From assembly GCA_019192545.1 (NCBI GenBank), contig JAHCMI010000082.1, positions 1 through 40,374 of the forward strand: a stretch of DNA of 40,374 nucleotides, in the 5' to 3' direction. The translations under genes and the position numbers were made by a program. Each line of letters starts with the position of its first letter. Position 1 is the stretch's first letter. The notes under the pieces were generated by a model. That model saw only the letters and a list, made by a program, of their open reading frames with translations, made no database searches and had not been told where the DNA came from. Source of the stretch: Rivularia sp. MS3. GTDB taxonomy: Bacteria; Cyanobacteriota; Cyanobacteriia; Cyanobacteriales; Nostocaceae. Shown here piece after piece: positions 1 through 40,374 of the stretch.

Positions 1-1
1 A

Positions 2-568
2 CAAGACGCTGACAATAATGTAATTGAGGAAGAACAATCCCAAGCAGAAAAAACTTCCAATAACGTTATTGGAAAAGAAAAAGCTGATGAAAATAACGTT
101 ATTGGAAAAGACGATTTAGATAAAAACAAGTCATCTGATCAAGAAAACCCAGAGTTAAAAATTGTAGAGGAAGTGTTTAAAGGCTTGGGTTTGATGGCTT
201 GGGAATCATTCGCCAACAACCGCCTGCCTTTGCTAAATCTCCCAGAAGACATTTTAGAAGCACTTAGAAAAGGCTCCCTTGAATACACCAAAGCAAAAGC
301 CATCGCTCAAATTAAAGATACGAGCGAGCGTGTTGCATTTTTGGAACAAGCTATTAAAGAAAATTGGTCTTTAAGCGAAATTAAACAGCGCATTAGCAAG
401 AAGAAAACCCCAAACTCTACCCCGGAAACTGAATCTAGCAATTATAAAGAGCGCTTTGCTAATGCGACTACCAAGCTAAAAAGGTCGCGTGTTTGGTCGA
501 ACCCCAAGAAACGCAAGCAGATAGAAAAATTGGTTTTACAACTGGAAGCGCTGACGCAGGAAGGTTGA
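2..568 (+). CDS. parB: ParB-family partition protein, C-terminal part (5' end outside window)
   Basis: The reading frame is open from the window edge to the stop at 566-568, so the N-terminus lies outside. The visible 188 residues begin with an acidic, Asn-rich linker with NNVI repeated three times. A helical segment follows (LPEDILEALRKGSLEYTKAK, then a WSLSEIKQRI helix) that matches the DNA-binding region of ParB/Spo0J/RepB partition proteins, and a basic C-terminal tail. ParB proteins bind parS and load onto plasmid DNA with a ParA ATPase; parA would be expected just upstream and cannot be seen. An internal ATG-less start at 173 is not needed because the frame continues upstream. The family call is good; the exact subfamily is unknown. 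Confidence 0.75.
   Translation, partial: QDADNNVIEEEQSQAEKTSNNVIGKEKADENNVIGKDDLDKNKSSDQENPELKIVEEVFKGLGLMAWESFANNRLPLLNLPEDILEALRKGSLEYTKAKAIAQIKDTSERVAFLEQAIKENWSLSEIKQRISKKKTPNSTPETESSNYKERFANATTKLKRSRVWSNPKKRKQIEKLVLQLEALTQEG
59..111. repeat. Two direct repeats, each with a palindrome AATAACGTTATT
   Basis: AATAACGTTATTGGAAAAGA occurs at 59-78 and again at 92-111, 33 bp apart, inside the parB reading frame. The first 12 bases are a perfect palindrome. In protein the copies read NNVIGK. They may be only a coding repeat, or DNA sites for a partition protein (parS-like) embedded in its own gene. The latter is inference. Confidence 0.45.
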
Positions 569-601
569 GGTAGTGTTTGATGGTGGTCAACGAGTATTGA
601 A

Positions 602-651
602 GTAATAAGGGAGGGAGCCACGCACTGTTTTCTTCCCTCTAAAGTTATTAC
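602..651 (+). terminator. Hairpin downstream of parB
   Basis: Nested inverted repeats: GTAATAA (602-608) pairs with TTATTAC (645-651), and inside it GAGGGA (611-616) pairs with TCCCTC (634-639). It lies 34 bp after the parB stop and before the next gene. There is no long T tract, so it is a hairpin and only a possible terminator or site of plasmid partition. Confidence 0.4.
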
Positions 652-696
652 GTCATAATAAAAAGTACTTCTATCATTATTCCGGTGGCAAAACAT

Positions 697-1056
697 ATGA
701 ATATTCAACTCAAACCCGAAGACGAGAAATTTATTCAAGCCCAAATTGCTAGAGGTAAATATAAAAATCCGGAGGAAGTTATTAGTAAAGCATTAAAATT
801 ATTAGACGAGTGGGAAAAAGGCTATCAAAATTGGATTGAAGAAAGCCGTCAAAAAGTAGAAGTCGCTGCTGAGCAATTAGAAAGAGGCGAAGGCATTGAC
901 GGGGAAGTTGTAGTTGAGCGACTGCGCTCTAAATTATGTCAAGAAAAACGCTCCTTAGTATCTCCTACAAATCCTTCTCCCCTCTACAGTACAGTTTATC
1001 GTTATGACGACCCGACAGAACCCGTCGGTTTGGAAGATTGGGAAGTTTTGCAATAA
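697..1056 (+). CDS. ParD-like ribbon-helix-helix antitoxin with C-terminal extension, no toxin beside it
   Basis: I chose the ATG at 697 (119 aa); a GTG at 685 would add four residues. Residues 1-80 follow the pattern of ParD/CopG-type antitoxins: a short strand (MNIQLKPEDEKFI), an ARGKYKNPEEVISKALKLLDEWEK helix pair, and an acidic helical tail that would wrap the toxin. The last ~40 residues (ending YDDPTEPVGLEDWEVLQ) are longer than usual for ParD. A ParE-like toxin normally follows within a few bases; here the next gene is a large helicase 76 bp away. It is therefore an orphan antitoxin, or a regulator of the helicase gene. RHH antitoxins usually autorepress, but no clear operator is seen. 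Confidence 0.65.
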   Translation: MNIQLKPEDEKFIQAQIARGKYKNPEEVISKALKLLDEWEKGYQNWIEESRQKVEVAAEQLERGEGIDGEVVVERLRSKLCQEKRSLVSPTNPSPLYSTVYRYDDPTEPVGLEDWEVLQ

Positions 1057-1132
1057 TTAAACATTGATTGGCAAGAAGCAAGAAAAAATATTAAGTTAGA
1101 TTCTAGTCAGCTAATAACTTCATGGAGTTCCC

Positions 1133-4000
1133 ATGCTAGAGTCAGAAAAACTTATTCAAATCGTACAAGCCTGGTTGTCATACATTAGGCTAGAAGAACT
1201 GACTCAAGCAGAAGTAGAACGTGGGTCGGAACGGTTTCCAAACGTCTTCAGTGATAACGTTAGACTTGTCGGCAATAAACTATTGCTGAGTAACGAACTC
1301 TTCAAACAACTCCAACAACAGCAACAAGCCGCAATCAACCGAGATAAGCCCAACGAATTCCAAATAGCTGCTGCTTTCCCTCAAATATATCTAGTCCAAG
1401 GAAGAGGAAGAGAACAGAAGCTGAAATTTCTACCACTCTTCACGATTGATATTTCAAAAATATTCAGAGGTAGATATCGTAAAACTGGCTGGGATTTGAC
1501 TGAATTCGAGTTTCAACCAGTAATTGTAAATCTGATGCGACTCTACGGTTTAGAAGAAGAAGTCGCCGAATCTTTGATTGTCACAGAAGGTATATTTAAA
1601 TTTTTAGAAGATACCTTTAAAAGAAAATTTCCCAGCCTGCATGACTTTATCGACCAGGTGGACTTACCAGAAGGTAAATACAAATCTTTCCGACAACCTT
1701 ATTTACTGCGCTGCGACTTTGTACCATACAATGCTCAATTAAAACAAGACCTGCGAGACATATTAAAGCAATTTCAAGATACACCAGATAATTGTAAGTG
1801 GCTGGTTGATAATCATCCCGCTGTAGAGTACATCTGTAATTCGCCCAAACCACCAGAACATGAAACTATGTTTTGGGGTGCATTTCCTTCTCACGCACCT
1901 GATTCATTCCAAGCCTCAGCACTCAAACACGCCCAACATAATCCCATAACTGCCGTTCACGGGCCACCGGGGACGGGGAAAACTGAATTATTTTTGCATT
2001 TAGTAGCGCAGCAAGTTGTAGAAAGAGCGCTCCGAATTGTTCGCGGGGAAGAAGATGCGAGCAATCTAACGTTATTTGCCAGCACCAACAATAGTGCTAT
2101 TCAAAAATTCCAGCAAAGACTTTTTGAAAAATTCCCCACCGAACACTTTTATTTAGATGGTGGTAGTCAAGGAGTTATCAAACGTTCGACACTTCCAAAA
2201 CTACAACTTGCACAAGATTGGTTGCGAGCTACTGAATTTAATCAGGAGAGATGGGAACAAGCCAAACTTGATTTATTATCAGCAGAAAATGAAATTCAAC
2301 AACTGATAGAACAAGACCGTTTTAACTCAAGCCAGCAAGCTGCTAATACAGAACAGCTATCACAACTAGATGCCCAAATTCAATCTCTCAATAACGAAAT
2401 TGCTGCTATTCATGAGGAGTTACAAGTAATAAGCGAGCAGCTATCAAACTTAGGAGATTATGCCGATTTCCCAATAGATGCCTATCAACAAATTAAAGAA
2501 GGATTGCAAAAGGCAGAACGGGAATTACCAAAAGAATCCGACTCCATTACCAAACGCGCTTTTGACTGGATTAATTTTACTACCGATAAACTAGTTTTTA
2601 AGCGTCTGGCGAATCGCGTAAACGCTGCTGTTTTAAATACCTTGGCAACAGCACATCCTTTCCAGCTACCCCTCTCGCGAGAAGGTTTAGCTGCATCCCA
2701 GACGGAAGTTAATCAAAAACTGGATTCCTCGCAACAATGGCAGAATATTAATCCAAAAGTAACTGAACTTCAAACGCAACTGACAAAGTTAAACCAGCAA
2801 TTGGAGTCAAAACAAAATCATCACCAACAACTGCAAACGCAACTTGATAGCTACCCAGAGGAAGACTTTTACAGCCGCTTTTACTACGACTACCATTCAC
2901 AACAGGTAGAACTATTTCAACGCGCTTTTGAGTTCCTTCAACAAGAGACACTTCGACGTAAAGATAAAGTCATGCAGGCGGTAGAAACCTACGGAAGCGC
3001 CTTAGCGGGAGACGGGGATGCACTGCTCAAACTAGAAACGGAACCACAAACTATATACCGTGACTTGAGCTTAATTTTTCCTGTCATTAGCTCCAGCCTG
3101 CAATCAGTACGCAATATGCTACCTACCCTTCATTCCAATAGCATTGCGTTAGCATTAGCAGATGAAGCAGGAACCACTTTAATACATCAACTATTTCCCT
3201 TACTGGTTCGTTCCAAACAAGCAGTTGTAGCAGGCGACCCAAAACAAATTGAGCCAATTATAAACCTGTGCGACGACACCATCAAACAGTACCTCAAAAC
3301 CGCCTTTCTGGAACAAGGGATGACCCAGATAGACTATTATTGTTATGCCCCCACAGCCAAATACACCGCTACCGCTTATCACCGCGCTGCTGGCGCTAAT
3401 GGCACGGAAGGAGACTTAGGAACCGGAATAGTCTTAAGGAATCACTACCGCTGTGCTGCGCCCATTATCCAATTTTGCAGCCCCAACTATCCCGGTGGTT
3501 TACAAATCCTTTCAAATTACGATAGTTCTACACAACCTCCACGTCTACTGGCTTACCACGTCGAAGGAAGCCACGTAAATCACACCAACCCAGAAGAGAT
3601 TGATGTTATAGAAGCATTCCTTACCTCCTATATCGCTGACGGCGAGGATAATTCAAAAACAATTGGGGTAATATCGCCGTTTTTGCAGCAAGCTAACGCA
3701 CTCAAGTATCGACTTTATAACCGTTGTCAAAACCTTTCTTGGAACGATATTGGCACAGTTCACACCTTCCAAGGAGGAGAGAAAGCAGCCATAATATTAT
3801 CTCCTTACCAATGCCACCAAGAGCATAGTTTTTGGTTCCTTAATCGTAAACCTAATTTACTTAATACAGCCGTTAGTAGAGCAAGGGAATTATTTGTTTT
3901 GGTGGGCAATCTTGAAGAATTAAAACGGGCTGGTGGTGAAACCAAGCGCTTGGTTGAACATATTGAACAACATGGTGAAATTCGTTCTACCAATTCTTAA
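1133..4000 (+). CDS. Large SF1 Upf1/Dna2-like helicase with coiled-coil insert
   Basis: 955 aa, ATG at 1133 with GGAG five bases upstream. Helicase motifs appear in order: Walker A HGPPGTGKTEL (about residue 277), LALADEAGTT (Walker B, DEAG), VVAGDPKQIEP (motif III), RNHYRCAAPI (motif IV), VHTFQGGEKAAII (motif V) and NTAVSRARELFVLVGN (motif VI). Between motifs I and II lies about 250 residues of Gln/Glu-rich heptad sequence, a coiled-coil insertion. The ~250 residues before Walker A are unrecognised. The family includes RNA and DNA helicases, and relatives with long insertions are common in prokaryotic defence islands, so an anti-phage role is possible but not shown. Its neighbours are an orphan antitoxin and a fold-back element; no nuclease partner is visible. 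Confidence 0.85.
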   Translation: MLESEKLIQIVQAWLSYIRLEELTQAEVERGSERFPNVFSDNVRLVGNKLLLSNELFKQLQQQQQAAINRDKPNEFQIAAAFPQIYLVQGRGREQKLKFLPLFTIDISKIFRGRYRKTGWDLTEFEFQPVIVNLMRLYGLEEEVAESLIVTEGIFKFLEDTFKRKFPSLHDFIDQVDLPEGKYKSFRQPYLLRCDFVPYNAQLKQDLRDILKQFQDTPDNCKWLVDNHPAVEYICNSPKPPEHETMFWGAFPSHAPDSFQASALKHAQHNPITAVHGPPGTGKTELFLHLVAQQVVERALRIVRGEEDASNLTLFASTNNSAIQKFQQRLFEKFPTEHFYLDGGSQGVIKRSTLPKLQLAQDWLRATEFNQERWEQAKLDLLSAENEIQQLIEQDRFNSSQQAANTEQLSQLDAQIQSLNNEIAAIHEELQVISEQLSNLGDYADFPIDAYQQIKEGLQKAERELPKESDSITKRAFDWINFTTDKLVFKRLANRVNAAVLNTLATAHPFQLPLSREGLAASQTEVNQKLDSSQQWQNINPKVTELQTQLTKLNQQLESKQNHHQQLQTQLDSYPEEDFYSRFYYDYHSQQVELFQRAFEFLQQETLRRKDKVMQAVETYGSALAGDGDALLKLETEPQTIYRDLSLIFPVISSSLQSVRNMLPTLHSNSIALALADEAGTTLIHQLFPLLVRSKQAVVAGDPKQIEPIINLCDDTIKQYLKTAFLEQGMTQIDYYCYAPTAKYTATAYHRAAGANGTEGDLGTGIVLRNHYRCAAPIIQFCSPNYPGGLQILSNYDSSTQPPRLLAYHVEGSHVNHTNPEEIDVIEAFLTSYIADGEDNSKTIGVISPFLQQANALKYRLYNRCQNLSWNDIGTVHTFQGGEKAAIILSPYQCHQEHSFWFLNRKPNLLNTAVSRARELFVLVGNLEELKRAGGETKRLVEHIEQHGEIRSTNS

Positions 4001-4090
4001 ATGCCTTGGAAGGTTACCTATTATCAATGTCTTGGGAATGCTGTAATAACGTCTCAATTCCCATTGTATGGTAGAAAAATTAACCCATTA

Positions 4091-4208
4091 GCAACTGGAA
4101 AAATCTGGCGGAAGAGTAGGCGCTGCGACTCGTTCACTGTGTTATCCCACGAGCAATTTTTGTAGCAGTGCCTACTCCCGCCTGATTAGCGAAGCGGTTT
4201 TCAGTTGC
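4091..4208. repeat. 118-bp imperfect fold-back element in the 4001-4418 gap
   Basis: The left arm 4091-4126 (starting GCAACTGGAAAAATCTGGCG) pairs with the right arm 4165-4208 (ending TTTTCAGTTGC). The pairing includes GCAACTG/CAGTTGC, AATCtGGCGG/CCGCCtGATT and GAGTAGGC/GCCTACTC; the right arm carries ~10 extra bases (AGCGAAGCGG). The loop holds a second pair CTCGT/ACGAG (4129, 4149). It could be a MITE-like element or a structured RNA. Nothing else is seen in this 418-bp gap. Confidence 0.55.
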
Positions 4209-4418
4209 GTCCCCCCTCTTAGTGTATTGTTATTGATTACAGAAGCGTGGATTTATATAATAACGGGAGATGCTTATGAATCAATGAGCGATAGTTTTCT
4301 GAGGGTCTGCCGCTTTAAGTTTCAAGCAGGGTCGTATTGAAGTAGCATGGAGCAAGTATTCATCTGAATGGTGTTGGTTTCAGATTGAGTTAAACATAAA
4401 TTACCTTTTAAAAAAGCC

Positions 4419-4655
4419 ATGAATATTAGCGAAATTTTACCCGCAGTTAGCCAGCTATCACATCAAGATAAACTACGGCTAATCTTCTTTCTCTTGTTAG
4501 CTGCTGCTAAAGAAGAAGGGTGTAACCTAGAAATCAGTAATGCAGAGAATATACTTTTAAATCAACTCACTTCAACCAGTGCTACAATCTGGTCGCCTCA
4601 AGCTGATAATAAGTCAGTACAAGCCTTATCAAACCTATTAGCAACAGCTTCATAA
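4419..4655 (+). CDS. Small conserved-looking hypothetical protein
   Basis: 78 aa from ATG at 4419. The first ~45 residues (ILPAVSQLSHQDKLRLIFFL, then LAAAKEEG) have the pattern of short helical proteins of cyanobacteria that sit with toxin-antitoxin or plasmid genes (LxHxDKLRLxxFLxxxLAxEE). No catalytic motif, no membrane segment of convincing length. The ribosome binding site is weak. It stands alone between the fold-back element and the 3' end of the convergent relaxase gene. An antitoxin-like role is a guess from length and composition. Confidence 0.45.
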   Translation: MNISEILPAVSQLSHQDKLRLIFFLLLAAAKEEGCNLEISNAENILLNQLTSTSATIWSPQADNKSVQALSNLLATAS

Positions 4656-4709
4656 GAATCCAATGCTTGAAGGTCATCATTTTTCATTCACAGAAAGAAC
4701 CGACAGTTT

Positions 4710-6563
4710 TCAGCGTTCCAATCCCCGATTCTTTTTCTTAGATGCTTCTTTTTGCTGCATTTTTTGAAGCCGCAAACGCTCCAATAGTTCCGCATTCCAA
4801 TCATGTGCTTGTGGTTGCGCTATGGTTGTCTGCGGTAGTAATTCTTTTATTGCTTGTGCCCTACTGCGTCCCGTATCATCGTTATCGTAAGCAGCGGTAA
4901 TAGCAGGAACTTCCCTGAGAAATTCTAACGGTAGACTTTTGGGACTATCCACCGCCATATACATGGTTCTTTCAGATGGTACAGTTCCACGTCCCAATAA
5001 ACCAATACTGGCGGCTGATAGCGCTTCAATAGGAGATTTACAAAGGACTACTTTTTGTATTTCGTCTCCTGGCTTACCGCCCAAAGGGAAGTAAAACCAT
5101 CCCTCTTTCCGTCTTGAATTGAGTGCGTATCCCATAAACGAATTATTTTCTCCCCGCGTCCCCCTTAAAAATGCGCCTTTTAAAGTAGTTTCTGCATTTT
5201 TGTATTGCGTTCCTTCTTTTACTGGAAGCTCGCGCATTGCAAATACAGTATTTTGTTGCTCATCAGCATAGAGCCATTCCTTTTGATGAAGCGCAGCAAT
5301 TAAAACTTTAGTTAATCCACGTTTCTGTACCAAATAATTTTGTACGTCGAGCCACTTTGATTCATCCGGGGTTGGTAGTTCAAAAATTGGTGTGGTTTCT
5401 TCTTTAACAATTTTAGTAACTTGTTTATCTATCAAAGGTTTGGTAGCACGCAGTATCCCTTCTTCCCCAAATTGGTCGTATAACCAGGCAACAGAAGACC
5501 TAAAGTTAAAATTATTAACGTGCATGACTAAATCAATAGCCCCACCGCCACCTTTTCCTTCTTTCAAGTCATACCACTTAGAACCATTAATACCGATAGC
5601 TTGTCCCAAGCCCTTCCAACGATTTTCTCCTTTTTCAGCTTTATCTAATCCTAAATTCCATGCCACTTCTTCCAGAGGTAAATCCCTTAATTTATCAGCT
5701 TGCTGTTTCCAATAAAAGTTCTCCGCTTCTAATTCAGTTACGCGCTTTTCTAATGAGAGCCGTAATTTTTCAGAAGCCGTTGCCCTTTGAGATGCCCGTT
5801 TTTCTAACTCTACAATTCTTCTGTGGTCAGCTAATTGGTGATTTATAGATTGAATTGTGGGGTCAGCTTTGATGCGCTCAAATAATTGCTGCGCTGTCTC
5901 TCCCCGTTTGGGTGCCAGTCGGTTTAATTCCAGTGTCAAAGGCTCTTGGTTGACTGCTTGGTAATATTCTTTAACTTTGGTGTGTGTGGCTTTGCTGCCC
6001 TTCACACCCCTTTCAATTCCCAAATGTGCCAATCCTTTAGCATAGCTATCCTGGAGTTTGGACATTTTAATGCTAGCTTGTCTGCCATCTCCCCCAAACA
6101 TAGCTTTATGACTTAGTTTTTTAGTTTTATCGTTAACGGGGACGATATAAGCGTGGATGTGGGGAGTAGATTCATCTAGATGTAGTTCAGCCCGAACGCA
6201 TTTTTCTCCAAAATTTTCTTGCAACCATTTTGTTGAAGCGTTAGCAAAATTCCGCATCAATTTATCATTCCATTCCCCAGCCTTGTCCGGGTCATGAGGA
6301 CGAAAATACTCCGGTGATGCGCTCAAGAAAATTTCGCTGCATAGTACCGCATCTTTACGCGGTTTGTGTTTTGTAGATGCAGCTATTTTAGCTTTTACTA
6401 TTTCCTCTAAAGACGGGTCATTATTATTTCCAATCAGCCGAATATTTTCTTTTAATGGGTCAGCATTTGGTGTATCTTGTAGACGGGCTGTATGTTTTTC
6501 GCTACCGCCCACATTCCCAAAACTTTTCAATTTTCCAACGCGCATGATTGCTAAAGCAGTCAT
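4710..6563 (-). CDS. mobV: MobV-family relaxase fused to a primase-like Toprim region
   Basis: 617 aa. I chose the ATG at 6563 because it gives the usual MobV opening (AIMRVGKLKSFGNVGGSEKH, then DTPNADP); a longer frame to 6665 adds an unlikely leader. The relaxase domain has the metal-binding motif HLDESTPHIHAYIVPV (about residue 150), as in plasmid Mob/Pre proteins that nick oriT. A coiled-coil segment follows (about 250-290). The C-terminal half looks like DUF3991/Toprim: GLGQAIGINGSKWYDLKEGK is zinc-finger-primase-like, and AITAAYDNDDTGRSRA is a Toprim DxD. Nicking and priming of the transferred strand would then be on one chain. No type IV secretion genes are seen, so transfer would need a helper. 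The gene points away from the inverted repeats at 6600-6710, the probable oriT. Confidence 0.85.
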   Translation of the reverse strand: MTALAIMRVGKLKSFGNVGGSEKHTARLQDTPNADPLKENIRLIGNNNDPSLEEIVKAKIAASTKHKPRKDAVLCSEIFLSASPEYFRPHDPDKAGEWNDKLMRNFANASTKWLQENFGEKCVRAELHLDESTPHIHAYIVPVNDKTKKLSHKAMFGGDGRQASIKMSKLQDSYAKGLAHLGIERGVKGSKATHTKVKEYYQAVNQEPLTLELNRLAPKRGETAQQLFERIKADPTIQSINHQLADHRRIVELEKRASQRATASEKLRLSLEKRVTELEAENFYWKQQADKLRDLPLEEVAWNLGLDKAEKGENRWKGLGQAIGINGSKWYDLKEGKGGGGAIDLVMHVNNFNFRSSVAWLYDQFGEEGILRATKPLIDKQVTKIVKEETTPIFELPTPDESKWLDVQNYLVQKRGLTKVLIAALHQKEWLYADEQQNTVFAMRELPVKEGTQYKNAETTLKGAFLRGTRGENNSFMGYALNSRRKEGWFYFPLGGKPGDEIQKVVLCKSPIEALSAASIGLLGRGTVPSERTMYMAVDSPKSLPLEFLREVPAITAAYDNDDTGRSRAQAIKELLPQTTIAQPQAHDWNAELLERLRLQKMQQKEASKKKNRGLER

Positions 6564-6599
6564 TGAAAAACCCCACCAACAACGAGTGTGAAACAAGCC

Positions 6600-6710
6600 C
6601 CGTAGGGCGAACGCAACTTCTGCGTCCAAGAGAGCGTACAGCGAGCGAGGATGGGCGCAGCCCACCCCGCAGGGGCGCAGAAGTGAAGTGAGTACACTTC
6701 GATTATAACG
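6600..6710. other. Candidate oriT: cluster of inverted repeats upstream of the relaxase
   Basis: Several perfect inverted repeats lie just 5' of the relaxase start: ACTTCTGCG (6616-6624) with CGCAGAAGT (6676-6684); GGGC-gca-GCCC (6653-6663); CCCC-gca-GGGG (6665-6675); GAAGTG-agta-CACTTC (6685-6700). MobV plasmids carry oriT upstream of the mob gene with inverted repeats next to nic. I do not recognise the nic sequence itself. Confidence 0.45.
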
Positions 6711-6879
6711 AAACTGCTCGAAATTACTTTCGGGGGCAGGCGGGACGAATGATGTAGGGGGACATCTTAGGAGTGTGGATGTGACGACGCAATCCCGCGT
6801 ACTATTAGTTAATACGAGAAGGAGCGTAGCGTTTATTTTAATTTATTAAAAGTTGAAAAATCCCCGATTTAATTATTTT

Positions 6880-7080
6880 TTAAAATAGCAGAAGTTGAAA
6901 ATAATTTTGTTCCGTTTCTTCGCTAAGAAAGTTGCGCTCCGTTTCAACATTATTGCCATCAAATTCTTTTAATTTGTATGCAACAGTTGAACCGAGAATA
7001 GTCACATTCAACAATTCTTGCCTTTGTTTTAAGGAAGATAAAAATGATAATAAGGCAGATTTTGCTAAGAAGGCTGTAGT
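6880..7080 (-). pseudogene. Possible gene remnant without ATG in the 6564-7064 gap
   Basis: Reading the minus strand from 7080 to the stop at 6880-6882 gives 66 codons that look protein-like (for example LKQRQELLNVTILGSTVAYK and then ERNFLSEETEQNYFQLLLF). The only candidate starts are TTG or GTG near 7005. It overlaps the 3' end of the SLOG-phosphorylase gene in another frame. It could be a remnant of a gene or chance. The stretch 6711-6879 shows only a short repeat GATGT-aggggg-ACATC near 6750. Confidence 0.2.
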
Positions 7081-9008
7081 TTAGCTTGTACAAATTCCAA
7101 ATGTTTGATGATTGCTAGCTCTAAAACGGGGTCATCAATAATATTACAAGTGGCAATAGCAAACTCAAAGAGAAAGGTAGCTTCTTGAAACTGACTTTTT
7201 TTAGCTCTTTTCTCACCTTCATTCCATATAAAATGAATGAAGCTAGTTACTTCTTGATGAGTTGTCAATGAACTAACTATTTTTTCAGGTGTAAGCGTTC
7301 TTAGTTTTTCGATAATGTCCGGAGTGTTTTCTTCGGGAGAGCTTGAGTTATTGTATGATTCTTGTTGCTTAAAATGCGAATTTACCTGAGTAATTGCTTC
7401 TCGACTCCAGGTATGTTCGGCATCTTTCTTGGCAGTTATTCTGCCGCTTATATTGTCTAGGTTAAAATTTGCTAAAACCTGGAAAGCAAAAGCACTTGCA
7501 TTACGTGCAGCTATTTCTTGAGAGCCAGCAGCGTCGGCTTCGCTTTTACCATCGATAAGGTCAGAAATTCCACGAACAATGAGCGCTGATACTTGTGGAT
7601 TCGCATGAGCCGCTTGAAGTAAGCCCCGTCCTTCCATTTCTACTGCGATCGCATCACCATAGTTCGATTTGAGAAACTGGTAAGTGCTTGAGGAGGTATC
7701 AGCTACGACTTTTTCACCAGCGGCTATAGGTGCAACGAATACGCGGGGTTTCGGAGTTGGAACAGGTAAGGTTAACCTTTGCAGCCAGTCTGGTTTTCTC
7801 GCCTCAGCCTTAGCTCGCTGTATCAATTTGTAAGCGGATTGCCCGACATCAGGTCTGGGTTTAAATTCAATTTCTGCCTTACCCGACTCATAGCCATACA
7901 CTTTTGTTGCAACTACCACGTCACCAAGAGCAACATCTTTGATACCACCTGCGACTCCAACAAAAAGTATAACAAGGGGATTAAAGTGGGCTATGGCTCG
8001 TTCCGCTTCCATTGCAGCAGTTAAATTTCCTGCACCAATATCACCAATTAATACATCCCAAACTTTACCGGAGGCGTTAAATTTGCCTCGTTCGTAAATC
8101 ATTCCCTGGGGATGCTCCTCTTCTTGGGGGTCGGCAAGATGGGCACGAACAGCTTCAAACTCTACAGGAATAGCAGTGAGTATAATCGCACGAGGTAAAT
8201 TTTGACCTTGTGGTCTCAAGTTCATTTTTCGGTTGTTGTTTGTGAAAGGTTCAAGCTGCTTGCGAATTGGATTTGGCTCCAATGCTTTGATTAGTTTTAA
8301 TATAGCTTGTACTACTTCCTTGATGGGTCTTTTACCTTGACGAGTTGTTAAACGATTTACTAAGCTCCCCGCTGCACTACCATCATAAATACGGATGAAA
8401 CGATGAGGTTCCGCAAGCATTTCCTTCGCTAAGCGTGGCGCTCCCCCACTTCCATCATTACAACTACTACCAATTTCGAGGTCAAGAGCAATAACTGGTT
8501 TGCCATTTTCTATGTATAGGTCTTCTGCCAGTGCTTCGACTCCCTCACCTCCACTAATAACGATAAGGATATCTCCTCGTGATGCTTGAAGTTCCCGGTA
8601 AGCTCCCCCTGATGCCCGACCTGGCTTAAGATAATTGATTTCAATAACATTATTATCTAGGAAAGATTCCCATAAATTGCGTCTGTGTTCGGGAATTTGC
8701 TGTTCTGTTTTACTTTTTCCAACTGTGTAAATCAGTGGTTCTGGAAAATCGGAGGTACTGACCAACCCCTGCTGCAAACAGTCGTGTATGGTACTAAGTA
8801 TAGTCCAGTCAAAAATAATTGACGGTGAGTTACAATCATTTTCTATTGAAAGAGGTTCTTTGCCAATGCCAGTAACAAACATTGCTCCCTCTACTATCAG
8901 ATTCCTTACCAGTTCCGCAGCCAAATCATGGGCATAACGAAGAAGGTCATGGTCAGTATTAGGGTCAGCGCTACCTGCAATGTGGACTCGCAATTGCTTT
9001 ATATCCAT
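7065..9008 (-). CDS. SLOG-like sensor fused to a nucleoside phosphorylase/nucleosidase domain (candidate CBASS effector)
   Basis: 647 aa using the ATG at 9008 (a TTG at 9083 would add 25 residues that look non-conserved). Residues 5-250 look like a SLOG (Rossmann-like nucleotide sensor) domain: RVHIAGSADPN at the first strand and RGDILIVISGGEGVEAL around residue 145-160. Residues 273-515 are a PNP/UDP phosphorylase-superfamily domain (AIILTAIPVEFEAVRAHL, VGVAGGIKD, VEMEG at 456-460, RGISDLID with the likely catalytic Asp at 483), related to MTA/SAH nucleosidase. The last ~100 residues are helical. Phosphorylase-type domains are known effectors in prokaryotic immune systems, and SLOG domains bind nucleotide signals in Thoeris ThsA. 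Next to a CD-NTase operon, a signal-activated nucleoside-cleaving effector is a reasonable inference. It is divergent from the two-TM gene. Confidence 0.75.
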   Translation of the reverse strand: MDIKQLRVHIAGSADPNTDHDLLRYAHDLAAELVRNLIVEGAMFVTGIGKEPLSIENDCNSPSIIFDWTILSTIHDCLQQGLVSTSDFPEPLIYTVGKSKTEQQIPEHRRNLWESFLDNNVIEINYLKPGRASGGAYRELQASRGDILIVISGGEGVEALAEDLYIENGKPVIALDLEIGSSCNDGSGGAPRLAKEMLAEPHRFIRIYDGSAAGSLVNRLTTRQGKRPIKEVVQAILKLIKALEPNPIRKQLEPFTNNNRKMNLRPQGQNLPRAIILTAIPVEFEAVRAHLADPQEEEHPQGMIYERGKFNASGKVWDVLIGDIGAGNLTAAMEAERAIAHFNPLVILFVGVAGGIKDVALGDVVVATKVYGYESGKAEIEFKPRPDVGQSAYKLIQRAKAEARKPDWLQRLTLPVPTPKPRVFVAPIAAGEKVVADTSSSTYQFLKSNYGDAIAVEMEGRGLLQAAHANPQVSALIVRGISDLIDGKSEADAAGSQEIAARNASAFAFQVLANFNLDNISGRITAKKDAEHTWSREAITQVNSHFKQQESYNNSSSPEENTPDIIEKLRTLTPEKIVSSLTTHQEVTSFIHFIWNEGEKRAKKSQFQEATFLFEFAIATCNIIDDPVLELAIIKHLEFVQAKLQPS

Positions 9009-9020
9009 ACGTACTAATGT

Positions 9021-9055
9021 ATTATACTGAGTATAATAATTTAACAAACTTGTTA
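9021..9055. promoter_or_regulatory. Divergent promoter region with two palindromes
   Basis: ATTATACT-g-AGTATAAT (9021-9037) is a perfect 8-bp inverted repeat that contains a TATAAT -10 box on each strand (9032-9037 plus; 9026-9021 minus). Next to it is TAACAA-ac-TTGTTA (9042-9055). The minus promoter would give a leader of only a few bases before the ATG at 9008; the plus promoter about 40 bases before the ATG at 9087. The palindromes could be operators that co-regulate both genes. Confidence 0.5.
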
Positions 9056-9086
9056 GACTAGCGGCAATAGCATCTAAAAACAAAAA

Positions 9087-9926
9087 ATGCCAAATCAGTC
9101 AAGACAAGATTTTAAAAGTCCATTGAAAAAACTTCTAGGCAGGTACTATGGGCTTGCAGGGGTAATCGTTTTTCTTTTAGGTGTTTTACTCAGATTAGTA
9201 GCTTTGGGTAAAACGGGATTTGTTTGGGATGCGACTAAAGATATTGGTACGTTTTTGGCTGTTGCAGTTGCCATACCATTTTTGTACGAAAAATTGATTA
9301 AATCTGAAGAACGTCAACTTTTTTTAACAGAACTCGAAGAATTAATAGATAATAAATTTCCTAATTACAAACCTGGCTTGAAGTTATATGAAGACGGTAG
9401 ACCCAGTATTTCTGATAAAGTAGATATACTTTTGACTGCCAAATTCGAGGTAGTTAACTTAGGAATTGCACATCGTTCTTTTGTTGGATATTTTGAGCAG
9501 AGACCTGCTCGTGAATTCAAAGAACCTATTTTTAAATTGTTAGAAAAAGGGGTTGTATTTAAATATATTTTTCTAGACCCTGATTCTGAAATCGCTAAAC
9601 AATATGCTCAAGATAGAGGAGAATCAGAACTTATCAACCGCATCAAAACATCTCTTAATGCCGTAAAAACGCTGAAATCTGAATTTGATAAATTAGGGCT
9701 ACCAGGTAAATTCGAGATATATATTTCTTCAAATTTACCTTATATGTCTGCTACTTGTGTTGATGGAAATGAATTAAATGGTCGGATGTTAATCTCTCCT
9801 TATTTACATGGAATTAAAAGAGCCTCTGTGCCACATTTAGATATTTCAAAATTAGAACATCAAATTATGTTTGAAACCTATTTAAAATCGATTAAAGAAG
9901 TATTAAATAATTCCCGCAAAGTTTAA
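9087..9926 (+). CDS. Two-TM protein with C-terminal soluble domain (candidate membrane effector)
   Basis: 279 aa, ATG at 9087. Two hydrophobic segments near the N-terminus (YGLAGVIVFLLGVLLRLVAL at about 23-42 and DIGTFLAVAVAIPFLYEKLI at about 52-71) are followed by a ~200-residue cytoplasmic domain with strands and helices (KFEVVNLGIAHRSFVGYFEQ, FKYIFLDPDSE, GRMLISPYLHG). The last motif and overall spacing resemble a DUF5919-like, PLD-fold-like domain seen behind HTH domains in regulators, but I see no HxK catalytic motif. Two-TM proteins are a common class of CBASS effector (membrane disruption). The gene is divergent from the SLOG-phosphorylase gene and convergent with the CD-NTase gene, so either it or its neighbour may be the CBASS effector. 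Function is inferred from context only. Confidence 0.6.
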   Translation: MPNQSRQDFKSPLKKLLGRYYGLAGVIVFLLGVLLRLVALGKTGFVWDATKDIGTFLAVAVAIPFLYEKLIKSEERQLFLTELEELIDNKFPNYKPGLKLYEDGRPSISDKVDILLTAKFEVVNLGIAHRSFVGYFEQRPAREFKEPIFKLLEKGVVFKYIFLDPDSEIAKQYAQDRGESELINRIKTSLNAVKTLKSEFDKLGLPGKFEIYISSNLPYMSATCVDGNELNGRMLISPYLHGIKRASVPHLDISKLEHQIMFETYLKSIKEVLNNSRKV

Positions 9927-9986
9927 TTTACACCTCTGAAGGAGTGCGGTCAAAACCAGTTGCTTAAGTTTTCAATCATATGAAAT

Positions 9987-10010
9987 AATAGTTAGTAATT
10001 ACTAACTATT
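9987..10010. terminator. 24-bp perfect palindrome between convergent genes
   Basis: AATAGTTAGTAA (9987-9998) is followed directly by its exact reverse complement (9999-10010). It sits between the two-TM gene and the CD-NTase gene and overlaps the CD-NTase stop codon (10006-10008). Position suggests a bidirectional terminator; there is no loop and no T tract, so a protein binding site is an alternative. Confidence 0.5.
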
Positions 10011-10944
10011 CCTCAAACCATTCTTGCCATTTTGTCAGTGACTTTAAGTTATCGCTGCTTTCCATTTGTTTTGTTAGTCTTCCTAAGAATTTTGATATCT
10101 TGACTCTATCCGGACTATCTTTTACTCCTAAGTAGTCATCTACGTGCAGTGATTGCCCAGTTTTATCTTGAATTGGTGACTTAACTAAATTAGTAGCCTC
10201 GCGGCAAAAATGTGTCAGCATATCTTTATAAGTTCTACTTCCCTGGTAATTTTTAAAGGCTTCAATTGCCATTGATTCTGCATGATAGCCAGATATTTTT
10301 AAGCCTTTAGGTATTGTTTTATCAATCATAGGTTTAAAAAGTTTGATTGTTGGCACAACTTTACCAGACTGTGCTTTATTTACAGCAGTTAGCTTGCGAG
10401 CAAAGGATTCAGGACGGACTACTTTACTCCATTTACCTTCTTCTGGATTAGCAATCCTAAAACCACTTGCAGTTTTTATAGCTGGTAACATTTGGATTTC
10501 TTGTCCATCTGAATAACGGATTGTTACTGCCAATTTACCTACAGAGACATCGGTGTTAGGAAGTCGTTGTTTAATTCGCTGTTCAAAGTGATTTAATACT
10601 TCTTGAGGAGATTTGTTTTCTAATGATGTATTGTTTACTAATACTAGTGTATCCACATCACTCAAACCATTGATAAATGTATTTTTACGAATTGAACCAC
10701 CAAATAATAGGTCAACGCTATTTTCTATTTCTCGCTCAATAGCTTCTTTGAGAACATTTAAATGTTTTTGAGTAGCTTCTATATCTCGTGCATTAAATCC
10801 CTTTAAGGCATTTTGTAATAAGTCATTAACTTCTGAATTGTAAGAAGACCCTTCCGTGCGTTCTGTTGCACGTCGGATTAATTCATTAATATCATTTGAA
10901 GAACTACCCGAAGACCAGCTAGAACCTCCTCCACTACCACCCAT
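10006..10944 (-). CDS. CD-NTase (cGAS/DncV-like nucleotidyltransferase) of type IV CBASS, with a Gly-rich N-terminus
   Basis: 312 aa, ATG at 10944. The nucleotidyltransferase signature is FGGSIRKNTF at 81-90 and DVD at 96-98 (GLSDVDTLVLV); the third strand reads GQEIQMLPAIK at 147-157, where the usual third acidic position (three before Pro) is Gln151, with Glu149 two residues earlier. The rest matches the helical CD-NTase core. The protein makes a cyclic nucleotide signal on phage infection in CBASS. The first 16 residues (MGGSGGGSSWSSGSSS) are a flexible Gly/Ser tail starting with Gly after Met. In type IV CBASS a QueC-like partner is, as I recall from recent work, able to attach a deazaguanine to the CD-NTase N-terminal Gly; this tail fits that. 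It is the last gene of the QueC-TGT-CD-NTase operon, five bases after the TGT-like gene. Confidence 0.85.
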   Translation of the reverse strand: MGGSGGGSSWSSGSSSNDINELIRRATERTEGSSYNSEVNDLLQNALKGFNARDIEATQKHLNVLKEAIEREIENSVDLLFGGSIRKNTFINGLSDVDTLVLVNNTSLENKSPQEVLNHFEQRIKQRLPNTDVSVGKLAVTIRYSDGQEIQMLPAIKTASGFRIANPEEGKWSKVVRPESFARKLTAVNKAQSGKVVPTIKLFKPMIDKTIPKGLKISGYHAESMAIEAFKNYQGSRTYKDMLTHFCREATNLVKSPIQDKTGQSLHVDDYLGVKDSPDRVKISKFLGRLTKQMESSDNLKSLTKWQEWFEE

Positions 10945-10949
10945 AATTA

Positions 10950-11948
10950 TTACTCCACTATTCTTATTTCTGCGTCTTCTAATAACTTAAATACTTGTGG
11001 CATAATTTTATTCCAAGCAGAAAATTCTCTTATTAGTTTTGTGTCACAAAATCTATGCATCGCATGAGATAAAGAACTAAGACTTTGCAGGTTATTGATG
11101 CTATAAAGTTGATTTAGCTCTTTGTCAGTATAATTCCAGTGGGCTTGCATAAGTGCTGCGGTTGATGGATATAAAGTAAGACCTTCCACAAAAGCGTAGC
11201 GCAGCCAAGCAAGTCCATCAAATATATCAGCTCCACAAAGAAAGTATGAAATCATTAGAAATGGGTCTAAGCATCCTAAAATATGAATTGGAATTTGAAT
11301 ATTTTGTTCATTTAGGGTGGAGCGAATTTTAAAAATATTACGACATCTTTCCAGTATAGAACTGCCAAGTTCTTTCTCTGTTATGCCCAGTATAGAAAAT
11401 GATGTTAAATGATGTGCGTGTGCTAGTAAACTTTCTATGTTTATAATTTGAGATTCTAGTGTTTCTGGTTTATACAAAAAATTGGAAGCATAATTTGGAT
11501 ATTGTTGAAAAAAATATTTTGCAATCTCTATTTGATTAAGAGTTGATTCATAGTTATTTAAATCATCATAACTAATTAAAACTAATTGAGATAAATCTTG
11601 TAAATTATCAACAACATTTTTATGTGATTCTTTAGACCAAAGTTGAATATTGTAATTATCTCTAAGCGCGTAACCATCATCCGAATTTACAGATGATTTA
11701 ATTGGTTTTGTCTCATATCCACCACTATCGATAAAAATAATATTAGATTCATAAATATCTACATTTTTTAGTTCGTAGTATATATCATAGGCGCTGATAA
11801 GAGAAATATCGGAAATATAATCTTTGGTTAATTCATAAATGTTTCTAACTTCAGGAAATCCCCGGCTGGAAAATGATGGAATTATCAGAGGGGTAGAAAC
11901 ATCAATAACAGAAATTTGACGTGAAGAACAGATTTCAGTAATTTTCAT
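10950..11948 (-). CDS. cap10: TGT-like tRNA-guanine transglycosylase homologue (Cap10-like) of type IV CBASS
   Basis: 332 aa, ATG at 11948, overlapping the end of the QueC-like gene by 14 bases. The TGT substrate-pocket motif DSGG is present (FIDSGGYE, 73-79; bona fide TGT has TDSGGFQ). HILGCLDPFLMISYFLCGAD at 222-241 then IFDGLAWLR matches the HLMGVG...GVDMFDCVLPTR region with the nucleophile Asp at 244. The Zn-binding CxCxxC motif of tRNA TGTs is not visible, so normal tRNA binding is unlikely. Genuine TGT exchanges guanine for a 7-deazaguanine base in tRNA; in type IV CBASS the Cap10 homologue acts with the QueC-like protein, its exact role being uncertain. The gene is longer than a TGT catalytic core minus its Zn site would suggest, and is more AT-rich than its neighbours. 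Confidence 0.75.
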   Translation of the reverse strand: MKITEICSSRQISVIDVSTPLIIPSFSSRGFPEVRNIYELTKDYISDISLISAYDIYYELKNVDIYESNIIFIDSGGYETKPIKSSVNSDDGYALRDNYNIQLWSKESHKNVVDNLQDLSQLVLISYDDLNNYESTLNQIEIAKYFFQQYPNYASNFLYKPETLESQIINIESLLAHAHHLTSFSILGITEKELGSSILERCRNIFKIRSTLNEQNIQIPIHILGCLDPFLMISYFLCGADIFDGLAWLRYAFVEGLTLYPSTAALMQAHWNYTDKELNQLYSINNLQSLSSLSHAMHRFCDTKLIREFSAWNKIMPQVFKLLEDAEIRIVE

Positions 11949-12519
11949 CCCATTCTTTCCTATCTAAACATGATGGGCATTCTCCACAGGGAATATCACC
12001 GCGACGTTCACAACTAAACGTCAGGTTTATAGGAACTTTAGCTAGTTTGCAATATTCAAAAACGTCTTTTTTGGTAAACTCTACAAATGGAGCTTCTATT
12101 TGAACTGAACCGGCAAAATAGCCATCAAAAATTCGTTGCATATCTTCTACAAATTTTTTAGAACAATCATAATAAGGTGTTCCAGCATGGATACCAATAG
12201 CAAATCTGCCTTTCTTACTCGGAAGAATACTCGCTGCTGAAAACAGTAAGGTTGCATTACGACAGTGATATTCTCCTTGAGTGCAAGCGATTTGCAACCC
12301 TAAATCAATAGTTGTGAGTGGAATGTTGTAGTGTTGAGTAAGTGCTAAAACTGCGCGACTTTCGCCTTCAAAACTGGGTTGATTGTAGTTAAAGTGGATA
12401 CCCCGCACAGACTCACAGCGTGAAAGGTAAAAAGCAATTAACGCAGTAGAATCGATACCTCCTCCGAGCAATAAATTTACTTGTGCATCCAACTGAAGCA
12501 TCAATACTAAGGCTCCCAT
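11935..12519 (-). CDS. cap9: QueC-like ATP-dependent enzyme (Cap9-like) of type IV CBASS
   Basis: 194 aa, ATG at 12519; an alternative ATG at 12501 would remove six residues. The PP-loop ATP-binding motif is LLGGGIDST (17-25; canonical QueC has SGGxDS). FNYNQPSFEGESRAVLALTQ (43-62) is close to the QueC YGQRHxxE region. The Zn site is Cys170, 178, 181 and 184 (SCERRGDIPCGECPSCLDR). QueC converts 7-carboxy-7-deazaguanine to preQ0 in queuosine synthesis. No queD/E/F genes are nearby; the next genes are TGT-like and CD-NTase, the set defining type IV CBASS. A DNA-modification (dpd) or QatABCD role is less likely because their other genes are absent. It starts the operon; the upstream region has a weak TATAC -10-like sequence near 12530. 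Confidence 0.8.
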   Translation of the reverse strand: MGALVLMLQLDAQVNLLLGGGIDSTALIAFYLSRCESVRGIHFNYNQPSFEGESRAVLALTQHYNIPLTTIDLGLQIACTQGEYHCRNATLLFSAASILPSKKGRFAIGIHAGTPYYDCSKKFVEDMQRIFDGYFAGSVQIEAPFVEFTKKDVFEYCKLAKVPINLTFSCERRGDIPCGECPSCLDRKEWDENY

Positions 12520-12990
12520 GCACGAATCTGTATAATGTTAGTTGTAATTGCGGTCTAATAGTTTCATTTCTACGGACAGCTAAAAACAGCACAATTAACT
12601 TGGAAATTTTACCACAATGTTTTTACTGCTATTTAATTATATTTAAGTATCTATATTGACTACAATGAATTGCTGGAATATCTCCCCATGTACAAAGGCA
12701 TTTTGCTGGTTTATATCACCCAATAATTTTTCCAACTTCCTATGCTTTTTCGCATTGACTCAAATTTTAGTATCAATTTGATAAACAATGGTTGCTTTAT
12801 TTACACTGTCCGGTACTAGTCTTAAAAAGTTAAGATAGCGATTCAACAGCCTTCATTTGATGAGGTGAAGCATCGCTCGATTTTTTTCAAGTTAATACCC
12901 CCTCCGAGTATTAAAAATCTAGAGATGAATTATCTATATGTAAATAATTCGTGTTCTAACTATTTCTCGACAATTTCAATTAAAACCAAA

Positions 12991-13092
12991 ACCGAGCAAA
13001 AAGCTATGTATAATACTACAAGTGTCCAAACCTCCGCAGTATGAACACTTCATTCAAAAGTAAAGAAAAACTGCACACGGGCACTGCTCGGT
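12991..13092 (+). ncRNA. Possible structured RNA upstream of the CBASS operon; rest of 12520-13252 without genes
   Basis: ACCGAGCA (12991-12998) pairs with TGCTCGGT (13085-13092), closing a 102-base segment. Inside is AAGTGT (13020-13025) with ACACTT (13045-13050). A TATAAT lies at 13009-13014. It may be a small RNA or regulatory hairpin on the plus strand; no known family is recognised. The 470 bases from 12520 to 12990 show only AT-rich sequence without convincing ORFs; a reading frame at 13098-13304 runs into repeat copy A and is not credible. Confidence 0.3.
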
Positions 13093-13252
13093 AACGGTTG
13101 GGCTATAAAAACCTTTATATCTTATGTACAATACATTCCACGGATTCAATATTACAGGATGTGCCAGATGCTATTCTTACTTTTTACTTACTTTTTTGCG
13201 TGCTACAATATTACATCAATAAACTGGCACAGGTATACTTGCAATTGGAATT

Positions 13253-13360
13253 ATTCTATGCATACAAAATATTGATTAAAACATCAATAAAAATTGATTG
13301 GTAGTTGTCTTCGTACATTATCAAAACCCTGCCATCTCAAGAGAAAAAAATCGCTCTCCA
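13253..13360. repeat. Direct repeat copy A, left of the type I R-M system
   Basis: About 108 bp matching 21051-21157 in the same orientation at roughly 75-80% identity by eye: shared blocks ATTCTATG, ATCAATAA, TTGATTGGTAGTTGT, AACCCTGCCATCTC, AAAAAATCGCTCTCCA. Weaker similarity continues ~15 bp to the left. No reading frame is conserved between copies, so it is a DNA or RNA-level repeat. Confidence 0.7.
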
Positions 13361-13388
13361 TTATCCAGTTCAAAAACAGTCGCTACAG

Positions 13389-16364
13389 TTAACCATGCCC
13401 TAGAAATTGCTGTAATCCTTCTAGATTTATTTGCTTGAGTAACTGCATTATACTGGCATCAAATGCCCGTTTAAACTCGGAATCTGAGGCATAGCGTTTG
13501 TATAAATCCAGTTCGCGTTTACGTTCTTTACTGATAGCTTGCTTAATTAATCCTTCTAATGCTAGACGGCGGTTTTGGGTATCTTGGTTGTTGACAACTT
13601 GGGTTTGGTAGTTGGGGTTGTCAATGATGTGTTTGGCGATATTAATGAATTTTACCCGTTGTTCTTGGGGTGTGGCATCCCAACCTGTAAAGAAGCGGTT
13701 ATTAAAGGCGTTGATAATATCATCTAAGGGGTCTTGTTGGGATGCTTCGCTGTGGTATCCCCGGACATTAGGGTTTTGGGGTGCAATTGTTGATACTTCG
13801 GTATCGAGTTCGATGGTATGGTTAAGTTGAACTCGCTCTATACCGTAGGTGGAAAGGTCTACGCTTTCTAGGAGTTGGTCTAGCTGGTCTTGGTGGGGGT
13901 TTCTGACTGTAAGTTTGGGGATGAGGAATTTCAGGAACCAGTACAGCATTTCCCATTGGATGTTGTTATAAGGGATAATACAGGCGACCTGACTATAAAT
14001 TTTGACAAACTGTTTAGCTTTAATTTTAAAGTCAATTTTTGCCTCGTCTTCCAGTTCTAATTCTACATTGAAACGATTGGCGGCGGTGTCGATGAGGGGG
14101 CTGAGTTCTTCTGCTTCTGCTTGGTTAAAGAATAGTTCGTTGAACTGTTGGACTTCCTGTAATTCGTAAAAACCCACGTCGTCTAGTTCTTCTTTCAGGT
14201 CGTGGAGGATGTTAACATCGGTAGGTTCGCCCAGGGATGTAGCGGTATAAAATGGGTCGAAGGCGGTTTTGATGTCGCTAACGGTGTTATAAAAGTCTAG
14301 TATAAAAGTGTCTTGTTTACCCATCTTCTGATTGCAACGATTGAGACGAGAGAGGGTTTGCACTGCTAAGACCGATTGCAGCTTTTTATCTACGTACATG
14401 GTATGTAGTAGGGGTTCGTCAAATCCGGTGAGGAATTTGTTTGCAACTACCAAGATTTTGTAATCATCTTGTTTGAACTTTTGGGGAATATCTTTACTGG
14501 GGAAACCGTTGATAATGTCTTCGGTGTACTCAATACCATCTACGGTCTTTTTACCAGAAAAGGCGACAATTGCTTTAAAGGGTAAATCCTTTTGGGTTAA
14601 TATCTCCCGGATAGCGAAGAAGTAGCGAATCGCAGCTTCAATATTACGGGTGACAACCATTGCTTTAGCTTTACCCTTGAGCTTTTTGGGTTTCCATACC
14701 TGGTCGATAAAATGTTTAACCATAATATCTGCTTTGGTAGCAATGGTTTGTTTGTGTCCTTCTACGTAATTTCTGAGTTTTTTCTGTGCTTTAGCTGTGT
14801 CAAAGATGGGATTATCTTGAATAGATTTTTGAATTTCGTAGTAGCTTTTGTAGGTGGTATAATTTGCTAAAACATCGAGAATAAAACCTTCTTCAATCGC
14901 CTGTTTCATGGAGTAGAGATGAAATGGTGTAAAATTACCATCCGGGGTTCTTTGACCAAATTTTTCCAAAGTGGCATTTTTCGGGGTAGCGGTAAAGGCA
15001 AAATAGGAAGCATTTTTACCCAATTTTCGTCCCGACATTGCCTTAAGAATCTTGTCCTGTAAATCTTCCGGTTCTTCCTCCTCTCCTTTCCCCAAAGTCA
15101 TATTCAGATTATCAGCAGCTTTACCACTTTGGGAAGAATGAGCTTCATCAATAATCACAGCAAAGGTGCGGTCGCTTAAATCTTCAATCCCATCAACTAT
15201 GAAGGGGAATTTCTGAATTGTGGTAATAATAATCTTTTTACCATTTTCCAGGGCGGTTTTTAGTTCTTGGGAACTGGTAGCATGGGCGAGGATATTTTTA
15301 ACTTGGGAGAAGTCTTTGATATTATTCTTGAGTTGTTTATCTAGAATGCGTCTATCGGTGACGACGACAACGGAATCAAATAGGGGAGTATCTGCACCTT
15401 GGGGGTAGAGTTCGATTAGTTGATATGCTGTCCAAGTGATGGAGTTAGATTTACCAGAACCTGCGGAATGTTGAATTAAATAAGTGTGTCCCGTACCATT
15501 TTTACCAGCATGGATGAGGAGTTTACGGACAACATCAAGTTGGTGATAGCGGGGGAAGTAGAGGTTTTTTTGGGTAAGGGGTGTTTTCGTGTCCCCAGGG
15601 ATGAGAATGGCGAATTGTTCAATAATGTTGGTGAAACTTTCCCGCTTCAAAATAGATTCCCACAGGTATGCAGATTTATGACCATTGGGGTTTGGTGGGT
15701 TTCCCTTGCCAAAATTAAAGCCTTGATTGAAAGGTAGGAAGTAAGTGTTTTTACTGGCTAACTTTGTGGTCATCCATACTTCATCGGTATCAACGGCGAA
15801 GTGAACTAGACAGCGAGCAAATTGCAGTAGGGGTTCCTGGGGATTGCGGTCTTCACGGTATTGTTTTTTAGCGTGGTATACCGTTTGACCAGACCAAGCA
15901 TTTTTTAATTCCATTGTCGCTATGGCTATCCCATTCAGGAATAACACGATATCAATGGATAACTTGGGTTCTGTTTGGGAGTAATGTAGCTGACGGGTAA
16001 CGGAGAAGATATTTTTTTGGAAATTTGCGGAAACAGCCGGATTATTATCGTTGTAGGGCAGACTGTAAAGTAAGGTGAGGTGAGCATCATCAATGGATAA
16101 TCCTTTTTTGAGGACAGAAAGAATACCATCTTTTTTAACTTTGCGGTGGAAGCGTTCTAAGATTAATCTTTGCCAGTTGGGATTGTCTTGGAGTTTGGCG
16201 AGTTCTTCCGGTTGGGTGGTGGTTAAAAAACGCCAGAATTTTTCTTTATCGATAGCGAATTCCCGGTCAAAGTCTGCGGGGTTCCCCTTTTCATAGCCAG
16301 CACGGTTAACGAGGGCGGTTTCGATGCAGTTTTCTAAGGCTTGCTCGTTGGTTTTGCTTACCAT
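13389..16364 (-). CDS. hsdR: Type I restriction enzyme, R subunit (HsdR)
   Basis: 991 aa. The N-terminal RecB-like nuclease site is visible: Asp138 in LSIDIVLFLNG and Glu152-x-Lys154 in TMELKNAW. The translocase has Walker A HSAGSGKS (299-306), DEAH box FAVIIDEAHSSQSG (406-409) and FAFTATPKN, with later SF2 motifs (TGFDEPLLHTMYVDK, QTLSRLNRC). HsdR pulls DNA through the bound complex using ATP and cleaves far from the recognition site when it meets hemi- or unmethylated DNA. It lies downstream of HsdM and HsdS on the same strand, separated from HsdS by a toxin-antitoxin pair. The end at 13389 is close to repeat copy A. Confidence 0.95.
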   Translation of the reverse strand: MVSKTNEQALENCIETALVNRAGYEKGNPADFDREFAIDKEKFWRFLTTTQPEELAKLQDNPNWQRLILERFHRKVKKDGILSVLKKGLSIDDAHLTLLYSLPYNDNNPAVSANFQKNIFSVTRQLHYSQTEPKLSIDIVLFLNGIAIATMELKNAWSGQTVYHAKKQYREDRNPQEPLLQFARCLVHFAVDTDEVWMTTKLASKNTYFLPFNQGFNFGKGNPPNPNGHKSAYLWESILKRESFTNIIEQFAILIPGDTKTPLTQKNLYFPRYHQLDVVRKLLIHAGKNGTGHTYLIQHSAGSGKSNSITWTAYQLIELYPQGADTPLFDSVVVVTDRRILDKQLKNNIKDFSQVKNILAHATSSQELKTALENGKKIIITTIQKFPFIVDGIEDLSDRTFAVIIDEAHSSQSGKAADNLNMTLGKGEEEEPEDLQDKILKAMSGRKLGKNASYFAFTATPKNATLEKFGQRTPDGNFTPFHLYSMKQAIEEGFILDVLANYTTYKSYYEIQKSIQDNPIFDTAKAQKKLRNYVEGHKQTIATKADIMVKHFIDQVWKPKKLKGKAKAMVVTRNIEAAIRYFFAIREILTQKDLPFKAIVAFSGKKTVDGIEYTEDIINGFPSKDIPQKFKQDDYKILVVANKFLTGFDEPLLHTMYVDKKLQSVLAVQTLSRLNRCNQKMGKQDTFILDFYNTVSDIKTAFDPFYTATSLGEPTDVNILHDLKEELDDVGFYELQEVQQFNELFFNQAEAEELSPLIDTAANRFNVELELEDEAKIDFKIKAKQFVKIYSQVACIIPYNNIQWEMLYWFLKFLIPKLTVRNPHQDQLDQLLESVDLSTYGIERVQLNHTIELDTEVSTIAPQNPNVRGYHSEASQQDPLDDIINAFNNRFFTGWDATPQEQRVKFINIAKHIIDNPNYQTQVVNNQDTQNRRLALEGLIKQAISKERKRELDLYKRYASDSEFKRAFDASIMQLLKQINLEGLQQFLGHG

Positions 16365-16415
16365 AGGGAGTCCGTCAGATTTTATACGAGGTTTTTTCCT
16401 ATGATACTCTCTTGA

Positions 16416-16685
16416 TTACAACTGTGATAGTAGCTTTTCATACCCTGTATGCGAGCCTACCCAAAACCAAATAACTGTATCTCCCTCCAACTGTCCAACG
16501 GCTCGATAGCTTTTGCTGACTCTGGCAGAATAAATAGGTAATTCTGGATGCACTTTTTTGAAACGTAAACTGGGATGATTGGGGTCTTGTTTAAATTGGC
16601 GATATGCTTGGCGAGTTTGTTCTCGCACATTTTCAGGTAAGTTGCCAAAAGCTTGGCGAAACTGGGAAGTAATGCGAGAATTCAC
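16416..16685 (-). CDS. RelE/ParE-superfamily toxin of a type II TA pair
   Basis: 89 aa. The start is GTG at 16685, whose GTG overlaps the antitoxin stop (GTGA), a typical coupled TA junction. The sequence LPENVREQTRQAYRQFKQDP at 17-36, then LRFKKVHPELPIYSARVSKS and YRAVGQLEGDTVIWFWVGSH, gives the helix-helix-strand order of RelE/ParE toxins, with a conserved YRA near residue 60 and HTGYEKLL near the end. Such toxins cut mRNA at the ribosome or poison gyrase; which applies here is unknown. The pair is placed between hsdS and hsdR, 51 bp upstream of hsdR, where it could stabilise the R-M locus. Confidence 0.8.
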   Translation of the reverse strand: MNSRITSQFRQAFGNLPENVREQTRQAYRQFKQDPNHPSLRFKKVHPELPIYSARVSKSYRAVGQLEGDTVIWFWVGSHTGYEKLLSQL

Positions 16686-16900
16686 AATGTATCTGGGTCT
16701 AATGGTTGAGTTTTTCCTGCGCGATATTCAGCCATCGCTTCGGCTGCTAGGAGAGCTAGTTTATCTGGAGAACGCTCAAAAGCTTCATCCCATCGCTGTT
16801 CATCTTCCAGTTCTTCCAAAATCATGGTAGCCATAGCATTTTGTTGACTGGCTGGTAAGCTTTTGAGTTTGGTAATCGCTTGTTCGAGTAATTCTGTCAT
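16682..16900 (-). CDS. Antitoxin of the TA pair inside the R-M locus
   Basis: 72 aa from the ATG at 16900 (a GTG at 16918 would add six residues). It is a small acidic helical protein (LEQAITKLKSLPASQQNAMA, LEELEDEQRWDEAF, ending LAAEAMAEYRAGKTQPLDPD) similar to cyanobacterial antitoxins placed upstream of RelE/ParE toxins. No DNA-binding fold is obvious. The gene overlaps the toxin by four bases. The 245 bp upstream to hsdS holds nothing recognised besides a likely promoter. Confidence 0.75.
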   Translation of the reverse strand: MTELLEQAITKLKSLPASQQNAMATMILEELEDEQRWDEAFERSPDKLALLAAEAMAEYRAGKTQPLDPDTL

Positions 16901-17145
16901 GGTGATTAATTTTCTCACAGAGTGTTCAGCGTCTTCATATTTAATTATGTAAGAGTCAGCAATTATTAGTCATTCGTCTTTAAAAAGTTAGGTGTTCTGC
17001 CCAGAATAGCTGAATATCATCGTTGATTGTAGTGTTTGTGGTGTTAGGGGTTGAGAATTGGTTAACTTATAGTATTTTTTTATGGTTTCTTAGATAATAT
17101 GACAATATCGGGTTAGTATATCCATCAGCTAAATTTTGCAATATT

Positions 17146-18453
17146 CTATATTTTAATTTTTCCGGTAACAGCTTGGGTAATAAATACTGCTTTTAATTCA
17201 TTCATTTTTTCTATTGCTTGATTAGCCTTATCTTCTAAAAATTGAAATTCGTTTATTTTATAAGATAAATATGAAATAATTTCTTTCTGTTCATCTAGGG
17301 GAGGAATTATAACTAGCCAAGACCGAATATGGTCTTGACTTACTTTTACCATAGTATGACTTGAACCTCTAGCACATATTTTAATTTGATATCTTGCTAT
17401 GGAACTTTGAAAAAAGTAAGCCATAAATTTATGCAGAATAACTTGTTGATTATATGTAAGACGGTAAATTAAATCAGAAATCATCACATTTTTCGTGACT
17501 TCTATATCTACATAACCAATATCTGCTACTAAGTCGGGTGTGTTACCTCTTGTCATAAGCAAGTCATCTTTTTTTACTTGATAACTTGAAACAAAATCCT
17601 TTTGAGGTATTATCTTATCTTCACCATCAATATAATTTCCATGCTTAATAGCACTAAGTTTGAGAACAAAAAAATCTTCATCTTCAGTTGAATTTGTAAT
17701 TGCTGGACTACTTCCCTGTTCCAATTTTTTCAGGAATCGACGATTATGAGCTAACTTCCAATGCTCAGGAATCTCCCCAATCCACTCAAACCCACTATTA
17801 CGCATGGGGACATTAGGGTTTAAACCCTTGGTGACAGCTTGATTGATGAGAATGGCTTTTTGTTCCTGTAGGAGTTCTATGAGACGCTGTTTTTTTGCGA
17901 TCGCTTCATCAATCTCAGCAGTTGTGCGATCTAAAAAAGCAACTATTCTATCCACTTCATCTTGAGGAGGTATCGGGGAATAAATTGTTTTAAAGTCCTC
18001 ATATCGTAAGCTGTTCATATCAGAACAGAGACCATATGAATGGCGATTTGCCTCACGAATAAATATCTCTGTACGATAAAGATAATGAAAATACTTAGAG
18101 TATTCTTTATTGCGCGTATTTAAGATAACATAGGCAGGACTAACAATACCATCATAATCTGACATTCCAATAGCACCTTGCCACATTCGCATTTTGTTGT
18201 AAGCTAAGTCTCCCTTGCAAACAACTTTATATTTAGATTTATCCTCATTGGAAGAATCTTTTTTAGTTAAAATTTCACTTTGACGAATAACACCTTGCTC
18301 AATAGTGACTGAAAGCAATTCCATCTCAGGTTGGTTAACTTCTTTGCGTTCATCAAATAGCCCAAGGTTACGTTGAACAATCCAATCTTCTGGAATTTCT
18401 CCCAACCAATCAACCCCACTATCCTTATAACTTTCATACTTAGGAAAAGCCAT
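17146..18453 (-). CDS. hsdS: Type I R-M specificity subunit (HsdS)
   Basis: 435 aa. There are two target-recognition domains: the first, residues ~1-175, and the second, residues ~225-400, each followed by the conserved helical spacer (IVAFLDRTTAEIDEAIAKKQ near 170-190 and IISYLSYKINEFQFLEDKAN in the C-terminus). Both halves begin with the same SGVDWLGEIPEDW / SGFEWIGEIPEHW motif, so the tandem repeat structure is intact. It reads the bipartite DNA target for methylation and cleavage. Its ATG overlaps the hsdM stop by one base (TAATG). The specificity cannot be read from sequence. Confidence 0.95.
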   Translation of the reverse strand: MAFPKYESYKDSGVDWLGEIPEDWIVQRNLGLFDERKEVNQPEMELLSVTIEQGVIRQSEILTKKDSSNEDKSKYKVVCKGDLAYNKMRMWQGAIGMSDYDGIVSPAYVILNTRNKEYSKYFHYLYRTEIFIREANRHSYGLCSDMNSLRYEDFKTIYSPIPPQDEVDRIVAFLDRTTAEIDEAIAKKQRLIELLQEQKAILINQAVTKGLNPNVPMRNSGFEWIGEIPEHWKLAHNRRFLKKLEQGSSPAITNSTEDEDFFVLKLSAIKHGNYIDGEDKIIPQKDFVSSYQVKKDDLLMTRGNTPDLVADIGYVDIEVTKNVMISDLIYRLTYNQQVILHKFMAYFFQSSIARYQIKICARGSSHTMVKVSQDHIRSWLVIIPPLDEQKEIISYLSYKINEFQFLEDKANQAIEKMNELKAVFITQAVTGKIKI

Positions 18454-20789
18454 TACTCAACCTCCCCAAAACTCACCAACTTCTTTAACAACCCTTCCGT
18501 CTCCTGTTCTAACTGTAAAATCTCTGCTGTAACTTCCTCCAAACTCCTCAAGGGTTTGTGCTGATAAAAATACTTATTAAAACTAATCTCATAACCAATC
18601 TGGGTTTTATCCACAGCTATCCATGCATCTTCCACATGGGGACGCACTTCCCGCACAAAATAATCATGTATCTGTTCCTTCAACTGTACATTTTCTGTAT
18701 CCCGTAACTCGCTATCGGGTTCATACTCTAGCCATTCCCCTTGCTTCTTCCCCACCCAGTAACCATAATCGGCTAAATTCTTTTCAGTGGTTCCCAACTT
18801 CGTTAACAAGTCGCTGAGTTGATTCTCTTTAAACTTGTGTACCTTCTTTACTACCTTAGCTGCATTCTCATCTCGCCAACTAACAGCATTACAAATTTGC
18901 TTTTTCTCACTCGCAGAAAGTTTAATTTTTAACTTTTTCAAAGTTGTATCTAGGGCTGTAGAAAACTGGTTAAAATCCATCCATAACTCTTCTCCCATCA
19001 CTTCCATAACTTTTTCCCCCACCTGCATTAATTCCCGTTGTTGCTGCCAAGTTTTGACATTAAATAGGGATTTCCTCAGTTTAGGCGAAAGATTAATTTC
19101 TTCCCGTTCCAGATAATCTTCTATGGCTTTTTTATGCACATCTAAACTGGCATAAATCTCCTCCCCCCACTGCTCGTAAACCCATGCCATCACCTCAGAC
19201 AAAGCGGGGAGATAACGCAAGGTAGATACCCCTTCCTCTGTAAATTGAGTCGCTAACCGTAAAGGGCGTTCCACCGTAATTTTATAAAAACCAAAATCTT
19301 GATTATCAAAAACCTTAGAAATACCTTGATTCGGCATTTCTAAATAAAGCCGAGTGATTTTCTCAATATGTTCCGGGGCAAACTCGCAATTCTTCTCCCC
19401 CAAATTCTTCCGCAATTTCTGATACAATTCAGAAGCATCAATTAATTGTACCTTACCCTTTCTTTCCGGCACTTTCTGATTAGAAAGAACCCAAATATAG
19501 GTAGTAATCCCCGTATTGTAAAACAGATTATTCGGCAATTGAACAATCGCTTCTAACCAGTCATTTTCAATAATGTAGCGACGAATATTACTTCCCCCCT
19601 TTCCCGCATCCCCTGTAAACAGAGAAGAACCATTGTGAACAGAAGCAATACGACTCCCCAAAGGACTTTCATCTAGCCGCTTCATCTTGTTTACCATATC
19701 CATTAAAAACAACAATTGCCCATCAGAAGAACGGGGAATTGCTGGCAAAATTTCTGATTCTCCCTGAAAATTTTGCAACGGAACCTCAAACCGAGGATCT
19801 AAAACTTCCTTCTTATCTAAAATAAACTTTTGGTCAGATTTATAAGACTTACCATAGGGCGGATTTGATAACATAAAATCAAACCGCATCCCGCTAAATT
19901 CATCCGTTGCTAATGTAGAACCAAACTTGATATTTTCCGGGTTATTCCCCTTAATCATCATGTCCGATTTACAAATTGCATAAGTCTCCCCGTTTACTTC
20001 CTTCCCATACAAATAAACTGCCGCTTTCGACTTAATTTCCCCTTCCCCATCGGTAATAAAATCCTGGGATTCTGTTAACATCCCCCCAGAACCGCAAGCC
20101 CCATCATATACAGTAATTACAGGGGGTAATTTATCCTTAACTGGGATAAACAACAAATGAGTCATTAACTTAATAACTTCCCTGGGGGTGAAGTGTTCCC
20201 CAGCTTCCTCATTATTCTCCTCATTAAACTTGCGGATTAACTCTTCAAATACATAACCCATCCCCAGGTTACTCAAACCTACCAGTTTCCGCCCATCCCG
20301 GTCTAAAGTATCATGGGGACTGAGGTTAATATCCGGTGATGTGAACTTCTCCAACACATCCAACAACACATCAGCCTGTACCATCCGCTTAATTTGGTTG
20401 CGTAACTCAAACTTATCGATAATTTCCTTCACATTGTCGCTGAAACCATCCAAATAAGCTTTAAAATTTGCCTCTAAAATCTGCCGATTATTGGAAGCCG
20501 TCTGTACCAACTTCTTTAACGTCCAATCAGATATATTGTAAAAAACATAACTAGAAGCTTCTCGCAATGCCACATAGTCAAGTACCGTAAACCCAGCCTC
20601 CTCACGTTGAAACCGCAACTCCTCCAACACTGCATCCTTCGTTTCTTCCAACAAACAATCCAGCCGTCGCAGAACAAACATAGGTAAAATTACATCTCGG
20701 TACTTACCCCGGACATAAACATCCCGCAAACAATCATCAGCAATTGACCAAATGAAAGAAACTATTTTATTTTGCTGCGATAAATCCAT
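18453..20789 (-). CDS. hsdM: Type I R-M methyltransferase subunit (HsdM)
   Basis: 778 aa. The N6-adenine methyltransferase motifs are TPREV (201-205), motif I DGACGSGG (229-236) and motif IV NPPY (309-312). HsdM is longer than E. coli HsdM (about 520 aa) because of a C-terminal extension after ~residue 560. It methylates adenine in the target chosen by HsdS and is needed for cleavage as well. It is the first gene of the hsdM-hsdS-(TA)-hsdR order on the minus strand. Upstream of the ATG lies AT-rich sequence with a TATATT-like -10. Confidence 0.95.
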   Translation of the reverse strand: MDLSQQNKIVSFIWSIADDCLRDVYVRGKYRDVILPMFVLRRLDCLLEETKDAVLEELRFQREEAGFTVLDYVALREASSYVFYNISDWTLKKLVQTASNNRQILEANFKAYLDGFSDNVKEIIDKFELRNQIKRMVQADVLLDVLEKFTSPDINLSPHDTLDRDGRKLVGLSNLGMGYVFEELIRKFNEENNEEAGEHFTPREVIKLMTHLLFIPVKDKLPPVITVYDGACGSGGMLTESQDFITDGEGEIKSKAAVYLYGKEVNGETYAICKSDMMIKGNNPENIKFGSTLATDEFSGMRFDFMLSNPPYGKSYKSDQKFILDKKEVLDPRFEVPLQNFQGESEILPAIPRSSDGQLLFLMDMVNKMKRLDESPLGSRIASVHNGSSLFTGDAGKGGSNIRRYIIENDWLEAIVQLPNNLFYNTGITTYIWVLSNQKVPERKGKVQLIDASELYQKLRKNLGEKNCEFAPEHIEKITRLYLEMPNQGISKVFDNQDFGFYKITVERPLRLATQFTEEGVSTLRYLPALSEVMAWVYEQWGEEIYASLDVHKKAIEDYLEREEINLSPKLRKSLFNVKTWQQQRELMQVGEKVMEVMGEELWMDFNQFSTALDTTLKKLKIKLSASEKKQICNAVSWRDENAAKVVKKVHKFKENQLSDLLTKLGTTEKNLADYGYWVGKKQGEWLEYEPDSELRDTENVQLKEQIHDYFVREVRPHVEDAWIAVDKTQIGYEISFNKYFYQHKPLRSLEEVTAEILQLEQETEGLLKKLVSFGEVE

Positions 20790-21050
20790 CTAATATAACC
20801 GGGGTATGTACCTGAAAACCATCATTCATAGTATTACTTTTTGCTCTACTTCGGGTAAATATATTAAACCTACACTTCGCACCCCACAACCTCCAAAATA
20901 GGCTGACACCAACAAATAGTACATAATAACTATTTAAGATTTAGATTTGTTCAAAGCAAATAAGAAAAATTACTGTTAATAATAGTAACTATGTATTGAA
21001 TAGCCAGTATCGTAGTTTTTACTTGAGCTAATAATTTTGCTGATAGGATG

Positions 21051-21157
21051 ATTCTATGTATAAAAAATCATGATTAATGTATCAATAATTTTTGATTGGT
21101 AGTTGTTTTCATACACACTTGAAACCCTGCCATCTCTCCCGAAAAAATCGCTCTCCA
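21051..21157. repeat. Direct repeat copy B, right of the type I R-M system
   Basis: Matches copy A at 13253-13360 in the same orientation, including the GATTGGTAGTTGT and CCCTGCCATCTC blocks and the final AAAAAATCGCTCTCCA. The copies bracket hsdM-hsdS-TA-hsdR, 7.8 kb apart. Weak similarity continues ~15 bp to the left (to about 21037). Confidence 0.7.
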
Positions 21158-21273
21158 ATGATAGTAGAGACATATGCGGTCGTGTGAGTGTAAATGTATA
21201 TCTGCAATAATTTTCTAAAATACAAGGTTGCCACTTACCGTTGAATGTAAAAAGTATCATCAGTATGATTGTG

Positions 21274-21294
21274 TTCGCACGCATCGCGTGCGAA
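21274..21294. repeat. Perfect 9-bp hairpin TTCGCACGC-atc-GCGTGCGAA
   Basis: A GC-rich perfect inverted repeat with a three-base loop in an AT-rich gap, ~100 bp after copy B. It may be a terminator for leftward transcription or a protein site. The gap 20790-21910 otherwise holds only copy B and the direct-repeat array. Confidence 0.5.
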
Positions 21295-21543
21295 TGTAAA
21301 GAAATAAGAAGAGAGTAAGACCTCGACCGGGCAGCCGACTTACTGTGCAGATGGGGTAGGAGATAGCGGTTCCTACAAACCCCAGTATTATTGCATTTCG
21401 CTCATAACCTAAAAACTATTTCCAAAATTTCTCCAAAATTTCCCTTACACGGAAGAATTGGGAATTAAAAACGGAATTATCACCAAAAATAATTACGGCA
21501 AGCAGATAAGCCGAAATTAACCAATTTCATCGACTCCCTTCAT

Positions 21544-21674
21544 ACAGTACCCCAAAAGTACCCCACAATATTCCGAAAGTACCCAACAGTAACCAAAAAC
21601 CCGGAAAGATAGTCGAATTGTGGCAGTCAGGCACAGCACCCCACAGTAACCGTACAGTACCCCACAGTTGCCAT
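21544..21674. repeat. Iteron-like array of ~11-bp direct repeats (ACAGTACCCCA)
   Basis: Units seen: ACAGTACCCCA (21544), AAAGTACCCCA (21555), GAAAGTACCCA (21575), ACAGTAACC (21586), ACAGCACCCCA (21633), ACAGTAACC (21643), ACAGTACCCCA (21654), ACAGTTGCC (21665). Neighbouring units are 10-11 bp apart, one helical turn, within an otherwise AT-rich segment. This could be a replication-initiator (iteron) or repressor array; a minus-strand frame through it (YCGVL repeats) is a consequence of the repeat. Confidence 0.5.
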
Positions 21675-21910
21675 TATTCCTACCAAAGAATGCTACTACT
21701 GTAAGTGGACAAGGTATGCGTACAGTCACAAAATTGATGTACTTTATCCTATTATCCCAGGTCTTTTACCAACTAAAACAAAAACAGTATTATTTTTCAG
21801 CTAAGTAGAGGTTTGCTGCTTTGTTTGGTGATTAATGAAATTTAATAGCTAATAAGTCTGCTTACTCCTTCATGATGATTGGTGTGGCTCACATGAACCA
21901 CTCCGATAAA

Positions 21911-22072
21911 TTATCTATCAACGTATTCTTTTTTCTTTATTACTGGTTTGTTATCAACAGTTTCTTCAGTTGAAGGTTGTTGTGTAGCTACTTGTCTGCG
22001 TCGCGGTGAAGGTGTCAAGTTATAAAAGTTAGAACGGTGACGGGTAAACTTTTCTATTAAATCGCGATTCAT
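21911..22072 (-). CDS. Small basic protein, 53 aa, strong ribosome binding site
   Basis: MNRDLIEKFTRHRSNFYNLT starts at ATG 22072, preceded by GGGAGA six bases upstream; it ends at 21911. The C-terminal half is charged (TPSPRRRQ, then VIKKKEYVDR). It is divergent from the J-domain gene (170 bp between). It is unrecognised, with no membrane segment. The good Shine-Dalgarno sequence supports it as real. Confidence 0.55.
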   Translation of the reverse strand: MNRDLIEKFTRHRSNFYNLTPSPRRRQVATQQPSTEETVDNKPVIKKKEYVDR

Positions 22073-22241
22073 AACTATCTCCCACTAAAGACAACCACTA
22101 ATATTAACTATCTAACGCTTGTAGTAGCAAATTATTTACAGAAATATTTAACTATCGATTTACATTGCTTCATTATAAATAGCCGTTACATTCATAAATC
22201 AATATAATGCTTGTGATGATTGTCAATTTAAACTACCAGTC

Positions 22242-23060
22242 ATGAAAAAAGATTGGCGAAGTGTGGAAAAAACTTTCCTAGATAATGGTATTGATTATCA
22301 GTTAAGAGATTGGTATTACTTGTGTAAGATAGATAATCGAGAGTTTTATTATTCCCCACAGAAAGGTAAATGGAGACTTAAAGGTAAAAGAGTTTGGCTG
22401 CAAAGTAATGATACTACTGACTTTATAAATCAAGCTAAAGTATATTCCCCACCCAATAGAACCAAGCACAATAGAAAGAGAGCTAATAGCAAATCAAATT
22501 CTAATAAGAATAAACAGAAGAACAATAATAGAAGTTATAAACAAGATAGTTATAAAGTAAGAGAAGCGTTTCTTGCTCAATTTGATTACTATATAAATAT
22601 TCAAAGAAAGCAAGGTTATAAAAATGCTTGGATATGGCACTCCTTGCTAGATAATTATAAGTTGACTACTGCTGAAATCTGTTGGTTGTGTGTAGTTTTT
22701 AATTATTCTCCTTGGTGGGCTTACTGTAAATCAAAAGTGCATAGTGATGGGTTAAGCGAGAAAGAAGTATTAAGAATAATTGAATTAAATAGAAATCAGT
22801 GGTTAAGGTATTTTCAGCATCGTTGGGGTGGTTGGAATCAAAGAAATAGCAATTCAAGTAGTTCAACTCCACCCCCACCACCATCACCTTCCCCGTATCA
22901 ATATCACCTTCAGCTATTACAATTAAAATTCCCTTTTACTAAGGAAGAGTTGAAAAGTGCATATAGAAAGAAGTCACTCGAAACCCACCCAGATGCTGGT
23001 GGTACGGCTGAAGCTTTTAGACAAATAAACCATGCTTACCAGGTTTTATCGAAAGTTTAG
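22242..23060 (+). CDS. J-domain protein with novel N-terminal region
   Basis: 272 aa. The C-terminal ~55 residues are a J domain (FPFTKEELKSAYRKKSLETH, PDAGGTAEAFRQINHAYQVL) with the HPD motif intact, so it can stimulate a DnaK ATPase. Between is a Pro-rich linker (TPPPPPSPSPY). The N-terminal ~210 residues are unrecognised: an aromatic-rich first part (DWYYLCKIDNREFYYSPQKG), then an Asn/Lys-rich spacer, then a helical domain. Plasmid J proteins with such C-terminal J domains may recruit host DnaK to a replication or partition protein (as DnaJ does for iteron plasmids). Closeness to the iteron-like array is suggestive. Confidence 0.75.
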   Translation: MKKDWRSVEKTFLDNGIDYQLRDWYYLCKIDNREFYYSPQKGKWRLKGKRVWLQSNDTTDFINQAKVYSPPNRTKHNRKRANSKSNSNKNKQKNNNRSYKQDSYKVREAFLAQFDYYINIQRKQGYKNAWIWHSLLDNYKLTTAEICWLCVVFNYSPWWAYCKSKVHSDGLSEKEVLRIIELNRNQWLRYFQHRWGGWNQRNSNSSSSTPPPPPSPSPYQYHLQLLQLKFPFTKEELKSAYRKKSLETHPDAGGTAEAFRQINHAYQVLSKV

Positions 23061-23090
23061 GTGTCAGATAATTTATATGCAAATTCTATT

Positions 23091-23160
23091 CCCAATTACC
23101 AGTTACCAATTACTAGTTAACACCACCAATTACCAATTACCCATTCCCAATTCCCCACCA
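23091..23160. repeat. Short tandem repeats of CAATTACC type
   Basis: Irregular repetition of CCAATTACC, CCAGTTACC and CCCATTCCC-like units in the 166-bp gap between the J-domain gene and the convergent HNH gene. This is the short tandemly repeated sequence class found between genes of heterocystous cyanobacteria. Confidence 0.65.
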
Positions 23161-23226
23161 TCAAGAGTAAAAAAAATTCTGCTTCAAAGTCATTTTTAAT
23201 CTTCAATTTTGAACAAGTAATTGATA

Positions 23227-23811
23227 TTATTGCTTTATTACTGCTTGAGAAAGTTTTCTAACTGCACGAGCAATAAGGGGAGCCTTTTTTTCTAATCCTT
23301 GTAGAGTTAAATCTCCGTCCAAATATAATTGATACCAAGATTGACGCTGGCGCAGAACTCGTTCATCATCGCGTAACCGCAACCGCTCCAAGGTAAATTG
23401 TGCTTTTTGACGTTGTTGCGGGGGAACTTTATCTGTTAACACTAACTGTAAAGAAGGAAGCAGAATTTCAAACCAATCATCTCCCAAATCAAAAGGGTCA
23501 AGAACTTGGTCATCAAGCGTACCTTTACAACTATTAATCCAACCAGAAGCAAAGCGTAAATTACTCCATTCGTAAGCCAAATTACGATAATTATCGCGGC
23601 TAAGATAATGCTCTACTGTACCAACTGGTTCGTACATTACTGAGTAAGCACAAAGATTATTAAAACCATCGGCTAAATGACTTTTAAAAGGCGACCAATA
23701 GTCTCTAGTGCCTTTTTTTGGGTCGGGATTTTTTGCCAACCAAGCATTTCCTGGCTGTCGTACTTTCTTATCAAAATCTGGTGGTTCTGGTGGAGGTTCA
23801 AACGGTATCAT
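23227..23811 (-). CDS. ptuB: HNH nuclease, PtuB-like (Septu-type) partner of the ATPase
   Basis: 194 aa. The HNH region spans ~54-96: NNLCAYSVMYEP, GTVEHYLSRDN (His68), YEWSNLRFASGWINSCKG (Asn84, Asn93), a spacing typical of the PtuB/retron-Ec78 type of HNH proteins. Cys54 and Cys95 may bind zinc. It follows the ATPase gene by seven bases on the same strand, so the two are an operon. In Septu the ATPase senses phage activity and HNH cleaves DNA or tRNA. Subtype is not certain. Confidence 0.75.
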   Translation of the reverse strand: MIPFEPPPEPPDFDKKVRQPGNAWLAKNPDPKKGTRDYWSPFKSHLADGFNNLCAYSVMYEPVGTVEHYLSRDNYRNLAYEWSNLRFASGWINSCKGTLDDQVLDPFDLGDDWFEILLPSLQLVLTDKVPPQQRQKAQFTLERLRLRDDERVLRQRQSWYQLYLDGDLTLQGLEKKAPLIARAVRKLSQAVIKQ

Positions 23812-23818
23812 TTATATG

Positions 23819-25066
23819 TTAAACCCCCGATAACCCAGCAGAATTTCTCTTTTCTGATGTGACTATCCAACGCGGCCAAAATGGGTCATGTCCGGGTAAA
23901 AGTCTTTGTAATTCCTGATGAATTTGTGAGTGGGTTCTCAAGTTTTCTGGAAAAGCATTCAAATCGTCATCACGCATCCAAGCTTCTGCGGCTTCAATGG
24001 CATTTTCTGCTTCCTTGGAACGGGCTTGTTTGAGTCCAAAAATTTCTGATGTCAACCATCCAACTATATCTCCTTGTTTTGACCAAGGTATTTCATTAAG
24101 AGTGACTTCTCTATCAATCAAGTTAAATAAAAACAATCTATCTTCTTCCTGATTAAAATCTGGTTCTAAGGAAGCAAGAACTAGTGGAGAATGAGTAGTT
24201 ACTAAAGCCTGTATATTTATATTATTTTGTAAATCACGCGCCACATCTAAAATAGCTGGTAAGATTACCCTTTGCCACTGGGGATGTAAGTGAGATTCAA
24301 CTTCATCTATTAATAAAACTATTTGATTTATCGGCTTTTCTTGTCGTAATTCAGAAGCTTTTTTATGTTCGTACCAAGTCCATACTAATAGATAAGCTAG
24401 TCCCAAAATCCGCTTCATTCCGGCAGAAGCTTGAGTCACAGGAACGTTACCATAAGGTAGATTAACTGTTGGAATATCGCGCACGTCTTCCACAGAAACT
24501 CGCGTTGGTTCTCCAATCTCTATCCATTCCGAGGGATGAGGTGCAAGTTTTTTAATAACGTTAGAAAATAGTTTAAAGGGATATTTATTGGGTTGATTTT
24601 GCCATGTAACCCAATCTTGAATCAAACCGTTACAAACAACTTTCCCCTTTAAATTTAAACCATTCCAAAGCGTATCTGGATTAAAATTATAAGCATTATC
24701 TCGTTTACGTGCGGGGTCAAAAACAGAAAAACCCCCATCAACGCGCACGTAAATAATTACCTCTTTTAATTTTGGAGGCATTTTAAAATTACGCCATTGT
24801 TGTTCTGAGAAATCAAATTCACTTTGATATTCCTTTATATTTTCTTCGGTGCTAACTAAGCAGTTAATTTTTGGGTTTTCTTCTTTATTTCGTTGTGGAT
24901 AAGCAGGTTGTTCTACCCAGTTTCCACTAAGAACCCACCAAGCAACATCGAGTAAAAAACTTTTACCTAAACCATTATCGCCAGTAAATATATTGAGTCT
25001 ATCGGCAAATTCAACATCAAAATGGTCGGCTGGACCAACTTGCTGGAGGTGAATTTCTTTCAACAT
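23819..25066 (-). CDS. ptuA: AAA/ABC-type ATPase, PtuA-like (Septu-type)
   Basis: 415 aa, ATG at 25066. It has the RecF/SMC-like head: FTGDNGLGKSFLLD (Walker A, 29-36), TQASAGMKRILGLA (signature-like, 211-224), VLLIDEVESHLHP (Walker B, 250-262) and TTHSPLVLASL (His switch, 290-300). PtuA proteins form a complex with the HNH PtuB and cut nucleic acid when ATP is depleted, in Septu systems or retron-Ec78. No reverse transcriptase or msr-msd is seen nearby, so it is a stand-alone pair. OLD-family nucleases would have a TOPRIM domain here; none is seen. Confidence 0.75.
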   Translation of the reverse strand: MLKEIHLQQVGPADHFDVEFADRLNIFTGDNGLGKSFLLDVAWWVLSGNWVEQPAYPQRNKEENPKINCLVSTEENIKEYQSEFDFSEQQWRNFKMPPKLKEVIIYVRVDGGFSVFDPARKRDNAYNFNPDTLWNGLNLKGKVVCNGLIQDWVTWQNQPNKYPFKLFSNVIKKLAPHPSEWIEIGEPTRVSVEDVRDIPTVNLPYGNVPVTQASAGMKRILGLAYLLVWTWYEHKKASELRQEKPINQIVLLIDEVESHLHPQWQRVILPAILDVARDLQNNINIQALVTTHSPLVLASLEPDFNQEEDRLFLFNLIDREVTLNEIPWSKQGDIVGWLTSEIFGLKQARSKEAENAIEAAEAWMRDDDLNAFPENLRTHSQIHQELQRLLPGHDPFWPRWIVTSEKRNSAGLSGV

Positions 25067-25187
25067 TTAATTATCCAAATAAACATATAAACGTTTCCGC
25101 GATTCTCTAATCATCCCCATTCCCCGGAGATGTCTATTAAATAACGAACTTAAGAATAAGGGTTTCAGCCCTTTTAATCATCCTTTT

Positions 25188-26132
25188 CTACGTATAACCA
25201 ATATCCAACTTTTCCATCGCCTTGCGCTTAGTCTCCTCCCCGCGTCGGTCATACCTACCCGTAGTCACAGGAGAAGCGTGTCCGGCTAATTTCTGTACCG
25301 TAACAATATCAACCCCCGCATCCAACAAATCAGAACAAAAAGTCCTTCTAAAATCATGGGGACTAAATCGCTCAACTTCCGCTTCTGCTGCACGTTTTCT
25401 CAAAATCATCAACACCGATTGCGGAGTCATGCGCTTGTAATCTGTAAATCCCCCCTTCCTAAAAGGATGCAACAGAGGTCCCGGTCGCCTACCGCGTACA
25501 GCAAGCCATTCCGTTACAGCCCCAATAGCCAGCGCAGACATATACACCGTTCTATCAACATCACCCTTAGAGCCAATAACTTCCAACTCCCCAGTAGTGA
25601 CATCTAAATCCTTCAAATTCAAATTTACTACTTCCGCCCTTCTTAACCCGCATCGCAATATCCAAATTAAAGCCGCATCCCGGACACCAAGTACAGAAGA
25701 ATCTTCTTGACAAACGCGCATTAACGCTTTAATTTCCGAATGTTTTAATGCCCTACCCTGCTGCTTTTTGCTAGATTTTATACAGCGTAAATCCACAGCC
25801 TTTTGGTATTGGCGTGCATCCATCAAATCCAACTTAAAAGCTTCTTCAAGTACCCTCCTCAACGCACACAACATCTTATTCGCCGTCGCCGGGGCATATT
25901 TTCTCATCAAAGCAGAACGCACCGCAGCAGTATGCTGATACCGCAACGATGCCCAATCAAGAGTCATGTAATCGCCCGAATTATTACTCAAAAGTTTCGC
26001 AATTACATTTAAAGCTTGTTCCATAGTCGGACGAGAACCGGGGGCAAGGCTGTCAAGATACACCGCCGCTGGATGCAAAGTCAGCGGAAGTGGCTCCGTT
26101 AATGTAACTGATGTGACTACCCCTGGACGCAT
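25188..26132 (-). CDS. Tyrosine recombinase (XerC/D-like integrase)
   Basis: 314 aa. The catalytic residues are visible: Arg in LRCGLRRAEVVNL, Lys in GSKGDVDR, HDFRRTFCSDLL (His-x-x-Arg), LAGHASPVTTGRYDRRG (His/Arg-Tyr nucleophile). The N-terminal SAM-like domain (TLHPAAVYLDSLAPGSRPTM) is present. It may resolve plasmid multimers or move a cassette such as the neighbouring defence genes. No attachment site was identified. It is 121 bp upstream of the Septu-like operon on the same strand. Confidence 0.9.
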   Translation of the reverse strand: MRPGVVTSVTLTEPLPLTLHPAAVYLDSLAPGSRPTMEQALNVIAKLLSNNSGDYMTLDWASLRYQHTAAVRSALMRKYAPATANKMLCALRRVLEEAFKLDLMDARQYQKAVDLRCIKSSKKQQGRALKHSEIKALMRVCQEDSSVLGVRDAALIWILRCGLRRAEVVNLNLKDLDVTTGELEVIGSKGDVDRTVYMSALAIGAVTEWLAVRGRRPGPLLHPFRKGGFTDYKRMTPQSVLMILRKRAAEAEVERFSPHDFRRTFCSDLLDAGVDIVTVQKLAGHASPVTTGRYDRRGEETKRKAMEKLDIGYT

Positions 26133-26257
26133 GAATTTATCAGAATTTATGTTCTAAAAACTAATTATCCCACGCATGGGGCAAGACTATTCGCAATGTT
26201 TGTAGGCGTATAAGGTGAAAATTTGAAGATCCGTTCTTTGACGCACGGTTGTTTCCA

Positions 26258-26842
26258 TTATTTAACTGGGTGGTAAAGTTTATCTTTTTCGTTAAAACGC
26301 CACATATATTTAGCGCGATCGCGATTTTTACTCCACTCCGCGAATTCGGATGGAGTTAAGCTTTCATGTTTTTCTTTTAGCGTCGGAATGTTGACGTTAA
26401 GTCGTAATGCTAACTTTTGTTCGTCAAGCGGCTCCAATTGTGCCGGTCGTCCGCTTTGGTTGTAAGGATTGCCCGATGATTTATATCGTCTGTAATTATT
26501 TGATGCGCCAAAATTATTATGTTGAATCGCACCCAACGCTCCTTCTAGTTTTGCTACCCGATTGTTGAGTGCTTCTAGCTTTTCTTCTGTGCGGGAATCT
26601 ATGGGGCTATTATCTCGCGAGTTGATGCTACTTCTTAGTTGCTGTAATTCGGATTCTAGCTTCTGCAATCGGGTTTCCGCGCTTTGTTCTACACCCGGTA
26701 TTTCTCCCAATTCGTGAAGTAATCCCCGAATCACTATATCCGTGGCGGTTTTACCCGGTTGGGGAGAAGCTGCCTTACGTAACGCGGAAGCTAAGGGCTT
26801 GGGCAATTTGAAATTCATTGACTCGCGTTCAACCCGTGTCAT
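26258..26842 (-). CDS. RHH DNA-binding protein with coiled coil
   Basis: 194 aa. The first ~45 residues (RESMNFKLPKPLASALRKAA and TATDIVIRGLLHELGE) have the strand-helix-helix pattern of ribbon-helix-helix DNA binders. A coiled coil (ETRLQKLESELQQLRSSI, EEKLEALNNRVAKLEGALGA) follows. The C-terminus (EQKLALRLNVNIPTLKEKHE then WSKNRDRAKYMWRFN) is a HTH-like segment found in plasmid proteins. An autoregulation or plasmid-maintenance role is inferred. An alternative start is the ATG nine residues in. Confidence 0.6.
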   Translation of the reverse strand: MTRVERESMNFKLPKPLASALRKAASPQPGKTATDIVIRGLLHELGEIPGVEQSAETRLQKLESELQQLRSSINSRDNSPIDSRTEEKLEALNNRVAKLEGALGAIQHNNFGASNNYRRYKSSGNPYNQSGRPAQLEPLDEQKLALRLNVNIPTLKEKHESLTPSEFAEWSKNRDRAKYMWRFNEKDKLYHPVK

Positions 26843-26877
26843 GTCAATACCTGGAATACACCTTGTATAGATAGCTT

Positions 26878-26890
26878 ACCTTCCCAAGGT
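26878..26890. promoter_or_regulatory. Palindrome ACCTT-ccc-AAGGT upstream of the RHH gene
   Basis: A perfect 5-bp inverted repeat, 36 bp upstream of the RHH gene start and near TATAGAT/TATACA sequences. It is a plausible operator for the encoded RHH protein. Confidence 0.3.
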
Positions 26891-26989
26891 GAAGACAGTA
26901 TATAGATAGTGTATATATGTAGAAACTACAATAATAAGCTTGATATTAAATACCGGGTACATAACGGTAAAAGAATTGCCTTTCATTTA

Positions 26990-27532
26990 TTACTCAATAT
27001 TTTCTAAAGTAATATTTGATGGATTTTTTAAAACAAAAGTATTTTTTTCTTTAATTAAATCACCTTGGCAAGTAATTATTAACCGTTCTTGGTAAGCTTT
27101 AATCGCCAAAATATAATCGTGCTTTTTTAGCTCGGTTTTAATCTTTCTTAGTTTATCAACGACTACACCCACCAGGGTAACTTCACCATTCAAATGTTCC
27201 TTATTTGGTGTATCAATCTGCATTACAACGCCTTGAACGGTAACGTTATGAACAATGGTAATAAGTTCGCTTAAAATATCAAGTTGGGAACGATTCTCTG
27301 CTTTTTCTAAAACTTCCATGACTTCGTACATTCGACGCGGGTAGTCATCAAAGCTGGGGTCTAATGGTAAATAAATCTTTAATTTATCGTCAGCAAAAGT
27401 ATCTCTAGTCCATCCAGAAACTTCATCCGGTACGCGAGTTATTTCATGCCATCCTTTTGATTTTAAATAACTTTCAACCTGGCATGGTTCTAAAGATTTA
27501 AGTATTTCAACATCGCTAACAATTGCTTTCAT
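26990..27532 (-). CDS. Unknown protein paired with DUF4365 gene
   Basis: 180 aa. No motif is recognised. It has alternating strands and helices (YLKSKGWHEITRVPDEVSGW, DTFADDKLKIYLPLDPSFDD, RRMYEVMEVLEKAENRSQLD). It starts four bases inside the DUF4365 gene (ATG overlaps its stop, at 27529-27532), so the two are translationally coupled and probably act together. Possible roles are an inhibitor, antitoxin or regulator of the nuclease-like partner; this is inference. Confidence 0.5.
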   Translation of the reverse strand: MKAIVSDVEILKSLEPCQVESYLKSKGWHEITRVPDEVSGWTRDTFADDKLKIYLPLDPSFDDYPRRMYEVMEVLEKAENRSQLDILSELITIVHNVTVQGVVMQIDTPNKEHLNGEVTLVGVVVDKLRKIKTELKKHDYILAIKAYQERLIITCQGDLIKEKNTFVLKNPSNITLENIE

Positions 27533-28032
27533 AATTTACCCCTTGTTTCTATTTGTTCGATAATATTTTTAACAGCACTGACCGTAAATAATTGTTGGCG
27601 CGGAAGATAAACTGTAACGCTTTCTGCGTTTTGCGTTTCCGGTTGTCCTCTCAATGATAGCCAATATCCACAACGACGTAGACATAACTCTTCTTCTGAT
27701 TGATTAACCCATTCTTCGGGGTTATCGGGAAGCAAAATAATCACCAAAATTTTAGGAACTAAAGTTTTTGATTTTCTCAGTTCGTTGTAATTTTTAAGCT
27801 TGAGTGGGTATCTAACAAATTCATTATCTATTACAGCAGTTGAAGTAGATTTTACTTGCACTTCTAAACGCGGTGGATATAAAGAATATTCTTGTTCTTC
27901 ACCGGAAATAATAATATCTATTCCACCTATATCCAGGGGTCGATTTGCTATCTGAAATGAATAACCCGCTGCCGATACAATGGCGTATATATATGCATAG
28001 CTAAACTCCTCTTTTTGGATATTTATGTCCAT
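27529..28032 (-). CDS. DUF4365-domain, PD-(D/E)xK nuclease-like protein
   Basis: 167 aa. The DUF4365 pattern is seen: DIGGIDIIISG (Asp39) and PPRLEVQVKSTST (Glu57, Lys61), matching the strand-turn-strand with D...E.QVKST of this group. DUF4365 proteins are restriction-endonuclease-like and frequent in defence contexts. C-terminal ~60 residues (EELCLRRCGYWLSLRGQPET) are typical of the family. It is first of a two-gene minus-strand operon. Confidence 0.65.
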   Translation of the reverse strand: MDINIQKEEFSYAYIYAIVSAAGYSFQIANRPLDIGGIDIIISGEEQEYSLYPPRLEVQVKSTSTAVIDNEFVRYPLKLKNYNELRKSKTLVPKILVIILLPDNPEEWVNQSEEELCLRRCGYWLSLRGQPETQNAESVTVYLPRQQLFTVSAVKNIIEQIETRGKL

Positions 28033-28174
28033 TTAATTAATTTGTGCCGGAACAATTACAATTTTTATTCAATGCAGCAGTAAATATTATCTCATGATTA
28101 TTAATAAATTATAAAAATCACTTAAAAACTGAAACTGGTTGTTATTGTTGAGATTTCAACATTATATAGTATTC

Positions 28175-28609
28175 TCAGGATTCTACTTCAAAATAACTAC
28201 AATATTCATCTTTTTGAAGATTAGGATTAACAGCGCAAGGTAATAAATAATCGCCCGAAGCAAATTTACAACCCAAACACTGACAGGATAAATAGCCTCC
28301 ACTTTCAACTAAATATAAATCATAATTTCTACTTAATCTTACCAGCGTATATGAAGCATTTCTATCTCCTTGGAATGCTGCTCCTGTCCCAAATAAAATA
28401 AGCCCAATTGCAAATCCACAGCTTCCATAATTTGCCTTTTTAAGTGTTTGTGGAGTTTTATTTCCTGTTAGTGGCAAGGCTATTAATCCAACTCCAGAAA
28501 TAATAAATATGCTAATACTTATAGCTGTTGCCCAGGATGATAAGCAAGCTAACGAATACCAAATTCCTATTTCTTGGAATTCTTGTAATTGATTTTTTAT
28601 TCTATTCAT
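28175..28609 (-). CDS. Membrane protein with Cys-rich C-terminal domain
   Basis: 144 aa. Two hydrophobic segments (IGIWYSLACLSSWATAISIS with IFIISGVGLIALPL; and YGSCGFAIGLILFGTGAAFQ) precede a Cys-rich tail: CQCLGCKFASGDYLLPCAVN, then DEYCSYFEVES. This CxxC...C...C pattern looks like a short metal-binding domain found in cyanobacterial plasmid proteins. It overlaps the end of the ATPase gene by eight bases and ends the operon. Confidence 0.5.
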   Translation of the reverse strand: MNRIKNQLQEFQEIGIWYSLACLSSWATAISISIFIISGVGLIALPLTGNKTPQTLKKANYGSCGFAIGLILFGTGAAFQGDRNASYTLVRLSRNYDLYLVESGGYLSCQCLGCKFASGDYLLPCAVNPNLQKDEYCSYFEVES

Positions 28610-30095
28610 GACTAAAATCTATTGGTTTACCGTTGAAATGCTGATAAATCTTATTCGCTTCCAACCAATTGGGTAATGTTCTTTCTACTTCTTCTAATTC
28701 GTTTCCGTTTTCATCAACTAACCCATGTACAATTTGTATTCTAGATAATGGTGTTTCTCCATTAGCAGAGAATTTTTTAAGTTGAATTGTGCCCGATTTT
28801 CTGGCTTCAAATGTTCCTTCTACGGTGCTTTCATTGGTAAAGTAATGATTAACACCAATAAAAAATTCTTTTGCTTTACGGGTATCTGTAAGATGCATGG
28901 AGAAAAATTTCATTGCAGCATCTTTACAGCTATCAATTTTCTTCAAGTTGGTAAATTCATCAATAATAATTTGCTGTTTGGTAGATGGTTTTTCTTTAAT
29001 TCGCTGTAACCATCTATCAGTTGCATCATAAAGAGATTGTCCTATCTCTTCTTCTGATTCGGCTTTTGATGTCGCATCCAATAATTTCCATACTTCCCAA
29101 TTCTCTCCGGTAGCGTGTCTATCAATTAGTTGGTAAATTGGTGCATCGAAGCAGTATTTACGAATTAATGATATTGCACCAGCAGTATTAGTTTTACCGC
29201 TGCCTTGAGAACCAATTAGCCATAATGGTTTAGCGTTTTTTATCAGGTCATATAGCCAACCGTCTTCATGTGATTTTAGGGCTTCTATTAGGGAGTTAAC
29301 TAATTGTTTATCACTTGGTTGGCTGTTATTTGGTTGAGATGATTTTTTGTTCTGTAATTTAGATATTTCTTTTTCTGATTTATTTTTATCTAGTAAATTA
29401 TCAGCAATTTGTTTATCCATTTCTGAATGTTTTACGGCTCTGGCTTTGAGATAATCTTCTAATTGCAGTTGGTTTTTAATAGCTTCGTTTTCATCATCTG
29501 TTAACCCTAATTCTTTTCTTTGCTGCAAGTCTTCTTGGGTTAAGCCGTCTTTTAAAATATCTGTATGTAGTTGATTGGAATGTTGTTTAATATCTCGTTT
29601 ACGTCGGTGTTGCTGCCAATTATAATAAGCTGTAGTTTTTTCTTCTTCTGCTAATTGATAATCGGTTTTTTTAAGTCTATAAACACGAGAAGCTAGCGTT
29701 AGTGAAATACCCCACAACCCGACAACAGACGCTACATTACCGTATATTTGATAAGGGTTATCTCTCTTGATAATTCTTACTAGGCTAATTGTGTTACCCA
29801 TGTATGGAATAATTGAACCATAGCTGTTGTATTTATTCCACTCTTCTGCAAGAATATATCTTGTTTGATGGCAATATTTATTATCTAATTTTTCTTGCGC
29901 TTTTAAGTCGTAGTATTTGAGCTTTTTAGCTTTCTTTTTATCGGCTAATATGTTCTCTTTTTTATTGGCTGATTTTGGACAGAATTGTATTTGTGCTAGA
30001 GGGTAAGGTTGGCGAGAATGAGAAAAGCAGAAGCCGGTTATACCGACTACTGCTGATATGATGATTCCTGATAGTTCAATCTTATTTCTACTCAT
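28602..30095 (-). CDS. Membrane-anchored P-loop ATPase (coupling-protein-like)
   Basis: 497 aa. There is an N-terminal TM (GIIISAVVGITGFCFS) and a second hydrophobic segment near residue 120-140, then a charged spacer (~160-270). The C-terminal ATPase has Walker A WLIGSQGSGKTNTAGAIS (~residue 295) and Walker B KQQIIIDEFTNL. The order of TM anchor then ATPase is that of TraD/VirD4-type coupling proteins, but it is smaller and divergent. With a MobV relaxase on the same element it could feed DNA to a helper secretion system; alternatively it drives a membrane defence or partition function. Four-base overlap with the next upstream gene. Confidence 0.6.
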   Translation of the reverse strand: MSRNKIELSGIIISAVVGITGFCFSHSRQPYPLAQIQFCPKSANKKENILADKKKAKKLKYYDLKAQEKLDNKYCHQTRYILAEEWNKYNSYGSIIPYMGNTISLVRIIKRDNPYQIYGNVASVVGLWGISLTLASRVYRLKKTDYQLAEEEKTTAYYNWQQHRRKRDIKQHSNQLHTDILKDGLTQEDLQQRKELGLTDDENEAIKNQLQLEDYLKARAVKHSEMDKQIADNLLDKNKSEKEISKLQNKKSSQPNNSQPSDKQLVNSLIEALKSHEDGWLYDLIKNAKPLWLIGSQGSGKTNTAGAISLIRKYCFDAPIYQLIDRHATGENWEVWKLLDATSKAESEEEIGQSLYDATDRWLQRIKEKPSTKQQIIIDEFTNLKKIDSCKDAAMKFFSMHLTDTRKAKEFFIGVNHYFTNESTVEGTFEARKSGTIQLKKFSANGETPLSRIQIVHGLVDENGNELEEVERTLPNWLEANKIYQHFNGKPIDFSHE

Positions 30096-30652
30096 CTCCT
30101 ACTAATAATAAATAAAGAACCAAGTACTATTCCTGCTGCAATACCAATTGATAGCCAAGGGTCTAACCAAGGTCTTTCTTGATAGATAGTTTGAATATCA
30201 GCGCTGATTTGATATGCACTGTCTGCGGTAATTTGTTGGAAGTATTGGTAGTCTTTAATTGCTAGCCAAGTACTTCCAGCAGCGATTACAAATCCACCAA
30301 TTGTTTTTACTGGTTTCTCCATTCCTTCAACCTCAAATCCGTCGTTATAATTAGCTCTAAACCCAGATAAACCAACTATTGAACTAATCGAACAAATAGA
30401 AAAGCATAAACCTGCTGCAAGCCATAGAGATGCACCACCGTTGATTAATAGAAGTAGTCTTGCGAGGAAAAATCCGCTAGCACTTAACGACCAGCTTATG
30501 AAATATTTCTGAACTAATTCTGTTGTTTGGATAACTTGTTTTCTGTGTTTTTTACGTTCTTCTAAATGTTGTATTAAGTCTTTGGGTAATTGAGTGTCTA
30601 ACGTAGTTTCCGATTGCTCTTGTTCTTCTAGTTCGTCAAATTGTTCTAACAT
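30092..30652 (-). CDS. Multi-TM protein
   Basis: 186 aa. Hydrophobic segments at about 50-70 (YFISWSLSASGFFLARLLLL), 75-98 (ASLWLAAGLCFSICSISSIV), ~122-136 and ~165-183 (DPWLSIGIAAGIVLGSLFII). An acidic N-terminus precedes them. No family recognised. Its stop overlaps the ATPase start by four bases (ATGA), so the two are coupled, as in membrane partner/ATPase pairs. Confidence 0.5.
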   Translation of the reverse strand: MLEQFDELEEQEQSETTLDTQLPKDLIQHLEERKKHRKQVIQTTELVQKYFISWSLSASGFFLARLLLLINGGASLWLAAGLCFSICSISSIVGLSGFRANYNDGFEVEGMEKPVKTIGGFVIAAGSTWLAIKDYQYFQQITADSAYQISADIQTIYQERPWLDPWLSIGIAAGIVLGSLFIISRR

Positions 30653-30712
30653 TGCCAGTTAATAGAGTAATGTCACCACATATGTTTAATTGGTGTGATA
30701 ATTTGCTATTAC

Positions 30713-31366
30713 CTAAAATCCAAGAATCGTATCTTTAATCTTTTGAATTATTGAACGTTCTGCATATTGTTTCTTGGGTTTTAAATCATCTCTAGCATTA
30801 TCACCAGCATCAAGATAATAGTTACCTAGTTCTTTATCGTGTTGTAAATCAATTGTCTGCTGTCTTACTTCTGTCTTTAATTCTTCCTGAAGCATCTTGT
30901 ATTCGCCGTCGATTGTCATCATATGTCTATCAACCCAAGCTTTTAATTTAATATGTTCTTCCGCTTGTTTATGTCGTAATTCTTCTCTACTTTTAGCTCC
31001 TTCAAAATCAAGGTTTAATTCTTTCAGTTGGTTTGCTAGTTTATCGTTAGCAAGGGTGGCTGATTGGATTTCTCTTTCTATTCTTTCTCCACTGACTCCA
31101 GCTTGTTTATAAATGGCTGCTAGGGTTGTATTTAAATCCTCCGCGCCTTTAATGGCAGCAATCATGTTGTCTTTAACTTTTGGTGCAAATTCACTTATTT
31201 TTGCTCCATCATTACCCATTTGACCGATTAGTTTTAGTGCTTTTTTATCGCCCATTAATGCCCTATAAACTAAGTTTGTGGAAGCGTTGAATTTTCCACG
31301 TAGTTGTTTTTCTAGGTGGCGCGATTTTGAAGAAACCAGATTTTTCAGCTTGCCAGTATTTTTCAC
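30713..31366 (-). CDS. Coiled-coil protein
   Basis: 217 aa. The start is GTG at 31366, next to GAGAGG ten bases upstream. The sequence is basic at the start and predicted coil: LANQLKELNLDFEGAKSREE, LRHKQAEEHIKLKAWVDRHM. No TM or catalytic motif. The 5' end overlaps the startless TM frame by about 100 bases. Part of the same operon as the ATPase. Confidence 0.5.
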   Translation of the reverse strand: MKNTGKLKNLVSSKSRHLEKQLRGKFNASTNLVYRALMGDKKALKLIGQMGNDGAKISEFAPKVKDNMIAAIKGAEDLNTTLAAIYKQAGVSGERIEREIQSATLANDKLANQLKELNLDFEGAKSREELRHKQAEEHIKLKAWVDRHMMTIDGEYKMLQEELKTEVRQQTIDLQHDKELGNYYLDAGDNARDDLKPKKQYAERSIIQKIKDTILGF

Positions 31367-31631
31367 AACGATTAATCCTCTCTTCTGTTAAGATTTCTGT
31401 GCATTGGTAGTGCATCCATTGTTGGTATTGTTGTATTCTTTCTTTTCTTTCTAGATAGGCTTGGTATTTGAAGTGATAGCTGATTGATTGGTAGCAGTAA
31501 TCTATTAGGAATAAAGCAGGAATTATTATTACTAATAGCCGAAATACATTTTTAAAGCGTAGTTCTCTACTGTGTTTTGAGTGTTGCTGAGAGGGCTTTG
31601 GAGAAGCTTTTAAGACTAGAGCTTTTTTGCT
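31263..31631 (-). CDS. Membrane ORF lacking a canonical start (possible +1 frameshift or unusual start)
   Basis: From the TAG just before 31631 to the stop at 31263-31265 there are 122 sense codons with no ATG, GTG, TTG or CTG before the TM segment. The product has a strong TM (VFRLLVIIIPALFLIDYCYQ) and a charged helix (YLERKERIQQYQQWMHYQCT). It overlaps the end of the 208-aa coiled-coil gene (frame +1 relative to it) and the start of the GTG-started coiled-coil gene. A +1 slip at the A6 run near 31623-31628 would fuse the upstream coiled coil to this TM. Alternatively ATT/ATA starts, or a sequencing/real frameshift, could explain it. Confidence 0.45.
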   Translation of the reverse strand, partial: SKKALVLKASPKPSQQHSKHSRELRFKNVFRLLVIIIPALFLIDYCYQSISYHFKYQAYLERKERIQQYQQWMHYQCTEILTEERINRCEKYWQAEKSGFFKIAPPRKTTTWKIQRFHKLSL

Positions 31632-32193
31632 CTAGTACCTCCTTTGTTGTTATGGCTCCTTCTACACTTTTTCTTTGCAAGCTATTAGTTCTATTATCAA
31701 TATAGTCACGAAGATTGTTGTTACTATCATCAATTCGTTGTTCAACTTCATCAAATTTACTTTGGGCGTAATCTTTGATTAATGAGTTGATAGTTTCTAC
31801 AGCACTCACAAAGTCGGTAAATGAATCGCTAACGTTTTGAGAAATATCTGTGATTTCTGATTCATTCAGTTCAATGCCTAATGATTGGGCTTGTACTGTT
31901 ATTAATTGCTCTTTTTGTTGGTTGGTAATTGCGGTTGAATTTTCCGTTTGTTGAATAGTTTCCGATTCTGTCAAAGCCTCTGTTAAATTTTCTGAATCGG
32001 GAATTTCTAGAGATTGATTATGTCTATCAATCAAGTACTGTACCCCTGCTTTTATTTGTTCGTGGGTAGGGTTATCTAAGTCATCGCAGCCTATAAATTT
32101 TGCAGCTTCTAAAAAATCACTTTGTGAAAAACCCTGATAATTCTTCTTGTACAACCTTGTCCGAACGTTGTTCTGAAATTTTGTAGTAGCCAT
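31567..32193 (-). CDS. Coiled-coil protein with N-terminal helical domain
   Basis: 208 aa. N-terminal ~60 residues (RTRLYKKNYQGFSQSDFLEA, then AKFIGCDDLDNPTHEQIKAG) are a small helical domain; the rest is Gln/Glu-rich coil (for example DYAQSKFDEVEQRIDDSNNN). Ends KALSATLKTQ, but a frameshift at the A6 run would add the TM frame at 31263-31631. Together with the other operon members it seems to form a membrane-associated complex. Confidence 0.5.
   Translation of the reverse strand: MATTKFQNNVRTRLYKKNYQGFSQSDFLEAAKFIGCDDLDNPTHEQIKAGVQYLIDRHNQSLEIPDSENLTEALTESETIQQTENSTAITNQQKEQLITVQAQSLGIELNESEITDISQNVSDSFTDFVSAVETINSLIKDYAQSKFDEVEQRIDDSNNNLRDYIDNRTNSLQRKSVEGAITTKEVLEQKSSSLKSFSKALSATLKTQ
31616..31644 (-). 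promoter_or_regulatory. Internal Shine-Dalgarno plus hairpin with A6 loop
   Basis: On the minus strand AAGGAGGT (31644-31637) is followed by CTAGAGC-AAAAAA-GCTCTAG (31635-31616), a perfect 7-bp stem with an A6 loop. An anti-SD-binding site next to a slippery A run and a stem is like programmed frameshift signals. It sits at the frame junction of the startless membrane ORF. Confidence 0.4.
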
Positions 32194-32278
32194 GTCGTTT
32201 TTCTCCAGTTACTCCGTTATCAATTCAAGATAGTTAACTCTAATTGTTTGATTTTGAAATTCCGTCTTTGAGTCATAT

Positions 32279-32791
32279 TCATTCAATAGCTAAAACTTCA
32301 ATGCTAGGTTTGGGCGTGTTTATTTTTGAGCCAGTAATTCGCTTATTAAATGCCCATTTAGCAGCACCAAGTGCAACTAAAGCGAAATCATCGTTACTGA
32401 ATTTTTTATTAGCTGAATAAGACAATCCACAGCGACTAAACCAGTGATATTTTGTACTTCTAGGTATTTCTTTTATCTCTAATGTTTTTGTCAAGTCGTG
32501 TAGAAACGAGTCACAAGTAAAGGTTTGATTGCTGTTTCTATACTTATTAAAAACTTCCCAACACTCTTGGAAATCTTCACTCGTAAACGAAAATCGCTTA
32601 TAGCGTGACTTAAATTGTGCAACTGATTTGACTATCGCTTCACTTGAAGGATTTTCTACTGCAAACCCTAAATGGCGCTTCATAGAAGCAACCAACCTGT
32701 ACCAAGTTATATCCGAGATTTTCTTCCCCAAAGTCTGCTCGTAAAGGCTTCTGAGCTTCCCATATTTTCTTAAGTAGTTCTTGCTTGCCAT
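32279..32791 (-). CDS. Unknown protein, first gene of the minus-strand operon
   Basis: 170 aa. No family recognised. Its N-terminus shares a helical organisation with the next gene (RKYGKLRSLYEQTLGKKISD and RLVASMKRHLGFAVENPSSE resemble a repeat of a ~60-aa unit with its downstream neighbour). Divergent from the RHH gene at 33261 across a 470-bp control region. Confidence 0.45.
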   Translation of the reverse strand: MASKNYLRKYGKLRSLYEQTLGKKISDITWYRLVASMKRHLGFAVENPSSEAIVKSVAQFKSRYKRFSFTSEDFQECWEVFNKYRNSNQTFTCDSFLHDLTKTLEIKEIPRSTKYHWFSRCGLSYSANKKFSNDDFALVALGAAKWAFNKRITGSKINTPKPSIEVLAIE

Positions 32792-33091
32792 ATATTAATA
32801 GCTACCCTTCAATACATAGATATACGGTGGTGATGTATCAAGTTGCTGACTATCTGCAAATTCTTAGTTATCCGATACGTCAATAACTTTGAATCATGTA
32901 TCAATACCCTTGGACACCTATCTGATAACTTGGACAATTAAAGATAAAAAATCATATTTACAAGGGTTGAAACACGCTCGCTTATAAGAGTTTTCAATGT
33001 TTTGATGTAATTAGACCTCCCTTAAAAACAACTTTATATACACCCCTGTTCACACGCGGCGTTGCACGGGAATAGACAATACGAATCTGTC

Positions 33092-33132
33092 CCCAAAATC
33101 GGCTGTAGTTTTGGCAGCGTAAGGATTTTGGG
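33092..33132. promoter_or_regulatory. Stable hairpin in the divergent control region
   Basis: CCCAAAATC (33092-33100) pairs exactly with GATTTTGGG (33124-33132); inside, GCTG (33102) pairs with CAGC (33116). The 32792-33260 gap also has TTGGACA twice (about 32921 and 32942, two helical turns apart) and GTATCAA twice. These look like control sites for the flanking genes or a plasmid incompatibility RNA. Confidence 0.4.
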
Positions 33133-33185
33133 TATTTGCTATTTATACTGATATGATATATTTACTTTACCACAATGAAAAGTAC

Positions 33186-33211
33186 CTTACCTGACTATTT
33201 GTTGAGGTAAG
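33186..33211. promoter_or_regulatory. Inverted repeat CTTACCT / AGGTAAG upstream of RHH gene
   Basis: Perfect 7-bp arms (33186-33192, 33205-33211) with a 12-base spacer, ~50 bp before the ATG at 33261. A likely operator for the RHH protein; a TGATATGATATAT sequence at ~33152 may be its promoter. A strong AAGGAGGT (33229-33236) sits 24 bases before the ATG, too far to serve it in the usual way. Confidence 0.4.
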
Positions 33212-33260
33212 TTTAAGAAATGATAATGAAGGAGGTAATTTTATATAGTTCAAGTTATTA

Positions 33261-33458
33261 ATGCCAACAGATAAAGCACTAGTGAGCGTATATGTCCCTA
33301 AAGACATTAAAGAAAAGCTTGAAGTATGGGCAACTGAAGAAGACAGGTCTGTCAGTTATATAGTTGGCAGACTGATCATAGAAACGATTGAAGCTAGAGA
33401 ATCAAAGAAAAATATTCCCCATGATTCTAAAGACAAAGGGGATAAGGAAGATGCATGA
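33261..33458 (+). CDS. Small ribbon-helix-helix regulator (CopG-like)
   Basis: 65 aa. MPTDKALVSVYVPKDIKEKL, then EVWATEEDRSVSYIVGRLII is the RHH strand-helix-helix with VSVYV as DNA-contacting strand. Acidic/basic tail (HDSKDKGDKEDA). CopG-type regulators control copy number or act as antitoxins. Its stop overlaps the start of the next small ORF (ATGA). Confidence 0.7.
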   Translation: MPTDKALVSVYVPKDIKEKLEVWATEEDRSVSYIVGRLIIETIEARESKKNIPHDSKDKGDKEDA

Positions 33459-33544
33459 ACCATTACAATATCGACCTACTTAAATTGCCATCGTTACCAT
33501 TAACTGAACGTAGAGAACGCAAACAAAGAGAAGATAACCAGTGA
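33455..33544 (+). CDS. 29-aa ORF coupled to the RHH gene
   Basis: Starts at ATG 33455 overlapping the RHH stop, ends at the TGA of 33542-33544. The sequence NIDLLKLPSLPLTERRERKQ resembles the first ~20 residues of the following GIY-YIG fragment (INPLDLPLSLPLTGRSRLPR). Probably a duplicated remnant of the same gene start. Confidence 0.4.
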   Translation: MNHYNIDLLKLPSLPLTERRERKQREDNQ

Positions 33545-33693
33545 ATGTAGCAAGAATTAACCCTTTAGACCTGCCGCTATCGCTACCATTGACTGGACGT
33601 TCACGGCTGCCGAGACAGCCGTGCGTATACTTTGTTCTAACGGATAAAAGTGTTTTATATATCGGACAAACGGCTAATCTGCACGTTATATAG
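33541..33693 (+). pseudogene. Truncated GIY-YIG nuclease
   Basis: GTG at 33541 overlaps the previous stop (GTGA). The 50-residue frame ends in PCVYFVLTDKSVLYIGQTAN, the start of a GIY-YIG domain (VYFV and YIGQT), then stops at TAG 33691 before the catalytic Arg and Glu. No continuation is seen in the other frames, so it is a decayed 5' fragment. Confidence 0.6.
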
Positions 33694-33771
33694 TGCCGGT
33701 TTAATTGTGCCTACCTACTTATTTCCCAAAAATTATAGAAGGCACGTCTTTTTATCAAGGATTTTAAAGTC

Positions 33772-35379
33772 ATGAATGAAGATAACTTTATGCCCAACAC
33801 TAATAACAATATAAATGGATTAATTAATTTATGTGAAATCAAAGAAAAAATTAGGGAAGTTATACGCGATAACTTCCCTCAATACTTAGATTCAGTAAAT
33901 ACAGCTTCGGTTACAAAATCACCAGATATAATAGTAGATAACTCAAATTTCTTTGAAGATATATTTAATCAAGTATTAGATAGCACGATTTATTCAATAT
34001 TTTCAAAAAATTATAATCTTGATGAAATATCTAATTTAAATGAGAATATTATAAAAAATAATGATATTCAAAACTATATAAAAAGTAAAGAAAATTTCTT
34101 ATTTAAATCGCAAGCGTTTGAGGCAATTCCTACAGCAGCACTTATGCTTTCTAGCATTAAATCTCAAATAAAAAAAGAAGATTCGTGGCAAAAAAAAGAG
34201 GACGGGACAGCATATTCGCAACACAAAGCTAAAGGTAATCCTCAAAATTATATCGAGCATTATATTACAACTCCTGGTGATATAACTTTACTTCCTTGGA
34301 ATGAAGCTCAACAAATTATTGATAAATTTGGGTTTACCAGTGCCAAGCTGCATTTAATATTTGCAGCTTACACAATGAAACAAGAAAAGCCTTGGGAAGA
34401 TATTTTTATTCTCAATGGCAGTGATTTGATGAAAGAAATAGGTTGGGATAAGCGAACCGACTTACCCAAACATCATAAACTTTTAGAAATAGCTAAAACT
34501 GCATTCGCATTAGATTGTTTATTAGTTAAAGCCCTATGGATAGAAGGTAAAAACAAAAAAGGCGGTATAAATGCCAGTACACCTGTAGGTCGAATGTGGA
34601 ACATCACAATCGTGCCATATGGTCAGATGAATTTATCTGGAAAAATAGAAGAACCGTCAGAAGTTCAAATAGTCGTACAACCAGGAACTTGGACTAAATA
34701 CTTTCTTAATAGAGCTGGAGCAGAATCGCGAGAAGCTTTATATCAATTTGGTTACTTAGCACAGCAAGTTTTGACAATTGACCCATACCACGAAGAACTC
34801 ACACTTAGATTAGCTATACACATAACATTAGACAGTCGGGTTCGGCTTGATGGAAACTACAGAGTAAAAGAGCTATTAGAAATTGCATTGACCCTTTCAG
34901 AAATAGATAAAGCTTTATCAAACTTCCGCAGAGCCTATGACCTTAAGAAACGCTGGGATAATGCTTTGAAGCATCTTCTCAACAAGCTGGGCTGGCAAAT
35001 TGAATTTGACCAGAAAACCTACCCCAAATGGTTAAGACCAGACTGCAAGGATAAAAAGCCTAAAGGCTACTTTAAGAAACTGCTAAACGCAAAGCTAACC
35101 ATAAAACCCCCAGCCCCTATACCCAAACTCATAACATCCAAAACAAAACCTGGGGTACGACGATTACAGTCCAAAACAAATGATATAACACCAGAAGACA
35201 TCAGCTTGACTAGCAGCCAAATGAGAGAAGCACGCACTGCCAAAGGGTGGTCGCAAACAAAGCTGGCTAGCGTTCTTGGTGTTTCTCAAAATTTCGTCTC
35301 ATTAGTTGAACGAGGCAAACGCCCTCTCAACTTACAACAAGCCGCCCTTGTCCGAATACTCTTAGACATCCAATTCTAA
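33772..35379 (+). CDS. Likely plasmid replication initiator with C-terminal XRE HTH
   Basis: 535 aa, ATG at 33772 with AAGGA about ten bases upstream. The central ~200 residues (HLIFAAYTMKQEKPWEDIFI, GSDLMKEIGWDKRTDLPKHH, IVVQPGTWTKYFLNRAGAES, LTLRLAIHITLDSRVRLDGN) look like winged-helix repeats of a RepA-type initiator. The C-terminus is an XRE-type HTH: MREARTAKGWSQTKLASVLG, VSQNFVSLVERGKRPLNLQQ. Replication initiation is inferred from the fold, from the repeat-rich gap that follows, and from the primase-helicase after it. The N-terminal ~120 residues are Asn/Ile-rich and unrecognised. A transcriptional regulator is the main alternative. Confidence 0.55.
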   Translation: MNEDNFMPNTNNNINGLINLCEIKEKIREVIRDNFPQYLDSVNTASVTKSPDIIVDNSNFFEDIFNQVLDSTIYSIFSKNYNLDEISNLNENIIKNNDIQNYIKSKENFLFKSQAFEAIPTAALMLSSIKSQIKKEDSWQKKEDGTAYSQHKAKGNPQNYIEHYITTPGDITLLPWNEAQQIIDKFGFTSAKLHLIFAAYTMKQEKPWEDIFILNGSDLMKEIGWDKRTDLPKHHKLLEIAKTAFALDCLLVKALWIEGKNKKGGINASTPVGRMWNITIVPYGQMNLSGKIEEPSEVQIVVQPGTWTKYFLNRAGAESREALYQFGYLAQQVLTIDPYHEELTLRLAIHITLDSRVRLDGNYRVKELLEIALTLSEIDKALSNFRRAYDLKKRWDNALKHLLNKLGWQIEFDQKTYPKWLRPDCKDKKPKGYFKKLLNAKLTIKPPAPIPKLITSKTKPGVRRLQSKTNDITPEDISLTSSQMREARTAKGWSQTKLASVLGVSQNFVSLVERGKRPLNLQQAALVRILLDIQF

Positions 35380-35520
35380 GTATTAATACTTAAATTTGAC
35401 CGCCAGCCAGCCATCAACTTCAAGTGGTTGGTTTTTGTTTTAGTTTTGTTTTAGAAAAAAAAAACGCAAAATTAGGCTTTAAACCCTTGTCATATATACG
35501 TTATAGCGTTAAAACAAAAG

Positions 35521-35561
35521 CTCTAGTATCCCCGGATAAAAACTCTAGTATCCCCGGATAA
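35521..35561. repeat. Two direct repeats CTCTAGTATCCCCGGATAA, 22 bp apart
   Basis: Identical 19-mers at 35521-35539 and 35543-35561, a period of about two helical turns, typical of binding sites for an initiator or repressor. Confidence 0.6.
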
Positions 35562-35813
35562 TCTGTCGCTGTAACCCTTGGTAAATAAGGATTTTTTTCT
35601 TCGGAGTAATAGATCAGTTTTTCAGCATAGTGTTCGCGGATATGGCACTCTAGGAACTGGCAAGAATGCTTATGCCACTGTCTGCGAGGAAGACTTATCA
35701 CGCACATAGCGCTGTTTTGGGTGAAAACCTAAGACAATTCCGGGGAGGCACCGGGCTGATGGCAGCAAAGAACGATGGCTAGGGAAAACTTTATTTATCA
35801 AGGAGTTTGATGT

Positions 35814-35885
35814 ATGGAATCAAAAATTGAAGCGTCAGTTGTTTTAATTCGAGTTGATATTCCGTTCATAAGAAAAGTCGGTTAG
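35814..35885 (+). CDS. Possible 23-aa peptide
   Basis: MESKIEASVVLIRVDIPFIR then KVG, with AAGGAG eight bases before the ATG. It ends just before the fold-back element. It could be a remnant (beyond the TAG the frame reads YSRFLRKLKNLLRY) or a leader peptide. Low support. Confidence 0.25.
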   Translation: MESKIEASVVLIRVDIPFIRKVG

Positions 35886-35906
35886 TACTCTAGGTTTCTC
35901 CGAAAG

Positions 35907-36108
35907 CTTAAAAACTTGTTGAGATATCACAATACAAGTCCTCTTAGGAAACTTTCAGTTAACTAGTACATCAGAAGCTTCTTAAGTAAATTCCTTAAGC
36001 AAGCTTGGTTGGTACCCAGTACTAACCCAACAAATAAAGCACCAAAAGGTTAACAAATTTTTAGGGTCAAAGGTAACTGTATTGTGATATCTTCAACGAA
36101 TTTTTAAG
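35907..36108. repeat. 202-bp fold-back (long inverted repeat)
   Basis: The left arm 35907-35935 (CTTAAAAACTTGTTGAGATA, then TCACAATAC) is nearly the reverse complement of 36079-36108. Weaker pairing continues inward to GTTAAC at 35958 and 36049. The centre has smaller palindromes: AAGCTTcTTAAG...CTTAAgcAAGCTT (35974-36006) and TTGGtTGGTAC-cca-GTACTAACCCAA (36005-36030). It may be a replication origin stem, a MITE-like element or a structured leader. Confidence 0.6.
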
Positions 36109-36203
36109 GCGTGCGACCTTATTCCAGACAAACCTGGACAGCATATAAGCACTAATTGAGTGTTAAAACAATTCGCAATTATTAATTCGCAATTCGCAAT
36201 TGA

Positions 36204-36261
36204 AATCAGTGAGAGCTTGAACTCGCCACTGATTAAAGACCACTAAATTTCGTTTTAGTGG
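36204..36261. repeat. Two adjacent hairpins with similar CTTGAA segments
   Basis: AATCAGTG (36204-36211)/CACTGATT (36227-36234) encloses AGAGCTTGAACTCGC; CCACTAAA (36240-36247)/TTTAGTGG (36254-36261) is followed by AGGCTTGAAACCCG. The related motif next to both stems suggests a duplicated structured unit. Confidence 0.45.
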
Positions 36262-36524
36262 AGGCTTGAAACCCGATAATTAAGCAATTATTCAATTACG
36301 AAGCCGAAAATTCTTTATTGCGAATGTGCGAATTGGCAATTGATTGGTAAAAAAAGTTGTCATAAGGGACAGTTAAAACCTTTGTATAGTCGAGGTTCAG
36401 TCCGAGAAATTCTACCGCATTTTTATGAGGCGGTTTAAAGAAATGGTCATTGCACAGTAATTTCGGAAGAATTAATTTGCTTTCTTAGCGTGCTAATCGG
36501 CTCCAACCTTCAAGGAGTCAGAAA

Positions 36525-36554
36525 ATGCAAAGAATCTTCACCCAACGGGTTTGA
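36525..36554 (+). promoter_or_regulatory. Nine-codon leader peptide before the primase-helicase gene
   Basis: MQRIFTQRV is encoded at 36525-36554, with AAGGAG seven bases upstream; its TGA stop ends 11 bases before the ATG at 36566. A second Shine-Dalgarno (GAAGGGG, 36553-36559) serves the main gene. Coupled leaders of this kind control replication-protein synthesis in several plasmid families. Confidence 0.45.
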
Positions 36555-36565
36555 AGGGGTGCGTC

Positions 36566-39500
36566 ATGATGCCGGAAAGCACCCAACACCCCAACAACCT
36601 TACTCAACACGAATATCAAGAACTCGCCACAGATAGCGCCATCCACCCCGCGCTAATCGCAGCGAACTTCTTTCACATCGAAGGCGCAACCGTCTACGAT
36701 TACCTTTTCATCTCAAAAGACCTACCCCGCACCAATCCCGGAAGAATCAGCAGCGGCTTCCTAAGACGCTACCAACACGCAGAACTCGGTGGATGGTGGG
36801 TTAGCGGGCTAGACCCCTACAACAACTGGGAGCGGATGGAATGGGGACGATTTAAGCCCACCCACCCGCGAATTGACTCAAAAGGCAGATTCATCAAATA
36901 CGAGTCACCGCCCAAATTCCCCAACCGCGTCACCTACTTCGACGTTCCCGATTGCATTTGGGACAAAGTAGCCAAGCGCTACGGAATCAAGCGGTACAAT
37001 TCCCCGCTAGCCTTGCGTCTCCGGGACAGGTCACGTCCGCTAAACTTCTGGGAATGGGTACTGGCACACCCAGAAATCCCCATAATCCTGTGCGAAGGCG
37101 AAAAGAAAGCCGCTGCTTTGTTAAGCCTGGGATTTGTAGCCATAGCCCTCCCCGGTATTTGGAACGGACGAGTTGGCAAGAAAGACTTTGACGAGCGCTT
37201 GCATCCCGACTTGATGCCCCTAGCGCAACCGGGACGCAAAATCCAAATTCTGTTCGACCACGAAACCAAACCCAAAACCCGGTGGGCAGTCTTCCAAGCC
37301 ACCATTCGCACTGGGAAGGCTCTAGAAGCCGTCAAATGTCAATCTGAGGTCATATTACTTCCGGGGCCAGAGAAGGGCGTTGATGACTTCGCTAGCGCCC
37401 GGAAAATGGACGCTGACTTTTTACTCACAGCCATCATCGACGATGCCAAGTCGCTCGACGATTATCGGCGCTCATTCTTCATCAGCAACCGGGGACTAAG
37501 CAAGAAATACAAGCCCCACGTCCGCGTACATGCCAGGTACTTATCCGATGCCATAAAACTTCCCTTGTCAGGACTGGTGGTGCTTTCCAGCGACATGGGA
37601 ACCGGAAAAACCGAATTGTTGAGAAAATGGCGGTTGGAACATCCCAATGTAAAATTTATTAACAACGGGCATCGGGTCAACTTGCTCAAAAACCTGTCAG
37701 AACGCTTGGAAACCGATATGTACTCCGAGTTGAGTTACGGGGATTTAGCCAAAGCCAAAGCTTTGAGCATTACCATTGACAGTCTTCATAAGCTCAACAC
37801 CGAAGCCCTAGAATACGGCTGCGTATTCATTGACGAGGCTTGCCAGTACCTCACCCACCTGCTCCACTCCAAAACCTGTAGAGAATACCGGGCGCAGATT
37901 TTGGAAGTACTAGAATACATCGTCTACAACGCCCAACTGGTGGTGATTGCGGACGCGCACATGGATGACTTAACCGTGGACTTCTTCCTGGCAATGCGAC
38001 CCCAAGGAGAAGAACCGTTAATTTTTGTAAACGATTGGAGAAACGGGGAGCGAATAATTCACTGGTACGAAGGCAAAGATTCTTCCACCTTGGTAGCCCA
38101 AATTTCTGCATCGCTGATGACGGGGCAGAAAATCATGGTAGTTGCCGATTCAAAAAAATTCATTAAGAAACTTGAAAAGTCGCTTTGCATGTCCATGCGG
38201 GTTGAGGTTGCTTCTTCTGAGGAGCCGAGGAGCCGAGGAGCTGAGGAGCCGAGGGGCAGGGGAGCAGGGGAAGCAGAGGGAGCAAGGGAAGCAGGGGGAG
38301 AAATTAATTCTTCTAACGCTTCTGACGCTTTTGACGCTTCTGGAACTGTTTCGCCGCGTTGCGTTTCTGAAGAGGGCGTTTCTTCCGCTCTTGAAAGGAA
38401 AGCGTCCGAAATTTTTGTAGCTGAAGAAATAAATAATTCTTCAAAAACACTCGAAGCTTCTGACGTGCGTCACCACCGCAACGCATCGGATGGAATACAA
38501 GCAAACGGAGTTTTGGAAACAGAAGCAGCTGCGGAAGCCTCCGTTTACTCACCTCAGCACCTCAGCACCTCAGCACCCACTCCCAAAAAATCCCCCCTAC
38601 GCATCTGGTCAATTCACTCCGACAATTCCGGTAGTAAAGAAAATGTTGCCTTCATCAAAGACATAACGAACTCTATAAAGGACGTAGATGCCCTTCTAGC
38701 GTCTCCTAGCTTGGGTACAGGGGTCGATATGCCTAATTATCATTTCGATGTGGTTTACGGGGCATTTCACGGGGTTTCTCAAACTGCTACCGAATGTGCC
38801 CAACAACTTTACCGCTATCGTCCCAAAGTTCCCTTTCACGTTTGGGTAGCCCCAAGACCGCCTTTTGGGTACAAAGATACTAATGCCAAAAAAATCAAAG
38901 AGCGGTTGCTGCAAACCAACGAGTTGACTGCGTTCCTCATCCGCATTGACCGGAAAACGGGTAAGCGCGGTGCTGAAAAAGATTGGGCTTTAGATGCATA
39001 TTGTCAAATTGAAGCCAAACGCAACCAGTCAATGAACAATTTGCGTACCGATTTACGCGAGTTGTTGACCGAAATGGGCAATCAAATTATCCCAATGGGG
39101 GCGGAGGATGACTTTGAAACCGCAGAACGCCTAAAAGATGCCGCAGATGCGTTAGATGTTGCATATAACACTGGTGTTGTCAAAGCCAGGGACATTTCTG
39201 CAAGCGAATACCGCAGCTACAGAAGCAAGGATTATCTCAACCCCGAAGAAATGCTGGAGTGCGAGAAATTCCGCATCAAAGAAGCTTACGGGATGGAAAT
39301 CACTGAGGAGTTAGTAGCCTTAGATGACAAAGGTAAGTTAATTAAGTCAATCATTAATTTGGAAGCAATTTTATCTAATACAGATGGTGTAATTACTGAT
39401 GAAGTAACGGGAAGACAACACCCAGCACCGCCAAAAATTGTCACCGATAAAGACCATTCAGAACGCTTGCATTATCCGTTGTGTATGGATTGGGGTAATT

Positions 39501-40276
39501 ATTCTGCAAAATGGCAGGCTCGGTTCTTCCTGGGGCTAGATAAAGTACTCCAACGCTTGATGAATGGAGAAAAAATTACCGCAAAAGACCCAGAACTATT
39601 ACGGATGACCAAGCTTGCCGAACAAATTGGGCAACATATAAAAGACATTCTTGGGTTTACCGTCCCCGGTGATTGTAAACCAATATGGTTGTTGGGGTCT
39701 TTACTTGACCAATTGGGCTTAAAGCTAGATAAGAAAAAAATTGGTCCAAAGGGTAAACAAGTCAAACATCACTTTTTAAAAGAGGAGAAATTGGAGTTCG
39801 CGCTATTTGTAATTAAGCATCGTCAGATGAAGCGTCAACAAAAAGAAGAACGAGCTAAGAAAGAAGCGGAAGACCAACGGCGACATCAGGCTGGAATAGA
39901 AGCCCAGTACGGGATTTCGCCTCCGCCCGACCCGGTATCCACCCCCCCCCCTAATGGTATAGGGAATTCCCCATTGGGAGGGGTGAATACTACCGCTCAG
40001 AATCAGGAGAATTTTGAGAAAATTGATAATTCCTCTCCTATATATGAAGTCAGCGGGGATTTGGAACCCAATGACGGGGACAGTACTCCGATTCAAACCA
40101 GTCTTCAAATGCTCCGAGAAGCGATTGTCGGGGGTGTGGAAGCGGTAAAAGCCACTATATGCTCTTGGACTTCTGAGCGACGGTGGTGTGCGGTGCTGCT
40201 GCTGGAGGAAGTTGCTGAAAGTGAATTACGTAAGTTGGAGCAAATGATACCGGGCTTTTATGCGTGGTTGAGTTGA
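36566..40276 (+). CDS. Plasmid primase-helicase: DUF3854 Toprim-like plus P-loop helicase
   Basis: 1236 aa from the ATG at 36566 (a TTG at 36551 would add five residues; SD GAAGGGG fits 36566). N-terminal ~300 residues contain the DUF3854/Toprim region (PIILCEGEKKAAALLSLGFV, QILFDHETKPKTRW). The helicase part has Walker A SSDMGTGKTELLRKW (~345), DEAC box VFIDEACQYL (~420), ASPSLGTGVDMPNYHFD and QLYRYRPKVPFHVW. Large proteins of this type are common on cyanobacterial plasmids and are presumed to prime and unwind DNA. A low-complexity insert (~residues 551-670) splits the helicase domain. The C-terminal ~200 residues are basic coil plus Pro-rich linker (GISPPPDPVSTPPPNGIGNS). Confidence 0.75.
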   Translation: MMPESTQHPNNLTQHEYQELATDSAIHPALIAANFFHIEGATVYDYLFISKDLPRTNPGRISSGFLRRYQHAELGGWWVSGLDPYNNWERMEWGRFKPTHPRIDSKGRFIKYESPPKFPNRVTYFDVPDCIWDKVAKRYGIKRYNSPLALRLRDRSRPLNFWEWVLAHPEIPIILCEGEKKAAALLSLGFVAIALPGIWNGRVGKKDFDERLHPDLMPLAQPGRKIQILFDHETKPKTRWAVFQATIRTGKALEAVKCQSEVILLPGPEKGVDDFASARKMDADFLLTAIIDDAKSLDDYRRSFFISNRGLSKKYKPHVRVHARYLSDAIKLPLSGLVVLSSDMGTGKTELLRKWRLEHPNVKFINNGHRVNLLKNLSERLETDMYSELSYGDLAKAKALSITIDSLHKLNTEALEYGCVFIDEACQYLTHLLHSKTCREYRAQILEVLEYIVYNAQLVVIADAHMDDLTVDFFLAMRPQGEEPLIFVNDWRNGERIIHWYEGKDSSTLVAQISASLMTGQKIMVVADSKKFIKKLEKSLCMSMRVEVASSEEPRSRGAEEPRGRGAGEAEGAREAGGEINSSNASDAFDASGTVSPRCVSEEGVSSALERKASEIFVAEEINNSSKTLEASDVRHHRNASDGIQANGVLETEAAAEASVYSPQHLSTSAPTPKKSPLRIWSIHSDNSGSKENVAFIKDITNSIKDVDALLASPSLGTGVDMPNYHFDVVYGAFHGVSQTATECAQQLYRYRPKVPFHVWVAPRPPFGYKDTNAKKIKERLLQTNELTAFLIRIDRKTGKRGAEKDWALDAYCQIEAKRNQSMNNLRTDLRELLTEMGNQIIPMGAEDDFETAERLKDAADALDVAYNTGVVKARDISASEYRSYRSKDYLNPEEMLECEKFRIKEAYGMEITEELVALDDKGKLIKSIINLEAILSNTDGVITDEVTGRQHPAPPKIVTDKDHSERLHYPLCMDWGNYSAKWQARFFLGLDKVLQRLMNGEKITAKDPELLRMTKLAEQIGQHIKDILGFTVPGDCKPIWLLGSLLDQLGLKLDKKKIGPKGKQVKHHFLKEEKLEFALFVIKHRQMKRQQKEERAKKEAEDQRRHQAGIEAQYGISPPPDPVSTPPPNGIGNSPLGGVNTTAQNQENFEKIDNSSPIYEVSGDLEPNDGDSTPIQTSLQMLREAIVGGVEAVKATICSWTSERRWCAVLLLEEVAESELRKLEQMIPGFYAWLS
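38219..38580 (+). repeat. In-frame insertion of intergenic-type repeats in the helicase gene
   Basis: Purine-rich GAGGAGCCGAGGAGCCGAGG units followed by GGAGCAGGGGAAGCAG (38219-38300), then CTTCTGACGCTTTTGACG (38310-38345), and finally CAGCACCTCAGCACCTCAGC (38555-38580). These are the short tandem repeats seen between cyanobacterial genes, here read through in frame as Ser/Ala/Glu/Gly-rich linker between the two helicase halves. Confidence 0.7.
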
Positions 40277-40374
40277 TCTGCTGAGGTTCGCTTAATTTTT
40301 TAAGAGAAATATTTATCTGAACCAGTTAAGTGATTAACGCGGTACTGTTTGGAATGTCAATCAATACTTTCCAG

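What the first reader, a model, noticed from the sequence alone, without database searches (positions are those of the whole stretch)
10006..12519. Type IV CBASS operon (QueC-like, TGT-like, CD-NTase) on a cyanobacterial plasmid
Seen: three overlapping or abutting minus-strand genes with PP-loop/CxxCxxC (QueC), DSGGYE (TGT) and GGS...DVD (CD-NTase) motifs. Known: this gene set is the signature of type IV CBASS (Cap9, Cap10, CD-NTase), a rare CBASS type. Inference: it is functional here and belongs to the mobile cargo. No OGG-like glycosylase (Cap11) is seen in the window.
Basis: partly seen in the sequence, partly recalled or inferred. Interest (0 to 1): 0.85.

Follow-up and report, generated by a model that had tools for sequence, protein, structure and literature searches.

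The report
Plasmid-borne type IV CBASS phage defence
A cyanobacterial plasmid-like contig carries a complete-looking anti-phage alarm system that probably attaches a guanine-like base to its own signal-making enzyme and then destroys the cell's ATP; it is a rare defence type, and its likely suicide gene lies just outside the stretch first noticed.

Summary
Three minus-strand genes at 12519-10006 encode a QueC-like protein, a TGT-like protein and a CD-NTase. They match the solved Cap9, Cap10 and CdnD of type IV CBASS (9ntn/9nto; E 1e-33, 2e-45, 2e-70), and the CD-NTase begins with the MGGS acceptor motif for deazaguanylation.

The effector was missed. It is probably the next same-strand gene, 9008-7065: Cap17-like sensor domain plus ATP-nucleosidase-type PNP domain. 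In a clade of seven cyanobacterial loci (window included) a Cap17-like gene follows the CD-NTase in all seven, while its second domain switches between PNP, CHAT and TIR. Lack of OGG (Cap11) is usual in this clade.

A rare opposite-strand membrane gene with DUF5919 (9087-9926) sits between CD-NTase and effector. The seven copies I found lie beside a PNP gene (four), a decayed effector start (one) or archaeal type IV operons (two). Its role is open.

Ten rhizobial-order loci pair Cap9-like, Cap10-like and OGG-like genes with no CD-NTase; in all ten the next gene starts MGGG, a ThsB-type TIR protein in eight. This suggests a portable modification module.

All function is inferred from homology.

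The parts
11935..12519 (-). Cap9 (QueC-like, predicted CD-NTase deazaguanylase); conserved start probably at 12501
   Evidence: PADLOC QueC 8e-80; Cap9 9nto_B E 1.3e-33; motifs; start codon context shared with L015-L017
10950..11948 (-). Cap10 (TGT-family protein; in the published system it binds the modified CD-NTase N-terminus)
   Evidence: PADLOC TGT 8e-119; Cap10 9ntn_A E 1.6e-45; DSGGYE and FDGLAWLR conserved
10006..10944 (-). CD-NTase (CdnD-like, CBASS_cyclase_b)
   Evidence: CdnD 9ntn_G E 2.3e-70; NF041117 305 bits over cut-off 200
10933..10944 (-). MGGS start of the CD-NTase: predicted acceptor glycine for the deazaguanine
   Evidence: sequence; motif described in PMC13279940; glycine start in 55 of 64 CD-NTase ORFs against 13 of 888 other genes
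7065..9008 (-). likely effector: Cap17-like N-terminal domain plus PNP (ATP-nucleosidase type) domain; the longest ORF starts at 9083 (TTG)
   Evidence: PF18178 2e-47 and PF01048 2e-26; PADLOC effector 1e-42; homologues after the CD-NTase in relatives
9087..9926 (+). DUF5919 protein with two N-terminal helices (likely membrane), opposite strand between CD-NTase and effector
   Evidence: PF19319 26.9 bits over cut-off 23.5; same arrangement in L014 and L016; dN/dS 0.14-0.16
9020..9038 (.). perfect palindrome TATTATACTGAGTATAATA just upstream of the effector start, operator-like; not seen in L014, L016 or L086

Best explanation
A type IV CBASS operon on a mobile plasmid-like contig. By homology, Cap9 uses ATP to attach 7-carboxy-7-deazaguanine to Gly2 of the CD-NTase (MGGS start), and Cap10 holds the modified N-terminus. 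When phage infects, the CD-NTase makes a cyclic oligonucleotide, which is sensed by the Cap17-like domain of the downstream effector. The fused PNP domain then splits the base off ATP/dATP and stops the cell before the phage can multiply. Shown here: gene content, intact frames, conserved motifs, synteny and purifying selection. Inferred from published work on relatives: deazaguanylation, signalling and ATP cleavage; that the Cap17-like domain is the sensor is my inference. The DUF5919 protein may belong to the PNP effector cassette as a partner or restraint, but its action is not known.
For: Sequence matches to solved Cap9, Cap10 and CdnD. MGGS start and Cap9 motifs. Fixed order Cap9-Cap10-CD-NTase on one strand in 61 of 61 loci that hold all three, from many phyla. 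In the supported clade of 7 (window, L014, L015, L016, L017, L019, L020; 99/94) a Cap17-like gene on the same strand follows the CD-NTase in 7 of 7; the gap is 6 bases in L015 and L017 and 127 in L020. Sisters L015 and L016 (100/97) are 87-90% alike in Cap9/Cap10/CD-NTase and 73% in the effector N-domain but 28% in the C-domain (CHAT against PNP), which is the mark of an exchangeable toxic domain. dN/dS 0.07-0.30 for the five genes. The host can probably make the precursor: a separate full-length QueC, QueD-type PTPS proteins and a QueE-like radical SAM protein.
Against: No experiment. In window, L014 and L016 (DUF5919) and in L019 (a 184-residue ORF) a reverse-strand gene separates CD-NTase and effector, so effector expression must be independent there. 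The Cap9 PP-loop serine is glycine here. The QueE match is below every curated cut-off (74 bits against 206). Cap17-like genes occur in only 14 of the 65 loci; SLATT is the commoner effector (47 of 65). Plasmid closure is not shown.
Confidence: 0.88

Rival explanations
1. The effector is the DUF5919 two-helix protein (a membrane counterpart of the SLATT protein of other type IV operons), and the PNP gene is a neighbour or a second effector.
For: It is the gene nearest to the CD-NTase; two N-terminal helices as in SLATT effectors; present beside type IV CBASS in window, L014, L016, L061, L062.
Against: Opposite strand in all five; in L061/L062 a SLATT gene is already present; the whole genomes of L015 and L017-L020 lack it; in G478 it stands divergent from a PNP gene with no CBASS gene on the 6-kb contig.
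Confidence: 0.1
2. The QueC-like and TGT-like genes are spare tRNA queuosine genes that lie beside an unrelated CD-NTase.
For: Family names and Pfam QueC hit.
Against: Below NCBIfam cut-offs for QueC (73.5 against 150.3) and TGT (16.4 against 47.6); far better matches to Cap9 and Cap10; the host has its own QueC at 262.6 bits; the trio is conserved across phyla.
Confidence: 0.03
3. The locus is a decayed or silent remnant.
For: Effector cut off from the operon by a reverse gene; PP-loop serine replaced; relatives show damage (L018 has broken Cap10 and CD-NTase frames; the Cap10 frame of L014 has a stop).
Against: All window frames open; catalytic motifs kept; dN/dS 0.07-0.30 against L014-L016, which are 68-86% identical (dS of Cap9 is near saturation); the GGGIDS loop is shared by six rows.
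Confidence: 0.08

Closest known systems
Type IV CBASS with solved Cap9/Cap10/CdnD (PDB 9ntn, 9nto; Wassarman et al. 2025, abstract of the preprint seen)
   Same: Cap9, Cap10 and CD-NTase sequences, glycine-rich start of the CD-NTase, FDGL.WLR and DSGGYE motifs in Cap10
   Different: 40% identity over the 257-residue Cap10 stretch. That stretch is found letter for letter in locus L046/L101, whose operon carries SLATT and OGG; the window lacks both and has a Cap17-like PNP gene
Calothrix MO_192.B10 (L014) and Nostoc NMS7 (L016) loci
   Same: Same five genes in the same order and orientation, including the reverse DUF5919 gene
   Different: Cap10 83% and 71% identical to the window; the Cap10 frame of L014 has an in-frame stop
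Cap17 CBASS ATP nucleosidase
   Same: PF18178 N-domain plus PNP_UDP_1 domain
   Different: Sits in a type IV locus; about 135 residues follow the PNP domain, not compared with Cap17 itself; activity untested
QatABCD (QatB-QatC)
   Same: QueC-family enzyme with a partner that starts MGTS (passages of PMC13279940)
   Different: Partner QatB is not a CD-NTase; QatC is larger, with a remodelled active site

Membership tests
type IV CBASS | QueC-like Cap9 with conserved motifs | tested here: met
   PP-loop is GGGIDS
type IV CBASS | TGT-like Cap10 | tested here: met
type IV CBASS | CD-NTase with nucleotidyltransferase motifs | tested here: met
   GGS, SDVD
type IV CBASS | CD-NTase starting MGGS-like (acceptor of the nucleobase) | tested here: met
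   control: 0 of 5 cyclases from stretches without a Cap9 or Cap10 match start so
type IV CBASS | OGG-like Cap11 (common accessory, not taken here as defining: 41 of 65 loci match the main OGG profile, 3 more a second one, 21 neither, some of these cut by contig ends) | tested here: not met
   absent from the host genome and from the genomes of L014, L015, L016, L017, L020, while both control genomes ring
type IV CBASS | effector linked to the CD-NTase | tested here: met
   Cap17-like gene; separated from the CD-NTase by a reverse gene in the window
type IV CBASS | deazaguanylation of the CD-NTase, signal synthesis, phage defence | not testable with these tools
   needs biochemistry and phage assays
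Cap17 ATP nucleosidase | Cap17-like N-domain fused to a PNP domain | tested here: met
   PF18178 161.9 bits, PF01048 93.2 bits; VEMEG and GISD align with VEMEA and AISD of a solved MTA/SAH nucleosidase
Cap17 ATP nucleosidase | cleavage of ATP and dATP | not testable with these tools
   needs an enzyme assay
canonical QueC / TGT (tRNA queuosine) | score above the curated NCBIfam cut-off | tested here: not met

The most novel reading that the evidence does not exclude
The Cap9-Cap10 pair is a portable machine that puts a deazaguanine on a glycine-rich N-terminus, and the CD-NTase is only one of its clients. In ten rhizobial-order loci without a CD-NTase match, the order Cap10 (fused to TIR in six), OGG, Cap9 is followed directly by a small protein that starts MGGG, a ThsB-type TIR protein in eight. 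This would be a Thoeris-like counterpart of type IV CBASS in which another kind of immune signal enzyme is modified in the same way. In the window itself, the DUF5919 membrane protein would be a new partner of PNP-type suicide effectors.
Probability: 0.5. Interest if true: 0.85.

Novelty: new variant of a known kind. Interest (0 to 1): 0.58.

Why it matters
Nucleobase-to-protein conjugation was described in 2025 for type IV CBASS (preprint abstract). This locus gives a cyanobacterial example from an OGG-less branch, shows that the effector's toxic domain is swapped while its N-domain stays, and points to an unstudied DUF5919 membrane protein found beside PNP effectors. The related CD-NTase-less loci make it directly testable whether protein deazaguanylation serves other immune signal enzymes.

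Tried and rejected
A first genome-contig scan with the single Cap10 protein found nothing; the second, with a three-row alignment, gave 68 loci. Viral contigs gave no relative of Cap10 or of the DUF5919 protein, and phages gave none of Cap10. One search was meant to look for OGG in the host genome but the accession proved to be a TGT model; one search used the right model but no control rang; one search added two genomes that hold it, and both rang.

The AlphaFold model of the DUF5919 protein is poor (mean pLDDT 52). Its Foldseek matches are to TrmB and phospholipase D-like folds, one of them below E 0.001. I treat a PLD-like fold as a lead only.

I expected the L077 MGGG protein to be a TIR domain. 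Its model (mean pLDDT 79, two rows) matches many Rossmann-like folds and Pfam gives no TIR, so I call it Rossmann-like only.

I first took the Nostoc pNPM2 copy of the DUF5919 gene (L083) as an independent link to a PNP-SAVED CBASS. The stretch upstream of it reads like a decayed effector start (judged by eye, 8 of about 20 residues), so that copy more likely came from a Cap17-like cassette and its present neighbours may be chance. Against a tight DUF5919-PNP pair: L019 has the PNP effector without DUF5919, the archaeal copies have SLATT and no PNP match was sought there, and the effector matches 77 plasmid records while DUF5919 matches one. The palindrome at 9020-9038 is not seen in L014, L016 or L086. 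Promoter and terminator scans gave no more than shuffles.

I considered that the lack of OGG shows decay; the tree shows a branch of 14 rows around the window (85/88, below the 95 mark) with no OGG match in any, though L021 and L067 are cut short.

Full report
What is there. The window holds three minus-strand genes: QueC-like (12519-11935), TGT-like (11948-10950) and CD-NTase (10944-10006). PADLOC names them QueC (8e-80), TGT (8e-119) and cyclase (1e-135); NCBIfam gives CBASS_cyclase_b at 305 bits, cut-off 200. Against PDB chains by sequence, the TGT-like protein matches one entry, Cap10 of 9ntn (1.6e-45); the CD-NTase matches one distinct sequence, CdnD of 9ntn/9nto (2.3e-70); the QueC-like protein matches Cap9 of 9nto (1.3e-33) far better than B. 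subtilis QueC (0.0018). Spare queuosine genes are unlikely: both proteins fall below the curated QueC and TGT cut-offs, and the host has its own QueC at 262.6 bits on another contig.

Published mechanism. I saw the abstract of PMC11996544, passages of PMC13279940, and the first of five parts plus passages of PMC13329287. They report that Cap9 conjugates 7-carboxy-7-deazaguanine to the N-terminal glycine of the CD-NTase, that its MGGS motif is required, and that Cap10 binds the modified N-terminus. Millman 2020 and the Science version of Wassarman et al. are not held. The window CD-NTase starts MGGSGGGSSW. The Cap9 motifs given in PMC13329287 are present in the window protein, except that the PP-loop reads GGGIDS; 6 of 67 Cap9 rows read so.

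Relatives. An alignment of three Cap10 sequences found 68 loci in genome contigs; with four plasmid loci and the window, 73 loci hold Cap10. Of these, 65 also hold a CD-NTase; 5 lack it and have another protein in its place; 3 end at a contig edge. L013, a CBASS locus without Cap9/Cap10, was kept as a control. In the 61 loci with all three genes, the order and strand are the same in 61. Among the 65, 47 have a SLATT-like two-helix gene, 41 a match to my main OGG profile (its member in L030 matches PADLOC OGG), 3 more a match to a second OGG profile, and 14 a gene with the Cap17-like N-domain (one, in L018, a fragment; one, in L045, upstream on the other strand). Four have neither SLATT nor Cap17-like gene in the stretch held. 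The CD-NTase starts with the glycine motif in 55 of 64 ORFs of 100 residues or more, against 13 of 888 other genes; the nine misses are the control L013, the frame L067, L027 (MGEGG), L048 (MGGTGG), L022, L071, L072, L075 (one residue before the glycines) and L054, which lacks it. Five cyclases from stretches without a Cap9 or Cap10 match begin otherwise (0 of 5). Type IV is rare: the TGT model PDLC00913 matches 1 of 292 cyanobacterial genomes, the host itself, although the genome scan found ten cyanobacterial loci.

The effector. Same strand, beyond the CD-NTase, lies 9008-7065: Cap17-like N-domain (PF18178, 2e-47) and PNP domain (PF01048, 2e-26). In the tree of 68 Cap10 rows, the window groups with L014 (100/99) inside a clade of seven cyanobacterial rows (99/94). 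All seven have a same-strand Cap17-like gene after the CD-NTase, and none has a SLATT or OGG match. The gap is 6 bases in L015 and L017 and 127 in L020; a reverse gene lies between in window, L014 and L016 (DUF5919) and in L019 (a 184-residue ORF). The C-domain differs: PNP in window, L014, L016 and L019; CHAT in L015 and L020; TIR in L017. Sisters L015 and L016 agree at 87-90% in Cap9, Cap10 and CD-NTase and 73% in the effector N-domain, but 28% in the C-domain. A review passage describes Cap17 as a CBASS effector degrading ATP and dATP (PMC12043709, passages). The window PNP keeps VEMEG and RGISD opposite VEMEA and RAISD of a solved MTA/SAH nucleosidase; that these hold catalytic acids is recalled.

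OGG. PADLOC's OGG model finds nothing in the host genome or in the genomes of L014, L015, L016, L017 and L020, while it rings in both genomes chosen as positive controls (L030, L034).

The DUF5919 gene. At 9087-9926, on the opposite strand between CD-NTase and effector, lies a 279-residue protein with two long N-terminal helices, probably membrane-spanning, and DUF5919. L014 and L016 have the same gene in the same place and direction; L061 and L062 (archaea, about 35% identical) have it on the opposite strand after SLATT. Elsewhere I found it in 1 of 292 cyanobacterial genomes by single protein, in 2 of 388 genomes of the order by profile (host and G478), and in 1 of 72,556 plasmids. In G478 it is divergent from a PNP gene 62% identical to the window's PNP domain, on a 6-kb contig where my profiles found no CBASS gene. 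In L083 it follows a CBASS operon with a PNP-SAVED protein, but its upstream stretch reads as a decayed effector start. The genomes of L015 and L017-L020 lack it. Seven copies in all: four beside PNP genes, one beside a decayed start, two beside archaeal type IV operons. Five of the seven were reached through the CBASS genes, so only G478 and L083 are independent. The host and G478 each have 2 PNP-domain matches, so chance adjacency is improbable, but L019 has the PNP effector without it, and many plasmid PNP relatives do too (77 records). The search term DUF5919 gave 0 papers in the held library.

Is it working? Frames are open, and dN/dS is 0.07-0.30: Cap9, Cap10 and CD-NTase against L014, L015 and L016; effector and DUF5919 against L014 and L016, DUF5919 also against L083 (Cap9 dS reaches 1.2). 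The host has QueD-type proteins and a QueE-like protein best matched by QueE models but below their cut-offs, so the precursor is probably made.

The CD-NTase-less module. In L010, L011, L012, L076, L077, L099, L100, L106, L107 and L108 the order is Cap10-like, OGG-like glycosylase, Cap9-like, then a small protein starting MGGG: 10 of 10 loci examined, with no CD-NTase match in any. Of 13 plasmid records with this Cap10 I looked at 6. The loci are not independent: L010, L011 and L099 are close, as are L012, L106, L107 and L108, so there are four distinct kinds. The small protein is ThsB-type TIR by Pfam in L011, L012 and L100; L010 and L099 are 97% and 86% identical to L011, L106 97% to L012, L107 identical to L106, and L108 identical over the 40 residues printed. 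L076 and L077 are different; L077 gave no TIR match. The Cap10 is fused to a TIR domain in L012 by Pfam and, by length, resemblance or annotation, in L010, L011, L099, L106 and L107; the L108 frame is shorter. A SLATT_3/SLATT_1 protein lies near in L011 and L012. In 397 genomes of the order, the profile matched 4: three hold this module and one (G864) ordinary type IV CBASS. The Cap9 of the five loci tested lacks the H....YxDC motif but keeps the others (the PP-loop of L100 was cut off by my slice there and is visible), so the base added may differ. My searches for this in print were (listings) and the finds; none showed it, and the library lacks most subscription papers.

Verdict. The finding is right: a type IV CBASS of an OGG-less cyanobacterial branch with a Cap17-like PNP effector, on a plasmid-like contig. 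New points are the effector assignment, the exchange of its toxic domain, the DUF5919 companion, and the TIR-linked sister module.

Noticed in passing
L010, L011, L012, L076, L077, L099, L100, L106, L107, L108: CD-NTase-less loci with Cap10-like, OGG-like and Cap9-like genes followed by a small MGGG protein (ThsB-type TIR in most); possible deazaguanylated TIR immune module.
   Followed up: partly
window 9087-9926 and L014, L016, L061, L062, L083, L086: Rare DUF5919 protein with two N-terminal helices that recurs beside PNP effectors and type IV CBASS operons.
   Followed up: partly
window CD-NTase residue 151: The position where other CD-NTases, as I recall, have a third metal-binding acid is glutamine in 60 of 61 type IV rows, and in the solved CdnD.
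   Followed up: no
window 13389-20789: A type I restriction-modification set (HsdR 991 aa, specificity 435 aa, methylase 778 aa) lies next to the CBASS operon: a small defence island.
   Followed up: no
window 9020-9038: Perfect 19-base palindrome TATTATACTGAGTATAATA between the divergent DUF5919 and effector genes; not seen in three relatives.
   Followed up: partly
L018 8001-9520: Brasilonema type IV locus with broken Cap10 and CD-NTase frames next to a Cap17-like fragment.
   Followed up: no
L019 2031-2585: A 184-residue reverse-strand ORF lies between CD-NTase and effector, where window, L014 and L016 have DUF5919; a relative follows SLATT in L022.
   Followed up: no
L083 6683-7000: Stretch with inverted repeats (seen by eye) and a decayed effector start upstream of the DUF5919 gene on Nostoc plasmid pNPM2.
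   Followed up: partly
window 23227-25066: AAA ATPase (AAA_21, 415 aa) with a 194-aa partner downstream, a possible further two-gene defence pair.
   Followed up: no
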